NCBI GenBank assembly: GCA_030692515.1
Contig: JAUXZS010000024.1
Span: forward strand, 1-64,000
DNA from: Bacteroidota bacterium
Lineage (GTDB): Bacteria > Bacteroidota > Bacteroidia > B-17B0 > Aurantibacillaceae
Reading direction: 5' to 3'
DNA: 64,000 bases
Shown: positions 1 through 64,000 of the stretch, piece after piece
How positions within the stretch are numbered: position 1 is the stretch's first letter
Layout: every line of letters starts with the position of its first letter
Notes under the pieces: generated by a model
Databases searched by the model: none
What the model saw: the letters and a program-made list of their open reading frames with translations, nothing else
What the model was told of the DNA's origin: nothing
Translations under genes and position numbers: made by a program

Positions 1-711
1 GTTAGTTGTAAAAGTAGATACAAGCGAAGGAACAACATTTAGAGTAGTATTAGATACACCGCAACCGTTTGTAAAAGAGATTACTCCAGAAGCTGGACCT
101 GTAGCAGTAAAGGGGTTAATTGGACCAGTTCCACTAGCAGCCAAACCAATTCCAGTATTACTATTTGTCCAATTACTTCCTACAGGCACATTTATTATTG
201 GAGTTTGAGAACCAGAACAAACAGTTACTGGAGCGCCATTATTGGTTGAAGGTGGTATAACAAAATTAACAGTTAAAGGAAACATACCGCAACCATCTGC
301 AGTAAATACATTATTTCCACTAATAATTGTAAACGCAATAGGAACACCAACAGGTAAGCCGGTATAATCATAAATAACCCAATCATTATAAGTATTCATT
401 TGTCCCGCACATCCTGCAACAGAAGTAATTGGAGTTACACATCCTGGCAAAGACCCAAAAGGAACATTTATTAATCCAAAAGCAGGTGGTTGAGTTTGCG
501 TAGTGATAACATTATTCACATTCAAACTAATAGTCATATTAGTAGAGTTAGGATTTGCATTACCATGCCAATGCTCCACAAATATTCGCAAATTTCCATT
601 ACAGTCTACGCAATACGCAATTTGAACAGAGTGAGATTTTAACTCATTTGTAAAACTCATCAAAAAAATGAGACATAAAAAAAATAATTTAGTTGGTGTA
701 AAATATTTCAT
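1..711 (-). CDS. Secreted surface protein, N-terminal part only (C-terminus beyond window)
   Basis: The frame is open from the ATG at 711 to the window edge, giving 237 codons without a stop. The product begins MKYFTPTKLFFLCLIFLMS, a lysine-containing n-region and a hydrophobic core typical of a Sec signal peptide. The next residues (SHSVQIAYCVDCNGN) lead into a beta-rich, Thr/Asn/Gly-rich region with scattered cysteines, resembling the Ig/PKD-like modules of large Bacteroidota surface proteins. No catalytic motif is visible. The family and the presence of a T9SS sorting domain cannot be judged because the 3' end is missing. It is transcribed away from the rest of the window. The call as an exported surface protein is secure; the function is unknown. 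Confidence 0.75.
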   Translation of the reverse strand, partial: MKYFTPTKLFFLCLIFLMSFTNELKSHSVQIAYCVDCNGNLRIFVEHWHGNANPNSTNMTISLNVNNVITTQTQPPAFGLINVPFGSLPGCVTPITSVAGCAGQMNTYNDWVIYDYTGLPVGVPIAFTIISGNNVFTADGCGMFPLTVNFVIPPSTNNGAPVTVCSGSQTPIINVPVGSNWTNSNTGIGLAASGTGPINPFTATGPASGVISFTNGCGVSNTTLNVVPSLVSTFTTN

Positions 712-1134
712 TCTGATATTGTTTTAATTATCTAAACACATTATTTTTAAAACTAAAAAGCGCTTACAAAAATTACTGCTTATGTTTCTCTCAAATATAA
801 TATATACTTTTATAATTAATCGTTTTTTCACTAATTAGAAGCGTACAGTCACTCATTAAATTTGAGTTTTTTATTTCTGTATTTTCTAAACTTAAATAAG
901 GCTAATTTTATTAACAAAATAAAAAAAATGTTAATAACTATATCGGAAAAAACAAGAAAATCAAGGCTTACAAAGGGATGCCAAAAAAATCAAATATTCA
1001 TTTATTTATTATTAAATCAAAATAGAAGACCTAAATCAAATTAGATTATTCGAGAAAATTGCTTTGAATTGAAAATATTAAAATTCTTTTTTTGAAGTTA
1101 AAAAAGTAAAAAATGAGAAAAACTATCTGCTTGT
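712..1134. other. Intergenic region, no gene seen
   Basis: A very AT-rich 423-base stretch lies between two minus-strand surface-protein genes. One plus-strand frame of 60 codons is open here, but its product is low-complexity Lys/Asn/Ile/Leu and it has no family resemblance, so I do not call it. The only recognisable signal is a minus-strand TATATTTG (forward bases 792-799), which matches the Bacteroidota -7 box and would give the gene ending upstream at 711 a leader of about 75 bases. I see no terminator hairpin for the gene ending at 1135. Confidence 0.5.
792..799 (-). promoter_or_regulatory. Possible -7 box for the surface-protein gene at 1-711
   Basis: Minus-strand TATATTTG matches the Bacteroidota -7 consensus TAnnTTTG exactly. 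I do not find a TTG at the usual distance upstream, so only half of the promoter is supported. In sequence this AT-rich the motif can occur by chance. Confidence 0.3.
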
Positions 1135-4100
1135 TTAATTATTTATTTTAATAATTTTTTGGCTAAAAATAATAGAATTATTTCTGAATATATTTAAAAC
1201 ATAAATTCCTTCAGATAAACTAGAAATATCAATTTGTTTGCTGTTTTTTTGACTAACTACTTTTTTACCTTCTGAATTAATAATTGAAACTTCCATGCCA
1301 TCTTCCAAACAATTTATCCCATTAATAAAAATAAAGTTTTTAGCGGGGTTCGGGTACAAGCTCAATGACGAATTTGAAACATAATTACTATTTAAATCTG
1401 TGCAAATACTTACCATTACAAATACAGAGTCTGTTTTTTTGCAATTGTTAGCATCGGAAATTGTTATTACATAATAACCCTGATTAATTACGTTTGCATT
1501 TAAAATTGTAGGGTTTTGAATATTAGCAGTATAATTATTTGGCCCTTGCCAACTATATTGAATTGCGGAATTACTTGTTAAATTTATTGCGCCACCAACA
1601 CATACAGTTCCGCTACCTGAAACCACATTTAAAGGATAAGGATAAACATTAACTACTAAGCTAGCCGTGCCATAACAACCAACCGAATTAGTGGAGGATA
1701 CATAATAATTTCCTGCATTTAATGTTGAACTGTTTACTATAATTGGGTTTTGGTTTGTACTCGAAAAACTCGCTGCTCCCGTCCAAGAATAAGAAGTATT
1801 TGCATTTGTAAACAATTTAATTGTATCGCCAGAACAAACAGTGCTATTAGATGAAACAGTAACAGTTGGAGAAACATTCATTGTTACATTTATAAAATCA
1901 GAATTAATACAACCATTTGGAACAGAAACTATAATAGAATAATTTCCGGAATTACTTGCAGTTACATTAGTAATTGTTGGATTTTGCTGAGTAGAAAAAA
2001 AACTTTGGGGACCAAGCCATTGATATGTAGCTCCAGCATACCCGTTAACAAATAAACTAAATGGGTTCCCTATACAAGGAGGGGAAGTAGTTACAGTTAA
2101 TGTAGGATTAGTGCAATTTTTAAAAGTTGTCACAAAACAATCTAATCCTGTTGCGTTGGTAGATTGATAATATGCTCCCGCACCTGGATTTAGAGTCGGG
2201 AAAAAATAAGATTGAGTATATCCTGTCGCAAAAATTTTACTCCCGTTACATGCAATGGCATCTATATAATCATTTGAGCTGTTCCCAAAATAACTTGCCC
2301 ATTTACAAGCAGAGGCAGTATCAAATTTCAATAATATGGCATCAAAAAACCCAGCATTAGTATTTTGATAATAACCTCCTAAACCAGGATTTTGAGTAAA
2401 TAAATTTGTAGAATTGGTATAACCTCCAACAAAAACATTTTTTCCATCAGAAGTTATCGACGTTAAAAAATCGGTTGAACTACCACCGTAATAGCTCGAC
2501 CATTGAAGAGCGCCAGAAAAACTAAATTTCGAAACAAAACCATCGCTAAATCCATTATTTGTAGATTGATTAAAGCTTGGTCCACCGGGATTAAACAACG
2601 GCATGTTGGTTGAACTACTTATACCTGTTACCCATAATGCATTATTGCTTAAGGTTAACGAGTTAATTCTATCCGAATTATTTCCACCAAAATAAGTTGA
2701 CCAATTTAAAGCGCCGTTTAATGTAAATTTAGAAACAAAACAATCGTAACTACCCGCATTGGCAGCTTGAAAAAAAGTACTTGCATTAAGAGTTATAAAA
2801 TTTGTTGAGTTTGTATAGCCGCCAATAAATAAATTATTGCCGTTTGTTTGTAATGTATTTATTAAATCATTGCCGCTTCCACCCAAAAAAGTTGACCAAA
2901 TTAAATTATTATTAGCATTGAATTTCATTATAAAACCATCGTTTGCAGCAGCATAACTCTGAAAATAATTTCCTGAATTTAATAATGGAAAATTTGGCGA
3001 ATCACTTGTACCGCCAACAAATAATTCGTTATTATTACAATGTATAGCACTTATATTATCATTTGTTATTCCACCACAATAAGTACTCCATATGAGTGCT
3101 CCGTTAGTACTAAACTTGGTTATAAAACCATCAATCCCTCCTGAGTTTGCTCCTGAATAAAATGCACCATTACCAGGGTTTAAAACAGGAAAATCGACTG
3201 AGCCAGTATAGCCCGCAACCCAAACATTTGTACCGTTACTATAAATTGCACTTGCTTCATCGTTAGACGTTCCTCCATAGTAGGTTGCCCAAAGCAAGTT
3301 ACCGTTATTACTGAACTTTAAAATAAATGCATCTCCAAAACCACCGGCATTACTTCCTTGAAAATAAGTTGGTGAACCTGGATCGCTTGTGGGAAAATTA
3401 AAAGAAAGTGAATGCCCAGCCACCCAAGTATTTGTGCCATCATTAAATATCGAGTGTCCATCTTCATCGTTGCCACCTCCATAAAGAGTAGACCAATCTA
3501 AGATAGGGTCAATAATTAAAGTTTGATTATGAATATAATTCTCGGTTTTTATTTTTACACTGTATGTATAAATCTTTATGTCTTTTTTGTTTTCTATTTG
3601 ATGACTTGAAATATATTTGGCTTTAATAGTATTGCTTTTTTCATTTTGATAACAATACAAATCTCCTTCTGTGAAAACACCCAGTGGATTTGAAAAAGAA
3701 ATTTTGGTGTTTTGGATATCCAATTTACCAGTGGTTCTATATTCTAAGTCGATAAGATTTTGGTTTGCAAATGGCTTAACAATAAACTCTTGTTTAATTT
3801 GGTTGTTGTCTACATACAATTTCCAATCAATACCTTCATAAACATTTTCAAAAATAATTTCTTCAAATAAATTAGCTTGAATAGGTAAAGCACCTAAACC
3901 TTTTTGAAAGTTATAATGAAAATCAGCTTGTTTATTTTTGATTAAATTATTTAAGGAAATTTTGGAGCTCTTTAAATTCATTTCGCTCCTATACCAAATT
4001 AAATTGTCTTTTTTATTTGCATTTATTATTAATGGATTTAAAGTATCGCTTTTTTCATTTTTATAAAAATTATAAACGATGCCGCGTTCAGTAATCCAAA

Positions 4101-4278
4101 TACAAACACCGGGTAGGTTAGCGCGGAAAAAAATATTGTTTAATTTTTCTCCATTAGCGTTAATAATTTGACCCTTATTCTCTTCCAATAAAATCTTAGT
4201 TTTATTAAAAGCCAGAGCATTAAAAAAATTTAAAACGCATATTGTTAAACAAAAGTATTTTATAAAGCTATTTTTCAA
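1135..4278 (-). CDS. Secreted SBBP-repeat propeller protein with Ig-like domains and T9SS sorting domain
   Basis: The 1047-residue product has a signal peptide (about 1-23, ending ALAF), then a region of about 220 residues starting with an LEENKGQ motif that resembles the domain found before SBBP propellers in Bacteroidota (DUF7948 type). From about residue 260 to 700 there are seven blades of the pattern WSTYYGG...ND...WVAGYT, each near 60 residues, the SBBP signature. Three Ig/PKD-like modules with conserved Cys and YxW motifs follow (about 700-950). The protein ends in a T9SS type A sorting domain (LYPNP... GIYVL ... KIIKINN). The expected role is a surface-exposed or released adhesin-like protein exported by T9SS. 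No enzymatic residues are evident. The start at 4278 is fixed by the signal peptide. Confidence 0.88.
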   Translation of the reverse strand: MKNSFIKYFCLTICVLNFFNALAFNKTKILLEENKGQIINANGEKLNNIFFRANLPGVCIWITERGIVYNFYKNEKSDTLNPLIINANKKDNLIWYRSEMNLKSSKISLNNLIKNKQADFHYNFQKGLGALPIQANLFEEIIFENVYEGIDWKLYVDNNQIKQEFIVKPFANQNLIDLEYRTTGKLDIQNTKISFSNPLGVFTEGDLYCYQNEKSNTIKAKYISSHQIENKKDIKIYTYSVKIKTENYIHNQTLIIDPILDWSTLYGGGNDEDGHSIFNDGTNTWVAGHSLSFNFPTSDPGSPTYFQGSNAGGFGDAFILKFSNNGNLLWATYYGGTSNDEASAIYSNGTNVWVAGYTGSVDFPVLNPGNGAFYSGANSGGIDGFITKFSTNGALIWSTYCGGITNDNISAIHCNNNELFVGGTSDSPNFPLLNSGNYFQSYAAANDGFIMKFNANNNLIWSTFLGGSGNDLINTLQTNGNNLFIGGYTNSTNFITLNASTFFQAANAGSYDCFVSKFTLNGALNWSTYFGGNNSDRINSLTLSNNALWVTGISSSTNMPLFNPGGPSFNQSTNNGFSDGFVSKFSFSGALQWSSYYGGSSTDFLTSITSDGKNVFVGGYTNSTNLFTQNPGLGGYYQNTNAGFFDAILLKFDTASACKWASYFGNSSNDYIDAIACNGSKIFATGYTQSYFFPTLNPGAGAYYQSTNATGLDCFVTTFKNCTNPTLTVTTSPPCIGNPFSLFVNGYAGATYQWLGPQSFFSTQQNPTITNVTASNSGNYSIIVSVPNGCINSDFINVTMNVSPTVTVSSNSTVCSGDTIKLFTNANTSYSWTGAASFSSTNQNPIIVNSSTLNAGNYYVSSTNSVGCYGTASLVVNVYPYPLNVVSGSGTVCVGGAINLTSNSAIQYSWQGPNNYTANIQNPTILNANVINQGYYVITISDANNCKKTDSVFVMVSICTDLNSNYVSNSSLSLYPNPAKNFIFINGINCLEDGMEVSIINSEGKKVVSQKNSKQIDISSLSEGIYVLNIFRNNSIIFSQKIIKINN

Positions 4279-4308
4279 AATATTAATTTAATTTTTATAT
4301 AAAATCAC

Positions 4309-4332
4309 TAATGAAGAAATTACGCTTCATTA
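4309..4332 (-). terminator. Weak stem-loop at the end of the SPFH-GYF gene
   Basis: An 8-base perfect inverted repeat (TAATGAAG / CTTCATTA, 8-base loop) overlaps the stop codon of the SPFH-GYF gene. It lies just before the propeller-protein gene that starts at 4278. The stem is AT-rich and the following T-run is interrupted, so it may only attenuate transcription or be incidental. Confidence 0.3.
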
Positions 4333-5433
4333 TCCAATTGGCGGGGGTACGTTATTAAACAAACTCAATAATTCAGCTTGTGTATCTGCTGCCAACCAAT
4401 TTGGCATACCGGCTTTCCACACCAAGCTTGCTTTAGTTAACTGCCCTGAGCTTGCCATAACCTCTAATTGTTGTAGACTAAACGGTCCTGCTTGCGCACC
4501 ATTTACAACAACATGAAATTGAACAACTGGCGGTGGTGGCGGAGGTACTGAACCATTATTCTGATTTTGGTTATTCATACCGGTATTATTAAACATGTTG
4601 GTTACCATGTTACCCATACCCATTCCTACGCCCATTCCTACTCCCATTCCACCAATACCTTCATTTTTAGCAGCATCACCAATTGCATTAGCAGCATTAA
4701 ATTGAGCTAGTTTATTCATATCAACTGCGTGTAGACGTGAGTAATTAAAAATTTCTTTTTTCAATTCTTCCGGCATAGAAATATTTTCAACTAAAAACTT
4801 AGTAATAGTTAAACCGTATTCTAAAAAATCTTCATTTAATTTTTCTCTTCCAAGCTTTGATAATTCATCTGTATTACCAGCTAATTTTTCAACAGGAATA
4901 TTTCCTTCTCCTAAAGCATCTGTAAACTTACTCACAATCATACTTCTTAATTGATCAGCAACTTCTTCAGTAGAAAAATTTTCGTTTGTCCCAGCAATTT
5001 CTCTAATAAATTTACCTCCGTCGGTAACTCTAAACGCAAAAGAACCAAAGCTTCTTAATTCTATAAATCCAAAACGCGGATCACTTAAAGTAATTGGGTT
5101 TTTAGTACCCCATTTTTGATCTATAAATTGTTTTGTACTAATATAAAATATATCCGCTTTAAACGGACTATTAAAACCATACTTCCAACCTTTTATAGTT
5201 GATAAAATGGGCATATTTTGAGTATCAAGCGTATACATTCCTGGTTGGTATACATCGGCAATTTTACCTTCATTCATAAATACGGCAACCTGACTCTCAC
5301 GTACTGTAAGCTTGGCACCCATTTTTATTTCGTTTTGAAAACGAGGAAACTTCCAAACTATTGAATCGTTGCTATTATCAACCCATTCAATAATATCAAT
5401 AAATTCATTTTTTAACTTATCAAATAATCCCAT
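4330..5433 (-). CDS. SPFH-domain protein with C-terminal GYF_2 domain
   Basis: The 367-residue protein has three parts. An SPFH/band-7-like region of the virion-core-protein (YdjI) type covers about 1-245, with the conserved start GLFDKLKNEFIDIIEW and the GGKFIREIAGTNE segment. A glycine/methionine/asparagine-rich low-complexity linker with a proline run (about 255-300) follows. The C-terminus (about 303-362) is a GYF_2 module with the hallmark GPFSLQQLEVMA and LVWKAGMPNW. SPFH proteins usually oligomerise at membranes; GYF_2 modules are thought to bind proline-rich peptides or act as sensors. There is no transmembrane segment, so it is probably cytoplasmic or peripheral. It lies 39 bases downstream of the aminotransferase gene, possibly co-transcribed. 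Confidence 0.85.
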   Translation of the reverse strand: MGLFDKLKNEFIDIIEWVDNSNDSIVWKFPRFQNEIKMGAKLTVRESQVAVFMNEGKIADVYQPGMYTLDTQNMPILSTIKGWKYGFNSPFKADIFYISTKQFIDQKWGTKNPITLSDPRFGFIELRSFGSFAFRVTDGGKFIREIAGTNENFSTEEVADQLRSMIVSKFTDALGEGNIPVEKLAGNTDELSKLGREKLNEDFLEYGLTITKFLVENISMPEELKKEIFNYSRLHAVDMNKLAQFNAANAIGDAAKNEGIGGMGVGMGVGMGMGNMVTNMFNNTGMNNQNQNNGSVPPPPPPVVQFHVVVNGAQAGPFSLQQLEVMASSGQLTKASLVWKAGMPNWLAADTQAELLSLFNNVPPPIG

Positions 5434-5472
5434 GACTTTAAATTTTAGAATATAAAAATAACAAAATAAAAA

Positions 5473-6663
5473 TTATATCATACTTAATACTGCAATAATT
5501 TTCTGCAAAGCTTCAAACAATTCCTCATCAGTAATGGTAAGTGGGGGCGCAATACGCATAGCTGTTGGGCAAAACAAAAACCAATCTGTAATAATGCCAT
5601 TTTCTATGCAGCTCTTAATAATACGCATGTTCAATTCTTCATTTCCAAAATCAATAGCTCCCAAAGCACCATATACTCTTAATTCTTTTATTGATGGATG
5701 ATTTAGTTGTGTTCTAATTATTTTTTCGATTTCGTTCGCTCGAGAAATAAGATTTTCTTCTAGTATAACACTTAAGGTTGCATTAGCCGCCGCAACGCAA
5801 ACAGCATTGCCTCCAAACGTGTTTATATGACCTAAAACCGGGTTATTAGTTAAACTACTCATTAATTGTGTTGAAGAAATAAAGGCTCCAATTGGTAAGC
5901 CACCTCCCATTCCTTTTGCAATTAATAATACATCCGGAATAACCTCAGCTTGCTCAAATGCAAATAAACTTCCTGTGCGTCCAAAACCAGTTTGAATTTC
6001 ATCAAAAATTAGCAATACACAATGAGTATCACATTTTTGGCGAAGCAATTTTAAAAATTCTGTATTTGCTTTTCTCACTCCCGCTTCTCCTTGAATAGGC
6101 TCAATAATAACAGCCGCTGTTTTAGAAGAAATAAAATTTAAATCATTTAAATTATTGAGTTCTAAAATTTTTATATCCGGCAATAAAGGGCGAAAACTAT
6201 TTTTAAAAAACTCATCGCCCATTACACTTAATGCCCCATGCGTGCTACCATGATAGGCATTTTTAAAACAAATAATTTCTGTTCTACCTGTTACACGTTT
6301 TGCTAATTTTAAAGCGCCTTCGGTAGCTTCACTTCCGCTTGTGGTATAATAAACAGAATTTAATTGAGGTGGTAATAAGTTAGTTAATTCTATTGCATAT
6401 TTAACCTGTGGACTTTGATTAAATTCGCCATACACCATTAAGTGCATAAATTTTTGAGCTTGATTATTAATGGCATCTAATACTTTTGGATGACAATGAC
6501 CAATGTTACTTACCGAAATACCGCTTATTAAATCGAAATACTCTTTTCCGTTCTCATCAATTAATTTTACGCCCTTAGCTTCTTTAATATTTACATCAAC
6601 TCCCAGTAAAGGTAAATCGGATGTTTGCGCAACGTGCCGTAAAAATAATTCGCGTTGGTTCAT
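5473..6663 (-). CDS. Class III aminotransferase (acetylornithine/4-aminobutyrate type)
   Basis: A 396-residue fold-type I PLP enzyme of the acetylornithine/ornithine/GABA aminotransferase group. Visible motifs are TTSGSEATEGALKLAKR (PLP phosphate loop, about 108-123), FKNAYHGSTHGALS, the metal-independent FDEIQTGFGRTG (220-231) containing the Asp that contacts the pyridine nitrogen, and the Schiff-base lysine K250 in LIAKGMGGGLP. Length is normal for the family. The neighbours (methyltransferase, CorC-like protein) give no pathway clue, so the amine donor is not assignable; arginine biosynthesis genes are not adjacent. It probably shares a transcript with the methyltransferase gene 22 bases upstream. 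Confidence 0.9.
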   Translation of the reverse strand: MNQRELFLRHVAQTSDLPLLGVDVNIKEAKGVKLIDENGKEYFDLISGISVSNIGHCHPKVLDAINNQAQKFMHLMVYGEFNQSPQVKYAIELTNLLPPQLNSVYYTTSGSEATEGALKLAKRVTGRTEIICFKNAYHGSTHGALSVMGDEFFKNSFRPLLPDIKILELNNLNDLNFISSKTAAVIIEPIQGEAGVRKANTEFLKLLRQKCDTHCVLLIFDEIQTGFGRTGSLFAFEQAEVIPDVLLIAKGMGGGLPIGAFISSTQLMSSLTNNPVLGHINTFGGNAVCVAAANATLSVILEENLISRANEIEKIIRTQLNHPSIKELRVYGALGAIDFGNEELNMRIIKSCIENGIITDWFLFCPTAMRIAPPLTITDEELFEALQKIIAVLSMI

Positions 6664-6685
6664 TATTAATGATTAGAATTTTGAA

Positions 6686-7276
6686 TTAAACTTTTTCTAA
6701 ATTAATAAATATTTCTCTGCCTTCTCGTGGCTTAATAGAATTATAAGCAGTTTCGTAAACTATTGGTTTAAAAAGAGTTTTAAAATACTCGAAATACTCC
6801 TCTTTAGTTCCTCCAAACGGAGGTTTATCTTCATTTAAAACGTCATTAAATAATAAGCCAACCAGTTTCCCTGCAGGATTTAAAAGCTCATGAACTTTAT
6901 TGAAATATTTTTTTCGTAATGATTTGCTAATTGCACAAAAAAAAGTTTGTTCAATAATGAGGTCAAACTTTAAATTAGTAATTTCAAAAAAATCTGATAG
7001 CAGAAGATGTTCTTCTTTTATTTTTGGGCAACGCTTTAATAAATTTTTCAGAGGCTGTTCGGCAAAGTCGCACACGTAAACATTTTCGAAGCCATTATTA
7101 ACAAGGTATTCAGCTTCGTACGAATTACCTGCTCCGGGAATTAAAATAAATAATTTTTTATTTGTTAGTTGATCAAAATAGGCTTTAAGTGGTGGAGAAA
7201 TCTGGCCCAAATCCCAACCAAAATCATCATTAAGGTATCTATTGTCCCAATATTTCGCACTTAAGTTTTCGTTCAT
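6686..7276 (-). CDS. TPMT-family SAM-dependent methyltransferase
   Basis: A 196-residue protein with the thiopurine-methyltransferase-like layout: an N-terminal KYWDNRYLNDDFGWDLGQISPPL (the W-W-D/G-Q motif of the family, about 9-31), the SAM-binding PGAGNSYEAEYLV around 47-59, an acidic strand end VCDF, and a C-terminal IKPREGREIFINLEK. Family members methylate thiols, halides or other small nucleophiles; the substrate cannot be read here. The start ATG overlaps the stop codon of the CorC-like gene by four bases (ATGA), suggesting translational coupling. Confidence 0.85.
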   Translation of the reverse strand: MNENLSAKYWDNRYLNDDFGWDLGQISPPLKAYFDQLTNKKLFILIPGAGNSYEAEYLVNNGFENVYVCDFAEQPLKNLLKRCPKIKEEHLLLSDFFEITNLKFDLIIEQTFFCAISKSLRKKYFNKVHELLNPAGKLVGLLFNDVLNEDKPPFGGTKEEYFEYFKTLFKPIVYETAYNSIKPREGREIFINLEKV

Positions 7277-8574
7277 TCTTCATTTTCTTCTAATACCTTT
7301 AATCTTACAGTATCAACACTCTGTCTTGTACGTTTTAAAATAGTTAATTCATAACCATCTTTTTTTCTTTTATCATTAACTGCAGGAATACGACCAAAAA
7401 TATAATTAATGTAACCAGAAACGGTTTCATAGTGCGAATTTTCAGGTAATGCAATTGGAAGCGCATCGTTTACATCATCAATCGTAGCTTGAGCATTTAC
7501 AATATATTCTGTCTCACTTTTTTTCTCAACGTTTGGTTTTTCCTCATCGTGCTCATCTTGAATCTCACCAACTAATTCTTCAATAATATCTTCCATTGTA
7601 ATTAAACCAGCAGTAGAACCAAATTCATTTGTAACAATAGCCATCTGAATATGGTGTTTTTGAAAATCTCGAAGGAGGGAATTAATTTTCATGCTTTCAG
7701 GGATAAAATGTACCGGACGCATAATATCTTTTAATGTTCTAAATTTATTCTCGATCAATGCTTTTAAAAGATCTTTACTATGAACAATGCCAATTATATT
7801 ATCAATATCTCCTAAATATATTGGAATCCGAGAAAAACCTTCCTCAATTACTCGTTTAGTAATTTCACCCCGTCCTAATTCTACATCAAGCGCCACTACC
7901 CTATTTTGAGGCACCATAATTTGTTTCACTATTCTATCATCAAAGTCAAAAACATTTTGAATTAATTCATTTTCACTTGGCTTAATGGCACCACCCTCTT
8001 CACTTTCAGTCAAAATTAAACGCAGCTCTTCCTCAGTGTGCACACCTTCTTCTCCACTTTTTTTAACACCTATAATTCTTAAAACAACATTTGATGTATT
8101 GTTTAATAGCCAAATAAAAGGGGAACATATAAAATAAAAAATTCTTAAAGGCCAGGCAAATAAAAGAATTGCAGACATACTATATTTTATTCCAATCATT
8201 TTTGGAATTTGCTCACCAAGGGTTACATGTAAAAAGGTAAGTAATGTTAAGGCTATCGGCAAAGAAATACTATGAACCGTAACAAGATTTGTTACTAAAC
8301 CAGTGCTAGAAAATATTTTAATAACAACTTGCGAAATAACTTCTTCGCCAATAGCACCCAGAGCAAGAGATGCTAACGTAATCCCTAATTGTGTTGCCGA
8401 AAGATATGCGTCTAATTTTAAAATGAGGCTTCTAGCCAGTTTTGCTCTTGAGCTACCATTTTTTACTTTTAAATCTAGTTGTGACGCACGAACTTTTACT
8501 AATGCAAATTCGGCGGCAACAAAAAATCCATTAAACAAAATCAGTAAAAAAGTAATAAAAAGATCGGATACCAT
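7273..8574 (-). CDS. CNNM/CorC-HlyC-type membrane protein (hemolysin family)
   Basis: A 433-residue protein with the three-part architecture of the family: an N-terminal DUF21/CNNM membrane domain with about four hydrophobic segments (1-190, starting in GFFVAAEFALVK), a CBS-domain pair (about 205-330, with MVPQNRVVALD and the GSTAGLITMEDIIEELVGEI motif), and a C-terminal CorC_HlyC domain (about 345-428). CNNM-type proteins are linked to Mg2+ or Na+/Mg2+ export; older annotations call them hemolysins. A minus-strand TATATTTG lies 15 bases before the start. Its gene overlaps the downstream methyltransferase start by 4 bases. Confidence 0.9.
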   Translation of the reverse strand: MVSDLFITFLLILFNGFFVAAEFALVKVRASQLDLKVKNGSSRAKLARSLILKLDAYLSATQLGITLASLALGAIGEEVISQVVIKIFSSTGLVTNLVTVHSISLPIALTLLTFLHVTLGEQIPKMIGIKYSMSAILLFAWPLRIFYFICSPFIWLLNNTSNVVLRIIGVKKSGEEGVHTEEELRLILTESEEGGAIKPSENELIQNVFDFDDRIVKQIMVPQNRVVALDVELGRGEITKRVIEEGFSRIPIYLGDIDNIIGIVHSKDLLKALIENKFRTLKDIMRPVHFIPESMKINSLLRDFQKHHIQMAIVTNEFGSTAGLITMEDIIEELVGEIQDEHDEEKPNVEKKSETEYIVNAQATIDDVNDALPIALPENSHYETVSGYINYIFGRIPAVNDKRKKDGYELTILKRTRQSVDTVRLKVLEENEE

Positions 8575-8588
8575 ATTTAATTATAATA

Positions 8589-8596
8589 CAAATATA
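8589..8596 (-). promoter_or_regulatory. -7 box upstream of the CNNM/CorC gene
   Basis: Minus-strand TATATTTG fits TAnnTTTG exactly. It would start the transcript about 5-10 bases before the ATG at 8574, a very short leader. No TTG sits at the standard distance, so support is partial. Confidence 0.4.
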
Positions 8597-8620
8597 CTCA
8601 TTAAGGGCAAATAGAATTTA

Positions 8621-8974
8621 TTAGGAAACATTAATGCGCTTCAACTGTTCTTCTTTGAGATAAACAATCTGTTTTAATAAATCAATTTCTCCTTGTAAAG
8701 AAACAGCGTCTTTTATAGAATCTTCGTCAGTTAACAATTTATTTATGTAGTAAGGCTTCTCTTTATAATCCAATTTAAAATTTTCAGATCTAAAAAAACT
8801 GTATAAAGGCACTCTAAGAGCTTTTGATATTAATTCTAAATTTCTTAATTCTAATGTTTTGTTGTTTAATGCACTCGTTAATTCGTCTTCACTCATCCCC
8901 AAATATTCTGCTAATTGGTTAAAAGTGTAATTTTCTTTCTTTAAAATTTCTATTAATTGCGATTTTACGTCCAT
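8621..8974 (-). CDS. XRE-type helix-turn-helix regulator with C-terminal coiled coil
   Basis: A 117-residue protein. Residues 5-60 form a Cro/C1-type HTH (YTFNQLAEYLGMSEDELTSALNN, with helix 2 and recognition helix clearly spaced, then LRNLELISKALRVPLYSFF). The C-terminal 35 residues (VSLQGEIDLLKQIVYLKEEQLKRI) form an amphipathic coiled coil that probably drives dimerisation. Small regulators of this form are common in Bacteroidota and usually have no linked operon. It is divergently placed to etfBA across 180 bases, so regulation of etfBA or of itself is possible but is only inferred from position. Confidence 0.8.
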   Translation of the reverse strand: MDVKSQLIEILKKENYTFNQLAEYLGMSEDELTSALNNKTLELRNLELISKALRVPLYSFFRSENFKLDYKEKPYYINKLLTDEDSIKDAVSLQGEIDLLKQIVYLKEEQLKRINVS

Positions 8975-9095
8975 ATTACTAATTGTACCTGTAAAGATAA
9001 GGAAAATATGGTTTTAAGCTTTAATTCTACCCCTATAAAATTGCACAAATGTTTAAACTATTTCTAAAAATGGTGGTTTATTGATTAAAAATGGA

Positions 9096-9126
9096 TTGTA
9101 ATTAGGGATTTTATTTTATATTTTTG
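9096..9126 (+). promoter_or_regulatory. Promoter for etfBA
   Basis: TTG at 9096-9098, 20 bases, then TATTTTTG at 9119-9126. Both elements and their spacing match the Bacteroidota sigma-factor consensus. Initiation would fall near 9133, about 20 bases before the ATG at 9154. The match also rules out an in-frame TTG at 9124 as the start, since it lies inside the -7 box. Confidence 0.65.
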
Positions 9127-9153
9127 CAACTCTTAAAATTAAAAGGTTTACAT

Positions 9154-9897
9154 ATGAAAATTTTAGTAGCAATAAGTAATGTACCTGATACCACTTCAAA
9201 AATTCAATTTACTGATAGTGATACAAAATTTAACAGTGCGGGAATTACCTTTGTAATTAACCCATATGATGAATGGTACGCTTTAGTAAGGGCATTAGAA
9301 CTAAAGGAAGCTAATTTAGCCGAAAAGGTTACAATTATACATGTTGGTTTAGCAGATAGTGATGCAACAATAAGAAAAGGTTTAGCTCTTGGCGCTGATG
9401 ATGCGGTTAGAATTGATAGCGACAGCACAGATGCTTATTTAGTTTCAGAACAAATAGCAAATTATGCAAAAACAAACGGCTACGAACTGATTTTAGTTGG
9501 TAAAGAAACCATTAATTACAACGGCGCATCTGTAGGTGGAATGATTGCAGGGATTTTAGACTTGCCTTTTATTTCGTTAGCAACTAAATTAGATATTGCA
9601 GGAAACAAAGCAACAATAGAACAAGATATTGATGGTGGAACACAAGTGGTAGAATGTGAATTACCTTTAATTGTAAGTTGCGCAAAGGGAATGGCAGAAC
9701 AACGTATTCCAAACATGCGTGGTATAATGGCTGCAAGAACTAAACCATTAACGGTTGTTCCTGCATCTGCAACTACTCCATTAACAACAATTAAATCATA
9801 CATTTTAAATCCGGGACGCACAACTTGTAAAATGATTAGTGAAGATAATTTAGACGAGTTAGTAAACTTATTACATACCGAAGCAAAAGTTATTTAA
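9154..9897 (+). CDS. etfB: Electron transfer flavoprotein, beta subunit
   Basis: A 247-residue ETF beta/FixA protein, starting MKILVAISNVPDTTSKIQF. The adenine-nucleotide alpha-hydrolase-like fold shows as NPYDEWYALVRALELKE, the GLALGADDAVRID segment and the C-terminal GIMAARTKPLTV motif, the AMP-binding and recognition-loop end. With EtfA it forms the FAD-carrying heterodimer that takes electrons from acyl-CoA and related dehydrogenases to the quinone pool. I chose the ATG at 9154 because an in-frame TTG ten codons earlier sits inside the promoter -7 box. etfA follows after 38 bases. Confidence 0.95.
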   Translation: MKILVAISNVPDTTSKIQFTDSDTKFNSAGITFVINPYDEWYALVRALELKEANLAEKVTIIHVGLADSDATIRKGLALGADDAVRIDSDSTDAYLVSEQIANYAKTNGYELILVGKETINYNGASVGGMIAGILDLPFISLATKLDIAGNKATIEQDIDGGTQVVECELPLIVSCAKGMAEQRIPNMRGIMAARTKPLTVVPASATTPLTTIKSYILNPGRTTCKMISEDNLDELVNLLHTEAKVI

Positions 9898-9935
9898 TTA
9901 TAACGATTTAAAAAACTATTATAAAACTATAAAAT

Positions 9936-10916
9936 ATGTCAGTACTCGTTTATACAGAAATTAATAAAGGACGTGTTAAAAAAGCTTCTTTAGAATGTGT
10001 TAATTACGCTTCTAAAATTGCTGAGCTAACAGGCTCAACTGTAACTGCAATTGTAAATAATGCAACTACAGAGCAATTAGAAGAAATTGGAAAAGCAGGC
10101 GCCACAAAAATATTATTAATAAAAGACGATAAAATTAATTCCGATGCTATGTTTATTAGCGCGGCAGTGGAACAAGCTGTTAAATCAGAAAACACCAAAA
10201 TAATTGTTTTCGCTTTTGACATTGTTGGAAAAGCAGTAGCTCCGAGATTAGCTGCTAAATTAAAAGCTGGATTGGTTGCTGGTGCGGTAGATTATCCTAC
10301 TATAAATGGTGATTCTTTTGAGGTGAAAAAAAATGTATTCTCAGGTAAAGCAACGGCTATTTACAGTATAACAAGCGATTTAAAAGTTATTTCATTGTTG
10401 CCAAATAGTTATCCCGTAAAATTAAGCGATAATAAAGCAACAGTTACCGACTTTGCCGTTGACCTTTCAAATATTAACTCCAAAATTGTGATTAAAGAAA
10501 TAAAGTCGAATGATGTTGGTGGTATGATACCATTACCTGAGGCAGAATTAGTTGTTAGTGCTGGAAGAGGATTAAAAGGACCAGAAAACTGGAAAATAGT
10601 TGAAGATCTTGCTTCTGCTTTAGGAGCTACTACTGCTTGCTCTCGTCCGGTTGCGGATATGCACTGGAGACCGCATCATGAACATGTTGGACAAACAGGA
10701 GTTGCAATTCGTCCTAATTTATATATTGCCATTGGTATTTCTGGTGCTATACAACATTTAGCTGGTGTAAATGGTAGTAAAACAATAGTTGTTATTAATA
10801 ATGATAAAGAAGCTCCATTTTTTAAATCGGCAGATTACGGCGTTATTGGTGATGCTTTTACAATAGTTCCTAAACTAACTGAGGCTGTTAAAAAATTTAA
10901 AGCGAATCAGAATTAA
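9936..10916 (+). CDS. etfA: Electron transfer flavoprotein, alpha subunit
   Basis: A 326-residue ETF alpha protein. The N-terminal domain (1-190) is followed by the FAD-binding C-terminal domain with the conserved VVSAGRGLKGPENW (about 206-219), ACSRPVADMHW, the VGQTGVAIRPNLYIAIGISGAIQH loop and the VINNDKEAPFFKSADYGVIGD end. These are the FAD pyrophosphate- and ring-contact segments. It acts with EtfB in the cytoplasm, feeding electrons from fatty acid or amino acid oxidation to the respiratory chain. Same transcript as etfB; length is normal. Confidence 0.95.
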   Translation: MSVLVYTEINKGRVKKASLECVNYASKIAELTGSTVTAIVNNATTEQLEEIGKAGATKILLIKDDKINSDAMFISAAVEQAVKSENTKIIVFAFDIVGKAVAPRLAAKLKAGLVAGAVDYPTINGDSFEVKKNVFSGKATAIYSITSDLKVISLLPNSYPVKLSDNKATVTDFAVDLSNINSKIVIKEIKSNDVGGMIPLPEAELVVSAGRGLKGPENWKIVEDLASALGATTACSRPVADMHWRPHHEHVGQTGVAIRPNLYIAIGISGAIQHLAGVNGSKTIVVINNDKEAPFFKSADYGVIGDAFTIVPKLTEAVKKFKANQN

Positions 10917-10997
10917 CTAAAATTTTATACTTAAATTAGAATTTGAAAAAGGAATGACCTTATTGCAAAGCTTAAATAAAAATATAATTAATTTCTA

Positions 10998-11606
10998 ATG
11001 AAGAAAGTTCGATTAGAAATAGTAGGATTGTCTTATAGCCAAACGCAGAGTGGAGCTTATGCTCTGGTTTTGGGTGAAACTGCAGGTAGTAGACGGCTGC
11101 CAATAATTATTGGTGGCTTCGAGGCACAGGCAATTGCAATAGAACTAGAAAAAATGAGTCCTAGTAGACCTCTAACTCACGATTTATTTAAAACATTTGC
11201 GCAAACATTTGACATTAACGTTACCGAAGTTTTAATATATAATTTAGTTGAAGGAATTTTTTATGCCAAATTATTATGTAATGACGGCACAAAAGAGGTT
11301 GAAATTGACGCGAGAACGAGCGATGCCATTGCAATTGCTGTTCGATTTAAGTGCCCAATATCAACCTACGAATTTATTTTAAAAAGTGCCGGCATTGTAT
11401 TGGATGATGAACCCACTGCAGAATCAAGCGAAGAAGCTGAAAAAATAGTTGAATTATCAGAAACACCAGTTGCTTCAAAAACAGACGATTATAAAGAAAA
11501 AAGTACCGAAGAATTAAAAAATCTCTTACAAACAGCGCTCGATGAAGAACAATATGAATTGGCTTCTAAAATCAGAGACGAGTTAAATCAACGTAAAAAG
11601 TCATAA
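10998..11606 (+). CDS. Bifunctional nuclease (DUF151) domain protein with UVR motif
   Basis: A 202-residue protein with two parts. Residues 1-135 are the BFN/DUF151 domain (VRLEIVGLSYSQTQSGAYALVL, LPIIIGGFEAQAIAIELE, then DARTSDAIAIAVRFKCPI). The extreme C-terminus (about 168-200) is a UvrB/UvrC-type UVR motif (ELKNLLQTALDEEQYELASKIRDELNQR). An acidic linker joins them. BFN homologues in plants and Mycobacterium have been reported to have RNase and DNase activity; the UVR motif mediates protein-protein contact in excision repair and in Clp adaptors. It lies 81 bases after etfA and ends at a strong bidirectional terminator. Confidence 0.9.
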   Translation: MKKVRLEIVGLSYSQTQSGAYALVLGETAGSRRLPIIIGGFEAQAIAIELEKMSPSRPLTHDLFKTFAQTFDINVTEVLIYNLVEGIFYAKLLCNDGTKEVEIDARTSDAIAIAVRFKCPISTYEFILKSAGIVLDDEPTAESSEEAEKIVELSETPVASKTDDYKEKSTEELKNLLQTALDEEQYELASKIRDELNQRKKS

Positions 11607-11633
11607 AAAAAGCCTCTTAAAAAGAGGCTTTTT
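11607..11633. terminator. Bidirectional intrinsic terminator
   Basis: A perfect 12-base stem (AAAAAGCCTCTT / AAGAGGCTTTTT) with a 3-base loop lies between two convergent genes. T-runs on both strands let it end the etf-BFN transcript and the small secreted-protein gene on the other strand. Confidence 0.85.
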
Positions 11634-11652
11634 CGTTTTAATAAGAATATTA

Positions 11653-11958
11653 TTAGTGAGGTTTGCTTGTTGGACTTTCTGTTTTTCCTTCTTTAGCAGT
11701 TTCTTTTTTGCTTGTTGACGTTTTAGTGCCTCCAGTTCCTTTTTCGTTAATAGCCATTCTGGTTCCAGATTTTTTTGGCTCTTCTTTTTTTGCAGGTTCG
11801 CTAGTTGTTGCATCTTCAACAACAGAGGTTGTTCCGTCATCATTTACAACTTCTTTTTTAGCAGGTTTTTTCTCAAGAGTTGCTTTTTTATCATCTTGTG
11901 CGTTTGCAGTTACAGTAAATAGCGCAAGCATTGAAAGGGTTAATAAACTTTTTTTCAT
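11653..11958 (-). CDS. Small secreted lysine/threonine-rich protein
   Basis: A 101-residue product with a clean signal peptide (MKKSLLTLSMLALFTVTANAQ, cleavage expected after about residue 20). The mature part is low-complexity, rich in Lys, Thr, Ser and Glu (repeated AKKE/KKE and TSTSKKE-like blocks) and almost free of large hydrophobics, so it is predicted to be disordered. Two other frames are open over the same bases, but only this one carries an export signal, so it is the real gene. Function is unknown; similar small AQ-ending exported proteins are common in Bacteroidota. It ends at the shared bidirectional terminator. Confidence 0.7.
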   Translation of the reverse strand: MKKSLLTLSMLALFTVTANAQDDKKATLEKKPAKKEVVNDDGTTSVVEDATTSEPAKKEEPKKSGTRMAINEKGTGGTKTSTSKKETAKEGKTESPTSKPH

Positions 11959-12047
11959 GACTATAGATTTTTAAATTTTAACTAAAGGTAATTTTATTTT
12001 CAAATTAAAAAAACAATAATAACATTTTTTTTGAAAATAGTTTTTGG

Positions 12048-12917
12048 TTACAGTTGAGAGTCTAAACCCTTTAATTCCTCTACTTTTTCGAGATAACCAA
12101 GTTTTTCATAGGAAAAAATTAGATTATTGATACACCTTTTGATAATATCTATATTGTTACAAGGCAAGTAATATTTTGGTTCTAAATCTAAATTTAATTG
12201 CTTTAAAAATTGATCAATATCTTTTTGATTAAATAATAAACCTTTACTAAATGGATTGATGTAAAATAAAATATTGTTTGAAAGTGTTTTGTTATTTACA
12301 TCCATTAAATTAGCTTCTTCATTTAAATAGGCTAAAACAAAATGCTGAGGTAAATTAATTCCATATACCGGAATTTTTAATTCAATACAAATTAAAAGGT
12401 ATACGACACTTAACATAAGGGGATTACCCTTTTTACTCTCTAAAACATTATTCAAAAAAGAGTTTTGAGGAGCATGGTAGTTTGTAATATTACCGCTAAA
12501 CTGGTGTATCTCAAATAAAACGTGATTAATTATTTTTACTTTTTCAAGGGCTGTAAGATCTTCGTGTAATTCTAGCCAAACATCTTGTTTAATGGTGGCT
12601 AATTGTTTTTTAATTTTATTTTCATCCAGATCTGGATATTGATATCTTGCTAAAATTATTATCCCTTTTAATAAATCGTCTTGATCTGTTTTGGCCCAAT
12701 CTTTAAGCGCTTTTTGAAGAGTTTCAAATTGAATGGTATGAATAATACTTTCGATACGCTTTTGCATAATTGCATCAAAGCTATTTTCCCAAGCTGTTTC
12801 TAGGTGTGGAATGGCTGGTGGTCCTAAAACTACAAAGCGATCTTTTACTTGATCATAAATAACCTCATCGGGGTCATCTAATAGTGTAATTAAGGCAATT
12901 ACCTCTTTTAAACTCAT
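12048..12917 (-). CDS. SirB1/transglutaminase-like family protein
   Basis: From the ATG at 12917 the product has 289 residues, MSLKEVIALITLLDDPDEV. It shows the SirB1 layout: a HEAT-like N-terminal part (LDDPDEVIYDQVKDRFVVLGPPAIPHLE), a middle YPDLDENKIKKQL, and a transglutaminase-like core (NSFLNNVLESKKGNPLMLSVVYLLICIELKIPVYGINLPQHFVLAY). The Cys of a true transglutaminase is not obvious and the family is generally regarded as non-catalytic or uncharacterised. Upstream in-frame alternatives are an ATG at 12944 and a TTG at 12956. The TTG lies in a -7 box (12954-12961), so 12917 or 12944 is favoured. Confidence 0.8.
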   Translation of the reverse strand: MSLKEVIALITLLDDPDEVIYDQVKDRFVVLGPPAIPHLETAWENSFDAIMQKRIESIIHTIQFETLQKALKDWAKTDQDDLLKGIIILARYQYPDLDENKIKKQLATIKQDVWLELHEDLTALEKVKIINHVLFEIHQFSGNITNYHAPQNSFLNNVLESKKGNPLMLSVVYLLICIELKIPVYGINLPQHFVLAYLNEEANLMDVNNKTLSNNILFYINPFSKGLLFNQKDIDQFLKQLNLDLEPKYYLPCNNIDIIKRCINNLIFSYEKLGYLEKVEELKGLDSQL

Positions 12918-12953
12918 TTCTACTTTTCTTTTTGCTGCTGCCATTGTACTTCT

Positions 12954-12961
12954 CAAAAATA
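12954..12961 (-). promoter_or_regulatory. -7 box for the SirB1-like gene
   Basis: Minus-strand TATTTTTG matches TAnnTTTG. Transcription would start near 12947, which argues against the in-frame TTG at 12956 and leaves a leader of about 30 bases before the ATG at 12917. No clear TTG is seen at -33. Confidence 0.4.
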
Positions 12962-13047
12962 AAGCTATAACAGGGGCTTTTTAGCGTTATTACTTTTAAT
13001 TTTTAACAATACCATTGTTTATTGAATTTAACAATGTAGTATTAATA

Positions 13048-13077
13048 AAAAAGGCCCCAAAATTTTGGAGCCTTTTT
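13048..13077 (-). terminator. Intrinsic terminator of the M43 protease gene
   Basis: A long near-perfect inverted repeat (AAAAAGGC.CCAAAA / TTTTGG.GCCTTTTT, one C/A mismatch) lies 18 bases past the protease stop codon. The minus-strand read ends in a run of six T. Confidence 0.8.
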
Positions 13078-13094
13078 AAAATTTAAAGAATTTA

Positions 13095-15434
13095 TTATTT
13101 ACTTAAAATTAATCGCTTCACAATTCTCTCTTCTCCATTATTAATTGTAACAAAATAAACTCCGTTTGAATAATTATTAAGATCTAAACTAAACATGTTA
13201 CTAGTTACACCAGTATATTTAGTGTCTGATATTAATTGACCTAACGAGTTATGAACTAAAATTTCTAATGTTTGAGAGTTAGGCAGGGTTGCAATAATAT
13301 TAACTAAACCACTAGATGGATTTGGATGTAAACTTACATTTGCATCTAAAACTGAGTTTTTGTTAATACCAGTAATGCCGCACTGCATTTCAGGTAAAAT
13401 AGCCATACTAGCATCATATCCGCTCCAAGCAGTAGAAAGATTATACCAAGCGTTATTACTCCAACACTCCCAGTTTGTTCCAGTAGCTAAACTTGCATCA
13501 TCCATGATAACTGCAGTGTCACCAGCAGCAGTAGGAATAGTTATAGATACAAAGAATCCGTTTGTTGCAGGAGCGTTAACTGGAGAAGCAAGAATATATC
13601 TGTATGGTCTTAAGATTGGATTGGTATAAACTGTTGGCTGTTGACCTACATAGTTAACAGAGTTAGTAGCAGGTACTGCCAATATATTTCCAATATTTGC
13701 ATTTACTTGTCCAAAAGGAGTTGTTGTTCCTGTCGGTCCGCCTGCCATTGTTCCGTTGTATAATTTCATGTTAACAGCCGTAGAAGAGTTTCCGCCTGTT
13801 CCTCTAGTACCATCTTTATAAAAAATTACAATTACACTTTTAATTTGAGGAGAAGCAATAGAACTATATAAACTAGTGCTAAAAAATTCTGCTTTTTCTT
13901 TGTCTTTATAACAATTTGAACCCATCAAATACCCCGCTTTCGGACTGCAACCAGGTGTTGCAGTATCAGAACCTGCTGTTGCAAGACCTAATGTGCCTGT
14001 TGAAGTTACATTAGTAATTGTATCCCCGCAAGTTACCGTAGTAGTACAACTTGTAATTAAAATTACTTTTGTATTTGAATTTGTTCCAACAGAATTTGTA
14101 GCCGCAACAGTAATACTATATGTTCCAGGTGTCGTGAAATTGATACTTGGGGCAGAAGCAGTATTATTTGGATTAAATGTTACTCCAGTTGCTGGATTTG
14201 AACTCCATGCAAATGTTGGTGGTGGTGTTCCTGTTGTTAAATTATTTACAGTTATAGCTGAACTAGCGCAGCCACTTCCTGCCATTGAAAAACTTGCTGT
14301 TGGAGCCGCAGGAGAAATAGTACACAATGTAGCCGAACTTGTAGATAATTGGCTTCTATAAGTTCCGTTGGCCATTGCTGTCTGCATACGTGTATTTTGA
14401 TCGTTTGTAAACATATACATACAAGGATCATCAGTATAATCCATAAAATTCATTGTCATTTCACCTGTAGTGTTTCCAGAACATACACCTAATTTATATG
14501 GATGAGCAGGGCAGTTATAATTTGAAGTTTGACTTGGAGGAACGTCGATACAATAATCAGTTGCACAAGTTCCATCACCCCAAATATGGCGTAATCCAAC
14601 CCAGTGACCAATTTCATGAGTAGCGGTTCTTCCTTTATTATATGGTGCAGAATAAGTTCCTCCAGGGAAAATATTGTTTGATCCAAATGCTCTAGACCAA
14701 CACCATAAACCATCGGTTGTTGCAGTACCTAAACCTCCTGGTATCCCAGTTAATCCACTTCCAGCAGGAAAAGTAGCGTAGCCAAGTAAACCAGCCCCTG
14801 CGTTTACATCACTTATCCAAATATTCATATATCGCGTTGGATCCCAAATACTAGCTGGTTTAATAGTTCCATTCATATAAGATTGAAAAGTAGCAGGAGT
14901 ATTATACGCCGCTCCCGCCGGATTATTCCATCCTTGAGTAGTATAATTTAAACGATCAATACCAGGCTCTGCTAATGTTGCACCTGCTGGATTTTTTTGC
15001 GCTAAACAAAATGAAATCCCCGTGTTAGCTTTTGCTGCTGCGAATACAGTTGGTACGCTAGCGCTATTTAAACCTGTTCCAGCAAAGTCTGCATTTAAAA
15101 CAGTAATCTGTGAATTAAGTTGGCCTTGAGCTAAATTTGGAAACGTACCAACCGCTTGCCCACCGTGAATTACGTGAATAATTACAGGTATTGTGTAATT
15201 AGGCATTTGACCTTTTCCATTTTCATTTGCAGCCTTAAATTCTTCAACTTTTTTATTAAACCATTCATCCCAACCAGCTGGGGGAGCATCCGTTCCACAA
15301 GTACGTTGAGTAATATTTGGTTCGGTATTCTGAACCTGAGCAGCATTATTTTTTACTACTATCTTGCCTGTTTGAGCATTTAAACCCCATGAGAGGCAAA
15401 TTGCAGCCGCAACAATTTTTAATTTTATTTTCAT
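13095..15434 (-). CDS. Secreted M43-family zinc metalloprotease with PKD domain and T9SS sorting domain
   Basis: A 779-residue protein. The signal peptide is 1-20 (ending LNAQ). The pappalysin-type catalytic domain (about 80-365) carries the zinc motif HEIGHWVGLRH (273-283, three His ligands and catalytic Glu), followed by cysteine pairs and a Met-turn in MNFMDYTDD. A PKD domain (about 375-465) precedes a beta-sandwich region of about 220 residues with similarity to accessory domains of T9SS proteases. The sorting domain at the end reads LHPNPSSG... NGVYFVTI ... KRLILSK. It should be exported by T9SS and digest extracellular protein. It is single-gene, with its own terminator. Confidence 0.92.
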   Translation of the reverse strand: MKIKLKIVAAAICLSWGLNAQTGKIVVKNNAAQVQNTEPNITQRTCGTDAPPAGWDEWFNKKVEEFKAANENGKGQMPNYTIPVIIHVIHGGQAVGTFPNLAQGQLNSQITVLNADFAGTGLNSASVPTVFAAAKANTGISFCLAQKNPAGATLAEPGIDRLNYTTQGWNNPAGAAYNTPATFQSYMNGTIKPASIWDPTRYMNIWISDVNAGAGLLGYATFPAGSGLTGIPGGLGTATTDGLWCWSRAFGSNNIFPGGTYSAPYNKGRTATHEIGHWVGLRHIWGDGTCATDYCIDVPPSQTSNYNCPAHPYKLGVCSGNTTGEMTMNFMDYTDDPCMYMFTNDQNTRMQTAMANGTYRSQLSTSSATLCTISPAAPTASFSMAGSGCASSAITVNNLTTGTPPPTFAWSSNPATGVTFNPNNTASAPSINFTTPGTYSITVAATNSVGTNSNTKVILITSCTTTVTCGDTITNVTSTGTLGLATAGSDTATPGCSPKAGYLMGSNCYKDKEKAEFFSTSLYSSIASPQIKSVIVIFYKDGTRGTGGNSSTAVNMKLYNGTMAGGPTGTTTPFGQVNANIGNILAVPATNSVNYVGQQPTVYTNPILRPYRYILASPVNAPATNGFFVSITIPTAAGDTAVIMDDASLATGTNWECWSNNAWYNLSTAWSGYDASMAILPEMQCGITGINKNSVLDANVSLHPNPSSGLVNIIATLPNSQTLEILVHNSLGQLISDTKYTGVTSNMFSLDLNNYSNGVYFVTINNGEERIVKRLILSK

Positions 15435-15561
15435 GTTTTATGTGTTTGTATTTATTTAGCTAACATAGTGCTTTAGATATTTAGAAACAAATTTTTAACT
15501 CTTATCTTAATAAAAATCTAAAAAAAAATGAAATTAGTTAAAATAACCTTGGAGATAGGGC

Positions 15562-17517
15562 TTAAACCCTGATGCCAATTAACAATACATCATCCAATTG
15601 CTCATTTCTTCCTTTCCAAGAATTAAAAAAGTTTTCACAAGATTTTTTTTGCTCTATTGCACTTAAATGGTGTATTGAAAGTAAAAAGTCCTTAAACCGT
15701 TTGGTTGTCAGTTTTTTATTTTTATCGCTACCAAATTGATCGGCAAAACCATCTGTTGAAAGGTAAATTACATCGCCGCTTTTAAGTATCACTTCATGTT
15801 CTTCAAACTCTTGGTCATCGCGAGTATAACCACCTACACCTTGTTTAGTTGCTTTTATCTCTTCTAACAAACCAGTTTCTTTTCTCACAAAAACTAAAGA
15901 ACGATTTGCGCCGGAATAAAAAATATTTGAGCTTCCATTTTGATCCTTCTCGATTCTTATAACAACCGCATCCATACCGTCTTTATTTCCATCTACCGAA
16001 TTTTGATTTAAAGATTTTTTTACTCCTTTATTTAATTCTTTTAATATTTGTTTTGGGCTGTTGGTATTTACAATTGCTTTATCTAAATTTTCTTTTCCGA
16101 TTAAACTCATAAACGCTCCAGGAACACCATGCCCTGTGCAATCAACACAAGCCATTAAAAAACCATTTAAGGTTTCTTCGGCCCAATAAAAATCTCCGCT
16201 AACTATGTCTTTTGGTTTATATAAAACAAAATACTCATTTAAGTTTTTACTCAACATTGATTCTGATGCCAATAAACTTTGTTGAATTAAGCGAGCGTAA
16301 TTAATACTATCGGTAATTTCTTTATTTTTTTCGGCAATTAAATGATTTTTAGATGCTAAAACTATTGCTGTAAGTTTGTTTTGACGATAACTTTTTGAAA
16401 TAAAGAAAACGGCAACTAATGCGAGTAATAATGAAATAATTGATATTATTGAAACAACTTTCTGTTTTGAATTTTGTTCAGATTTCAATTTTAATTCTTG
16501 TTGTTGTAATATAATCTCATTATCTTTTTTATCAGTTTGATAACTAACTTCTAATTCTGCTAATTGTTTATTGAGTTCTTGTTTATAAAGTGAGTCTTTT
16601 AATTCTATATAATTCGAAAAGTCTTCTGCTGCCAATTTAAAGTCGCCTGCCTTTTTTGAATTTTTTGCTCTACCAATTATTCCATTTAGATAAAAGTCTG
16701 TATTTCCGCTTTGTTCAGCAACTTCAATACCCTTTTCAAAATAAGGCATTGCATCTTTGTATCGCTTTAAATGTTTTAAAGTGTTGCCAATGTTTATATT
16801 TGCACCGGCAATGCCTCTTTCATTTTTTAATGCTTCTCTTATTTTCAAAGCTTTAATCAAAAAATCAAGAGCAAGTTCATATTTATCATCCCTCTTATAA
16901 GTTAATCCAATATCGTTATACGCACTTGCTATTCCATTACTATCATTTATTTGAATGTTTAACGCCAAACTAATTTCATGATGAAATAATGAACTATCAA
17001 TTTGCTTTTGATCCTTAAAGATATTACCCAATATACAGTGGTTACCTGCAGATGACCTTATCGAATTAACTTCTTTATTTAAATTAAGGCTAGTATAATA
17101 GTGATCAATTGCAGACTTAAAATTTTTCAGTTCATAAAACCCCATTCCAATATCAGCATGAATCAAACTTTCGATTTTTACGTCTTTTGAATTTTCGATT
17201 AATTTAAGAGCCCTATAATAATAAGTCAGTGCGGAATTAAAGTCACGATTTTTAGCTTCAATTTTACCTCTCTTAAATATCGCAAATCCTCTATCGCGTT
17301 CGCTACTTAAACTAACAGAAAAACTATCTAAAATGTGCTTAACTTTTTTAATTGTTTCTTTAGTAACACCTTTTTTTCGGCTAGAAGTATATAACATATT
17401 TATTTTATCTTCATTATTCTTTATCTCAGAGAGCTTAAGTAACAATGAATCTTTCTCTTGTGAAAAGGCACAAAAGAAATGAAAAATAAAAAATGATAAA
17501 AAAACTTTCCTATTCAC
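15562..17517 (-). CDS. TPR-repeat, membrane-anchored SpoIIE/PP2C-type phosphatase
   Basis: A 651-residue protein with a signal peptide (1-19), about six tetratricopeptide repeats (75-320, units such as ALTYYYRALKL and GIASAYNDIGLTYKRDDKYELALDFLIKAL), a coiled segment, one transmembrane helix (about 355-375, VVSIISIISLLLALVAVFF), a short coiled linker and a C-terminal SpoIIE serine phosphatase (about 420-650, with GDFYWAEE, VDCTGHGVPGAFMSLIG, DGMDAVVIRIE and STDGFADQFG acidic metal-binding motifs). The likely role is transducing a periplasmic signal into dephosphorylation of a cytoplasmic partner such as an anti-sigma antagonist. The start is GTG at 17517, sharing a base with the pruA stop codon (TAGTG), so translation is probably coupled. 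Confidence 0.87.
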   Translation of the reverse strand: MNRKVFLSFFIFHFFCAFSQEKDSLLLKLSEIKNNEDKINMLYTSSRKKGVTKETIKKVKHILDSFSVSLSSERDRGFAIFKRGKIEAKNRDFNSALTYYYRALKLIENSKDVKIESLIHADIGMGFYELKNFKSAIDHYYTSLNLNKEVNSIRSSAGNHCILGNIFKDQKQIDSSLFHHEISLALNIQINDSNGIASAYNDIGLTYKRDDKYELALDFLIKALKIREALKNERGIAGANINIGNTLKHLKRYKDAMPYFEKGIEVAEQSGNTDFYLNGIIGRAKNSKKAGDFKLAAEDFSNYIELKDSLYKQELNKQLAELEVSYQTDKKDNEIILQQQELKLKSEQNSKQKVVSIISIISLLLALVAVFFISKSYRQNKLTAIVLASKNHLIAEKNKEITDSINYARLIQQSLLASESMLSKNLNEYFVLYKPKDIVSGDFYWAEETLNGFLMACVDCTGHGVPGAFMSLIGKENLDKAIVNTNSPKQILKELNKGVKKSLNQNSVDGNKDGMDAVVIRIEKDQNGSSNIFYSGANRSLVFVRKETGLLEEIKATKQGVGGYTRDDQEFEEHEVILKSGDVIYLSTDGFADQFGSDKNKKLTTKRFKDFLLSIHHLSAIEQKKSCENFFNSWKGRNEQLDDVLLIGIRV

Positions 17518-19148
17518 TAATCGGCTTGTAAAAATGGATATTTATAATCTGTTGGTGGCGTAAAAGTTTCTTTTATTGTTCTTGGAGAAACCCAACGTAA
17601 TAAATTAATCTTTGCTCCTGCTTTATCATTTGTTCCACTTCCTCTTGCTCCACCAAAAGGCTGTTGGCCAACAACTGCTCCTGTACATTTATCATTAATG
17701 TAAAAGTTACCTGCAGCATTACTTAATTTTTTTGTTGCTAATTCAATTGCATAACGGTCTTGTGCCAAAATTGCTCCTGTTAAAGCATAAATTGAAGTTG
17801 TATCAACCAATTCTAAAGTCTCTTCATATTTATTTTCATCGTAAACAAAAAGCGTCAATACTGGCCCAAATAATTCTTCACACATGGTTACATATTTTGG
17901 GTCTTTGGCAACAATAATTGTTGGCTCAATAAAATAACCTTTACTCTTATCATAATTTCCTCCAGCAATTATTTCTACATTATTATCTTTTTTAGCAGCA
18001 TCAATGTATTTAGCCAGTTTATCAAAACTTTTTTCATCAATAACTGCATTAATAAAATTAGTGAAGTCTTCAGTTGGTCCCATTTTCATGGATTTCAAAT
18101 CTGCCTGTAAAAATTTCTTTACATCTCCCCAAATATTTGATGGGATATAAGCACGAGAAGCTGCCGAACATTTTTGTCCTTGGTACTCAAATGCTCCACG
18201 CGAAATTGCAACAGACACAGTTTTTGCATCTGCAGATTTATGCGCCATAATAAAATCTTTACCTCCTGTTTCACCTACTATACGAGGATATGATTTGTAT
18301 TTATGAATATTATTTCCAATAGTTTGCCAAATATTTTGAAATACTTCTGTACTCCCAGTAAAATGTATACCTGCAAAATCTTTATGATTAAATACTACCT
18401 CAGCAGCATCTGGTCCGCTTGGATATATTAAATTAATTACTCCATCAGGCACTCCGGCTTGTTGAAATATTTCCATTAAAACATTAGCACTATAAACCTG
18501 AGTATTACTAGGCTTCCAAACAACCACATTACCCATCATGGCACAACTTGTTGGTAAGTTACCCGCAATTGCAGTAAAATTAAAAGGCGTTAGCGCGTAA
18601 ATAAATCCTTCTAGCGGACGCCACTCTAACCTATTCCATACACCAGGACCAGAAATAGGCTGGTCGGCATATATTTCAGTCATGTAGTTAACATTAAAAC
18701 GTAAAAAATCTATTATCTCGCACGCACTATCAATTTCAGCTTGAAAAGCATTTTTACTTTGACCTAACATGGTTGCTGCGTTTAATTTAGCCCTGTAGGG
18801 TCCAGCTATTAATTCTGCAGCTTTTAAAAAAATACTCGCTCTATGTTCCCAACTTAAGTTTGCCCACTTTTCTTTGGCAGCTAATGCGGCTTTTATTGCT
18901 TGCTCAACATGTTGTTTATCACTTTTGTGAAAATGCCCTAATGTGTGTTTATGATCGTGTGGCGGAGCAATACGGGTTTTTACTGTACCTCTAACCTCTT
19001 CTCCTCCAATATACATAGGTATATCTAATTCTTTACTGCGCAACTCTTTTAACATGGCTTGCAACTCAAGTCTTTCTGGGCTACCTGAAGCATAACTTTT
19101 AATTGGTTCATTTATTGGAGTTGGCACTTTATAAATTCCTTTTGGCAT
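17517..19148 (-). CDS. pruA: L-glutamate gamma-semialdehyde (1-pyrroline-5-carboxylate) dehydrogenase
   Basis: A 543-residue aldehyde dehydrogenase of the P5CDH type (the single-domain eukaryote/Bacteroidota form). Motifs: FNFTAIAGNLP, VVWKPSNTQ, the cofactor loop FTGSTEVFQNIW, the general-base glutamate in RIVGETGGKDF, the catalytic Cys327 in GQKCSAASRAY, and C-terminal GGARGSGTNDKAGA. It oxidises glutamate semialdehyde to glutamate with NAD+, the second step of proline degradation. No proline dehydrogenase is adjacent. The gene for the TPR-SpoIIE phosphatase follows with a 1-base overlap, so the two share a transcript. Confidence 0.95.
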   Translation of the reverse strand: MPKGIYKVPTPINEPIKSYASGSPERLELQAMLKELRSKELDIPMYIGGEEVRGTVKTRIAPPHDHKHTLGHFHKSDKQHVEQAIKAALAAKEKWANLSWEHRASIFLKAAELIAGPYRAKLNAATMLGQSKNAFQAEIDSACEIIDFLRFNVNYMTEIYADQPISGPGVWNRLEWRPLEGFIYALTPFNFTAIAGNLPTSCAMMGNVVVWKPSNTQVYSANVLMEIFQQAGVPDGVINLIYPSGPDAAEVVFNHKDFAGIHFTGSTEVFQNIWQTIGNNIHKYKSYPRIVGETGGKDFIMAHKSADAKTVSVAISRGAFEYQGQKCSAASRAYIPSNIWGDVKKFLQADLKSMKMGPTEDFTNFINAVIDEKSFDKLAKYIDAAKKDNNVEIIAGGNYDKSKGYFIEPTIIVAKDPKYVTMCEELFGPVLTLFVYDENKYEETLELVDTTSIYALTGAILAQDRYAIELATKKLSNAAGNFYINDKCTGAVVGQQPFGGARGSGTNDKAGAKINLLRWVSPRTIKETFTPPTDYKYPFLQAD

Positions 19149-19194
19149 AATTTCTAGTTTTAAATTCTAAGATAATTTTACGTTAAACAAGATT

Positions 19195-19202
19195 CAAATA
19201 TA
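19195..19202 (-). promoter_or_regulatory. -7 box for pruA
   Basis: Minus-strand TATATTTG matches TAnnTTTG and lies 46 bases before the pruA ATG, in the 82-base divergent region shared with the RND gene. I find no TTG at the usual -33 spacing. Confidence 0.4.
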
Positions 19203-19230
19203 AGTTTTTATTTGCTTAAAGTGTGTAAAT

Positions 19231-21492
19231 TTGACCCTTATTAAAACTCAGAGAACATATAATTTACTAATAATTGTATTTGTTCTTGTATTCTCTCTTT
19301 TTTGTGTGTACAAGATTCAAAACATTAAATTTGATTATGATTTTGAGGCATTTTTTCCAAATGAAGATCATGAACTTGAAATCTACAACAACTACCGTAA
19401 AACATTCGAATATGATAATGAATTTGCGCTAGTTGCTATTGAAAATAAAAGTGGAATTTTCAATAAAAACTTTCTTACAAAAATAGATAGCTTAACGAAA
19501 AAATTATCCGGCCTTAAATCAGTTCAAAGAGTAACTTCACCAACTAATTTAAAAACTCTTTCTTTTGGAGGTCTTGTTCCTACGCAAACGAGAGTTCTTC
19601 ATTTTGAAAACCCTGATTTATATAAAGACGATAGTATATCAATTTATCAATCTGCCCATTTGGTAGGTTCATTTTTTCCTCTTAATGCAAAATCATTAAG
19701 CATTTATATTAAAACAGACGATTTATTAACGAAAAAACAAAGTGATTTGCTTGCTAACGGCATAGAAACAACTTTAAAGGAATTTAAGTTTGATGACATT
19801 CACTATGTTGGAAGGATTTTTGCTCAAACCGTTTATTTAAAAAATCTTCAAAAAGAATTTATTGTATTTATCTGTTTGTCGTTTATTGTAATTGTCATTT
19901 TTTTATGGTTCAGTTTTAGAAGTTTTTATGGGGTAATAGTTCCCGTAATTATTGTTCTTATTTCAATATTGTGGACTTTAGGCGTTATGAGCCTCTTTGG
20001 TAAATCCATAGATATTATGACTGCCATGCTACCAACTATGATTTTTATTGCGGGTATGAGCGACGTTGTACATTTTTTTTCAAAATACTTCGAAGAAATG
20101 GCAAAAGGTACTTTGCGTGAAAAAATTTATCCTCTAATAATAAAAGAAGTTGGCTTCCCAACATTTTTAACTTTAATTACTACCGTGGTTGGTTTTTTAT
20201 CGCTTCTTTTTTCTAGCATTAAACCAATAAAAGAATTTGGAATTTATACATCCATTGGAATTACAATTGCTTTTATTTTAACATACACTATGTTACCGGC
20301 ACTTTTATATTTTTTTACACCAAAAAAATTAGTTACCGTTCACGGCACAAACAACCGCACTTACAGCCTAATGCGAACTGGTTTGTTTTGGATTTTTAGA
20401 AATCAAAAAACTATTTTAATAATAACAAGCATTGTACTTATTTTATCACTATTTGGAATTTCTAAAATAAAAGTAAATAATATTTTACTAGAAGACCTAA
20501 ATGAGAAAGTAAAAATAAAACAAGATTTTAATTTTTTTGATGAGAATTATAGTGGTGTAAGACCATTTGAAATATTAGTAACCGTTAAAGATAAAACCAA
20601 ATCCGTTTGGGATTACGATGTAATTACTGAATTAAACAAGGTTGATGAATTTATAAAAAAAGAATATCAGGCTGGTTTTTTAGTTTCTCCATCAAGCCTA
20701 GTTAAATCAATTTATCAAAATTCTTATAACGATTATAAATTATCGTTTCCCGTAACTGAAGAATACGAAACAATTTCAAAGCAATTAAAAAGCAATAAAA
20801 AAAACAGAGAAGTTAAACGTTTGATAACTAGCGACGGTCAAAAAACAAGAATTAGTGCTAAGATAAGAGATATGGGTAGTATAAAAGTTAACAACCATAA
20901 CATTGAACTCTTAGCTTTTATTGAAAAAAACATTAACACAAATTTATTACAATTTGAAATTACTGGTGCTGCACATTTAATAGATAGAAATAACGAGTAC
21001 ATGGTTTCTAACATGACGCAAGGATTTTTGTTTTCCTTAATTGTAATAGGCATACTTACTTTTTTCTTACATCGCAGTTGGCGAATGGTTTTAGTTTTTA
21101 TTATCCCTAATATTATTCCTCTAATTATAATTGGTGGCATTATGGGTTTTGCAGGTATTGAATTAAAAGCCGCTACATCTTTAGTTTTTAGTATAGCTTT
21201 TGGAATTGCGACCGATGACACCATACACTTTATATCGCGCTTAAAAATAGAATTGGGCTATGGGAAAAGTTTAATGTACGCTTTTAAACGAACTTATTTT
21301 GAAACAGGTAAACCAATTATACTTACCACTTTTATTTTATTAGGTGGCTTTATGACCCTCATGATTAGTGATTTTCAGAGTACTTTTTATTTTGGTTTTT
21401 TAATTTGCATAACCGTTGTAATTGCAGTTTTAGCCGACATTTTTTTATTACCGGTATTATTATTTTTAATTTACGGTCGAAAAAAGAAATAG
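19231..21492 (+). CDS. RND/MMPL-family (Patched-like) transporter
   Basis: A 753-residue protein with the RND layout: TM1 at about 12-28, a first large extracytoplasmic loop (30-210) beginning FDYDFEAFFPNEDHE, TM2-6 (about 215-360, including the GMSDVVHFFSKYFEEM helix), TM7 near 390-410, a second loop (415-620), and TM8-12 with FGIATDDTIHFISRLKIELG. The Asp residues in the two TM4/TM10-like helices fit proton relay residues. The group exports lipids, sterols, hopanoids or fatty acids; the substrate is not assignable. The only start at the N-terminus is a TTG at 19231; no ATG or GTG occurs before the first extracytoplasmic loop. Confidence 0.85.
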   Translation: MTLIKTQRTYNLLIIVFVLVFSLFCVYKIQNIKFDYDFEAFFPNEDHELEIYNNYRKTFEYDNEFALVAIENKSGIFNKNFLTKIDSLTKKLSGLKSVQRVTSPTNLKTLSFGGLVPTQTRVLHFENPDLYKDDSISIYQSAHLVGSFFPLNAKSLSIYIKTDDLLTKKQSDLLANGIETTLKEFKFDDIHYVGRIFAQTVYLKNLQKEFIVFICLSFIVIVIFLWFSFRSFYGVIVPVIIVLISILWTLGVMSLFGKSIDIMTAMLPTMIFIAGMSDVVHFFSKYFEEMAKGTLREKIYPLIIKEVGFPTFLTLITTVVGFLSLLFSSIKPIKEFGIYTSIGITIAFILTYTMLPALLYFFTPKKLVTVHGTNNRTYSLMRTGLFWIFRNQKTILIITSIVLILSLFGISKIKVNNILLEDLNEKVKIKQDFNFFDENYSGVRPFEILVTVKDKTKSVWDYDVITELNKVDEFIKKEYQAGFLVSPSSLVKSIYQNSYNDYKLSFPVTEEYETISKQLKSNKKNREVKRLITSDGQKTRISAKIRDMGSIKVNNHNIELLAFIEKNINTNLLQFEITGAAHLIDRNNEYMVSNMTQGFLFSLIVIGILTFFLHRSWRMVLVFIIPNIIPLIIIGGIMGFAGIELKAATSLVFSIAFGIATDDTIHFISRLKIELGYGKSLMYAFKRTYFETGKPIILTTFILLGGFMTLMISDFQSTFYFGFLICITVVIAVLADIFLLPVLLFLIYGRKKK

Positions 21493-22739
21493 TTCATTCC
21501 ATAAAAAAAATTATTAGCGTAAAAAAAAATATAGTAGTTATTGGAGGAGGTGCTGCAGGTTTTTTTGCGGCAATAAATTTGGCGTTACGAAAACCAAATT
21601 ACGACATTACTATACTCGAAAAAACAAATAAATTACTTTCGAAAGTAAAAGTATCTGGTGGCGGACGTTGCAATGTAACTAACCATTGTTTTGATAATTC
21701 AGAATTGGTTAAAAATTATCCTCGTGGTAATAAAGAATTGCAACAAGTATTTTCTAAATTTAGTGTGCAAGATACCATTGAATGGTTTAGGCAACAAGGT
21801 GTGGTTTTAAAAACCGAAGATGATGGAAGAATGTTTCCCTACTCCAACAGCAGTGAAACTATTGTTGATTGCTTTCTAGATTTAGCTAACAAACTAAATA
21901 TTAAAATAAAAACGCAATGCGAAGTAATCTCCATTAAAAAAAATAATACCGGTTTTTTATTAGAAACAAATCAAATTAACTTCCAGGTAGATGCTATCAT
22001 ATGCGCGCTAGGTGGGCATAATAAAACCTCAGCCTACTCTATTATAAAAGACCTTGGCATTTCTATAGATGAGCCTATTCCAAGTTTATTTACTTTAAAC
22101 TTTCCTAACGAAGTAATTAAAAAAGAACTTCAAGGTATAAGCGTACAAAATGCTCAAGTAAAAATTGCTAATAGTAAATTAAATTATAGCGGTCCGGTTT
22201 TAATTACGCATTGGGGTTTAAGTGGTCCTGCTGTTTTAAAACTTTCTGCATTTGCGGCCAAAGAATTTTTTGATTTAAATTACCGTTCTACAATAATTGT
22301 GAATTGGGTTTATCCTTTAAAACCAAATGAAATTGAAATTCATTTAAAAAATATTCAAAAAGAAAAACATAAAGCTCTCCCTCATACCAAGCCGTTATTT
22401 GATTTGCCAAGAAGGCTCTGGGAATTTTTGTGCCACACTTCCGGCATTGATAACACTAAGCCTTGGGCAGAAATAAGCAATAAGCAATTAAATAAATTAA
22501 CCGAAAACCTTTGTAACAGTAACTATTCTATGGAAGGTAAAACAACTTTTAAAGAAGAGTTTGTAACCTGTGGTGGCGTTAATTTAAAAGAGATTGATTT
22601 TAAAACTATGCAAAGTAAACAAGTTCCCAATTTATTTTTTTGCGGAGAAGTTTTAAATATTGATGGAATAACAGGGGGTTTTAATTTTCAAAGCGCATGG
22701 AGCACTGCTTGGATTTGTGCTGAAAATTGCAACCCATAG
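21405..22739 (+). CDS. HI0933/YhiN-family FAD-dependent oxidoreductase (start unresolved)
   Basis: The conserved protein begins at NIVVIGGGAAGFFAAINLALR (Rossmann GxGxxG, near 21525) and continues with SGGGRCNVTNH, a C-terminal GGVNLKEID and FCGEVLNIDGITGGFNFQSAWSTAW, the FAD-binding end. This is the HI0933 family of flavoproteins, whose reaction is undefined. The reading frame is open back to a TTG at 21405, which would overlap the upstream RND gene by 88 bases and add about 40 unrelated residues. No ATG, GTG or TTG occurs between 21405 and the conserved core, so either the TTG, a non-standard ATT/ATA start or a frame error applies. The coordinates reflect the TTG. Confidence 0.8.
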   Translation: MHNRCNCSFSRHFFITGIIIFNLRSKKEIVHSIKKIISVKKNIVVIGGGAAGFFAAINLALRKPNYDITILEKTNKLLSKVKVSGGGRCNVTNHCFDNSELVKNYPRGNKELQQVFSKFSVQDTIEWFRQQGVVLKTEDDGRMFPYSNSSETIVDCFLDLANKLNIKIKTQCEVISIKKNNTGFLLETNQINFQVDAIICALGGHNKTSAYSIIKDLGISIDEPIPSLFTLNFPNEVIKKELQGISVQNAQVKIANSKLNYSGPVLITHWGLSGPAVLKLSAFAAKEFFDLNYRSTIIVNWVYPLKPNEIEIHLKNIQKEKHKALPHTKPLFDLPRRLWEFLCHTSGIDNTKPWAEISNKQLNKLTENLCNSNYSMEGKTTFKEEFVTCGGVNLKEIDFKTMQSKQVPNLFFCGEVLNIDGITGGFNFQSAWSTAWICAENCNP

Positions 22740-22787
22740 TTTATTCTAGTTTATTTTTTATAATTTCACATGACCAATCTATTTGTC

Positions 22788-25319
22788 ATGAAAAAAATTA
22801 AATTTATTTTATTTTCTTGCTTAGCATTAATACTAACGCTACTATCTATTTATGCAGCAAGAAATTATTTTTTTATTGAGAATAAAATTAAAAATCCAGC
22901 TAGGCCTTATGATTTTTTTAGTGAAACTAGGTCCTATCCAGATAAAGTTTTTGATTTAAAAGCATTTGAAGAAGTTAGAAAGAATGCCCTTATAGAAAAT
23001 CAAAATTTACGTAGCGCATCTCCAACCCTCTGGCAGCAAGAAGGTCCAAATAATATTGGAGGAAGAATTACATGCATGGCCGTTAGCCCAACAAACTCTA
23101 ATGTAATTTTTGTGGGTACACCCGGTGCTGGGATTTATAGAAGTATAAATGGTGGCATAAGTTGGGTGCCTGTTTTTGATAATCAAAATTCATTATACAT
23201 AGGTGCAATTACTATAGACCCTAATAATGTAAATATTATTTATGCAGGCACCGGCGACCCAAGCATTCCATTCACTGTTTTTGTTGGAGATGGTATTTAT
23301 AAAAGTACTGATGGAGGTAACACCTGGGCAAATACTGGATTAGTAAATACAAAAATTATTAATAAAATTATTATTAACCCAAACAACTCCAACGAAATAT
23401 ATGTATCAGCAAACGGTAATCCAATTGTTGCTGATGTTAATCGTGGCGTCTATAAAAGTTCAAACGCAGGCTTATCGTGGAATCAAGTTTTATTTATTGA
23501 TACTCAAACAGGCGTCAGCGACATTGTTATGAATCCAACAAACACAAATGAAATATACGCAACATCATATACTTGTATTAGAAATGCAACTGTAAATATT
23601 AGATACTCAAATACAACAAGGGTTTATAAAACAACTAACAGCGGTGCTAATTGGAATGTTATTTTAAACGGCTTACCCAACACAAAAATTAATAAATATT
23701 CTATTTGCATGAGTAAACAAAACTCTAACAAATTATATATTGCAGTTAGTGACAGTAATTATCAAATGCAAGGTGTTTATGTTACTACTAATGGAGGTGC
23801 ATTTTTCACAAATTTAGGAAACAATGGTATTGCAAATAACTACGGCGGCTTTGGTTGGTATTTTAGTGAAATTGAGGTGAGTCCTACAAACGACAATGAG
23901 GTTTATATTGGCGGTATTGAATTATTTAAATCTACAGATGGTGGTAATAATTGGAATTTAAACATGCCAAATTGGTGGAATTATATTGTACATGCAGACA
24001 TTCATTGCATAAGTTTTGTTGGACCGGGAAAGTATTATTTAGGAACTGATGGAGGAACCTATTTTACAAGTAATGACGGGTTAAATTATTCTGACGTTGA
24101 TAACATTCCAAATACACAATTTTATCGCGTTGAATATAACCCTCATGAACCTAACAATTATTTTGGCGGCACACAAGACAATGGAACAGTAAAAGGAAAC
24201 AATACCACAATTTCGAATTGGTTAAGAATATATGGTGGTGATGGGTTCCAGCCTAGATTTGATCCAACAGATGCAAATACATTTTATGCCGAAACTCAAA
24301 ATGGTGGACTTGTATCTACAACAGATGGTGGCTCAACATTTAATGCAAACGATAATAACATCGACCCTAATGATCGAAGAAATTGGGATATGCCATATGT
24401 ATTAAATAAATTTAACGCTAATACCCAATATACCGGAACTTACCGTGTTTACAAAAACACTGCGGGACCAAATGATAATTGGACAGCAATAAGCCCAGAC
24501 CTTACAGATGGAATTATTTTTGCACCACGCTTTCACAACATTTCTGCTATTGATAATTCTGATTTAAATGCTCAAAAAATTTATGTTGGCACATCAGACG
24601 CAAATGTTTGGGTAACTCAAAATGATGGAGGAACTTGGACCAACATTACAGGAACTTTGCCTAATAGATATGTTACATCAATTCACGCATCTCCAAACTT
24701 TTCAAATAATGTTTATGTAACGCATACAGGTTATAAATACAATTCTTATATACCGCATATCCATAAATCTACTAACAACGGCACAAGCTGGACTGATATA
24801 AGCGGAAATTTACCACAAGCAGGAATTAATGATGTTTTGATTTATCCCGGAAATGAAAATTTATTATTTGTAGCAAATGATATTGGAGTTTATGTAACCT
24901 ATGATGGCGGTGTAAATTGGACTAGAGTTGGAACTAACATGCCAATAATTTCGGTTTGGGATCTTGCTTATAATCCTACAAATCAAAAACTAATTGCAGG
25001 TACTTATGCAAAATCATTACAAACAATTGACGTTACTACTGTTATTGCAAATTTAGAATCAAAAACTAAAAGTAAAAATGATCATGTAAAAGTTTATCCA
25101 AGCATTGTAACCAATAATATTTTTACTTTAGAATTAAATTCTTTACTCCAAAAAACAAGTTTCTTAATTTATAATTCAAATGGACAATTAATAAAAGAGA
25201 TAAGTGAATTAAATTCTCTTAAAACCAATATTGACATAAGTGAATTTGCCAATGGATTATACTTTATTGAAATTAAAGCCAAAAATGAAACCGTATTAAA
25301 GAAAATTATTAAGAGTTAA
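22788..25319 (+). CDS. Secreted sortilin/BNR-type propeller protein with T9SS sorting domain
   Basis: An 843-residue product starting MKKIKFILFSCLALILTLLSIYA, a signal peptide or N-terminal anchor. From about residue 75 it holds a long run of BNR/VPS10-like blades (SPTNSNVIFVGTPGAGIYRS, NGGISW, STDGGNTW, TTDGGS, NDGGTW and similar Asp-box sequences), enough for two stacked propellers of the type seen in xyloglucanases and sortilins. No glycosidase catalytic residues are clear. It ends in a sorting domain (VYPSIVTNN... NGLYFIEI ... KKIIKS). An upstream in-frame ATG at 22770 adds six residues; the later one gives the better signal peptide. Confidence 0.87.
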   Translation: MKKIKFILFSCLALILTLLSIYAARNYFFIENKIKNPARPYDFFSETRSYPDKVFDLKAFEEVRKNALIENQNLRSASPTLWQQEGPNNIGGRITCMAVSPTNSNVIFVGTPGAGIYRSINGGISWVPVFDNQNSLYIGAITIDPNNVNIIYAGTGDPSIPFTVFVGDGIYKSTDGGNTWANTGLVNTKIINKIIINPNNSNEIYVSANGNPIVADVNRGVYKSSNAGLSWNQVLFIDTQTGVSDIVMNPTNTNEIYATSYTCIRNATVNIRYSNTTRVYKTTNSGANWNVILNGLPNTKINKYSICMSKQNSNKLYIAVSDSNYQMQGVYVTTNGGAFFTNLGNNGIANNYGGFGWYFSEIEVSPTNDNEVYIGGIELFKSTDGGNNWNLNMPNWWNYIVHADIHCISFVGPGKYYLGTDGGTYFTSNDGLNYSDVDNIPNTQFYRVEYNPHEPNNYFGGTQDNGTVKGNNTTISNWLRIYGGDGFQPRFDPTDANTFYAETQNGGLVSTTDGGSTFNANDNNIDPNDRRNWDMPYVLNKFNANTQYTGTYRVYKNTAGPNDNWTAISPDLTDGIIFAPRFHNISAIDNSDLNAQKIYVGTSDANVWVTQNDGGTWTNITGTLPNRYVTSIHASPNFSNNVYVTHTGYKYNSYIPHIHKSTNNGTSWTDISGNLPQAGINDVLIYPGNENLLFVANDIGVYVTYDGGVNWTRVGTNMPIISVWDLAYNPTNQKLIAGTYAKSLQTIDVTTVIANLESKTKSKNDHVKVYPSIVTNNIFTLELNSLLQKTSFLIYNSNGQLIKEISELNSLKTNIDISEFANGLYFIEIKAKNETVLKKIIKS

Positions 25320-25437
25320 ACCAAGATTATTTTCAATAAAAATTTAATTGTTTAAAATTTCAACCAACTGTTAATACTATTATCTAAAAAGCAGATACTT
25401 ATAACCTAACTTCACCTACTTAAAAAAATAAAACAAA

Positions 25438-26085
25438 ATGAAATTTTTTATCGACACAGCCAATTTGGCTCAAATTAAAGAAGCCCAAGACCTTGGTGTT
25501 TTAGACGGTGTAACTACTAACCCATCCTTAATGGCGAAAGAAGGTATTAAAGGGCAAGAAAATATTTTAAAACATTACGTTGATATTTGTGATATTGTTA
25601 CTGGTGATGTAAGTGCAGAAGTTATTTCAACAGATTTTGATGGAATGGTAAAGGAAGGCGAAGCTTTAGCAAAATTACACCCTCGTATAGTGGTGAAAAT
25701 TCCTATGATTAAAGATGGTATAAAAGCTATTAAATATTTTACCGAGCAAGGTATAAAAACAAATTGCACTTTAGTTTTTTCTGCAGGCCAAGCATTATTA
25801 GCAGCAAAAGCAGGCGCAACTTATATGTCTCCTTTTATTGGTCGTTTAGACGATGTTAGTACAGATGGTTTAAAATTAATAGAAGATATCCGTATCATTT
25901 ACGATAACTACGGTTACGAAACTGAAATTTTAGCCGCAAGTGTTCGTCACCCAATGCATATTATTGAGTGCGCTAAAATTGGTGCTGATGTGATAACTGC
26001 TCCTTTAAGTGCAATTACTGCGTTATTAAAACATCCTTTAACCGATAGTGGTTTAGCACAATTTTTAGCAGACGCTAAGAAATAA
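25438..26085 (+). CDS. fsa: Fructose-6-phosphate aldolase / short transaldolase
   Basis: A 215-residue short-form transaldolase (TalC/FSA group). It starts [16 protein letters not shown], followed by [13 protein letters not shown], the Schiff-base lysine K87 in [39 protein letters not shown] and the C-terminal [17 protein letters not shown]. Length and motifs fit this subfamily, which includes both true transaldolases and fructose-6-phosphate aldolases. The two reactions cannot be separated reliably by eye. It acts in the cytoplasm in the pentose phosphate pathway. A terminator follows 25 bases after the stop. No operon partner is apparent. Confidence 0.93.
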
Positions 26086-26110
26086 TTAAACCAAAACAAC
26101 TTATTATTAT

Positions 26111-26141
26111 GCCCTAACTTTAAAAAAGTTGGGGCTTTTTT
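26111..26141 (+). terminator. Intrinsic terminator of the transaldolase gene
   Basis: A 10-base stem (GCCCTAACTT / AAGTTGGGGC, one G-T pair), 6-base loop and a T6 run. It also begins the open frame of the orphan sorting-domain tail that follows, indicating that the tail lies directly behind it. Confidence 0.85.
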
Positions 26142-26277
26142 AATATTTAGACCAAAACAAGCCGTTATTTCAGAAAAAAGCATAGTAAATCTGCAAAACG
26201 AGGCAAACGGACTTTACTTTATTTATGTAATATCAGGCGATAAAGCCATAAAAGTGTCTAAAATAGTGAAGAATTAG
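26142..26277 (+). pseudogene. Orphan T9SS sorting-domain tail
   Basis: A plus-strand reading frame ending at the TAG at 26275-26277 encodes KSIVNLQNEANGLYFIYV followed by ISGDKAIKVSKIVKN. This is the last 35-40 residues of a T9SS type A sorting domain: NGLYF core, basic end KIVKN. Upstream the same frame runs straight into the terminator of the transaldolase gene, so no signal peptide, passenger or start codon remains. It is the decayed 3' end of a lost secreted-protein gene, exposing an old deletion or insertion junction. The intact cargo genes in this window end in similar tails, but this one is not a direct copy of any of them. Confidence 0.75.
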
Positions 26278-26880
26278 GAAGCTTACTTACTACAACATAA
26301 AAAAGATTTAACCACATAGGAATCATAGATTTACATACTTTTTGTTGAAGTATTAATTAATAAATAATTTGTCGAAAATCAAGTTCTTCAATACCAAAAA
26401 TAACATTGCGTTGAAAAACTGTGCGCCTATAAAATTTATTTTCTAAATTGACTTTTAAGGGTTGAATTCTTAGTATTCAGCTACGTCTTGGATAGTGCGG
26501 CAGCGAAAGGCGATTTGGTGCAGGAACTTGCAAAGCAAGTAGCCAGCATGTGTAAAGCAATTTTTCGTTAGATGGGTATTGAATTTAGCAAACAATGCGA
26601 AAAATTCAGCCCGATATCTATCGGGAGGCAAATCGCCTTGATTTCTTTTGCAACACTTCGCACAAGCCGGCTCAATGCAAAATCCATTGCCCTCATCAAG
26701 GAAGAAAAGTAAGGCTAAAAACAGAAATCCGACCTCTTGAGGCTCCACTAATTACCCACCAAAGTGCTATGATTGCTATGTTTAACTAATTATTCAAAGC
26801 GATTTGCTTTAAAAACCTATGTATCTATGTGTTTATTTAATCAAAATGCAGGCTAGTTTAGGAAATTAAAGGAAATAATT
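26278..26880. repeat. Non-coding island bounded by imperfect inverted CACATAG repeats
   Basis: The segment holds no convincing gene. Its interior (26470-26760) is visibly richer in G+C than its surroundings and includes short palindromic words such as CCCGATATCTATCGGG. It is flanked by an ACCACATAGGAATCATAG block (26311-26328) and, inverted, by ACCTATGTATCTATGTG (26815-26831); the two are related as reverse complements with a few changes. Open frames on both strands are shadows with cysteine- and arginine-rich, unrelated products. I recognise the interior as resembling interspersed intergenic repeats of Bacteroidota genomes, but cannot confirm copy number from one window. Confidence 0.5.
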
Positions 26881-26881
26881 T

Positions 26882-26910
26882 TTGCAGTTAATCAAATAAT
26901 ACTATCTTTG
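26882..26910 (+). promoter_or_regulatory. Promoter for rpsO
   Basis: TTG at 26882-26884, 18 bases, TATCTTTG at 26903-26910: a good match to the Bacteroidota consensus. Initiation near 26917 gives a leader of about 16 bases before the rpsO ATG, too short to hold a large autoregulatory fold. Confidence 0.6.
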
Positions 26911-26932
26911 TATCCTTAAAAAAAACAATACA

Positions 26933-27202
26933 ATGTATTTAACATCAGAAGTAAAGAAAGACATTTTCAAAAAACACGGAGGAGCTGAAAAAAACACAGG
27001 GAGCTCAGAATCGCAAATTGCGTTATTTACTCTACGTATTGATCATTTAACTGGTCATTTAAAGAAAAATAAAAAAGATTTTGGTACACAACGTTCTCTA
27101 TTAAATTTAGTAGGTAAGCGTCGTGCATTACTAGATTATTTAAAGAAAAATGATTTGATGCGCTACCGTGCTATCATCAAAACATTAGATATCCGTAAAT
27201 AA
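26933..27202 (+). CDS. rpsO: 30S ribosomal protein S15
   Basis: An 89-residue protein of full normal length, with the S15 signature LTGHLKKNKKDFGTQRSLLNLVGKRRALLDYLKK. It binds the central domain of 16S rRNA early in 30S assembly. The rpsO-pnp order is ancient and conserved, and is present here, but a strong terminator separates the two genes, so pnp is not simply read through. Confidence 0.98.
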   Translation: MYLTSEVKKDIFKKHGGAEKNTGSSESQIALFTLRIDHLTGHLKKNKKDFGTQRSLLNLVGKRRALLDYLKKNDLMRYRAIIKTLDIRK

Positions 27203-27231
27203 TTATTATTGGATAAGCATTATTAAAAGGG

Positions 27232-27265
27232 GGCATTTCGGACACATTCGAAATGCCTTTTTTAT
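27232..27265 (+). terminator. Intrinsic terminator between rpsO and pnp
   Basis: A 9-base perfect stem (GGCATTTCG / CGAAATGCC), 8-base loop and a T-run (T7). It ends the rpsO transcript, or attenuates read-through into pnp. Confidence 0.85.
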
Positions 27266-27416
27266 TAGGCATATCTATAAATTGTTTTTTTGTCGTTAAA
27301 CTACATTTTTAAAATGCTCATTTACGCTTGTAAACTCCGCTTTTAAAAACTCAGTCGCCTAAAAAAAACAAAGTATAGAAACGCCAATTGAGAAGATTAA
27401 AATAAAATATAAACCC

Positions 27417-27435
27417 GTTCCGAAAACGTCGGAAC
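27417..27435 (+). promoter_or_regulatory. Stem-loop in the pnp leader
   Basis: A 7-base perfect stem (GTTCCGA / TCGGAAC) with a 5-base loop lies 15 bases before the pnp ATG. It has no T-run, so it is not a terminator. PNPase represses its own message through a leader hairpin in Escherichia coli; a comparable role here is inference only. Confidence 0.4.
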
Positions 27436-27450
27436 ACAAAACAAATAAAT

Positions 27451-29592
27451 ATGTCACAAATAGGAACAACACACAGTTTTGATATCGGCGATGGTCGTAT
27501 GATATCATTAGAAACAGGAAAGTTAGCTAAACAAGCTGATGGCTCGGTAGTATTAAGATTTGGAGATACCATGATCTTAGCAACTATTGTAAGTAACAAA
27601 GATGCTAAAGAAGGTGTAGATTTTTTACCCTTAACAGTTGATTATCAAGAAAAATATGCCTCAACAGGAAGATTTCCTGGAGGTTTTTTTAAACGCGAAG
27701 CAAAATTATCAGATTACGAAGTATTAATTTCTCGTATTGTTGACCGTGCTTTACGCCCTCAATTTCCTGAAGATTATCATGCAGACACACAACTAATGTT
27801 ATCATTAATTTCTTCTGATAAAGAAAATTTACCAGATGCATTAGTAGGTTTAGCTGCTTGCGCTGCAGTTGCAGTAAGTGATATTCCTTTTAACGGAGCA
27901 ATTAGCGAAGTACGTGTTGCTAAAATAGATGGTAAACTAGTTATTAATCCAACAAGATCTCAATTAGTTGGTAATACATTAGAAATGATTGTTGCTGCAT
28001 CTGCTACAGATATAGCAATGGTTGAAGGTGAAATGAGCGAGGTTAGCGAAGCAGAAATGCTTGAAGCTATTAAATTTGCACACGAAGCAATTAAAATTCA
28101 AATTAAAGGAATTAATGATTTTGCCGTAAAAGCAGGTTTAAAACCTAAGCGCGAGTACAATCACGAGACTAATGATGCAGATTTAAAAGCAAAAGTAATG
28201 AAAGAAACTTACGATGCTGTTTATGCTGCCGCTAAAAAATTAGATCCAAATAAAAACAACCGTAAAGTAAATTTTAAAGCTCCTTTAGAAGAATTTAAAA
28301 AGCAATACACTGCTGAAGAATTAAAACCTATTGAATCTTTAATAAACAAATATTACCATGAAGTTGAATACGTTGCTGTTCGTCGTTTAGCAATAGATGA
28401 GAAAGTACGTTTAGATGGTCGTAAGACTACAGATATTCGTCCGATTTGGGCCGAAGTTTCATACTTACCTACTCCACATGGTAGTGCTGTATTTACACGT
28501 GGCGAAACGCAATCATTAACCACGGTAACTTTAGGTACGCCATTAGATAAATTAAGAATTGACGGTGCATTTAAAAGCGGCGAAGATACTTTTATTTTAC
28601 ATTATAACTTTCCTGGATTTAGTACAGGTGAAGCAAAGCCAAACCGTGGTACTAGTCGCCGCGAAGTTGGACATGGTAACTTAGCATTACGTGCATTAAG
28701 AAAAGTGGTACCAATGGATACAGGTTACACTATACGTGTTGTAAGTGATATTTTAGAAAGCAACGGTTCATCAAGTATGGCAACTGTTTGCGCCGGTTCA
28801 TTAGCATTAATGGACGCTGGTGTAAAAATTGCAAAGCCAGTTTCTGGAATTGCAATGGGTTTAATCACAGATGAAAAAGGTAACTATGCAATTTTATCGG
28901 ATATTTTAGGAGACGAAGATCACTTAGGTGATATGGATTTTAAAGTATGTGGTACTGTTGATGGTATTACTGCTGTACAAATGGATTTAAAAGTAAACGG
29001 TTTACCATACGAAGTAATGGCAAAAGCCATGGAGCAAGCTAAAGTGGGACGTTTACATATCATGAACGAAATGTTGAAGGCTTTAGATGCGCCTCGTGCT
29101 GATTATAAAGAACATGCACCACGTTTTGAAAGAATCGTTATTGCAGGTGAATTTATTGGAGCTATTATAGGACCTGGAGGAAAAGTAATTCAAGAAATGC
29201 AAAAAGCTACCAATACCACTATTGTAATTACAGAAGATGGTAAAAATGGAATCGTTGAAATTTTTGGAACTAATTTAACAGATGTTACTGCTGCAAAAAC
29301 AAGAATTAAAGGGATTGTAACTGTTCCTGAAGTTGGAGACATTTATCAAGCTAAAGTTAAAACAATTATGCCTTACGGTGCATTTGTAGAGATTATGCCG
29401 GGTAAAGATGGCTTATTACACATTAGCGAATATGATTGGAAGCGCATTGATACTTTAGAGGGTGTTTTAAAAGAAGGAGACGTTATTGAAGTAAAATACG
29501 TTGGTGATGATCCAAAAACTAAAAAAATAAAATTAAGTCGTAAAGCTTTATTACCTAAGCCTGATGGAATGGTAGAAAAGAACGAAGCTTAA
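27451..29592 (+). CDS. pnp: Polyribonucleotide nucleotidyltransferase (PNPase)
   Basis: A 713-residue enzyme with two RNase PH-like domains (about 10-140 and 320-550, the second with [30 protein letters not shown] and [22 protein letters not shown]), an all-helical linker, a KH domain ([15 protein letters not shown], near 570) and a C-terminal S1 domain ([32 protein letters not shown], near 632). It degrades RNA 3' to 5' phosphorolytically and can add tails, acting in the degradosome. It is located just behind rpsO, the usual arrangement. It has its own leader and terminator. Confidence 0.98.
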
Positions 29593-29611
29593 TTATTTTA
29601 AGATTCTATTA

Positions 29612-29644
29612 AAAAACCTAAACATAAACGTTTAGGTTTTTTTT
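29612..29644 (+). terminator. Intrinsic terminator of pnp
   Basis: A 12-base perfect stem (AAAAACCTAAAC / GTTTAGGTTTTT), 6-base loop and a run of T. It follows the pnp stop codon by about 20 bases. Confidence 0.88.
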
Positions 29645-29727
29645 ATTGTTAAAAATCGAAAATTCTTCTCAGAAAAAATACTTCCCGCCCAACCAAGAAT
29701 AATATTTGAACGTACTATAAAGACAGA

Positions 29728-29886
29728 ATGGAACGAATTAATTTTAAAATAAAAAAAGCAAAAATCGCATTAATTAAAAAAGCAATTGCTTTTATATTGT
29801 TATGTGTTCTTTTAATTGTTTTGGATAAGGTGTATACTTTAAACTCTTCTGATTTAGGTAGTCAACTTGTAATAGTAAATAAATAA
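29728..29886 (+). CDS. Small single-pass membrane protein, 52 residues
   Basis: An ATG at 29728 opens a 52-codon frame: a basic N-terminus (MERINFKIKKAKIALIKK), one hydrophobic segment (AIAFILLCVLLIVLDKV) and a short polar tail (SSDLGSQLVIVNK). Positive charges before the helix predict an inside-N topology. It lies alone after the pnp terminator and ends 3 bases before the convergent outer-membrane-protein gene. No homologue is recognised. The clean topology and the lack of any competing frame make it a plausible gene; composition alone cannot prove expression. Confidence 0.45.
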   Translation: MERINFKIKKAKIALIKKAIAFILLCVLLIVLDKVYTLNSSDLGSQLVIVNK

Positions 29887-29889
29887 TTA

Positions 29890-30657
29890 TTAAACTCTTT
29901 CTCGACCAATATTTTTTCTATCTATCCACTTATATCTTCTTTTTAAAAATGAAGATTTACCCCCTTCTTGCAATTTAATTACAACACCGGTTGAATGTTG
30001 TAAATAATTGGATGAGGATTTTGGAAATATTCTACTAACACCAAACTTAGCAATACTCTGGAAATTAATACCAATCATTTTACTTAACCAAATATTTAAA
30101 CCAAAACCAATATTTAAATTTCCTCCAATGGGCCTACTTCTAACTGTCCTAAATGTAGTTCCTAATCCATAAACAACATAAGGATTAATCCAACCATCAT
30201 TTTTGGCCATTCTATTAAAATCATTTTTTAAATTTAAATCGCCCGATAAAAAAATGCCACTTTTACCAAGGTCGCCGTTAATGATTTTATTTCCTTTGTA
30301 TAAATTAAAGTTAAATACGCCTTCAATACTAAAAGTATGTTTTAATGATTTCTCAACCGTTAACCTAGTTGGGTAAGGACGCAAGTTCCACCTTGGCCCT
30401 GCATTAAATAAATATTTAAATGGACTGCCATCATCATCCACTACATTACCACCAATACCAAACATCCAATAATCATCAGCACCTTTTCTTTTAATAGTTC
30501 TACCTTTACCACTTGTTTTTACTGGGCTAGACTTTACTTCCCTTTCCTTAGTAGTACGAGTTGTTGCCTTTGTTTTTTGACCAAACAAATTATTTGTACT
30601 AAATAAATTTAGCATCAAAAACAAAAAAGCTATTAATATTTTAAAATTATATTTCAA
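29890..30657 (-). CDS. Predicted outer-membrane beta-barrel protein
   Basis: A 255-residue protein with a signal peptide (1-26, ending LFGQ), a basic Lys/Arg/Thr linker (28-58, TRTTKEREVKSSPVKTSGKG), then alternating amphipathic strands with aromatic ends (DDYWMFGIGGNVVDD, TVEKSLKHTFSIEGVFNF, NPYVVYGLGTTFRTV, GGNLNIGFGLNIWLSKMIGINFQSIAKFG) that fit an 8-stranded outer-membrane barrel. It ends in the basic KWIDRKNIGRERV. It starts at the base directly after the wecB stop codon, so it is co-translated with it, though a functional link with nucleotide-sugar metabolism is only positional. Confidence 0.7.
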   Translation of the reverse strand: MKYNFKILIAFLFLMLNLFSTNNLFGQKTKATTRTTKEREVKSSPVKTSGKGRTIKRKGADDYWMFGIGGNVVDDDGSPFKYLFNAGPRWNLRPYPTRLTVEKSLKHTFSIEGVFNFNLYKGNKIINGDLGKSGIFLSGDLNLKNDFNRMAKNDGWINPYVVYGLGTTFRTVRSRPIGGNLNIGFGLNIWLSKMIGINFQSIAKFGVSRIFPKSSSNYLQHSTGVVIKLQEGGKSSFLKRRYKWIDRKNIGRERV

Positions 30658-31806
30658 TTAAATTATATACTTTATTATTTCGCCGCAAATAAATTCTGCT
30701 GCTTTACCATCTCCATATAATTTCGGAAATTCAAAATCCGTTTTTGAATTAAGAACTTCAAACGCATTTTTTATCTTTTCTTCGTTGGCATCAGCAATTA
30801 TGGCTGCTCCGCATTTCACCAATTCAACCCATTCCGTTTCTGGTCTTAAAATAATACAAGGTTTTTCAAAATAAAACGCTTCTTTTTGCACACCGCCACT
30901 ATCCGTCATTACCAATTTGCAATTTTTTTCTAATGCAACCATTTCTATAAAAGAAACAGGTTCAATGATTTTAAATTGAGGATTTGATTTTATTTCGGTA
31001 TACAAATCTTTTGAAAGATTTACTTCTAATAATTTTGCAGTTCTTGGATGTAATGGCAATACAACATCTAATTTATTTTCATTAGAAATATCATTTAAAG
31101 CTTTAAACAAAGCGTTTAAACGTTTGGGTTCATCAGTATTATTATTGCGATGAATGGTTGCTAAAATAAAATTATTTTTTTGAAGCTTTAATTTTTCAAT
31201 AATGTTTGTTTTACTTTCGGCAACCTCGCTAAAAAATAAACTATTATCATACATCACATCGCCACTATGGTAAACCTTAGGATTATTAGCGTTAAACGGT
31301 GGAACTGTTCCTGTATTAAATCCTTCTTTTATTAAATTAATTACACCTGTTTTTGTTGGAGAGAATAAAAAAGAACTTACATGATCACACATAATTCGGT
31401 TTACCTCTTCAGGCATTGCTTTGTTAAATGAACGTAATCCTGCTTCTATATGAACAATTGGAACATGAATTTTAATTGCGGCAAGTGCACCTGCTAAAGT
31501 AGAATTGGTATCACCATATAATACAATACAATTTGGTTTTTCTTTTAATAAAATTTCTTCAATACCGATTATCATGGCTGCGGTTTGACTGCCATGCCCG
31601 CCACTGCCAACATTTAAATTATAATTTGGCGAAGGAATTCCTAATTCATCAAAAAACACCTGACTCATATTGGCATCATAGTGTTGCCCTGTATGAACAA
31701 TAATTTCTTTTATTTGAGTGCTATATTTATTTTTTATTGCTCTGCTCAAAGCCGCAGCTTTAATAATTTGCGGACGAGCACCAATAATTGTAACAATCTT
31801 CATCAT
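30658..31806 (-). CDS. wecB: UDP-N-acetylglucosamine 2-epimerase (non-hydrolysing)
   Basis: A 382-residue WecB/MnaA-type enzyme: MMKIVTIIGARPQIIKAAALS (N-terminal UDP-binding loop), HTGQHYDANMSQVFFDELGIP, VLYGDTNSTLAGALAA, HIEAGLRSFNKAMPEEVNR and the C-terminal VMTDSGGVQKEAFYFEKPCIILRPETEWVELV. These include the catalytic and UDP-contact residues of the family. It converts UDP-GlcNAc to UDP-ManNAc for surface polysaccharide precursors. It is separate from the glycan locus at the right end of the window but could feed it. Confidence 0.95.
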   Translation of the reverse strand: MMKIVTIIGARPQIIKAAALSRAIKNKYSTQIKEIIVHTGQHYDANMSQVFFDELGIPSPNYNLNVGSGGHGSQTAAMIIGIEEILLKEKPNCIVLYGDTNSTLAGALAAIKIHVPIVHIEAGLRSFNKAMPEEVNRIMCDHVSSFLFSPTKTGVINLIKEGFNTGTVPPFNANNPKVYHSGDVMYDNSLFFSEVAESKTNIIEKLKLQKNNFILATIHRNNNTDEPKRLNALFKALNDISNENKLDVVLPLHPRTAKLLEVNLSKDLYTEIKSNPQFKIIEPVSFIEMVALEKNCKLVMTDSGGVQKEAFYFEKPCIILRPETEWVELVKCGAAIIADANEEKIKNAFEVLNSKTDFEFPKLYGDGKAAEFICGEIIKYII

Positions 31807-31857
31807 TTTAATTTTTTATTTTTTTTTGCCAAGTAACTATTCCCTATTAACTCTGCT

Positions 31858-32556
31858 CTATAATATTCCATCATCCGCAAAACTGTAATATTTTTGATCG
31901 CCAATTATTAAATGGTCTAATAATGCAATTTCAAAAGTTTTTAAAGCTTCTTTTAATTTTTTTGTAATGCTTTTATCTTGCTCGCTTGCTATTAGTTGCC
32001 CACTTGGATGATTATGAGCAATTACTATACCACTTGCGTTATTTTCTATGGCAGCTTTACAGATTAACCTCACATCAACCACAGTGCCAGAAATACCGCC
32101 CTTACTCAAGTATTCTTCTTTTACAACTTGATTGGCGCGGTTTAAAATTAAAATCCAAAATTCTTCATGCGGCAAATCGCTTAAACGTTTTTGTAAAATT
32201 TTATAAGCAATTTCACTCGAAGTTATTTTTACTTTTTGAGTTGTTTCAATTTCATTTCTTCTTCTTCCTAATTCAAAAGCGGCTGCTATGTTAACTGCCT
32301 TTGCCTCGCCTACTCCATTATATTTTTTTAGATCGGCTAAACTTAACTTAGCAAGTTGATTAATGTTATTGTCATTTTCAGAAAGTATTCTTTGTGCTAA
32401 TTGAACTGCTGTTTCTTTTTTATTTCCCGAACCCAAAATAATTGCAATTAACTCCGCATCGCTTAAATTTTGTCTGCCAAGAGCTGCTAATTTTTCTCTT
32501 GGTCTATCATCTTCCGATAAAGATTTAATGGTGATATGTTTAAGCGTATTTTTCAC
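31858..32556 (-). CDS. radC: RadC-family JAMM-domain protein
   Basis: A 232-residue full-length RadC protein: an N-terminal helix-hairpin-helix region (DDRPREKLAALGRQNLSDAELIAIILGSG, then GVGEAKAVNIAAAFELGRR) and a C-terminal JAB1/MPN metalloprotease-like domain with the JAMM motif HNHPSGQLIASEQD (H181, H183, D194). RadC is a core genome marker traditionally linked to repair, but its biochemical role is unclear; JAMM proteins are isopeptidases or metal-dependent hydrolases. Located between wecB and an MFS gene on the other strand. Confidence 0.93.
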   Translation of the reverse strand: MKNTLKHITIKSLSEDDRPREKLAALGRQNLSDAELIAIILGSGNKKETAVQLAQRILSENDNNINQLAKLSLADLKKYNGVGEAKAVNIAAAFELGRRRNEIETTQKVKITSSEIAYKILQKRLSDLPHEEFWILILNRANQVVKEEYLSKGGISGTVVDVRLICKAAIENNASGIVIAHNHPSGQLIASEQDKSITKKLKEALKTFEIALLDHLIIGDQKYYSFADDGIL

Positions 32557-32591
32557 GGAACGCTAAAATACAAAATTGAAAAGAAAGGAAC

Positions 32592-32624
32592 TTGATAAAA
32601 ACCAAATGATTTATAGTAATTTTG
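32592..32624 (+). promoter_or_regulatory. Promoter for the MFS-TIGR02757 pair
   Basis: TTG at 32592-32594, 22 bases, TAATTTTG at 32617-32624. Spacing is at the long end of the consensus. Initiation would fall near 32631, only about 4 bases before the ATG at 32635, so the message would be nearly leaderless. Confidence 0.45.
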
Positions 32625-32634
32625 TCACCAAATT

Positions 32635-33897
32635 ATGTCTTTTTTCCGAACAGAATCTTTACAGATTTTTAAAATAAAGGAGTTCCGCCTTTTTGTATTA
32701 GCAAGATTTTTCCTAACTCTTGCTGTACAAATGCAATTTAGTACTATTTACCTTCAGGTTTATTATGAATACTCAAAAGAGGAACTCATGCTTGGCTTAA
32801 TTGGCCTAACCGAAGCACTTCCATTTGTTGTTGCGTCTTTTTTTAGCGGCCATGTTTCTGATAATTTTTTTCGTAAGCGAATTATTTTAATAGGCATGTT
32901 TGCTTTGCTAATTGGAGCAGTTTTATTATACCTAAATTCTGAGCCGCTTGTTTACCTTTTAAAAAATGCCGGCGTATTAGCGCTTTTTGCGGTTGTATTT
33001 TTATTCGGCATTATTCGTTCATTTTTGGCCGCTACACTACAGCCTTATTTAAGCCAGATTGTACCCAGGCAATTCTACACTCACTCTGCAACTTGGAATA
33101 GCACGGCTTGGCACACAGGTGCAATTTTAGGACCTGTAATTGCGGGCTTAATTTACGGTTATAACAATCAACTCAATGCCAAATGGTGCCATTTAATAGA
33201 AGTGATTTTATTTTTATTAGCCTTATCTTTTATTTGGAGAATTAATCATAAAGGCGCTCCTGAAAAACAGGACAAAAAAGAATCTGTTTTAGAAGGTATT
33301 AAAGTTGGATTAAACTTTGTGTTTAAAAATAAAATGGTTTTAAGCGCTTTATCACTAGACCTTTTTGCAGTTTTATTTGGAGGCGCTGTTGCACTAATTC
33401 CAGCCTTTACAGACAAAGTTTTACATATGGGACCAGAGGCTTATGGTTTATTAAGAACCGCTCCGGCTATTGGTGCAGTTCTAATGGCATTGGTGATGGT
33501 ATTTTATCCTCCGGCAAAAAAAGCAGGCTTAGCCTTAATTTGGTCGGTAGTTGCCTTTGGAATTTTTACAATTTTGTTTGCATTAAGCACAACCTATTTT
33601 ATGGCTTTTGCCATGTTATTTTTTACGGGGGCTTTTGATAATGTGAGTGTGGTTGTTAGACATAGCATTTTACAATTAATGACTCCCGATAATATGCGTG
33701 GTAGAGTGAGCGCAATAAACAGTGTTTTTATTGGCAGCAGTAACGAAATTGGTGCATTTGAAAGTGGTTCAACAGCAAAATTATTTGGTTTAATACCATC
33801 AATTATTGTTGGTGGTGGTTTAACTATTTTTGTAGTGGCGGTAATAAATAAACTTAATCCTAAACTTAAAAAGTTAGATATTAATAGGTTACAATAG
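32635..33897 (+). CDS. MFS transporter (MFS_3/EntS-like)
   Basis: A 420-residue protein with about 12 hydrophobic helices and the MFS layout: FRLFVLARFFLTLAVQMQFSTIYLQVYY (TM1), the loop 2-3 motif SGHVSDNFFRKRIILIG (a G-x-x-S-D-x-x-x-R-R/K form), a central Lys-rich loop near KGAPEKQDKKES, and the repeated loop in the second half (TPDNMRGRVSAINSVFIG), characteristic of the MFS_3 group of exporters. The substrate cannot be assigned. A GTG-started gene overlaps its TAG stop by one base, so the two are coupled. Confidence 0.88.
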   Translation: MSFFRTESLQIFKIKEFRLFVLARFFLTLAVQMQFSTIYLQVYYEYSKEELMLGLIGLTEALPFVVASFFSGHVSDNFFRKRIILIGMFALLIGAVLLYLNSEPLVYLLKNAGVLALFAVVFLFGIIRSFLAATLQPYLSQIVPRQFYTHSATWNSTAWHTGAILGPVIAGLIYGYNNQLNAKWCHLIEVILFLLALSFIWRINHKGAPEKQDKKESVLEGIKVGLNFVFKNKMVLSALSLDLFAVLFGGAVALIPAFTDKVLHMGPEAYGLLRTAPAIGAVLMALVMVFYPPAKKAGLALIWSVVAFGIFTILFALSTTYFMAFAMLFFTGAFDNVSVVVRHSILQLMTPDNMRGRVSAINSVFIGSSNEIGAFESGSTAKLFGLIPSIIVGGGLTIFVVAVINKLNPKLKKLDINRLQ

Positions 33898-34679
33898 TGA
33901 AAAAGGATTTAGCACACATTAAAGATTTTTTGGATGAAAGTTATTTAAAATACAATAACAAATCATTTATTGAAAACGACCCCATTTCTATTCCTCATTT
34001 ATTTTCAAAAAAAGAAGACATTGAAATTGCCGCTTTCCTCTCTGCAACAATAGCATGGGGAAATAGAAAATCCATCATTACAAATGCAACGCGTTTAATG
34101 AACTGGATGGATAATTCTCCTCACGAATTTATTTTAAATCACTCTAAAAAAGAACTAAAACCATTTGAAAAATTTGTGCATCGTACGTTTAATGGAAACG
34201 ATTGTTTGTTTTTTATTAATTCATTAAAAAATATTTACACCAAGCATAATGGTTTAGAAGATGTATTTAAAAACAAATCCAACGATTCTGAATTTAATTT
34301 AAAACATAACATTACTAATTTCAGAAACATTTTTTTAGAAACGAAACATCTTTCGCGTTCAGAAAAGCACATTTCTAATCCTTTAAAAAAATCGAGTGCT
34401 AAACGCCTTTGTATGTTTTTACGGTGGATGGTTCGTGATGATAAAAAAGGAGTTGATTTTGGAATCTGGAAAAGCATTTCGCCAAAAGAACTTTGTTTAC
34501 CCTTGGATGTTCATACAGGTAATGTTAGCCGCACTTTAGGCCTATTAAACCGAACTCAAAACGATTGGCAAGCCGTTGAAGAAATAACTTCGGTTTTAAG
34601 GACCTTAGACCCAAAAGACCCAATTAAATACGATTTTTCCTTATTTGGAATTGGGGTTAATAAAGATTTGAAGCTTTAG
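33897..34679 (+). CDS. TIGR02757 (DUF2400) family protein
   Basis: A 260-residue protein of a family that is widespread in Bacteroidota and has no established function. Recognisable pieces are DPISIPHLFSKKEDIEIAAFLSATIAWGNRKSIITNATRLM, the KRLCMFLRWMVRDDKKGVDFGIWKSISPKELCLPLDVHTGNVSRTLGLL segment, and the C-terminal DPKDPIKYDFSLFGIGV. The layout of helices resembles HhH-type DNA glycosylase-like folds, an inference only. It starts with GTG at 33897, overlapping the MFS stop (TAGTG). Confidence 0.9.
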   Translation: MKKDLAHIKDFLDESYLKYNNKSFIENDPISIPHLFSKKEDIEIAAFLSATIAWGNRKSIITNATRLMNWMDNSPHEFILNHSKKELKPFEKFVHRTFNGNDCLFFINSLKNIYTKHNGLEDVFKNKSNDSEFNLKHNITNFRNIFLETKHLSRSEKHISNPLKKSSAKRLCMFLRWMVRDDKKGVDFGIWKSISPKELCLPLDVHTGNVSRTLGLLNRTQNDWQAVEEITSVLRTLDPKDPIKYDFSLFGIGVNKDLKL

Positions 34680-34802
34680 TACCCTCTAAAAGCCCTTCTG
34701 TTAGTGAAATACTGAAATATTTAACGGCTTTATCTTTTAAAATTCCTAATTAATATTTAACTTAGTTCACTGTAAAAATTACATCACTCTAAATTTATAA
34801 TT

Positions 34803-37070
34803 ATGGCATTTGACATTGAAATGATTAAGGAAGTATACAAAAACCTTCCTGCAAAAGTAGAAGCAGCCCGCAAACTAGTTGGTCGTCCGCTTACACTTAC
34901 CGAAAAAATATTATACGCTCACTTACATGCAGAGCAAGCGCCCGCAAGTTTTGAAAAAGGAAAATCCTATGTTGATTTTGCTCCAGATAGAGTTGCCATG
35001 CAAGATGCAACAGCTCAAATGGCTTTGTTACAATTTATGCAATCTGGTCGCCCTAAAGTGGCTGTGCCTTCTACTGTTCACTGCGATCATTTAATTACTG
35101 CAAAAAATGGTGCTAACGAAGATTTAGCTTTTGCAAATACAGAAAGTAAAGAAGTGTTTGATTTCTTAGGTTCTGTTTCAAATAAATATGGTATTGGCTT
35201 TTGGAAACCAGGCGCAGGTATTATTCATCAAGTAGTATTAGAAAATTATGCTTTCCCTGGTGGAATGATGATTGGTACCGATTCTCACACTGTTAACGCA
35301 GGTGGTTTAGGTATGATTGCAATTGGTGTTGGTGGTGCCGATGCTTGTGATGTTATGGCAGGTTTAGCTTGGGAATTAAAAATGCCAAAATTAATTGGTG
35401 TTAAGTTAACCGGTAAATTAAGCGGTTGGACAGCTCCTAAAGATGTTATTTTAAAAGTTGCTGGTATCCTTACTGTTAAAGGTGGAACGGATGCCGTTGT
35501 CGAATATTTTGGCGAAGGTGCAATATCAATGAGTTGTACCGGTAAAGGAACTATTTGTAATATGGGTGCAGAAATTGGTGCAACCACTTCTACATTTGGT
35601 TATGATGATAGCATGAGTCGTTATTTAAAAGCTACTGGCCGTGCTGATGTTGCTGCTTTAGCTGATACAATAAAAGAACATTTAACTGCTGATAAAGAAG
35701 TTTATGCTAATCCTGAAAAATATTTTGATCAAGTAATTGAAATTAATTTATCAGAATTAGAGCCACATGTTAACGGACCATTTACTCCAGATTTAGCAAC
35801 TCCAATCTCTAAATTAAAAGAGGCTGCTTTAGCAAATGGATGGCCAACAAAAATTTCTGTTGGTTTATTAGGCTCTTGTACTAACTCTTCTTACGAAGAT
35901 ATTTCTCGTGCAGTGAGTTTAGCAAAACAAGTTTCCTCAAAAAATTTAAAAGCAAAAGCAGAATATTTAATTAATCCAGGTTCAGAACAAATTCGTTTTA
36001 CAATTAAACGCGATGGATTTTTAGATGTGTTTGATCAAATTGGCGCAAAAGTATTTACTAACGCTTGCGGTCCTTGTATTGGTATGTGGGATAGAATGGG
36101 TGCTGAGAAACAAGAAAAAAATACTATCATTCATTCATTTAATAGAAACTTTGCAAAACGTGCCGATGGTAATCCAAACACCTATGCATTTGTTGCATCT
36201 CCAGAAATTGTAACAGCTATGGCTATTGCAGGAGATTTAACGTTTAATCCATTAACGGATTATTTAACGAATGAAAAAGGTGAGAAAGTAAAATTTGATG
36301 CGCCTACAGGAGATGAATTACCATCTAAAGGTTTTGCGGTTGAAGATGCTGGATATCAAGCTCCAGCTGCAGATGGAAGCAAAGTAATAGTAAATGTATC
36401 GCCTACTAGTAGTCGTTTACAATTACTTGACCCTTTTGCTGCTTGGGAAGGTGTTGATTTAAAAGGATTAAAATTATTAATTAAAGCAAAAGGTAAATGT
36501 ACAACTGACCATATTAGTATGGCTGGTCCTTGGTTAAAATTCCGTGGGCATTTAGATAATATTTCTAACAACATGTTAATTGGTGCTGTAAATTTCTTTA
36601 ACGAAAAAACAGACACCGTTAAAAATCAATTAACAGGTGCATATGATTCTGTACCAAAAGTACAACGCGATTATAAAGCAAATGGAATTGGTTCTATTGT
36701 TGTGGGTGACGAAAACTATGGCGAAGGTTCATCACGTGAGCATGCTGCTATGGAGCCTCGTCATTTAGGTGTACGTGCTGTTTTAGTAAAATCGTTTGCG
36801 CGTATTCACGAAACCAACTTAAAGAAACAAGGTATGTTAGGTTTAACCTTTGCTAATAAAGCCGATTACGATAAAATTCAAGAAAATGACTCTATCGATA
36901 TTACAGGCTTAACTTCATTTGCACCAGGCAAACCACTAACCGTTGTATTAAACCATGCAGATGGAAGTTCTGAAGAAATTAAAGCTAACCATACTTATAA
37001 CGCTCAACAAATTGAGTGGTTTAAAGCTGGTGGCGCCTTAAACATTATCAGAGCAAACGTAAAAGCATAA
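34803..37070 (+). CDS. acn: Aconitate hydratase
   Basis: A 755-residue aconitase of the mitochondrial-like/AcnA superfamily with three N-terminal domains and a swivelling domain 4. Iron-sulfur ligands are C359 ([13 protein letters not shown]), C422 and C425 (ACGPCIGMW). Further motifs are [24 protein letters not shown] and, in domain 4, [38 protein letters not shown]. It isomerises citrate to isocitrate in the TCA cycle. The C-terminal end reads [17 protein letters not shown]. Its last 68 bases are repeated, diverged, about 1 kb downstream beyond a Bro-N gene. A terminator follows the stop. Confidence 0.97.
37003..37070 (+). repeat. Direct repeat, first copy: 3' end of acn
   Basis: The last 68 bases of acn, encoding the end of the protein, recur at 38055-38121 at about 85 percent identity. 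Here the sequence is intact in frame. Confidence 0.8.
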
Positions 37071-37120
37071 CTAAAACGCTAAAAGTCATTAAGCACTCAC
37101 ACTCCTACCAATACATTATC

Positions 37121-37154
37121 AAAAATCCCTCTGGCAAAAAACAGGGGGATTTTT
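37121..37154 (+). terminator. Intrinsic terminator downstream of acn
   Basis: A 13-base stem (AAAAATCCCTCTG / CAGGGGGATTTTT, one G-T pair), 8-base loop and T-run. Distinct in sequence from the terminator following the second acn end. Confidence 0.85.
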
Positions 37155-37166
37155 ATTTTGCTACAA

Positions 37167-37190
37167 TTTATAGCTTCATAAAGCTATAAA
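37167..37190. promoter_or_regulatory. Perfect inverted repeat upstream of the Bro-N gene
   Basis: A 10-base perfect inverted repeat (TTTATAGCTT / AAGCTATAAA, 4-base centre) ends 30 bases before the Bro-N start codon. It has no T-run, so it is a candidate operator rather than a terminator. Autoregulation by the Bro-N protein is a guess. Confidence 0.45.
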
Positions 37191-37220
37191 ATAGGCTAAT
37201 TTTATAGTATATTTTGAATT

Positions 37221-38045
37221 ATGGGTAATATAAAGCTATTTGAAAGTAAGAAGGTTAGAAGTCATTGGGATGAAGAAAAGGAAATTTGGTATTTTTCTGT
37301 TATTGATGTCATAGAAATTCTCACAGATAGTTCAAGGCCAAGAAAATATTGGAGTGCTTTAAAAACAAAACTAATTGAGGAGGGAAGTGAACTGTCCCAT
37401 AAATTGGGACAGTTGAAAATGGAAGCAGAAGATGGTAAAATGCGCGAAACTGATGTGGCAGATACTCAAACACTCCTTCGTATAATTCAATCAATCCCAT
37501 CACCAAATGCAGAGCCATTTAAGCAATGGTTAGCAAAAGTTGGTTACGAGAGAATGCAAGAAATCAACGACCCAAGTCAAAGTATAGATAGAGCAAGAGA
37601 AAACTGGCAAAAATTGGGCAGAAGTGAAAAATGGATTCAGCAGCGTATGACAGGGCAAGAGACAAGAAATAAGTTAACCGACTATTGGAAAGAAAGTGGG
37701 GTTGAAAAAGATGATGAATTTGCACTGCTTACAAATATTATTCATGAAGAGTGGACAGGATTGAGCGTAAAAAAACATAAAAACTTAAAGGGTTTAAAAT
37801 CGCAAAATTTAAGAGATCATATGAGCGAGGCTGAATTAATTTTTACAGCTTTAGCCGAATTAAGTACGCGCCAAATAGCAGAAACTGATGAAGCTAAGGG
37901 TTTACATCAAAATGCAAAAGCTAGTAAAAAAGGTGGTACAATAGCAAAAGATGCGAGGCTAAATCTAGAAGAACAAACTGGGAAAAAAGTAGTTACCGGA
38001 GAAAATTTTTTAGCTCCAATTAAACGTATTAAAAAATTAAAATAA
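37221..38045 (+). CDS. Bro-N (phage antirepressor/DinD-like) protein
   Basis: A 274-residue protein with an N-terminal Bro-N domain (about 5-100: IKLFESKKVRSHWDEEKEIWYFSVIDVIEILTD, YWSALKTKL, GQLKMEAEDGKMRETDVADTQTLLRIIQSIPSPNAEPFKQWLAKVGYERM). The conserved helical C-terminal region follows (SEKWIQQRMTGQETRNKLTDYW, NLRDHMSEAELIFTALAELSTRQIAE, then a basic tail). Proteins of this architecture are annotated as BRO-family, antirepressor or DNA-damage-inducible D. They bind DNA and are spread by phages and small mobile units. No integrase or other partner is present. The gene is bracketed by two copies of the acn 3' end, suggesting acquisition as a tiny unit. Confidence 0.85.
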   Translation: MGNIKLFESKKVRSHWDEEKEIWYFSVIDVIEILTDSSRPRKYWSALKTKLIEEGSELSHKLGQLKMEAEDGKMRETDVADTQTLLRIIQSIPSPNAEPFKQWLAKVGYERMQEINDPSQSIDRARENWQKLGRSEKWIQQRMTGQETRNKLTDYWKESGVEKDDEFALLTNIIHEEWTGLSVKKHKNLKGLKSQNLRDHMSEAELIFTALAELSTRQIAETDEAKGLHQNAKASKKGGTIAKDARLNLEEQTGKKVVTGENFLAPIKRIKKLK

Positions 38046-38054
38046 ACATCAATA

Positions 38055-38121
38055 CTCAACAAATTGTTGATTTAAAGCAGGTGGTGCTTTAAACATTATT
38101 AGAGCAAACGTAAAAGCTTAA
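38055..38121 (+). pseudogene. Displaced second copy of the acn 3' end
   Basis: Starting 9 bases after the Bro-N stop codon, 67 bases match 37003-37070 with one deletion and about nine substitutions. The frame is broken near its start (a one-base deletion beside a TGA), but from TTTAAAGC onward it still codes for the same residues ([13 protein letters not shown] then TAA). The differences there are synonymous third-position changes, so this is a coding-diverged allele, not random drift. A terminator follows directly. It is best read as the original gene end pushed away by insertion, or as the remnant of a second aconitase gene. Confidence 0.75.
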
Positions 38122-38141
38122 GATAATTTATTAATTATTAG

Positions 38142-38175
38142 AAAGCCTCTCAATAAAATGAGGGGCTTTTTTGTT
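38142..38175 (+). terminator. Intrinsic terminator after the displaced acn end
   Basis: An 11-base stem (AAAGCCTCTCA / TGAGGGGCTTT, one G-T pair), 7-base loop and a T-run. It sits 20 bases behind the second acn stop codon, as a terminator for acn would. Confidence 0.8.
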
Positions 38176-38198
38176 ATATTTACATAACACTTATAAAT

Positions 38199-39899
38199 AT
38201 GAAAAGAATACTATTTTTGATTATATCCTTAATTTTTATTGAATATATAAAAGCACAGACACCAGCATTTCATTGGGCAAAAGGCGTTGGCGGATCCGCT
38301 TATGATGGCGGAAATTCAATTGTATCTGATGCAAACGGAAATATATATACAGTAGGGAATTTTGCAGGGACTATAGATTTTGATCCAAGTCCTTCAATAT
38401 TTAATCTAACGGCTCCTGGAAATAATCAAGATGTTTTTATTTTGAAATTAGATGCTTCAGGAAACTTTGTTTGGGCAAAAAATATAGGCGGGACATATAA
38501 CGACCAAGGACTTTCTTGTGCTATAGATGCATCCGGTAACATTTATATCACTGGTACATTTGGGGGAACAGTGGATTTTGATCCTGGCATTGGAATATAT
38601 AATTTAACAACTACAGGTACAGATATTTTTATTTTAAAATTAGACAATTCAGGAAATTTTAGTTGGGCAAAAAATATTGGAGGAATTGGAGTTATTCAGT
38701 CCAGATCAATTGCAGTAGATGTTTCTGAAAATGTTTATGTAACAGGTTACTTTGATCAGACAAAAGACTTCGATCCTAATGCCGGTGTTTTCAACTTAAT
38801 ATCTGCGGGTGGAACAGACGTTTTTATATTAAAATTAAATCAAATCGGTAATTTGGTATGGGCTAAAAAGATTGGAGGAACATCATCTGAATTAAGTCAT
38901 TCAATTGCTATAGACGTTTCTGGAAATGTTTATTCAACAGGTTATTTTAGAGGAACATGTGATTTTGATCCAGGAATTGGTATAGCAAATTTAAATTCAT
39001 CTTCTGCATCTGACCTAGATATTTTTATTTCAAAACTAGATGCCTTAGGTAATTATGTATGGGCGAAACAAATAGGATCTACATCTGATGATAGAGGCTA
39101 TTCTATTGCGATAGATGCGTTTAATAATGTTTATACAGTAGGGACATTTTCAGGAACTGTCGATTTTGACCCAGGCGTTGGAACAAATAATTTAACATCA
39201 ATAAACAATAATAACTGGTTTATTTCAAAATTAAATAGCTCGGGTGACTTTTTGTGGGCAAAAAATACAGAAGGAACATTATCAGGATATGGATTCCCAC
39301 TTGCAATAGATACAAATAATAATATATATACAATTGGGCAATTTAATGGGGTTGTTGATTTTGACCCTGGGTCAGGAGTCACAAATTTAAATTCTGCAAA
39401 TGGAATTATATTTATCACAAAATACAATAACGCTGGGGATTTTTTATGGGCAACCAATTTTGCTAATTACTTCTCATGTACTGGGATTTCAATTACAACG
39501 AATTCTTTAGGAAACATATATACTACAGGTGATTTTTCTGGAACTATTGACTGCGACCCAGGACCAGGAACATTCAGTTTAACCTCAAATGGATTATCCG
39601 ATATTTTCATTCATAAAATGAGTCAGCCAAGTGTTGGAATAAAAGAAAATGATTTAAAAAAAATTATTAGTATCTACCCAAACCCATCAACTAAAATTAT
39701 AAATGTTGAATTGGAAATTTTAAATGAAAAGGACACAAAAATTCAAATTTTAAATTTACTTGGTCAAGTTTTAATTGAAGAAACTCCAACCTCGCAAAAT
39801 TTTTCATTTAACATTCAAAATTTCCCAAATGGTTTATACTTTTTAAAAATGATAAGTGATGGTAATATTATTGAAACAAGAAAAATTGTGAAGGAATAA
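38199..39899 (+). CDS. Secreted SBBP-like propeller protein with T9SS sorting domain
   Basis: A 566-residue protein. The signal peptide is 1-19 (ending IKAQ). Seven repeats of about 60 residues follow (20-460), each with the pattern SGNFVWAKNIGG...A IDASGNIYITGTF.GT.DFDPG.G..NL. Every repeat ends in a DFDP or DCDP acidic turn, which may bind Ca2+. The end is a T9SS sorting domain (IYPNPSTK... NGLYFLKM ... ETRKIVKE). No catalytic site is evident. It is probably a surface or secreted binding protein. A micro-lipoprotein gene follows after 13 bases, possibly in the same transcript. Confidence 0.88.
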   Translation: MKRILFLIISLIFIEYIKAQTPAFHWAKGVGGSAYDGGNSIVSDANGNIYTVGNFAGTIDFDPSPSIFNLTAPGNNQDVFILKLDASGNFVWAKNIGGTYNDQGLSCAIDASGNIYITGTFGGTVDFDPGIGIYNLTTTGTDIFILKLDNSGNFSWAKNIGGIGVIQSRSIAVDVSENVYVTGYFDQTKDFDPNAGVFNLISAGGTDVFILKLNQIGNLVWAKKIGGTSSELSHSIAIDVSGNVYSTGYFRGTCDFDPGIGIANLNSSSASDLDIFISKLDALGNYVWAKQIGSTSDDRGYSIAIDAFNNVYTVGTFSGTVDFDPGVGTNNLTSINNNNWFISKLNSSGDFLWAKNTEGTLSGYGFPLAIDTNNNIYTIGQFNGVVDFDPGSGVTNLNSANGIIFITKYNNAGDFLWATNFANYFSCTGISITTNSLGNIYTTGDFSGTIDCDPGPGTFSLTSNGLSDIFIHKMSQPSVGIKENDLKKIISIYPNPSTKIINVELEILNEKDTKIQILNLLGQVLIEETPTSQNFSFNIQNFPNGLYFLKMISDGNIIETRKIVKE

Positions 39900-39912
39900 A
39901 AAAATATCAGTA

Positions 39913-40047
39913 ATGAAAAACATCGGTAAATACTTTTTTATTATTTTAATTCTATTCAGTCTAATAGCCGAATCTTGTAAAACAAGAAAAGACTGTGGCG
40001 GAAGAAGAAAGAAAAAAATAAAAACCCAAATGGGTGGGTATATGTAA
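39913..40047 (+). CDS. Micro-lipoprotein, 44 residues, with C-terminal MGGYM motif
   Basis: The ATG at 39913 opens a 44-codon frame: MKNIGKYFFIILILFSLIAESC, a lipoprotein signal peptide with Cys22 as the lipid-anchored residue, then TRKDCGGRRKKKIKTQMGGYM. The mature part is 22 residues, strongly basic, and ends MGGYM. Short Bacteroidota lipoproteins with a Cys, a run of Lys/Arg and a terminal MGG(W/Y/F)M motif are familiar to me, though I cannot name a function. The frame starts 13 bases after the propeller gene. The lipobox-like sequence (ESC) argues strongly that it is a gene. Confidence 0.6.
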   Translation: MKNIGKYFFIILILFSLIAESCKTRKDCGGRRKKKIKTQMGGYM

Positions 40048-40385
40048 TGTTTGATAACATTTAATACTTTAGAAACATAATTACGTTTCGATAAACTCAA
40101 CGCCCAGCTTTTTTCACTCGTCATTGCTACGGAGGAAGCAATCTCAAACAATGGATGAAATTTCTTCTGGTGAAAAATCCTCTAAATGACGGAGAATTAT
40201 TTAATTAATAAGGGAAGTTTACATTTTCCTCCTCCGCCCTTCGGGCACCTCCTCCAGAGGAGGACAAGCTAAATATGCTTACGCGGAGTAAACACAGTAG
40301 TATATTCCATGCGAAAAAACAACTAAATCTGCGCGTAACATTGCATTATTCATTGCAATTAAAAATAGAATTTTTTAAAAATTAT
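40048..40385. repeat. Intergenic repeat cluster
   Basis: No gene is seen in 338 bases. Two blocks look like the short interspersed repeats common between Bacteroidota genes. One is at about 40107-40190, with CGTCATTGCTACGGAGGAAGC and a related inverted ATGACGGAG end. The other is a GC-rich hairpin block at 40228-40265 (CCTCCGCCCTTCGGGC then CCTCCTCCAGAGGAGG). The second can form two stems, GCCC/GGGC and CCTCCTC/GAGGAGG. Copy number cannot be judged from one window. Confidence 0.55.
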
Positions 40386-41636
40386 TTAAAAAACTTCTCC
40401 GTTTATAAAAACACTTTCAATATGGTTATTTGAAAATGAATATGGAATAAAACCGTAACTGTTTATTTTTTTGGTAAGAATTAGATTTGCTAATTTGCCA
40501 CGAGTTATGCTTCCTACCTTTGCGCTCATCTCCATTGCATAAGCAGAATTAATTGTGGATGCGTTAATTACTTCTTCGGGCGTTAATTTATATTGAATAC
40601 ATCCTATACTCATCATAAAACTCATATTCCCACTCGGACTACTTCCAGGATTAAAATCACTGGCAAAAGCCACAGGAAGTCCTGCATCAATCATTTTACG
40701 AACAGGAGGAAATGGTAAACTCAAAAAGAAAACTGCACCCGGTAAAATAGTAGGCATTGTTTTACTATTCAGTAAAGCTGCAATATCATTATCATCACAA
40801 TATTCTAAATGGTCAACACTAATTGCCCCGCATTTTACTCCTGTTAAAATACCGTTACTATGACTTAATTGCTCTGCATGAACTTTTGGAATTAAGCCAT
40901 GTTTTTTTCCGGCTAATAAAATACGCTCTGTTTCTTCTGCCGTAAAATAACCTTTCTCACAAAAAACATCTATATAATCTGCCAAATTATCTTTTGCAAT
41001 TGCCGGCAACATTTCATTAATTATTAAATTAATATAGCCCTCTTTATTATCTTTATACTCTGGCGGAATAGCATGTGCACCAAGGAAGGTAGCTTTAACA
41101 GGAATAATATTTAAATCTTTAATGCGTTTAATAACGCGCAATATTTTTAATTCAGACTCTAAACTTAAACCGTAACCACTTTTAATTTCAACCGCTCCTG
41201 TACCAAGTTTAATTATTTCATTAAAACGAATCATAGATTGTTGAAACAAATCTTCTTCGCTAGTGTTTCTTAATAAATTTGCCGAATTATTAATTCCCCC
41301 TCCTCTATTGGCAACTTCTTCGTAAGATAAACCATTAATCCTATCCACAAATTCTCCTTCTCTATTACCAGCGTAAACAATGTGTGTATGACTATCGGCA
41401 TAGCAAGGTAAAACTATTCTATCTGTAGCATCAATCACTTCTAAACCCTTCCAATCTATAATTCCAGGGAAATCCTCCATTGAGCCGTAATCGGCTATTA
41501 ATCCATCATCAATTGCTAACCATGCATTATTGATACATGGTAATATGGCCATATCTTTACCGCAGACTTTTTCTACACTCTCTTCACGTACCTGAACAAG
41601 CGTTTTTATATTTTTTATTAGAAGTTTTTTAGCCAT
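40386..41636 (-). CDS. hutI: Imidazolonepropionase
   Basis: A 416-residue amidohydrolase of the HutI family: metal-binding ADSHTHIVYAGNREGEF, ANRGGGINNSANLLR, GAVEIKSGYGLSLESELK, HAEQLSHSNG, ISVDHLEYCDDNDI and FASDFNPGSSPSGNM near the C-terminus. It opens the imidazolone ring to give formimidoylglutamate in histidine degradation. Other hut genes are not in this window, which is uncommon but not rare. The upstream gene is aroC, divergent; it is otherwise surrounded by repeats. Confidence 0.95.
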   Translation of the reverse strand: MAKKLLIKNIKTLVQVREESVEKVCGKDMAILPCINNAWLAIDDGLIADYGSMEDFPGIIDWKGLEVIDATDRIVLPCYADSHTHIVYAGNREGEFVDRINGLSYEEVANRGGGINNSANLLRNTSEEDLFQQSMIRFNEIIKLGTGAVEIKSGYGLSLESELKILRVIKRIKDLNIIPVKATFLGAHAIPPEYKDNKEGYINLIINEMLPAIAKDNLADYIDVFCEKGYFTAEETERILLAGKKHGLIPKVHAEQLSHSNGILTGVKCGAISVDHLEYCDDNDIAALLNSKTMPTILPGAVFFLSLPFPPVRKMIDAGLPVAFASDFNPGSSPSGNMSFMMSIGCIQYKLTPEEVINASTINSAYAMEMSAKVGSITRGKLANLILTKKINSYGFIPYSFSNNHIESVFINGEVF

Positions 41637-41688
41637 AATTTAATACTACAAATTAAACTATTTATGTTTAATATTCAATTCAAAAATT

Positions 41689-41696
41689 TAACTTTG
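41689..41696 (+). promoter_or_regulatory. -7 box immediately before aroC
   Basis: TAACTTTG matches TAnnTTTG exactly and lies only 5 bases before the aroC ATG at 41702. Since aroC's N-terminus is conserved at that ATG, the transcript would be leaderless if this box is used. No clear TTG at -33. Confidence 0.4.
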
Positions 41697-41701
41697 TTGT
41701 T

Positions 41702-42790
41702 ATGGCAGGAAATTCGTTTGGAACTATTTTTAAATTAAGCACATTTGGCGAAAGTCATGGTGCGGCAATTGGTGGTGTTATAGATGGCTGTCCGGCTGGT
41801 GTAAAGTTAGATTTTGATTTTATTCAGCAAGAGCTGATCCGCAGAAAGCCTGGCCAATCGCACATTACTACTCAACGTAAAGAAAATGATACAGTAGAGT
41901 TTTTATCGGGCGTTTTTGAAGGTGTAACTACCGGCACACCAATTGGCTTTACAATTAAAAACGAAGATCAAAAATCAAAAGATTATTCGCATGTTAAAGA
42001 TGCATTTAGACCATCGCATGCTGATTTTACGTATGAAGAGAAATACGGACTAAGAGATTATAGAGGTGGTGGAAGAAGCAGCGCCAGAGAAACAGCCTGT
42101 AGAATTGTTGCGGGTGCAATTGCTAAATTAATTTTAAAAGAAAAAAATATTTCTATTAATGCATTTGTAAAACAGGTTGGTAAAATAAAATTAGATAAAT
42201 CGTTTGAAGAATTAGATTTTTCTAAAACTGAAACTAATGTAGTAAGATGTCCGGATGAAAAAATTGCCGAACAAATGATAACCTATATTGAAGAAATAAA
42301 AAAACAAGGAGATACCATTGGAGGCATAATACAATGCGTTATAAAAAACACTCCTATTGGTTTGGGTGAACCTGTGTTTGATAAACTGCACGCTGTATTA
42401 GGACATGCTATGTTAAGTATAAACGCGGTTAAAGGCTTTGAAATTGGAAGTGGCTTTGATAGTAGCAATTTTAAAGGCTCAGAATTAAACGATGCGTTTT
42501 TAAAATCTAATCAAGATGATAAAAAAATAAAAACTAAAACCAATAATAGTGGTGGTATACAAGGCGGTATAAGTAACGGTATGCCAATTTATTTTAATGT
42601 TGCTTTTAAACCTGTTGCTACAGTCATGCAAAAACAAAATTCAGTTAATAAACAAGGCGAAGAAATTATATTAGAAGGCAAAGGCAGACATGATCCTTGC
42701 GTATTACCACGTGCCGTTCCTATTGTAGAAAGCATGGCTGCTTTGGTGTTAGTTGATTTTTTGTTATTGGCGAGATGTAGTAGATTATAA
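41702..42790 (+). CDS. aroC: Chorismate synthase
   Basis: A 362-residue chorismate synthase: [78 protein letters not shown] and [13 protein letters not shown], with the C-terminal [25 protein letters not shown]. These cover FMN and EPSP contact regions. It catalyses the last step of the shikimate pathway. The final ten residues (LLLARCSRL) look unusual for the family. They end directly at a repeat-like inverted element, so the natural 3' end may have been rewritten. Divergent from hutI. Confidence 0.96.
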
Positions 42791-42791
42791 G

Positions 42792-42876
42792 CTTCGGCTC
42801 AGCTAAGACCGACAGTTCTTCGTTGTTTTTAGCTTTACCCTGGCTCATAGTGTCATTTTGAGCGGAGTTGAAGAAT
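42792..42876. repeat. Imperfect inverted repeat of interspersed-repeat type
   Basis: Left arm CTTCGGCTCAGCTAAGACCG (42792 on) and right arm TTTTGAGCGGAGTTGAAG (ending 42873) are reverse complements at about 70 percent. The right arm (GTCATTTTGAGCGGAGTTGA) has the look of a short repeat found between genes in many Bacteroidota genomes. It begins two bases after the aroC stop codon. Confidence 0.5.
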
Positions 42877-42895
42877 GTTCTCTCTTAAAAACTTT

Positions 42896-43321
42896 TTATT
42901 TCTTTGCAACAATCATACAAGTAAATCTACTTATGCAACACAATTCTTGTTGCGGATTATATATTTTAATTTCCCAAATATGTAATTTACCTTTTACTTT
43001 AATTGGTGAACATATAGCAGTTACAAACCCTTCAGTTACCGAAGATAAATGATTGGCATTAATTTCGATACCAACTCCAATAAATAACTCTCTATTTATA
43101 ATGCACCAACTTGCCACGCTGCCAATAGTCTCTGCTAGTGCTACAGAGGCTCCGCCATGCAATAAACCAAAAGGTTGTTTTGTTTTACTAACTACCGGCA
43201 TAGTTGCTTTTAAATAGTCTGCTCCTACTTCGGTGAAATTAATCTCGAAAAACTCACCTAAAGTGTTTTTATTGAGGTTATTTAATAATTCAGTTGTTAT
43301 ATCGCCATTCCAAATACTCAT
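42896..43321 (-). CDS. Hotdog-fold acyl-CoA thioesterase (PaaI/MenI type)
   Basis: A 141-residue single hotdog domain: KATMPVVSKTKQPFGLLHGGASVALAETIGSVASWC, the HGG...E signature of PaaI-like thioesterases with the catalytic Glu, then GVGIEINANHLSSVTEGFVTAICSPIKVKGKLHIWEIKIYN. Likely substrates are aromatic or 1,4-dihydroxy-2-naphthoyl CoA thioesters in menaquinone biosynthesis, but other CoA thioesters are equally possible. It lies between the aroC-linked repeat and a divergent glutathione peroxidase gene. Confidence 0.87.
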   Translation of the reverse strand: MSIWNGDITTELLNNLNKNTLGEFFEINFTEVGADYLKATMPVVSKTKQPFGLLHGGASVALAETIGSVASWCIINRELFIGVGIEINANHLSSVTEGFVTAICSPIKVKGKLHIWEIKIYNPQQELCCISRFTCMIVAKK

Positions 43322-43365
43322 TTTAAACTTTATTACGATTTATTGGTTTAAATTTAAACATTCGT

Positions 43366-43920
43366 ATGAAATCTACTTTAATTAATTTACTTACAGCACC
43401 TTTTTTTCTTTTCCCTAGTTTTTTTAGAGGGCAGCCAACTAGCAGCATACATCAGTTTAGTGCCAATTCAATTGAAGGAAAAACGATAGAGTTTAAAGAA
43501 TTTAAAGGGAAAAAGATAATTGTAGTAAATACTGCCAGCGAATGTGGTTTAACGCCGCAATTTAAAGAATTACAAGAGGTTTATGACAAGTATAAAGATA
43601 AAGGCCTAATCATTATTGGTTTTCCTACTAATGATTTTGCACACCAAGACCCAGGAACAAATACAGAAATACATTCGTTTTGCGAAAGAAATTACGGCGT
43701 TACCTTTTTAATGATGGAGAAAATATCTGTGAAAGGTGATAGCATACATCCTATCTACAAATGGTTAACATCAAAATCATTAAATGGTGTAATGAGTTCA
43801 ACTGTAAAATGGAATTTTCAGAAATATTTAATAGATGAAAATGGATTTTTAGCGCATGTTATATCGCCCTGGAAAAAACCAAATAATAGGAAGATTATTA
43901 AGTGGTTAGCTGAAAATTAA
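43366..43920 (+). CDS. Glutathione peroxidase-family thiol peroxidase
   Basis: A 184-residue protein with a likely signal peptide (about 1-22) followed by a GPx fold: EGKTIEFKEFKGKKIIVVNTASECGLTPQFKELQEVY (peroxidatic Cys60), GFPTNDFAHQDPGTNTEI, and WNFQKYLIDENGFLAHVISP. GPx-type peroxidases in bacteria normally use thioredoxin to reduce lipid or hydrogen peroxides. The signal peptide suggests periplasmic location, but the cleavage site is weak. Its stop codon overlaps that of the DUF4956 gene on the other strand. Confidence 0.88.
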   Translation: MKSTLINLLTAPFFLFPSFFRGQPTSSIHQFSANSIEGKTIEFKEFKGKKIIVVNTASECGLTPQFKELQEVYDKYKDKGLIIIGFPTNDFAHQDPGTNTEIHSFCERNYGVTFLMMEKISVKGDSIHPIYKWLTSKSLNGVMSSTVKWNFQKYLIDENGFLAHVISPWKKPNNRKIIKWLAEN

Positions 43921-44570
43921 TCTTCAGTAAAATAAACTTTTATTTGAGCTGAGTCATTCAAAAAATCTATTTTAATAATAGATATTCTATAAACATTAAG
44001 ACCAGTTCGCTTTTTAATATCTTCAATCAAAAGACTTTGATTTAAAGTATTTACAAGCTCGATTTTCTCGTAAACAATAGTTTGAACACCTTCTTTTTTA
44101 AATAGTAATTTACTATCTAATAAAAATGCAAAGCTAATTATCAAAATATTAATTAGTCCTAAAAACAAATATTCATATGAATCCTCAGCGCCTTTAATTT
44201 TTGTAATGGCATTTATTAAGCCAATAGCAATTACTAAAAACAAATAAGTCATGTCTTTTATGCTAATGTTTTCGGTCCGATAGCGTAACATACTAAAAAC
44301 GGCAAAAAGTCCAAAAGCAGCACCTAAACTTAAATCAACTTTATTTAACAAGAAGCCCAATAAAAAAATGACGAGGTTAAAAACGAAAAATGTAAAATAG
44401 AATTCGCGCTTTTTATAAACCGGGAAATAAACAAAACGAATTAAAATAAATATAGATACAATATCTATTAGCAACCTGAAAAGTAGTTTTCCCGAAATTT
44501 TTTGTAAAGCATCAAAGCCTGTATTAATAACATCCTCAGATATTTGAAGTATGGTTAATTGGTGCATCAT
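43917..44570 (-). CDS. DUF4956 membrane protein
   Basis: A 217-residue protein with about five hydrophobic segments (RLLIDIVSIFILIRFVYFPVY, FYFTFFVFNLVIFLLGF, GAAFGLFAVFSMLRYRT, MTYLFLVIAIGLINAIT, FLGLINILIISFAFLLD) and a cytoplasmic C-terminal part. The motif SLGAAFGLFAVFSMLRYRTENI marks the DUF4956 family. Members are typically encoded beside a VTC-type polyphosphate polymerase, as here: its start lies 35 bases inside the VTC gene. The function is unknown; a partner in polyphosphate or surface polymer handling is the usual guess. Confidence 0.85.
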   Translation of the reverse strand: MMHQLTILQISEDVINTGFDALQKISGKLLFRLLIDIVSIFILIRFVYFPVYKKREFYFTFFVFNLVIFLLGFLLNKVDLSLGAAFGLFAVFSMLRYRTENISIKDMTYLFLVIAIGLINAITKIKGAEDSYEYLFLGLINILIISFAFLLDSKLLFKKEGVQTIVYEKIELVNTLNQSLLIEDIKKRTGLNVYRISIIKIDFLNDSAQIKVYFTED

Positions 44571-45312
44571 GTATTATTTTATTTAAAGTTATCAATTTTT
44601 GTTTAAAATTGTTTTTTTTAAGATGAGGATATAGATAATTTACACCTAAACAATACTTACTTAAAGAAATGGATTTGATTTTATGTTTTAATAATAGAGA
44701 AGATGCTTCAGAAACCACTATATTTGGCTGTTTAACCTCAAGTAAAACAAGATTATTAATTTTAACAGTGTGTTCTTTATTTGAAAAATCAAGCTCTGTA
44801 TCAATCGTTATTTTCTCATTAAAGCTTGAGTTTAACAGTGTTATACGTTTAAATTGAACAATTACAAGGGGTGTTAATATAAGAGGGTTAAATGCTGTAT
44901 TTGATTTAATAAATTCATTTTCAACTATAGTCCAATTAATTTTACAAAAATCATGAGCAACCCGATTTTTTAAAGTACGTCCTTTATTGTTCTTTAATTT
45001 AATTTCTAAAAAAGCTGTTTTTGTCTCAATGTAACGCCTCAGTCTCACCTTATACCTATTTAACAACCCGTTATGATGCATCAAATACATTGAAAAATCT
45101 GGAGTATCATAATAAGTAGTATTATAATGAATGATGGATTTATTTTCGATTGACAAAACTTTATAATTAAAAGAAAGTTCTTTTAAGAATTGAGGCAATT
45201 TTTTTTCTGAAAAAACAAATTTAGTATCAATCCGATTAATTAGAATATCAGGAGATATATCTGTTAAACTTATTTCGTCAAACTTATTCAATATACTCTC
45301 AATGCTTTCCAA
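44536..45312 (-). CDS. VTC-domain polyphosphate polymerase-like protein
   Basis: A 258-residue protein matching the VTC (vacuolar transporter chaperone) catalytic domain of the CYTH/triphosphate-tunnel fold. Conserved basic and acidic positions appear as NRIDTKFVF, YYDTPDFSMY, NRYKVRLRRY, ETKTAFLEIKLKNNKGRT and, near the end, a KYCLGVNYLYPHL strand. Bacterial VTC-type enzymes may make polyphosphate, but most are untested. It overlaps the DUF4956 gene by 35 bases. Upstream it abuts a secreted repeat protein (45313). Position at the distal end of a glycan operon is notable. Confidence 0.85.
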   Translation of the reverse strand: MESIESILNKFDEISLTDISPDILINRIDTKFVFSEKKLPQFLKELSFNYKVLSIENKSIIHYNTTYYDTPDFSMYLMHHNGLLNRYKVRLRRYIETKTAFLEIKLKNNKGRTLKNRVAHDFCKINWTIVENEFIKSNTAFNPLILTPLVIVQFKRITLLNSSFNEKITIDTELDFSNKEHTVKINNLVLLEVKQPNIVVSEASSLLLKHKIKSISLSKYCLGVNYLYPHLKKNNFKQKLITLNKIIHDAPINHTSNI

Positions 45313-45789
45313 TTATTTAAACGTATAGCTGTATTTTTTAACTGAAACAATATTATTAAGGGAATCGTAAGTTGTTTTATTTGTTTTTAACCCATTAGCA
45401 CTGTACTGATAAACCACTTTTTTAATTTGTTTATTGTTCTCATCAAAGAACAATTCTTCAGATTTTTTTTGAGAATAATTATATTTTATAACTTTTTTTC
45501 GTGTTAATTTATTTTTGTCGTTATAATCCAATTCTTCAACAACATCATTATTAACATTAAACTTATATTTTGTATTTGAACTAAGTTTACCTTCATCATC
45601 ATACTTATACTCCTCTATAACTTTACCTTCATTATTGAAAACCGTTTTAGAATCCATCAATATCTTACCTTTAATCTCAACAGATTCGGAAACAGATTTA
45701 ATTTTAAGATTTTTTATAACTTTCTTTTTTTGAGAAAAAAAGTTTGTAAATAGTGAACAAAGTATCAATGTCAAAAATATTCTTTTCAT
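45313..45789 (-). CDS. Small secreted repeat protein (YD/RHS-like)
   Basis: A 158-residue protein with a signal peptide (1-19, MKRIFLTLILCSLFTNFFS) and a mature region of short repeats with alternating Tyr, Asp, Gly and Lys (FNNEGKVIEEYKYDDEGKLSSNTKYKF, YNDKNKLTRKKVIKYNY, FDENNKQIKKVVYQYS), resembling short YD/MORN repeats. No enzyme motif is present. It directly precedes the VTC gene (no gap). Probably periplasmic or surface-attached and beta-rich. The role in the cluster is unknown. Confidence 0.6.
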   Translation of the reverse strand: MKRIFLTLILCSLFTNFFSQKKKVIKNLKIKSVSESVEIKGKILMDSKTVFNNEGKVIEEYKYDDEGKLSSNTKYKFNVNNDVVEELDYNDKNKLTRKKVIKYNYSQKKSEELFFDENNKQIKKVVYQYSANGLKTNKTTYDSLNNIVSVKKYSYTFK

Positions 45790-45791
45790 AA

Positions 45792-46604
45792 TTACTTATT
45801 AACTTCTAATTCGTTAATAGCCATATTATAATTAACAAACTCAATATTATTATTTTTCAAATAATCTACTAACCACATATACCAATCAAGCCAGGTCTTA
45901 AAAGAATGAGAAAAATATCGATCATGAAAATCAATTCCTAAATACAATAAATTTTCTTGATGCGCCTTATCAATTATTTTAATGGTGTTTTCTTTAGCTT
46001 GTTTAAAATTTAATGATTGCCATTTTTTGCCATTTTCTAAAATCCATCCATCCATAATTTGAAACGGAAATTCCCACATTGCTCCAATTTTATAAGGGTT
46101 TTTAAAGGCATATTCTGTACTATCAAATCTATAGCCAGCTTTATCTAACATAGAATAAGTTTGGTTATTATTTCGAACATAATGCATTCTCACACCAAAA
46201 TTTTCAGATTTAGTAAGTGATTTAAATAAACTATGCTCTTCACAAATTCTTTCAAAATCATCAAACTCAATACCATGAATATTTATTTCGCAATTTCGCT
46301 TTTGCATTTGTTGTATCCATAAAAGAGCAGCACGATTTGAATAATTGAGTCCCACACCTCTATTAACTGCAATAAAAAATGAGGAGGGAACATTATTAAT
46401 ATTATTATAGGTAATTAGTTCATCAATATTCTGCCATTTATTTTTAAAAAAATCAGTCCAACGCAATGTGTATTCTCTCAAAGAAATTTTCCCACTCAGC
46501 AACTCAATATGCATGCGAGCAATAAATTTTGGAATTATAGCATCTTTAAAAGTGTGTTCAAAGATGCTAATATGGTCTATATCATGAGAAATTATTGCCT
46601 TCAT
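45792..46604 (-). CDS. Polysaccharide deacetylase-like protein
   Basis: A 270-residue protein with NodB-like features: it begins MKAIISHDIDHISIFE, the D-x-D metal-binding start motif, and carries a His-rich motif NCEINIHGIEFDDF and a C-terminal GIDFHDRYFSHS. The barrel appears divergent from canonical peptidoglycan or chitin deacetylases. It is coupled to the FemAB-like gene upstream (TAATG overlap). In exosortase/polysaccharide loci, deacetylases and FemAB-like proteins often occur together. Here it may deacetylate an amino sugar of the surface glycan. The substrate is not assignable. Confidence 0.75.
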   Translation of the reverse strand: MKAIISHDIDHISIFEHTFKDAIIPKFIARMHIELLSGKISLREYTLRWTDFFKNKWQNIDELITYNNINNVPSSFFIAVNRGVGLNYSNRAALLWIQQMQKRNCEINIHGIEFDDFERICEEHSLFKSLTKSENFGVRMHYVRNNNQTYSMLDKAGYRFDSTEYAFKNPYKIGAMWEFPFQIMDGWILENGKKWQSLNFKQAKENTIKIIDKAHQENLLYLGIDFHDRYFSHSFKTWLDWYMWLVDYLKNNNIEFVNYNMAINELEVNK

Positions 46605-47515
46605 TAACTCTTTTTTCCTTTTAAAACTTTTACGAATCGTGGCAATTGATTAATTTTTAAAAAACTATAGTTAAGTGGTTGTCCGCCTAAGCCTTGATAA
46701 AAACCAGCTAAACTTTCGCTCATAGAACCACCGCCAAAATCGAAAACATCCACTTTACCATCAAAATATTTTATCGCAGCGTCAATTAATAAATGCATGC
46801 TTCCTGAATTTTCTTTTTTATCCAAATTTGTTCCCTTTAAATAAAGAGCATGCTTATTATTAAAAACAAAATGAGCAATTGCTTTTATAGAATTATTTTT
46901 ATCAATAACATTTAAGGTTAACAGACTATTTGCATTTAAACTATTTACAACTAAAGCATTAAATATATTGATTACAGATTTTGAAAGTTTTAACTCTTTT
47001 TCTAAAAATGAATTCATTATTTTTTTTGAAACTGAAATACTTTTTTTTGCATCAACCTTCTCAACTAACAATTCAGAATCAAGAGCTTTTTTTATGTTTC
47101 GTTTAGTATTTTGATTGTATTTATATCCCTTAACATAGTTAATAACGAAAGTTTTTTTTGGACTAATGTTTTTATTTTTAATTTTATTAGAAGCGTTTAA
47201 TTCAATTTCAATTAATTTAAAATTCTCACAAATATAATCGTAAAATAAACGCTCAACCTTCTCATTTATCTTTCCAAAAACACCCAATTGAGAGGTAAAA
47301 GAAGGCTGTGGTAAATATTTAAAGCCAAATTTTGATTTATAGGTAAGCGGAAAAACACTTTCATAATCTCCAATTACTAAAGCATCCCAATTTGGAGATG
47401 TAGCATTTAAATAAAATGATTGCGCAAAAACCAAGGGAAAATCAGAAGACAAAATAGTTTTATCCCATTTTTTAAAATCAATATCTTTATGAGCTATATG
47501 TTTTAACTTAAGCAT
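46604..47515 (-). CDS. FemAB/GNAT-like protein
   Basis: A 303-residue protein resembling the GNAT/FemAB acyl-transferase fold: PLVFAQSFYLNATSPNWDALVIGDYESVFPLTYK (N-terminal), then YNQNTKRNIKKALDSELLVEK (the RNIKKA segment of the FemAB-like group) and a C-terminal IKAIAHFVFNNKHALYLKGTNLD...SMHLLIDAAIKYFDGKVDVFDFGGG. Coupled to both flanking genes by TAATG overlaps. It is adjacent to a second, only distantly similar FemAB-like gene. FemAB proteins add amino acids to peptidoglycan or modify glycans using aminoacyl-tRNA or acyl donors; the donor is unknown here. Confidence 0.75.
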   Translation of the reverse strand: MLKLKHIAHKDIDFKKWDKTILSSDFPLVFAQSFYLNATSPNWDALVIGDYESVFPLTYKSKFGFKYLPQPSFTSQLGVFGKINEKVERLFYDYICENFKLIEIELNASNKIKNKNISPKKTFVINYVKGYKYNQNTKRNIKKALDSELLVEKVDAKKSISVSKKIMNSFLEKELKLSKSVINIFNALVVNSLNANSLLTLNVIDKNNSIKAIAHFVFNNKHALYLKGTNLDKKENSGSMHLLIDAAIKYFDGKVDVFDFGGGSMSESLAGFYQGLGGQPLNYSFLKINQLPRFVKVLKGKKS

Positions 47516-48477
47516 TAAAATATTTCTCTCTTTTTATATTTTAAAAGAATTTCCAATGGCAAAGTTGCTTTATTAATTGTGTAATAGGGCACTAGTTCAG
47601 GACCAAACCCTCTAAAAAATTTCTCAACTCCTTTTAGCATTGAACCTTCAAAATCAAATGTATTACAACCAAGTTCAATTGCTTTTTCAATACTTTTTTG
47701 GATCAGCAAATTATTTACTCCTTGAATTCCAGCACTTTTTTTTACACTTCCTAATAAATAATAACAGATGTTTTTATCAAATACACAAAACACAGCGCCC
47801 AAAAATTCGTTACCCTTATTTGCTACCAATGCAAAAGAATTTGACTTGTCAGAAAAACTAAAAAAAATGTTTTTTAATTCCTGCTCATAAACATTTGCAC
47901 CAGCAGTTTTTAAAGATGATTTAAAAAAATTAAAAAGCTCTTCTTTACTAAGAGAATTTTCTGCAACAACAACCTCCTCTTTAATTGCCTTATTAATTAC
48001 ATTTCGGTGCTTAGAATCAAAATTACCTTTAATGTGTTCTATAGAATTTTTTAAATTAATCCGATAGGTATAGTTTGGTATGACTTTATATTTATCCCAA
48101 ATAAATGGTTGAAAATCGATAATGTTAGAAGGAAAAGCTAAAATAGTTAAAGAACTTTTTAATTCTGAAAAATAGTTACAAATATCATTCATAATCTCTT
48201 TTGAAAAATTATTACTAGAAGACTTGTTTTTACTTTCAGAAACAAAAAACAAACCACAATTTGGAGTGTATGGTGGCAATTTTACAAATGTAAAACCGTA
48301 TTTTTTCGTTTTCAAAAAATAAAAGCCTCCAATAAGTTGATGTTCGTCTTTATAAATTCCAACTAACTGTAATTTATCTCCATAAACCGACAGCCATTTT
48401 TCACTTGCAAAAACGCCTAAAACTGGCTCAGCCTTTTCAGAATAAATAATAATATCGTTTATTGGTTTTAGAATCAC
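47515..48477 (-). CDS. FemAB/GNAT-like protein
   Basis: A 320-residue protein with the same general architecture as its downstream neighbour: a KHRNVINKAIKEEVVV segment around residue 155-170 and a C-terminal acyltransferase-like region KGNEFLGAVFCVFDKNICYYLLGSVKKSAGIQGVNNLLIQKSIEKAIELGCNTFDFEG. Motifs fit the peptidoglycan-bridge/BioF2-like FemAB group. It starts 7 bases after the GT4 gene and its TAA overlaps the next ATG. The two neighbouring genes look like an old duplication that has diverged. Confidence 0.75.
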   Translation of the reverse strand: MILKPINDIIIYSEKAEPVLGVFASEKWLSVYGDKLQLVGIYKDEHQLIGGFYFLKTKKYGFTFVKLPPYTPNCGLFFVSESKNKSSSNNFSKEIMNDICNYFSELKSSLTILAFPSNIIDFQPFIWDKYKVIPNYTYRINLKNSIEHIKGNFDSKHRNVINKAIKEEVVVAENSLSKEELFNFFKSSLKTAGANVYEQELKNIFFSFSDKSNSFALVANKGNEFLGAVFCVFDKNICYYLLGSVKKSAGIQGVNNLLIQKSIEKAIELGCNTFDFEGSMLKGVEKFFRGFGPELVPYYTINKATLPLEILLKYKKREIF

Positions 48478-48484
48478 TAAAGTC

Positions 48485-49597
48485 TTATTTCTTATTTTTA
48501 TTTAAAAACTCTTTATAAATACTAATCATGTAATTTAAATTATTTGCCCAATCATAATTCTTTAAAACATGTTTCCTAGCCAGTTTACCAGCTTCTTTTT
48601 CTTTGGCTATGTTGTTTGCTATTTCATCGATAGCGTTTGCTAGCGCGGAACTATCTTTTTTCTTTACAATTCGTCCAAACTCACCATTATTTACAACCTC
48701 CATTAAACCTCCTACATCACTAACAATAACAGGTTTTTCGCAGGCCATTGCTTCTACTGCTGCAACCCCAAAACTCTCGCTATCATCAATTGACACATTT
48801 AAAAATATATCTAATAAATTATGGTAATCAACAATATTTGTAAATGGTATTCTACCGGTAATTTCAAAATAGGGTTCTAAATTTTTTTGACGAATAATTT
48901 CTTTATAATGCTCTAAATTACTCCCTGGCCCTATTAGTAAAAATTTATATTTAAAATTTTCTTTGTGTTTTTCTAATAAAATTTGAGCTGCATCTATAAT
49001 ATATTCAATCCCGTATTTTTCCTCAATAGGTTTAATAGTGCCAATATAAATTGAATTATCTTTTGGGATTGTAGTTGGCCTATTAATAAACTTAGTTAAA
49101 TCAACTCCAAATGGAGTTACAAAAATTTCTTTATTAGTATACTTTTTAACTTCCTGCATCATTATTTTACTAGTAGACATAATCACACTAGCTTTATTTA
49201 AATTATGCTGAAAAACCTTTTTATGCAATTTAGATTTTTTTGGGAAATCATAAACATCAGACCCCCACACTGAAAGAAAAAAAGGCTTAAACCCGGATAA
49301 GGCACCAATTAAACCATAACTTGTTGCATAATGAGCGTGTAATATATCTGGCTTAAAATGTTTAATAATTTTTCTTATTATACTAAGGTATTTTATATAC
49401 GAAATTTTCGTAAGGAGATTATCTGCGTTAATTTTTTTTTCTGGTTCAAAAAAAACAGTAATGTTTTCATGCTCATGCCAGTTATATGTAGCTTTATTAA
49501 AACTAAATATCCCAACTTCAATATTTTGACTAGCCAAACCTAAAGCCCATTTTTCGGTGTGCTCGCTATAAGTATCTGATAGTAATAATATTTTCAT
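48485..49597 (-). CDS. Glycosyltransferase family 4 (GT-B)
   Basis: A 370-residue GT-B enzyme: MKILLLSDTYSEHTEKWALGLASQN (N-terminal Rossmann), HAHYATSYGLIGALSGFKPFFLSVWGSDVYDFP, and a C-terminal GT4 domain with YIGTIKPIEEKYGIEYIIDAAQ, GPGSNLEHYKEII and the E-x7-E motif ESFGVAAVEAMACEKPVIVSDVGGLMEVV. Retaining transfer of a sugar from a nucleotide donor. The donor and acceptor are not readable. It overlaps the upstream GT2 gene by TAATG. Confidence 0.9.
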   Translation of the reverse strand: MKILLLSDTYSEHTEKWALGLASQNIEVGIFSFNKATYNWHEHENITVFFEPEKKINADNLLTKISYIKYLSIIRKIIKHFKPDILHAHYATSYGLIGALSGFKPFFLSVWGSDVYDFPKKSKLHKKVFQHNLNKASVIMSTSKIMMQEVKKYTNKEIFVTPFGVDLTKFINRPTTIPKDNSIYIGTIKPIEEKYGIEYIIDAAQILLEKHKENFKYKFLLIGPGSNLEHYKEIIRQKNLEPYFEITGRIPFTNIVDYHNLLDIFLNVSIDDSESFGVAAVEAMACEKPVIVSDVGGLMEVVNNGEFGRIVKKKDSSALANAIDEIANNIAKEKEAGKLARKHVLKNYDWANNLNYMISIYKEFLNKNKK

Positions 49598-50355
49598 TAG
49601 CGTGGAAAAACTTTGTGTTTAATTAGTCTTAGATTGGCAAACCAAGTCATAAAGTGAAAAAACTTACGACCATATTCTTTACTAATAATTAATTGTTCTC
49701 TAATAAAAACTGGAACTATGCTTCCTGTTTTAGAAACTGCATGCTGTCTAAAATTTGCAACTATAAAATCACATTTATAAACTATTGCATTATTAAACAA
49801 ACATCTCAATACGTATTCATAATCAAAACAGCAATTATATTCTTTTAGCAACCCAATTTTTTTTGTAAAAGAAGTTCTAAAAAAAGAACCTTGCTGGAAA
49901 ATGCTTGGTTCTTTTGAAATCATAATATGTTTATCAACTTGAAAAGCGTGACAGGTTTTAATGAATTCACTTTTTTCGTTTATATAATTAATAGATCCAT
50001 AAATATAATCTGTACTTGGTTTTTCTTTAAGAATTGCTACCATTTTATAAAAACCTTCAATATTGAGCGTGTCATCGGTGTTCAACCAGGTCCAATAATC
50101 ACCAGTACATTTTTGAATTCCTTTATTAATAGCGTCAAATTGTCCTTTATCCTTTTTTATTTCAACAAAATCAAAATAAGGTTTATATTTTTCAATAATA
50201 TTTATAACCTGAATATTAGACTCGCTATCAAATAATAAAACCTCAATCGTACACAAATGCTTTTCTGCTAATTCTTTAATGTCAATTATGTTTTTAAGGG
50301 TTTCTTCTATGTAATCGGGTTGATTGTATGAAGGAACTATAATTGAAAATTTCAT
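49597..50355 (-). CDS. Glycosyltransferase family 2
   Basis: A 252-residue GT-A enzyme: KFSIIVPSYNQPDYIEETLKNII (nucleotide-binding start), DKGQFDAINKGIQKCTGDYWTWLNTDDTLN (DxD-type motif NTDD) and QQGSFFRTSFTKKIGLLKEY. It is the first gene of the run that ends at 43917 and lies divergent from a plus-strand GT4 gene over a 77-base gap. Probably adds one sugar to the repeat unit. Confidence 0.88.
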   Translation of the reverse strand: MKFSIIVPSYNQPDYIEETLKNIIDIKELAEKHLCTIEVLLFDSESNIQVINIIEKYKPYFDFVEIKKDKGQFDAINKGIQKCTGDYWTWLNTDDTLNIEGFYKMVAILKEKPSTDYIYGSINYINEKSEFIKTCHAFQVDKHIMISKEPSIFQQGSFFRTSFTKKIGLLKEYNCCFDYEYVLRCLFNNAIVYKCDFIVANFRQHAVSKTGSIVPVFIREQLIISKEYGRKFFHFMTWFANLRLIKHKVFPR

Positions 50356-50432
50356 GTATGTTAAAAAATAAGTGTGAAAATTATTGTAAATTTAACATTT
50401 TAGTTCCAAATAGTCTAGCATAAATCTAAAAA

Positions 50433-51563
50433 GTGGAAAGGTTGAAAATAGCTTATTTATCGTCCGAAAATCCTAAAAACAAAAAGGTTTGGAGCGGAAC
50501 GCATTACTCAATTTATAGAAGCCTTTGTACGATCGGTGATGTTGAAATTATTGGTCCTTACCAGCCCAATTTTAGATTGTGGATAGCAAAGCTTGTAAAC
50601 CAATTTTATTTAAAACTATTAAATAAACGGTATAGTTATAGGCACAGTATTTTTATTAGTAAGGGTTATGCTAGTTTTTTTAATAAGAAACTTAAAAACC
50701 AAAAATTCAATTACATTGTAGCCCCTGCAGCCTCCTCGGAAATTGCATTTTTAGAAACTAACATTCCAATTATATATATTTCGGATGGAACATTTGCTGG
50801 TTGTTTAAACTATCACGAGAGTTTAAAAAACCTTACCATGCCCTCAATTGAAGAAGGTAATTTAATTGAACAACTAGCTATTCAAAAAAGTAAATATGTA
50901 ATTGTTTCGTCAGAATGGGCTCATAGTTCAGTTATTAAGGATTATAATGCCAATGAGGACAAAGTAAAAATCATTCCTTTCGGTGCAAATTTTGATCTTT
51001 TACCATCGGAAAATGAAATAAACCAAAACGTTCCACTTGAATGGAAAATTTTATTTGTAGGTGTATACTGGGAAAATAAAGGTGGGGAAATTGCCTATAA
51101 TGCATTTAAACGGCTCTTTGATAAAGAATATAATGTTAGTTTAACTATTTTAGGTTGTGTTCCTCCTAGTGAATTTAAACACACTAAAATGACAGTTATT
51201 CCGTTTATTGACAAAAACGATCCTAAAGGGCAGGAGAGATTAAGTGCAATTTACAAACAACATCATTTTTTAATACTCCCAACTCGTTTTGATTGTACAC
51301 CGATTGTAATAAATGAGGCCAGTGCCTTTGGTGTGCCTTGCATAATAGCAAATACAGGTGGGGTTGCCGGTCATCTGAAAGAAAGTAAAAATGGTTTTTT
51401 AATAGACTACTCAGATTTTGGAAAAGGGTATGCAAACAAAATGGAATATTTCATAAATCATCCTCAAGAATATCTGAAACTAAGAAAAGAAACTCGGAAA
51501 TTATATGATGACTTACTAAACTGGAATGTTTGGACTGACTCTGTAAAAAAATTAATTAATTAG
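50433..51563 (+). CDS. Glycosyltransferase family 4, only plus-strand gene in the minus-strand glycan block
   Basis: A 376-residue GT-B enzyme: LKIAYLSSENPKNKKVWSGTHYSIYRSLCTIGDVEIIGPY, VSSEWAHSSVIKDYNANEDKVKIIPFGANFD and FDCTPIVINEASAFGVPCIIANTGGVAGHL. The start is GTG at 50433, with an in-frame TTG three codons on as an alternative. It is enclosed between two minus-strand runs, and its 3' end overlaps the convergent GT2 gene by 8 bases. The orientation suggests later insertion or inversion, but base composition does not differ visibly from its neighbours. Confidence 0.88.
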   Translation: MERLKIAYLSSENPKNKKVWSGTHYSIYRSLCTIGDVEIIGPYQPNFRLWIAKLVNQFYLKLLNKRYSYRHSIFISKGYASFFNKKLKNQKFNYIVAPAASSEIAFLETNIPIIYISDGTFAGCLNYHESLKNLTMPSIEEGNLIEQLAIQKSKYVIVSSEWAHSSVIKDYNANEDKVKIIPFGANFDLLPSENEINQNVPLEWKILFVGVYWENKGGEIAYNAFKRLFDKEYNVSLTILGCVPPSEFKHTKMTVIPFIDKNDPKGQERLSAIYKQHHFLILPTRFDCTPIVINEASAFGVPCIIANTGGVAGHLKESKNGFLIDYSDFGKGYANKMEYFINHPQEYLKLRKETRKLYDDLLNWNVWTDSVKKLIN

Positions 51564-52590
51564 TCCTGAATTTCCTAAGCAAACATTTAGCGAGTAATTT
51601 ACTTTTTTGATCTAAAGTAACTTTAGTAACTTTAGATAAAACTGATTTTGTATAAATACTGTATGCCGCTAAGCCAATATTTGAATTACCACAACTATCT
51701 GACCAAAATTTATGAAGAAAAACGTTAAATGAAATTACCCTAAAGACTTTGTGAATTTCGTTTTGTGATTTTAACTCCAATAAACAATTTTCAATTTTAA
51801 TTAATTCATCAATTGACTTAATAAACGAGTTATTCCCAATTAAATTTAAGGTTGTAAATTGTTCCTCAGATAAACTAAAATTAAGTTTCTTACAAAAGCC
51901 CCTCCTGATTTTATTGCTTATTTGCAATTGCGCCTCTTTATTCTTATTGCTAATTTGCGTATCGTGCGACCTATATTTTAGCAATGCTCTGTCTACATTT
52001 AAAAACTCACCTAACGCAAAAAGATCTGTCCATAATTTATAATCCTCGGCATGCTTATATTCCCTATCGTAAAAAATATTTTTTTCATTAAAAACATTCT
52101 TCATCATTACAGTTGGGTGACAAAAACAAGGTGAAAAAAATAGTACCGCTTTATTATAATCACTATCATTTGTGTTTTTAATATAGGAAAGTTTAGTGCC
52201 AGACAATAAATAATAATCACTGCCCACCACAATGGCCTTAGGATTTTCTATAAATTTTTGAACTTGTAATTCTAATCTGTCATCAAGCGCAATATCATCG
52301 GCATCCATTCTAGCTATGTATTTCCCTTTCGCAATTTTTAAACCCTTGTTTAAAGAACCAATTAAACCTATATTAGATTCATTGTTTACGTAAACAATTC
52401 GTCCATCGTTAAATAACTTAATTATATTTTCTGAAGCATCTGTAGAGCCATCATTAATGATTATAAATTCAAAATCAATAAACCTTTGTTTCAAAATGCT
52501 TTCAATAGCTTCTTGCAAATAATTGCCGCCATTGTAAACGGACATTACAACCGACACTGCCGGAATATGAGTATTTAAATTACTATCCAA
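51556..52590 (-). CDS. Glycosyltransferase family 2
   Basis: A 344-residue GT2: PAVSVVMSVYNGGNYLQEAIESILKQRFIDFEFIIINDGSTD, then ARMDADDIALDDRLELQ (MDADD metal motif), HPTVMMKNVF, and a Lys-rich C-terminal region. Typical of O-antigen glycosyltransferases of the inverting type. It overlaps the fucosyltransferase gene upstream by 16 bases and the convergent plus-strand GT4 gene at its 3' end. Confidence 0.9.
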   Translation of the reverse strand: MDSNLNTHIPAVSVVMSVYNGGNYLQEAIESILKQRFIDFEFIIINDGSTDASENIIKLFNDGRIVYVNNESNIGLIGSLNKGLKIAKGKYIARMDADDIALDDRLELQVQKFIENPKAIVVGSDYYLLSGTKLSYIKNTNDSDYNKAVLFFSPCFCHPTVMMKNVFNEKNIFYDREYKHAEDYKLWTDLFALGEFLNVDRALLKYRSHDTQISNKNKEAQLQISNKIRRGFCKKLNFSLSEEQFTTLNLIGNNSFIKSIDELIKIENCLLELKSQNEIHKVFRVISFNVFLHKFWSDSCGNSNIGLAAYSIYTKSVLSKVTKVTLDQKSKLLAKCLLRKFRTN

Positions 52591-53459
52591 CTTGAAGGAA
52601 TTAAATCGTTTGTATTTATTGTTTTATCGTTAAACCAATTTTTAGGCGCAATTACGACTTTTTTAGCATGTTTGTTTAACCAAGCTCCCCACCAACTAAA
52701 ACTGCTATTTGCAATAATATTATTTTTGCAACGACTCATTAAGATAAGTTCTTCATGTGTAGATATTTCTAAAGATGGTCCAACTACAAATTCTTTAGAA
52801 CGAATAAAATCAAAGTTTATTTTGCACCATTCAATATCATCACTAAAAATAAAAAAAGTCGGGTTTTCAATTTTATCATTTATTTCCTCAATTGCTTGTT
52901 TATAATAGGCCATATCTAAAAAGCCATGAAAATGATTGGCAGATTTTAAACTTATAAAATCACCTCTTCTAACATGAATAGAAACAGAGTTAGTGGATTT
53001 AATTTTGCTGTCAATTAATTCAGCATTTTTTGATAAAGGCGTTGCCAATGAAATATCGGCGAGCAACTTCTCTCTAAATGAATTAAAATATTTTTCGCTT
53101 TGCCAATAACCGTTTAAATAAGTAAATGAACGGCACTTAAAAAAATTGGCGTGAAAATTAAATTGATGCTCATTAAAAATTAGTTTTTTAAATAAGTCTG
53201 GTCTAAGCTTTTTAAATTTAGTGGTTAATTTATATTCATTAAAATTAAAACTACTTAAAACTAAGGAATCAGCAATTTTAGCTGAAATCGTAAAACTATC
53301 TAATTCAAATTTTCGTTTGGTATAAGCGCCTTTAGGATCGTTATTTAAATGGGTAGTATCTAAAAACAAATCTGTTTTGTTATAACTAGCTAATGCCAAA
53401 CCCGCAGCGTATTGAAACAACTGGTTACCCAAACCTCCCATTAACTTGACTACAATCAT
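52575..53459 (-). CDS. Alpha-1,2-fucosyltransferase (GT11)
   Basis: A 294-residue GT11 protein. The start MIVVKLMGGLGNQLFQYAAGLALA and the motif IHVRRGDFIS (about 161-170) are diagnostic of alpha-1,2-fucosyltransferases, and the C-terminal FSWWGAWL occurs in the family's third motif. It transfers fucose from GDP-fucose to the 2-position of a galactose-type residue, building a blood-group H-like epitope on the glycan. It is linked to flanking GT2 genes by overlap. No GDP-fucose synthesis genes are in view. Confidence 0.93.
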   Translation of the reverse strand: MIVVKLMGGLGNQLFQYAAGLALASYNKTDLFLDTTHLNNDPKGAYTKRKFELDSFTISAKIADSLVLSSFNFNEYKLTTKFKKLRPDLFKKLIFNEHQFNFHANFFKCRSFTYLNGYWQSEKYFNSFREKLLADISLATPLSKNAELIDSKIKSTNSVSIHVRRGDFISLKSANHFHGFLDMAYYKQAIEEINDKIENPTFFIFSDDIEWCKINFDFIRSKEFVVGPSLEISTHEELILMSRCKNNIIANSSFSWWGAWLNKHAKKVVIAPKNWFNDKTINTNDLIPSSWIVI

Positions 53460-54397
53460 TAATACCGTTCTATTTTAAAAATACGTTTATTATATCTACT
53501 TGTAAGTAATCTTTTCTTAAACTTCTTTAAGAGTGCATTCTTCGGCATATCAATAAAAACATCTATCAAAAACCCGTTAATGTTTTGAGGTATTTCAAAT
53601 TTCCGTTTCAATTCGTCAAAAGAATAAATTTCAAATTGTAAAAACAATTCCTGAAAAAACAATAACGATTTTTTTGTATTTAATTTATCTGAATATATTG
53701 CCGAAAATAAATTTAAATTTTCATTTAAAACAACTTCTCTATTAAAAGCTAACTCTTGCGAGATCTGCTCCTCACTCCCATCTACCACCGTAACAAGGGC
53801 TTCTTTTATGCATATGAAATTCTTATGCTTTTTTAAATAGTTAATATAAAACTCAACATCCACCAACCATTTAAACTCTTTGTTAAAAACAATAGTTTTA
53901 TCGTTTTTAAATATTACAGAACTTGGAGCACCAATAACATTCCTAAAAAAAAGAAATTCAGGTTCTATTTTTAATCTTCTTAATTGCACATTTGATTGCT
54001 TATGCAAAAAATGTTCATTAATTTTTTTAAAATAAATATCTGAATAAGAAAACGCAAAGTCAATTTCCGGTCCTGAATCTAATGCTGAAACAAATTTTTT
54101 AAGGCTATCTTTTTCGGAGAAATAATCATCGTGATGTAACACTTTTATATAATCTCCTTTTGCTTGTTTGATAGCATTATTCCAGTTCTGCGGACTGCCC
54201 AATGGCTTTTCATTCTTAAAATATTTTATTTTAGGCTCATTAAATTGGTCTATTATTTCTTTGATAGAATCGTCAGGCGTGTCATCACTAACTATAATCT
54301 CATAATTGGTATACGACTGCATTAAAATTGTATCAATTGCTTTTTTAAGCAGTTGGGGTTGTTTATAGGCGGGTATACAAATTGAAACTAAAGTCAT
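53459..54397 (-). CDS. Glycosyltransferase family 2
   Basis: A 312-residue GT2: VSICIPAYKQPQLLKKAIDTILMQSYTNYEIIVSDDTPDDSI, and KGDYIKVLHHDDYFSEKDSLKKFV (HHDD metal motif). A basic tail near the C-terminus (KKFKKRLLTSRYNKRIFKIERY) may contact the membrane. It shares the TAATG junction with the GT11 gene downstream. The sugar and linkage are not inferable. Confidence 0.9.
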   Translation of the reverse strand: MTLVSICIPAYKQPQLLKKAIDTILMQSYTNYEIIVSDDTPDDSIKEIIDQFNEPKIKYFKNEKPLGSPQNWNNAIKQAKGDYIKVLHHDDYFSEKDSLKKFVSALDSGPEIDFAFSYSDIYFKKINEHFLHKQSNVQLRRLKIEPEFLFFRNVIGAPSSVIFKNDKTIVFNKEFKWLVDVEFYINYLKKHKNFICIKEALVTVVDGSEEQISQELAFNREVVLNENLNLFSAIYSDKLNTKKSLLFFQELFLQFEIYSFDELKRKFEIPQNINGFLIDVFIDMPKNALLKKFKKRLLTSRYNKRIFKIERY

Positions 54398-54399
54398 AA

Positions 54400-55296
54400 C
54401 TATCTTTTCTCTGCTTTAATTAGACCTCTTCTAAAATAGGGCGCTTCAAAATTAGAATCAAAATAAAACAACATGTAACCGGGTGAATTTTTTAATGAAT
54501 ATTTTTTCAATTTTAAATACGAAGTAAAATCTCTGTTATCATTGGTTTTATGGTAAGTACAAATAGCCAACTTCTTAACTTTATCAGAAATCGTTTTATC
54601 AGCTCCATCTAAAAGGTCCTGCTCTGCCCCGTCAACATCAATCTTTAAAAAATCTACTTTTTCAATATCGGAAAAACAGGTATCCAATCTTACATTCATT
54701 TCATCATCTATACTTGAAACAAATTTATTTATGATAGTAACTTTATCCATCCATGGCTTATAGGTTTCTTTTAAAACCTCTATCCATTCATTATCAGTTT
54801 CGATTAAATAAATATGTTTTATTTTTTCAATTTCGTTTAAAGCAAATATTCCTTCAGCCGCTCCAACATCAACAATTACAGAATTTGATTCGATGCCGTA
54901 TTCTTTATTTAAATAACAGTGTCCTGACTGCTCATCTTGTTCGGCCAATAAAAATCTGTAAGCGTCAATAATATGTTCTTTTGTCCAGTTTTTTTTGAAA
55001 TACAATTTTTTACCATAATGCATAACATACGGCAAATTATTTTCTGTATTTATATTAACCTCTATTGGTTTGTTTGCATATTTTAAAAAGAAGGGATACG
55101 GAAATACAGAAATAGAGTTTTCTTGGAGAAATTTAAGCGCCTCATTAATTTCAACATCACTACTAGGATGTTGTTTATAATACGAAACAACAGTTTTTTT
55201 AATTTTTTCTTCAACCCGATTTCGTTTAGCGTGAATCACTTTCCATCTCAGGGATTCAGGGATTAAAGTTCTATATACTTTTGCTATAATGCTCAT
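54400..55296 (-). CDS. FkbM-type SAM-dependent methyltransferase
   Basis: A 298-residue protein. Its C-terminal half carries the FkbM-like core: NSVIVDVGAAEGIFALNEIEK (SAM-binding loop, D-x-G-x-x-x-G), and FLKIDVDGAEQDLLDGADKTI, the FkbM signature. Such enzymes O-methylate sugars of surface polysaccharides. The N-terminal 100 residues are variable and basic. It sits between two glycosyltransferase genes with short gaps, consistent with decorating the glycan they build. Confidence 0.85.
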   Translation of the reverse strand: MSIIAKVYRTLIPESLRWKVIHAKRNRVEEKIKKTVVSYYKQHPSSDVEINEALKFLQENSISVFPYPFFLKYANKPIEVNINTENNLPYVMHYGKKLYFKKNWTKEHIIDAYRFLLAEQDEQSGHCYLNKEYGIESNSVIVDVGAAEGIFALNEIEKIKHIYLIETDNEWIEVLKETYKPWMDKVTIINKFVSSIDDEMNVRLDTCFSDIEKVDFLKIDVDGAEQDLLDGADKTISDKVKKLAICTYHKTNDNRDFTSYLKLKKYSLKNSPGYMLFYFDSNFEAPYFRRGLIKAEKR

Positions 55297-55301
55297 TTAT
55301 T

Positions 55302-56081
55302 TTATTTGCTGGACCAATAAGATGATGTTTTAGAAACATTATTTCGGTAATACTTTTCTTCCTCTGTTAAATTATTAGAATCAATATACCAAGGTAAGTG
55401 TAAAAATTCATATTCGCCACCAACTCTAAATCCTTTGCACATTTCAGCATTTCCAAAAGACAAAGGTTTGTATAAAGCAAATGTTGTATCTACCAATGCA
55501 TCGTAAACATCTTTTTCAACCTGCTTCTCCCAATGTATCTTTTCCCAGCTAAGCACATCGTTCTTTTTGTCGTAGCTATCGGGTAGATCATTTAGTTTTA
55601 ATGCCACTCCGGCCTTTTCAATTTGACTATAATTTGAAAGAACAGTGTATAATTTATAAACTACATTGGCTGGACAATCAGGATTCGGAATAACATCAGG
55701 GTCGGTATAAACATAAAAACCGTTTTTAACCTCATTAAAAACTTGAGATTGCCATAAAGCCATGTAACCAACGTTTGCTTTTAAGTACACAACTCTGTGC
55801 TTGGTAACTTTATAATACGCCAGCAATTCAGAGAATGTAGAATCGTTATCCAGAATAATAATATTCGTATAATTATTCTTTTCGAGCCAGGTAATTAATT
55901 GTAATAAATAAGTTAAGCGATTACGGTTATTAATAATTATCGGAATATTATAGGAATCGACTTCGGTTAATTTATTGGATAAAAATATACGTTGAATCCT
56001 TCTTAAAAATAAAGAAACAACAAGTTTACTTTTCTTTTTGAAGGAAAATAAAAATTCTTTTATAGAATTATCTTTCGACAT
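55302..56081 (-). CDS. Glycosyltransferase family 2-like protein
   Basis: A 259-residue protein with a truncated GT-A look: SYNIPIIINNRNRLTYLLQLITWLEKNNYTNIIILDNDSTFSELLAYY, then FYVYTDPDVIPNPDCPANVVYKL (a TDPDV metal-binding motif). The N-terminal 40 residues are basic (FKKKSKLVVSLFLRRIQRIFLS), suggesting membrane association. Donor and acceptor are unknown. It lies 5-6 bases downstream of neighbouring genes, in the operon with the fucosyltransferase. Confidence 0.75.
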   Translation of the reverse strand: MSKDNSIKEFLFSFKKKSKLVVSLFLRRIQRIFLSNKLTEVDSYNIPIIINNRNRLTYLLQLITWLEKNNYTNIIILDNDSTFSELLAYYKVTKHRVVYLKANVGYMALWQSQVFNEVKNGFYVYTDPDVIPNPDCPANVVYKLYTVLSNYSQIEKAGVALKLNDLPDSYDKKNDVLSWEKIHWEKQVEKDVYDALVDTTFALYKPLSFGNAEMCKGFRVGGEYEFLHLPWYIDSNNLTEEEKYYRNNVSKTSSYWSSK

Positions 56082-56083
56082 TA

Positions 56084-56845
56084 TTATTTACCACGTAGTT
56101 TTTGAATTGTATTAATAATTTTAGAATACTTACTTCTGTCAAATGCATTTTGTTTTTTTAAGTTTTCAAAAACAGTTTCAGAAACATTCATTTTCCAAGC
56201 CTTTTCGCGTTCAGATGTTAATAGTTCAGCGGATTTCGGATCATTACTTATGCCGTTCCCATCAAAAACAGACACAAACTGATTAAGGTGCTCGCAAGAA
56301 ATATTTGGTTTTAATAAACAACGAATAAAAAATTCGTAATCACCTGCGATTTTAAAATCAGTATTATAAAGCCCAAAATTTTTAAATAGGTCAGACTTAA
56401 TAAATACACACGGATGCCAAAACGTACTGTTTAACATAAAATCCATATCAACAGTTACAGGAGCAATATGCTCCTCGTGCTTACCGGATTTTTCTAAAAT
56501 TAAATTACCATAATAAAAAGATTTTTCTTTCAATAATGGCGTAATAGATTTTAAAGTATCCACATTATATAAAACATCGCCGCTGTTTAAGAAAAGTAAA
56601 TACTTACCTGAAGCCTTTGTTATGCCTTTATTTTGAGCGTCGTAAATTCCTTTGTCTGCTTCAGAAACAGAAACAGATATTTTATCTTGAAACGAAGCGA
56701 TAACTTCTTTACTTCCGTCATTACTATTACCATCAATAACAATAAATTCAAAATCTTTAAAATTTTGTGAAATTACAGAGGCAATAGTTTTTTCTAAACC
56801 AGATTTATTATTGTAATTAATTGTAATAATAGATAATGTTGTCAT
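56084..56845 (-). CDS. Glycosyltransferase family 2
   Basis: A 253-residue GT2 with TTLSIITINYNNKSGLEKTIASVISQNFKDFEFIVIDGNSNDGS, then KGIYDAQNKGITKASGKYLLFLNSGDVLY (NSGD motif) and NSTFWHPCVFIKSDLFKNFGLYNTDFKIAGDYEFFIRC. Closely resembles the WfgS/PGL-type glycosyltransferases of O-antigen clusters. Likely acts on a lipid-linked intermediate at the inner membrane face. It is in the middle of the operon, with short gaps. Confidence 0.88.
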   Translation of the reverse strand: MTTLSIITINYNNKSGLEKTIASVISQNFKDFEFIVIDGNSNDGSKEVIASFQDKISVSVSEADKGIYDAQNKGITKASGKYLLFLNSGDVLYNVDTLKSITPLLKEKSFYYGNLILEKSGKHEEHIAPVTVDMDFMLNSTFWHPCVFIKSDLFKNFGLYNTDFKIAGDYEFFIRCLLKPNISCEHLNQFVSVFDGNGISNDPKSAELLTSEREKAWKMNVSETVFENLKKQNAFDRSKYSKIINTIQKLRGK

Positions 56846-56849
56846 AAGC

Positions 56850-57893
56850 TTATTTAAAACTATCCAAATAAAAATAATGATGATGTTTTATCCGGTCTAT
56901 AAGTTTTCCTCCCAGAATATTTTTCTTGGATGACTTTATATTTTCAAAATAATATTTTAAAATTGTTTTAAAAGAAAATGGCATATATTTTGAAGGGCCA
57001 GAAACACCATTAGCGTTTAACTTTGGGTTTGTTTTTTTTACTATTTGATTTTGTTCACATAGTGCCTTAACATATTTATTAAAAAATGTGATCTTTACAT
57101 TTTCAGTTAAATCATAAGAAGTATCCGCTAAGAGTACAACATCATTCTCGAAAAATTTTAACCCATGGTAATGAAAAAAAACAACATCAAAAATTTTATT
57201 ACTTGAAATTTCGGTACCTGTTATAGTGTTGTTATTTACACTAAAATTATATTGTTGCACATTCCATGGAGCAATTCCGCCACCAAGATGCCTTAATTCG
57301 TGTACACCTTTAAATTGAGTAGTCCAATCGTCTAAGTATTTCTGGTCGCCAAATTTTCCATCTTCTACTCTATTGTAACACCAATCAATACACGCATTTC
57401 TCCACCAGTTTAAAACTAGTAAACCATCTTCAGTATTTTTAAATGTAACAAACTGAACGCAGTACTTTCCACTTGTTGCAGATTGATCGTATTTTTGAGT
57501 GTAACGATGATCGGTAATTAAAACTGAATTATCGCCCATTTCATCAAACAATACTTTTGGATCAGAATAAAAACACATATCAGCATCAAGGTATGTGCAG
57601 TTAGATAAATTAAAATTATTTATACAATATAAAATTGTAGATGGCGTAGAAGTCCAACAATACTCAGCGGCTGAACGAGTACTTTTTACCGATAACAATT
57701 CTTTATCTTCGAATTGTGTTAATGAAATTGCTGTTAAGTTCTTTTGTGGATTTTTTTGAAAATAGTCAAAGGTAGCATCATCAAAAGTAACAACGTATAA
57801 ATGAAAATTAGGGCAATGCTTAACAAGAGATTGGTACAACACCAAGCCCCGCGATAAATAATTTGAATTAAATAATGTTACAAAATTCAACAT
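56850..57893 (-). CDS. Glycosyltransferase (GT8-like nucleotide-sugar fold)
   Basis: A 347-residue protein: LNFVTLFNSNYLSRGLVLYQSLVKHCPNFHLYVVTFDDATFDYF, SNCTYLDADMCFYSDPKVLFDEM (a LDADMCF D-x-D metal motif) and GGGIAPWNVQQYNF, a fold seen in GT8/GT-A hybrids in LPS and capsule clusters. The C-terminal 60 residues are Lys-rich. The family is related to lipopolysaccharide biosynthesis glycosyltransferases; the donor sugar is unknown. Gaps to neighbours are 3-4 bases, so it is firmly in the operon. Confidence 0.72.
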   Translation of the reverse strand: MLNFVTLFNSNYLSRGLVLYQSLVKHCPNFHLYVVTFDDATFDYFQKNPQKNLTAISLTQFEDKELLSVKSTRSAAEYCWTSTPSTILYCINNFNLSNCTYLDADMCFYSDPKVLFDEMGDNSVLITDHRYTQKYDQSATSGKYCVQFVTFKNTEDGLLVLNWWRNACIDWCYNRVEDGKFGDQKYLDDWTTQFKGVHELRHLGGGIAPWNVQQYNFSVNNNTITGTEISSNKIFDVVFFHYHGLKFFENDVVLLADTSYDLTENVKITFFNKYVKALCEQNQIVKKTNPKLNANGVSGPSKYMPFSFKTILKYYFENIKSSKKNILGGKLIDRIKHHHYFYLDSFK

Positions 57894-57896
57894 CTA

Positions 57897-58724
57897 CTAA
57901 ATTTTTACTGCCTCCATAAATAACGAATCAGGCTTTCTGACTTTGCCGTCCATTACATCTAAATTAAAACTATTCCAATCAGGAATTTGACTTTCGGTTG
58001 CTGCAACAACTTTTGGATTAGAAAAACCATGCTTTTTTAATAATTCAGCTAAAGAATATCTGTCATACATCCATTGATGAATTTCGCCGCCAAGTCTAAA
58101 TCTTCCAATATTTAAAGCTTTAATATCTTCTTTTAACAAAAGCTGAATTAATTTATTTTTTACACGCTCTTTAAAATTTGAAAAAATAAATCCCCTTGCA
58201 CTTTTTGTTTCAGAATCACTGTTTTTACTATTTCTAAAATTTGCAATCAGTAGTTTTGTTTCATTACCGTTTCTTTCTATTAAAAAATCGTCGTTATTTT
58301 TAGTCTCATCCATAATGTAATCAATCATTTCTCCCCCACCCTTCGCTCTAACAACCTGATCATACATTTCTAACATTGTCCAGTTATATTTTTCTTTAGC
58401 AGACTTATCATTGGCTAAAGAGGCATCTAAAAATTTAATATAATTACGCGCAATGGCTTCCAAATCCGGAATTGCAATCCGTAAAATGCCATTTGGCTGT
58501 AAAATACGATAACACTCGGCGATAAATTTTTCGGCATCCGCTTTAGTAAAATGCTCTAAAACGTGCGAATGATAAGCAGCCTTAAACGAATTATCTTTGA
58601 ACGGAATGCCCAGAGTTAAATTATGCGCTATAACATCTTTTCCGGTAGAAATAAAATCAACATTTACCCAAAGCTCGTTGTACTTTGAGCCGCATCCTAA
58701 ATTTATATATGGGAGTTTTTCCAT
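57897..58724 (-). CDS. Class I SAM-dependent methyltransferase
   Basis: A 275-residue protein with LPYINLGCGSKYNELWVNVDF (SAM loop GCG), YHSHVLEHFTKADAEKFIAECYRILQPNGILRIAIPDLEAIARNYI and C-terminal LLKKHGFSNPKVVAATESQIPDWNSFNLD. This matches the class I methyltransferases found in O-antigen and capsule clusters; the HVLEH motif is typical. It may methylate a terminal sugar, which in other ABC-exported polymers sets chain length. That is inference, not seen directly. Confidence 0.85.
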   Translation of the reverse strand: MEKLPYINLGCGSKYNELWVNVDFISTGKDVIAHNLTLGIPFKDNSFKAAYHSHVLEHFTKADAEKFIAECYRILQPNGILRIAIPDLEAIARNYIKFLDASLANDKSAKEKYNWTMLEMYDQVVRAKGGGEMIDYIMDETKNNDDFLIERNGNETKLLIANFRNSKNSDSETKSARGFIFSNFKERVKNKLIQLLLKEDIKALNIGRFRLGGEIHQWMYDRYSLAELLKKHGFSNPKVVAATESQIPDWNSFNLDVMDGKVRKPDSLFMEAVKI

Positions 58725-58739
58725 TGCTGATTTGTTTGG

Positions 58740-59837
58740 TTAAAATAACCGATTTAAATGAGAAAATAAAATCTTAACGTAATTATCATAATTATACTCA
58801 TTAAGTGTTCGTTGTTGCGCTTTTTTTCCAATCTCAATTGCTTTTTGAGGATTAGCGGTATAGTAATTTACTTTTTCTATCGCCTCATCAATTGTTTTAT
58901 ACGTTTCAATTTCTTGACCAGGAACAAATAAAGACGATAAGTTAGTTCCTTCATCATTTAAAACCATCGTTCCAACGCCTGTTGCTTCAAACATTCGCAT
59001 ATTACCAACGTATCCTTTCAACAAACTTTCATGAATATTAAAAGTAATCAATGATTTTTGAATTATATCATACATCTGCAAACCCCAAGCTTCACCCTTA
59101 TACCGTTTAATAATTTCTGGATTTTCTTTTATTAAAATATTTTTATAATAACCCAATTCACGCTTGCTAAAATTTTTAATGTAATTATATCCCCATAACT
59201 GAATTGCAGTATTTTTAGCTAACTTTTTTAAAGCTATTTTCCGATTTATATGTACATCACTCCATCCGCCCACAAAAGAAAAAGGAATTGTTTTTTGTTG
59301 AGGATTTTTTATTTCTTGTAATATTCTAGGATCGAAAGCTGGATGCATATATTCCGCAGCTATGCCCTGTTTCCTAAAACTATCAACAAAATCAGGAGTG
59401 GATGAAAACACTAAGTCAATATTATTTAACTTTGTATTAGGATTTAAAGGAGAAGAAATCCAAGAAACTATTTTTTTACAAAACGGACTTACAGACTTAG
59501 CAAACTCTCCGAAAAATTCGGTTACATATTCTAAATAAAAAACATCCGGTTTAAAGGCTTTAATTTGTTCGAAAGCAATTTCATAAAACCAATTATCGGT
59601 GTACATAAAATTGTTTTCATTTGCCCATTTTTTTTGTAAGACCTCGCAATTGGCAATTATCAAAAAAGTTTCATTTCCGGCTTTTTCAGTATAATGACAT
59701 AGTGAACCAGTATCGGCAAAAAATTGTTCTAACAACTTAGTTAAGGTTTGATCAAAATTTAAACCAGAACAATCGTGCTGCTTTAAAAATTTTTCCAAAA
59801 AAGGAGGGTAATATGATGTTAAAAAAAGTAATTTCAT
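58740..59837 (-). CDS. Glycosyltransferase, CgeB/GT-B type
   Basis: A 365-residue protein with MKLLFLTSYYPPFLEKFLKQHDCSGLNFDQ, KAFKPDVFYLEYVTEFF, FVGGWSDVHINRKIALKKLAKNTAIQLWGYNY, and the CgeB-like end LLKGYVGNMRMFEATGVGTMVLNDEGTNLSSLFVPGQEI. The family holds retaining glycosyltransferases of spore maturation and surface polysaccharide clusters. It is the first gene of the long minus-strand operon, which probably starts near 60035. Confidence 0.85.
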   Translation of the reverse strand: MKLLFLTSYYPPFLEKFLKQHDCSGLNFDQTLTKLLEQFFADTGSLCHYTEKAGNETFLIIANCEVLQKKWANENNFMYTDNWFYEIAFEQIKAFKPDVFYLEYVTEFFGEFAKSVSPFCKKIVSWISSPLNPNTKLNNIDLVFSSTPDFVDSFRKQGIAAEYMHPAFDPRILQEIKNPQQKTIPFSFVGGWSDVHINRKIALKKLAKNTAIQLWGYNYIKNFSKRELGYYKNILIKENPEIIKRYKGEAWGLQMYDIIQKSLITFNIHESLLKGYVGNMRMFEATGVGTMVLNDEGTNLSSLFVPGQEIETYKTIDEAIEKVNYYTANPQKAIEIGKKAQQRTLNEYNYDNYVKILFSHLNRLF

Positions 59838-60034
59838 TAATGTAACTCCATAAATTTTAAATCTTAAGTTTTGTAATTAGGCTAAAGATTAATTTTTTAC
59901 TAATTATTTGCCACCGGCATATTTTATTCTTTTTTAAGGAGTTATTCCTGTTTTTTAATCTTTCAAAAAGCATAATAGTAATATTCGTTGTTTTTTTAAA
60001 GAATATTAGCCAAAAAGCGTTTAAAAGCTAATCC

Positions 60035-60042
60035 CAAAGATA
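60035..60042 (-). promoter_or_regulatory. -7 box for the minus-strand glycan operon
   Basis: TATCTTTG on the minus strand matches TAnnTTTG. It would give a leader of about 190 bases before the GT gene at 59837. No TTG at the normal distance was found. Confidence 0.35.
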
Positions 60043-60165
60043 TAAAAAAGGTTTGTTACTCCTAATAAATAGGGGCGAAATAGTGCTTTACAACAAGGTA
60101 AATGCACTTAAACTATTAAATTAATTTGGGTACGCTAAAACTAAAAAATATTCCATTAATTCTGT

Positions 60166-60173
60166 TAAATTTG
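60166..60173 (+). promoter_or_regulatory. -7 box for the exporter operon
   Basis: TAAATTTG matches TAnnTTTG. Initiation near 60180 leaves a leader of about 90 bases before the Wzm ATG at 60273, so the in-frame TTG at 60126 would not be transcribed. No clear -33 element. Confidence 0.35.
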
Positions 60174-60272
60174 CATGTTAAATGCTTCTTCAATTTAAAC
60201 AGATTTCGTATAAGTAGTAAGAGTTGTAAGTGTTTTGAATTTATACTTCAGCTAAAAAAATATAATAAAATA

Positions 60273-61145
60273 ATGATCAAAGAAATTGAAGATGATAATG
60301 AACCATGGGATTTGGTATTAGAACCAAGAAATAAATGGTACTCGTTAGGCTTATCGCAAATTTTACGTTTCAAAGATTTGTTGTTTTTATTTGTTCGTAG
60401 AGATTTTGTATCCATTTACAAACAAACTATCCTGGGTCCTATTTGGTTTTTTATACAACCCATCATCACAGCATTTACGTATGCCATTATTTTTGGCACG
60501 CTAGCCGGTATCTCGACCGAAGGGCTTCCGCCAATTTTGTTTTATATGTGTGGTATAACCTTATGGAATTATTTTTCTGATACGTTAAGTAAAACCTCCG
60601 ATACGTTTACTGCCAATGCAAGTATTTTTGGAAAAGTATATTTTCCACGAATGATAGTTCCACTATCCGTTGTGTTATCTAATCTTATAAAATTTGGCGT
60701 TCAGTTTTTACTTTTTATAGTCGTATGGATTTATTATTTGATTACCGATACTACTATTCACCCTAATTTAACGCTACTCTTAGTGCCATTCTTAATAATC
60801 TTAATGGGCTTTTTAGGACTTGGGCTTGGAATAATAATTACCTCCTTAACTACCAAATACCGCGATCTGAAATTTTTGGTAACTTTTGGGATACAGCTTT
60901 TAATGTATGCCTCACCCATTGTTTTTCCTTTATCAATGGTAAGCGAAAAGTATCCACAATATAAATTTATCTTATTAGCTAATCCTATTACCGGCATTAT
61001 TGAAGCCTTTAAATATGCTTTTTTAGGCGTTGGCGAATTTAATTGGTTGTATTTAAGCTATAGTTTTTTATTTACAGTAGTTTTATTTTTTGTTGGACTA
61101 ATTGTTTTTAATAAAGTTGAAAAATCCTTTATGGATACAGTGTAA
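60273..61145 (+). CDS. Polysaccharide ABC exporter, permease (Wzm type)
   Basis: A 290-residue ABC-2-type permease: it starts MIKEIEDDNEPWDLVLEPRNKWYSLGLSQILRFKDLLFLFVRRDFVSIYKQTILGPIWFFIQPI. This is the family's conserved cytoplasmic N-terminus, with an amphipathic helix and a WFFIQP turn at the membrane face, followed by six hydrophobic helices (about 70-285). It exports an undecaprenyl-linked polysaccharide together with the ATPase encoded next. The family normally starts at this ATG; the frame upstream adds 49 residues with no similarity. The gene is 11 bases from the ATPase. Confidence 0.92.
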   Translation: MIKEIEDDNEPWDLVLEPRNKWYSLGLSQILRFKDLLFLFVRRDFVSIYKQTILGPIWFFIQPIITAFTYAIIFGTLAGISTEGLPPILFYMCGITLWNYFSDTLSKTSDTFTANASIFGKVYFPRMIVPLSVVLSNLIKFGVQFLLFIVVWIYYLITDTTIHPNLTLLLVPFLIILMGFLGLGLGIIITSLTTKYRDLKFLVTFGIQLLMYASPIVFPLSMVSEKYPQYKFILLANPITGIIEAFKYAFLGVGEFNWLYLSYSFLFTVVLFFVGLIVFNKVEKSFMDTV

Positions 61146-61156
61146 AAAAAAGCAGA

Positions 61157-62437
61157 ATGAGTAAAGTAGTTTTAAAGGCTATAAATGTTTCGAAGCAATA
61201 CCGTTTGGGTCAATTAGGCACCGGTACTATTTCTCATGATCTTAATCGTTGGTGGCATAAAGCAAGAGGTAAAGATGATCCTTACTTGCAAATTGGCGAT
61301 ACAAATGATAGAAGTGCAAAAGGTGGCAGCGATTATGTTTGGTCATTAAAAGATATAAATTTTGAGGTTAAACAAGGAGATGTTTTAGGCATTATTGGAA
61401 AAAACGGCGCGGGAAAATCAACGTTACTGAAAATATTATCTCAAGTAACATCTGCTACAACAGGCAAAGTAAAAATTAGAGGACGAATTGCAGCTTTACT
61501 AGAAGTAGGTACAGGTTTTCACCCCGAATTAACGGGAAGAGAAAATATTTTCTTAAATGGAGCTATACTTGGGATGACTAAACCTGAAATAGCCTCTAAG
61601 TTTGATGAAATTGTAAGTTTTAGTGGTGTAGAAAAATATATTGATACTCCTGTAAAACGTTATTCATCCGGAATGATGGTTCGTTTGGGTTTTGCCGTAG
61701 CAGCGCATCTTGAGCCCGAAATTTTAATCATAGATGAAGTGTTAGCTGTTGGCGACGCTGAGTTTCAGAAAAAATGTATGGGCAAAATAAAAAATGTTGC
61801 CGGCGAAGGTCGAACAGTTTTATTCGTTAGCCATAACATGCAAGCAATGTCTAGCATTTGCAAAACCGGAATATTATTAAAAAATGGTTTAATAGATGAA
61901 CAAAGTGATATTACTACTTGCATAAAAAAATACAACGGTTTATTTAGCGAGTCTTTTATTGGCACTACAAGTATAAAAGATAGACTTAACCGCGCACAAA
62001 GCAGTGGCAATGTTCTTTTTTCTAATATTCAAGGGTTTTCAAAAGAAAAGAAAACATGGGATTTTAGGTTTGATGAAGAAATAAATTTTCAATGCGATTG
62101 CGATGTAAGAGATAATTCGGATGGATTACTTTTTTATATGGCACTTATAGATCCACTTTCAAATGAAGTATTAACAAACATTAAACTGCTTGTAAAAGAA
62201 AATGCTCTAAACAAAGGAGAAAAAATTTCTTTTACCATAACCATTCCTCCAAAAACATTGAGAATTGGTCAGTTTCTTTTATATTTTGCAATTGGTGATG
62301 CAAAACAAACGCGTTGGTATGATGTTGTAGATAACAATGTAAATCTTCCCACACTAAACATTACGCCGGTTGATATGGACCCGCATTCTAATTCGGGAAA
62401 GTTTTCTATACCCTATAAATTAACTATTAATAATTAA
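61157..62437 (+). CDS. Polysaccharide ABC exporter, ATPase with C-terminal binding domain (Wzt type)
   Basis: A 426-residue protein. The ATPase domain (1-240) has Walker A GKNGAGKST (81-89), the signature YSSGMMVRLGFAVAAHLEPEIL (169-190), Walker B LIIDEVLAVGD and an H-loop LFVSHNMQAM. The C-terminal 175 residues (about 250-426) form a beta-sandwich like the Wzt carbohydrate-binding domain, which recognises the finished, capped glycan chain. With Wzm it exports the polymer across the inner membrane. The length agrees with Wzt proteins having the extra domain. Confidence 0.95.
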   Translation: MSKVVLKAINVSKQYRLGQLGTGTISHDLNRWWHKARGKDDPYLQIGDTNDRSAKGGSDYVWSLKDINFEVKQGDVLGIIGKNGAGKSTLLKILSQVTSATTGKVKIRGRIAALLEVGTGFHPELTGRENIFLNGAILGMTKPEIASKFDEIVSFSGVEKYIDTPVKRYSSGMMVRLGFAVAAHLEPEILIIDEVLAVGDAEFQKKCMGKIKNVAGEGRTVLFVSHNMQAMSSICKTGILLKNGLIDEQSDITTCIKKYNGLFSESFIGTTSIKDRLNRAQSSGNVLFSNIQGFSKEKKTWDFRFDEEINFQCDCDVRDNSDGLLFYMALIDPLSNEVLTNIKLLVKENALNKGEKISFTITIPPKTLRIGQFLLYFAIGDAKQTRWYDVVDNNVNLPTLNITPVDMDPHSNSGKFSIPYKLTINN

Positions 62438-62440
62438 AAA

Positions 62441-63358
62441 TTGCTGAGAAAAATATATAGAAAAATTTTTCCGGTAAAATTAGCCGCGCAACCACAATAC
62501 AATTTGGTAAAGGGAGAAAACTGTATTATTGATCCTTCATCAAGTCTCATTACAGCCGAACAAGGAAAAATAATTTTAGCCGGCGATAATTATATTGGCA
62601 AAAATGTTGAAATAGGAACAACAGGTATTATTGAAATTGGCAGTCACACAAGTCTACAAGATAGATGCATAATTTTAGGCGATGTTGAAATTGGGAATTA
62701 TTGTACGTTTGCGCCAAACATTTATATTAGTTCAGGCAGACATTATTATAATTTTAAACCAAACATTTATATTAAAGACCAAGATGAAATGGTTGCCGCC
62801 GATAAAATACTTTCAAAAGAACATTCAAAAAAAGTTACTATCGGAGATGATTGTTGGTTAGGAATTAATTCTGTTATTATGTCGGGTATTACAATTGGCA
62901 GAGGCTGTGTTATTGGTGCCAATTCGGTTGTAACAAAAAATTTAGAGCCTTTTTCAGTAGTTGCAGGCTCGCCGGCAAAATTAATTAAAACCCGGCTGGA
63001 CTTTATCCCCAAAACACTTTTAAATTTTAATAACGAAAACGACTTGCCAAATTTTTATAAAGGATTTTTTATTGATTTAAAAAGTTTAAAAAATGACACT
63101 ACCGGCATAGCAGCAACAAATAATTTTTTGTTTTATTTAAAATCCGATTCAAAAAAAATAGTGCTAACCTTAAAAAAAACAGTAACAGATACGTTAACGC
63201 TTGCTTACAACAATCAGGAAATAAAATTAGACAGTAATGATTTTACAGTTATTACATTTAATTCAGATCAAACCAACTATCACAAGTTTGTTGTTAAAGA
63301 AATTAAACAAAAAAATAAAAAGTGCTTACTAATAAAAAGTGTTGAAATACTAAACTAG
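62441..63358 (+). CDS. Hexapeptide-repeat O-acetyltransferase with C-terminal extension
   Basis: A 305-residue protein starting TTG at 62441 (3 bases after the Wzt stop). Residues 25-185 are a left-handed beta-helix of hexapeptide repeats (GNYCTFAPNIYISSGRHYYNF, IGDDCWLGINSVIMSGITIGRGCVIGANSVVTKNL, SVVAGSPAKLIK), the LbH fold of sugar O-acetyltransferases. The active-site His-type residue is in GRHYYNF. The extra ~105 C-terminal residues (about 200-305) are beta-rich and not part of the enzyme fold; they could bind the glycan or the transporter. It probably decorates the exported polysaccharide with acetyl groups. Confidence 0.88.
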   Translation: MLRKIYRKIFPVKLAAQPQYNLVKGENCIIDPSSSLITAEQGKIILAGDNYIGKNVEIGTTGIIEIGSHTSLQDRCIILGDVEIGNYCTFAPNIYISSGRHYYNFKPNIYIKDQDEMVAADKILSKEHSKKVTIGDDCWLGINSVIMSGITIGRGCVIGANSVVTKNLEPFSVVAGSPAKLIKTRLDFIPKTLLNFNNENDLPNFYKGFFIDLKSLKNDTTGIAATNNFLFYLKSDSKKIVLTLKKTVTDTLTLAYNNQEIKLDSNDFTVITFNSDQTNYHKFVVKEIKQKNKKCLLIKSVEILN

Positions 63359-63363
63359 ATAAT

Positions 63364-64000
63364 ATGAGGGCTTTATTATATAGACTAAGACAAAAAATAA
63401 AAACGAGAGCAAAGAACAAAAAGATCTTTGTCCAAGCTTACGCGGCCTTTAAAAAAACAGGTACTACAAGTACCGAAGGTTATACAGCATTACTAGACCT
63501 TTACTGCTCATCTAACGGAAAATTTAATGAAAAAATTCATAAAGAAATTATCGTTAGTAATCCTCCAAAAAAAATAACTGATTCTGTAAATGGCATAATT
63601 GGGAAAATCAGTCCTGCAGATTTTACAAACATCAACACTATATTAAATAAAGACGGCTATTATAATTTTGACAAAAAAGTAAATCCGGAATTGGTGTCAA
63701 AAATTTATAATTATGCACTCAAAGCAAATACGGTTACTGCGCCACTCTACGATAAAAAAATAGTTTTTGATCCTAAAAATCCAATTTCAGAAATTTATAG
63801 GTTTGAACAAAATGATTTAATTAATAATACGGACATTCAGCAATTAATAATGGATCCGGTATTAATAAATGTTGCACGAAATTATTTAGGCTGCGAACCA
63901 ATTTTTGATTTTCCGGCAATGTGGTGGTCTACTGCTTTTTTAAAAGATGCTTCCAGCGAGGCGGCACAATTGTATCACTTTGATTTGGATAGAATAAAAT
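63364..64000 (+). CDS. PhyH-like (phytanoyl-CoA dioxygenase family) protein, 5' part only
   Basis: The ATG at 63364, five bases past the acyltransferase stop, opens a frame that continues through the window end (212 codons). The product starts with a basic helix (MRALLYRLRQKIKTRAKNK). From about residue 115 it resembles the phytanoyl-CoA dioxygenase fold: ISEIYRFEQNDLINN, VARNYLGCEPIFDFPAMWWS and, at the truncation, YHFDLDRIK. The HFD in this last piece is the His-x-Asp pair that binds iron in the 2-oxoglutarate-dependent family. The distal His and 2-oxoglutarate arginine are beyond the window. A role in glycan or lipid modification is inferred from location. Confidence 0.75.
   Translation, partial: MRALLYRLRQKIKTRAKNKKIFVQAYAAFKKTGTTSTEGYTALLDLYCSSNGKFNEKIHKEIIVSNPPKKITDSVNGIIGKISPADFTNINTILNKDGYYNFDKKVNPELVSKIYNYALKANTVTAPLYDKKIVFDPKNPISEIYRFEQNDLINNTDIQQLIMDPVLINVARNYLGCEPIFDFPAMWWSTAFLKDASSEAAQLYHFDLDRIK

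What the first reader, a model, noticed from the sequence alone, without database searches (positions are those of the whole stretch)
37003..38121. Bro-N gene bracketed by a duplicated aconitase 3' end
The last 68 bases of acn occur again at 38055-38121, one kilobase downstream, with a single Bro-N gene and little else between them. The second copy has about 85 percent identity. Past a one-base deletion, its differences in codons for [13 protein letters not shown] are at third positions and synonymous, so the copy diverged while it was still coding. Each copy is followed by its own, different terminator. This is what gene-end-replacing integration leaves: an incoming unit carries a foreign acn end that restores the gene, and the native end is displaced. 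The unit has no recombinase, so it may have moved by homologous recombination or with a helper. If real, acn would be an insertion hotspot for micro-elements carrying Bro-N genes.
Basis: partly seen in the sequence, partly recalled or inferred. Interest (0 to 1): 0.82.

Follow-up and report, generated by a model that had tools for sequence, protein, structure and literature searches.

The report
Defence-like gene bracketed by gene ends
A lone gene of a suspected anti-phage family sits between two copies of the end of a housekeeping gene, probably because it arrived with a borrowed gene end that took the place of the original one, and related lone genes sit in the same way at other genes.

Summary
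In detail: the last 67-68 bp of acn recur just after a single Bro-N gene, with one deletion and all 7 mismatches at third codon positions. Of 33 other same-genus acn loci read, only G033 shows acn, Bro-N, acn-end. Over the last 45 nt the distal copy fits all 7 closest relatives better, so the translated end is probably the foreign one; terminators point the same way only weakly. Bro-N is less diverged than acn between window and G033, and window sits among empty-site species.
The pattern is wider. Acn ends also bracket a restriction system plus SIR2 gene (G043) and other cargo (G268, G382). Bro-N genes have flanking repeats in 19 of 67 loci, ordinary ORFs in 6 of 163, RhuM in 7 of 25, Fic in 2 of 27. 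Repeats include 3' ends of VanZ, HATPase, isochorismatase, AraC and SpoU genes and a sucD-like gene.
The protein matches PADLOC PDC-S13 and folds like DdrC; no recombinase. Best reading: recombinase-free insertion with gene-end duplication, founded by one-sided recombination and spread by host recombination. Known kind, new variant.

The parts
34803..37070 (+). acn, aconitate hydratase, 755 aa, intact
   Evidence: orthologues in relatives
37003..37070 (+). proximal, translated copy of the acn end; probably the incoming (foreign) allele
37120..37160 (+). terminator-like stem following the proximal copy (aaatccctctgg..cagggggattttt)
   Evidence: read; scores
37221..38045 (+). Bro-N gene, 274 aa; PF02498 at N terminus, PADLOC PDC-S13, phrog_15286; predicted DdrC-like fold
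38046..38054 (+). right joint between the Bro-N stop codon and the displaced acn end; same place in G033
38055..38121 (+). distal, displaced copy of the acn end (native type over its last 45 nt), frame broken by one deletion
38142..38174 (+). terminator after the distal copy (aaagcctctc..gaggggctttttt); like those after acn in G007 and G026, also like two other terminators of this genome
38199..39899 (+). second inserted gene: 566 aa, SBBP repeats and Por_Secre_tail sorting domain, not seen at this place in the close relatives
39913..40047 (+). small ORF that follows the acn terminator closely in most close relatives (native neighbour)
   Evidence: read; block score 82-108 in six of seven close relatives

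Best explanation
A single Bro-N gene (PADLOC family PDC-S13) was inserted at the 3' end of acn together with a replacement acn end and terminator, probably from another species of the genus; the native acn end was pushed downstream. Shown: the duplication, the empty sites, closer fit of the displaced end to the nearest relatives over 45 nt, silent-site-only differences between the copies, and enrichment of such repeats around Bro-N and RhuM genes. Inferred: horizontal spread within the genus; a founding joint at or near the cargo's stop codon made by one-sided homologous (homology-facilitated illegitimate) recombination; afterwards spread by ordinary host recombination, because the unit always carries gene-end homology (acn body on the left and acn end on the right, or a circle with one gene end that re-enters by a single crossover). 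The cargo is kept because it is useful or selfish, perhaps in phage defence or the DNA-damage response.
For: Empty sites (46 of 49 genomes). Distal copy fits better than the proximal one over the last 45 nt in 7 of the 7 closest relatives, e.g. G019 43 against 38, G021 42 against 37, G012 42 against 41. Window mismatches 0/0/7 by codon position; five acn loci pooled 16/13/51, p=0.009 even if half of all changes are expected at third positions. Window sits with 8 empty-site species (99/96) while G033 and G014 lie in another clade, three label changes on the acn tree; the Bro-N copies of the three cluster with moderate support (82/97), dS 0.60 for Bro-N against 0.86 for acn. No acn in 80 other Bro-N loci, and in the 60 hit rows printed DNA similarity lies within 37199-38048, in essence the ORF. 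Repeats: 19 of 67 Bro-N against 6 of 163 ORFs, p=3e-7.
Against: Over all 68 columns the fit is mixed: proximal better with G012 (64 against 62), equal with G006, G026 and G007, distal better with G021, G019 and G035. G012, the nearest relative, shares two silent bases with the proximal copy, and its terminator block fits neither copy. The distal terminator block beats the proximal one in 6 of 7 relatives, but two unrelated terminators of the same genome score 28.5 and 31, as much as G021, G006 and G019 do; only G007 (47) and G026 (35.5) stand out. The donor is unknown. Over all 11 gene-end loci the third-position excess is not significant under the conservative expectation (91 of 166, p=0.12); L082, L059, L062 and G268 look like duplication then decay. 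One-sided recombination does not by itself predict joints close to the cargo stop codon. The dS comparison is one gene pair without an error bar.
Confidence: 0.54

Rival explanations
1. Self-driven insertion: the Bro-N protein itself (DdrC-like, perhaps DNA end-binding, annealing and circularising) promotes capture of its own gene at gene ends, so the unit is a selfish micro-element with a right end near its stop codon.
For: Repeat enrichment for Bro-N and RhuM but not clearly for Fic. In the unselected set of 22 Bro-N loci with a repeat score above 17, 8 have the right repeat beginning within -16 to +15 nt of the end of the stop codon; in 19 loci that I picked for a small right gap, RhuM loci included, 14. 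DdrC binds, anneals and circularises DNA in vitro (PMC5436757, abstract and outline seen) and is the only confident fold match.
Against: No recombinase or nuclease domain recognised. Acn ends also bracket cargo in which I saw no Bro-N gene (G043, G268, G382). RhuM is a different Pfam family and shows the same. Four of the six repeat-flanked control ORFs have the right repeat 1-5 bp after their stop codon, so that feature is not special to Bro-N.
Confidence: 0.15
2. Insertion with long target duplication by an unknown replicative or staggered-break process: both ends start identical and native, and differ by later drift.
For: This is the pattern reported for restriction-modification genes in H. 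pylori (described in PMC1643837, passages). L082, L059, L062 and G268 show no significant third-position excess, and G470 has 89 of 92 identical bases. Over the full 68 columns the window's copies fit the relatives about equally.
Against: Window: all 7 mismatches at third positions, while the supposedly drifting distal copy is the one nearer to the relatives over 45 nt. In the 21 Bro-N repeats inspected identity is 73-97%, never 100%.
Confidence: 0.21
3. Tandem duplication of acn followed by decay of the second copy and gain of a Bro-N gene between them.
For: None beyond the duplication itself.
Against: In 60 genomes searched, own included, 56 have acn and none a second close full copy; G002 and G022 are split over contigs and other extra matches are distant family members near 30% identity. 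G561, of another family, does have two full-length acn genes on separate contigs, unread. The remnant is 67-78 bp in window and G033 and starts near the Bro-N stop.
Confidence: 0.02
4. Vertical inheritance of an old acn-BroN-acn-end arrangement with many losses by recombination between the repeats.
For: Loss between direct repeats is easy, and three species of the genus have Bro-N near acn.
Against: Window is nested among 8 empty-site species; Bro-N is less diverged than acn between window and G033; the distal end is well preserved for an old fragment.
Confidence: 0.08

Closest known systems
Insertion with long target duplication of restriction-modification genes (Nobusato et al. 2000, Furuta et al. 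2010)
   Same: Polymorphic insertion with long direct repeats of host sequence; in G043 the cargo is a restriction-modification system
   Different: Cargo is a lone Bro-N or RhuM gene; the repeat is often a coding gene end, one copy of which may be foreign. Originals not read: Nobusato is described in PMC1643837 (passages) and cited in PMC3031569 and PMC3154945 (passages); Furuta 2010 is not held
Gene-end displacement by homology-facilitated illegitimate recombination (T6SS effector arrays, Rhs; Kirchberger et al. 2017)
   Same: Incoming DNA anchored in a conserved stretch, new 3' part in place, old part displaced downstream (PMC5361080, passages read)
   Different: Target there is a variable effector gene under selection; here a housekeeping gene whose end is replaced by a nearly synonymous one
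tRNA-gene and gene-end integrating islands with site-specific recombinases (recalled)
   Same: The element restores the 3' end of the target gene and leaves a displaced end at the far side
   Different: No integrase in the 1-kb unit
Fungal mitochondrial atp6 end replacement by an endonuclease-bearing element (Allomyces; recalled, not read)
   Same: Foreign gene end linked to a lone ORF displaces the native end
   Different: Lone ORF there is a homing endonuclease; here no nuclease domain is recognised
DdrC of Deinococcus radiodurans / DinD of E. coli
   Same: Similar fold over both domains: Foldseek E 7e-7, VIA Z 15.2 over 215 residues with DdrC
   Different: 14% identity to DdrC; DinD equivalog model scores 26 against a cut-off of 242

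Membership tests
Insertion with long target duplication (RM-gene type) | Insertion present or absent between related genomes | tested here: met
   46 of 49 acn genomes without the duplication
Insertion with long target duplication (RM-gene type) | Long direct repeats of host sequence at both ends | tested here: met
   67-68 bp in the window; repeats of about 35 to 420 bp in 21 Bro-N loci
Insertion with long target duplication (RM-gene type) | Cargo is a restriction-modification system | tested here: not met
   Bro-N gene in the window; met only at G043
Site-specific integrative element | Encodes a tyrosine or serine recombinase | tested here: not met
   No other plausible ORF in 37071-38054 and no recombinase domain in the Bro-N protein
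Homology-facilitated illegitimate recombination product | One homologous junction carrying a donor allele | tested here: inconclusive
   Proximal end deviates from close relatives over 45 nt but not over all 68 columns; no donor identified
Homology-facilitated illegitimate recombination product | One junction with little or no homology | tested here: inconclusive
   Right joint in 38046-38054; 19 joints inspected, some within A-rich tails with short matches
Bro-N domain family (PF02498) / PADLOC PDC-S13 | Profile match | tested here: met
   PF02498 41.6 bits over a cut-off of 25.6; PDC-S13 E 5e-126
Anti-phage defence gene | Protects against phage | not testable with these tools
   PDC-S13 is a candidate family by name only; one search listed two papers with PDC-S05, none with PDC-S13, not read
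DinD equivalog (NF008573) | Score over the curated cut-off | tested here: not met
   26 bits against 242
DdrC-like fold | Same fold over both domains | tested here: met
   Foldseek probability 1.00; Z 15.2 over 215 residues, best unrelated entry 6.8; rmsd is large (12 A), and Z up to about 14 can occur for helical models
Homing endonuclease linked gene-end replacement | Endonuclease domain | tested here: inconclusive
   None recognised by Pfam or fold; absence is not proof

The most novel reading that the evidence does not exclude
Lone Bro-N (PDC-S13) and RhuM (PDC-S05) genes are a class of recombinase-free micro-elements that move between bacterial species as bare ORFs, carrying a nearly synonymous replacement for the 3' end of a housekeeping gene, with a right boundary at their own stop codon, and a DdrC-like DNA-annealing product that helps to capture the gene at the target.
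Probability: 0.14. Interest if true: 0.9.

Novelty: new variant of a known kind. Interest (0 to 1): 0.6.

Why it matters
It offers a way for single defence-like genes without recombinases to travel between species and settle safely downstream of housekeeping genes: the target gene stays whole because an end for it comes along. It extends a pattern known for restriction-modification genes to two lone-gene families, gives a simple signature (a duplicated gene end across a lone gene, often starting at its stop codon) for finding other cargo, and makes the question how such genes are mobilised testable.

Tried and rejected
Ordinary tandem duplication of acn: not borne out. Own-genome paralogues: G000 has one match to this Bro-N at E 1e-20 or better, and two acn-end matches, the two copies. 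Chance repeat: rejected. Flanking repeats tied to acn: rejected, none of 80 other Bro-N loci has acn in the DNA held. Further acn cases that failed: G441 is a frameshifted acn, G662 a partial second acn at a contig edge, G491 a contig-edge match left unread; G561 has two full acn genes, unread; the remaining second or third matches (E 0.17 to 1) look like background and were not read. G014: decayed Bro-N 2 kb past acn, no second acn end found. Solved structures by sequence: one match at E 0.71, taken as chance. Repeats across 38199-39899: none (score 10.5). Nineteen other Bro-N loci of relatives (flanks 2.5 kb) showed repeats above 17 only in L199 and L207, so the signal is weaker there. Of the 80 loci, 22 score above 17 and 21 above 20; several (L047, L058, L084, L099, L106, L109) look to me like dispersed or low-complexity repeats, so about 15 are convincing; none was dropped from the counts. 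Some of the 80 share a site by descent (Flavobacterium loci). One background pair scored 321.5 and was not traced. A first control gave 2 of 48 and was enlarged to 163. The class sample (6 of 28 for Bro-N) includes the window itself, G041 (also L199) and a locus with the same repeat as L050. Five RhuM and three Fic loci with short flanks were dropped before counting.
Full report
What is there. The window holds an intact acn gene (34803-37070), 150 bp with a terminator-like stem, a 274-aa Bro-N ORF (37221-38045), and from 38055 a second copy of the last 67 bp of acn, followed by another terminator. The two copies align over 68 columns with 60 identities and one gap; the score is far outside 1975 random pairs from the window. 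All 7 mismatches are at third codon positions.

Empty sites. I searched acn in 60 genomes, own included (56 have it), and read the 3' side of acn in 49 genomes, the window's included (50 loci, G033 twice). Three have an acn-end duplication: the window, G033 of the same genus (Bro-N 85% identical, same order) and G043 of another family. The other 46 show none, though for G026 and G024 less than 600 bp downstream was at hand, and for most relatives saw only 1.5 kb. Besides the window, 33 acn ends of the genus were read; G033 is the only other one with the arrangement. G014 has a decayed Bro-N 2 kb downstream without a second acn end.

Which end is native. Ranked by the 300 nt of acn before the repeat, the seven closest relatives are G012, G021, G019, G006, G026, G007 and G035. 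Over the last 45 nt all seven are closer to the distal copy, G012 by one base only; over all 68 columns the picture is mixed (G012 favours the proximal copy 64 to 62, three are tied, three favour the distal one). The distal copy is broken next to the deletion, which costs it matches in the full comparison. The last alanine codon reads as in the distal copy in 7 of 7, the one that opens the 45 nt in 6 of 7 (my reading). The block after the distal copy resembles the relatives' terminator blocks better than the proximal block does in 6 of 7, but two unrelated terminators of the same genome score 28.5 and 31, as high as three of these relatives; only G007 (47) and G026 (35.5) clearly exceed that. 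On balance the displaced copy carries the local alleles and the translated one the odd alleles, the reverse of duplication followed by decay, but 45 nt is little.

History. On a tree of acn without its last 78 nt the window belongs to a group of nine with eight empty-site species (99/96); G033 and G014 fall in another group, and presence of Bro-N needs three changes. On the Bro-N tree the three acn-linked copies cluster with moderate support (82/97). Bro-N differs less between window and G033 (dS 0.60) than acn does (0.86, one pair, no error bar). This fits transfer within the genus. The joint between Bro-N and the displaced acn end lies at the same place in window and G033, and DNA similarity runs on through it (84%), so the joint is probably shared by descent of the unit.

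More acn ends. A 31-residue acn C terminus was sought in 395 genomes of the phylum (187 match) and 395 of the class (321 match; the samples overlap). Genomes with more than one match were followed up. Besides the window and G043, tandem duplications turned up in G268 (2.5 kb apart) and G382 (4.2 kb apart), where the terminators look duplicated too. Cargo: in G043 a type II methyltransferase, a BsoBI-type restriction enzyme and a SIR2 protein; in G268 several ORFs of unknown kind (three gave no PADLOC match); in G382 two long ORFs that look secreted (my reading). By BLAST the displaced end starts 72-78 nt before the end of the acn stop in G382 and G268, close to the start in window and G033; a looser alignment gives 98 and 112 nt, and 126 nt in G043. 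A preferred site is thus possible, not shown.

Beyond acn. Among the 80 Bro-N loci closest to the window protein, 22 have a direct repeat across the gene with a score above 17, 21 above 20. With fuller flanks this is 19 of 67 against 6 of 163 ordinary ORFs (p=3e-7). In a class-wide sample of 149 genomes the rate is 6 of 28 for Bro-N, 7 of 25 for RhuM and 2 of 27 for Fic; against the 163 ORFs the first two are significant, Fic is not. Bro-N and RhuM proteins match PADLOC families PDC-S13 and PDC-S05 (PDC I recall as phage defence candidate). The repeat is a gene 3' end at VanZ (L082), HATPase (L053), isochorismatase (L112), AraC (L052, convergent) and SpoU (L059, convergent) genes, and lies at the 5' side of RmuC (L050) and glycosidase-like (L063) genes. 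In G470 the last 92 bp of a gene that I read as sucD, downstream of acn, recur at the stop codon of a RhuM gene, 89 of 92 bases identical, the three differences at third positions. In all 22 repeat loci together, 8 have the right copy beginning within -16 to +15 nt of the end of the Bro-N stop codon; in 19 loci that I chose for a small right gap, 14. Four of six repeat-flanked control ORFs show the same.

Do the copies come from different species? Codon positions of mismatches: five acn loci 16/13/51, all eleven gene-end loci 43/32/91. Since the intact copy itself collects silent changes, I also tested against one half at third positions: acn loci p=0.009, window alone p=0.008, all eleven p=0.12. 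So different origins of the two ends are supported at acn, above all in the window, but not at every locus.

The protein. AlphaFold model pLDDT 86. The only confident fold match is DdrC of Deinococcus (Foldseek E 7e-7; Z 15.2 over 215 residues). The abstract of PMC5436757 reports DNA binding, nuclease protection, strand annealing and circularisation by DdrC. No recombinase or nuclease domain was recognised. Whether the protein helps its own capture is open.

Mechanism. I favour a founding event by one-sided homology plus an illegitimate joint at the cargo end, as proposed for displaced ends in Vibrio T6SS arrays (PMC5361080, passages), followed by spread through host recombination between gene ends, as a linear piece or as a circle formed between the repeats. 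Either regenerates a whole target gene each time. The closeness of many joints to the stop codon, and the enrichment in Bro-N and RhuM, are not explained by that alone and leave room for an active part of these genes.

Known or new. Insertions with long target duplication were described for restriction-modification genes (PMC1643837, passages; PMC3031569, passages; original papers not read). In my searches (listings only, except the papers named) I saw no report of it for Bro-N or RhuM genes. I file it as a new variant of a known kind.

Noticed in passing
window 38199-39899: A second inserted gene (SBBP repeats, Por_Secre_tail) lies between the terminator after the distal acn end and the native next small ORF; close relatives lack it there. 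No flanking repeat.
   Followed up: partly
L114 3967-9134 (G043): BsoBI-type restriction-modification pair plus a SIR2-domain gene between two acn ends.
   Followed up: partly
L324 5062-7194, reverse complement (G470): sucD-like gene end duplicated around a 271-aa ORF and a RhuM gene, downstream of acn; 97% identical, so probably recent.
   Followed up: partly
L079 5001-7042: A broken Bro-N gene followed by a RhuM gene; the right repeat copy lies between them.
   Followed up: no
L189 5372-6165 (G014): Decayed Bro-N copy 2 kb past acn, behind another sorting-domain gene; related to the window copy.
   Followed up: partly
L082 9600-10217, L235 10099-10716, L045 8252-8902, L064 1869-2744: Control ORFs (no Pfam match except a weak BMC hit in the first) whose flanking repeats also begin 1-5 bp after the stop codon; the architecture may be wider than Bro-N and RhuM.
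   Followed up: no
G561 contigs C9 and C19 (not fetched): Two full-length aconitase genes on separate contigs of one genome.
   Followed up: no
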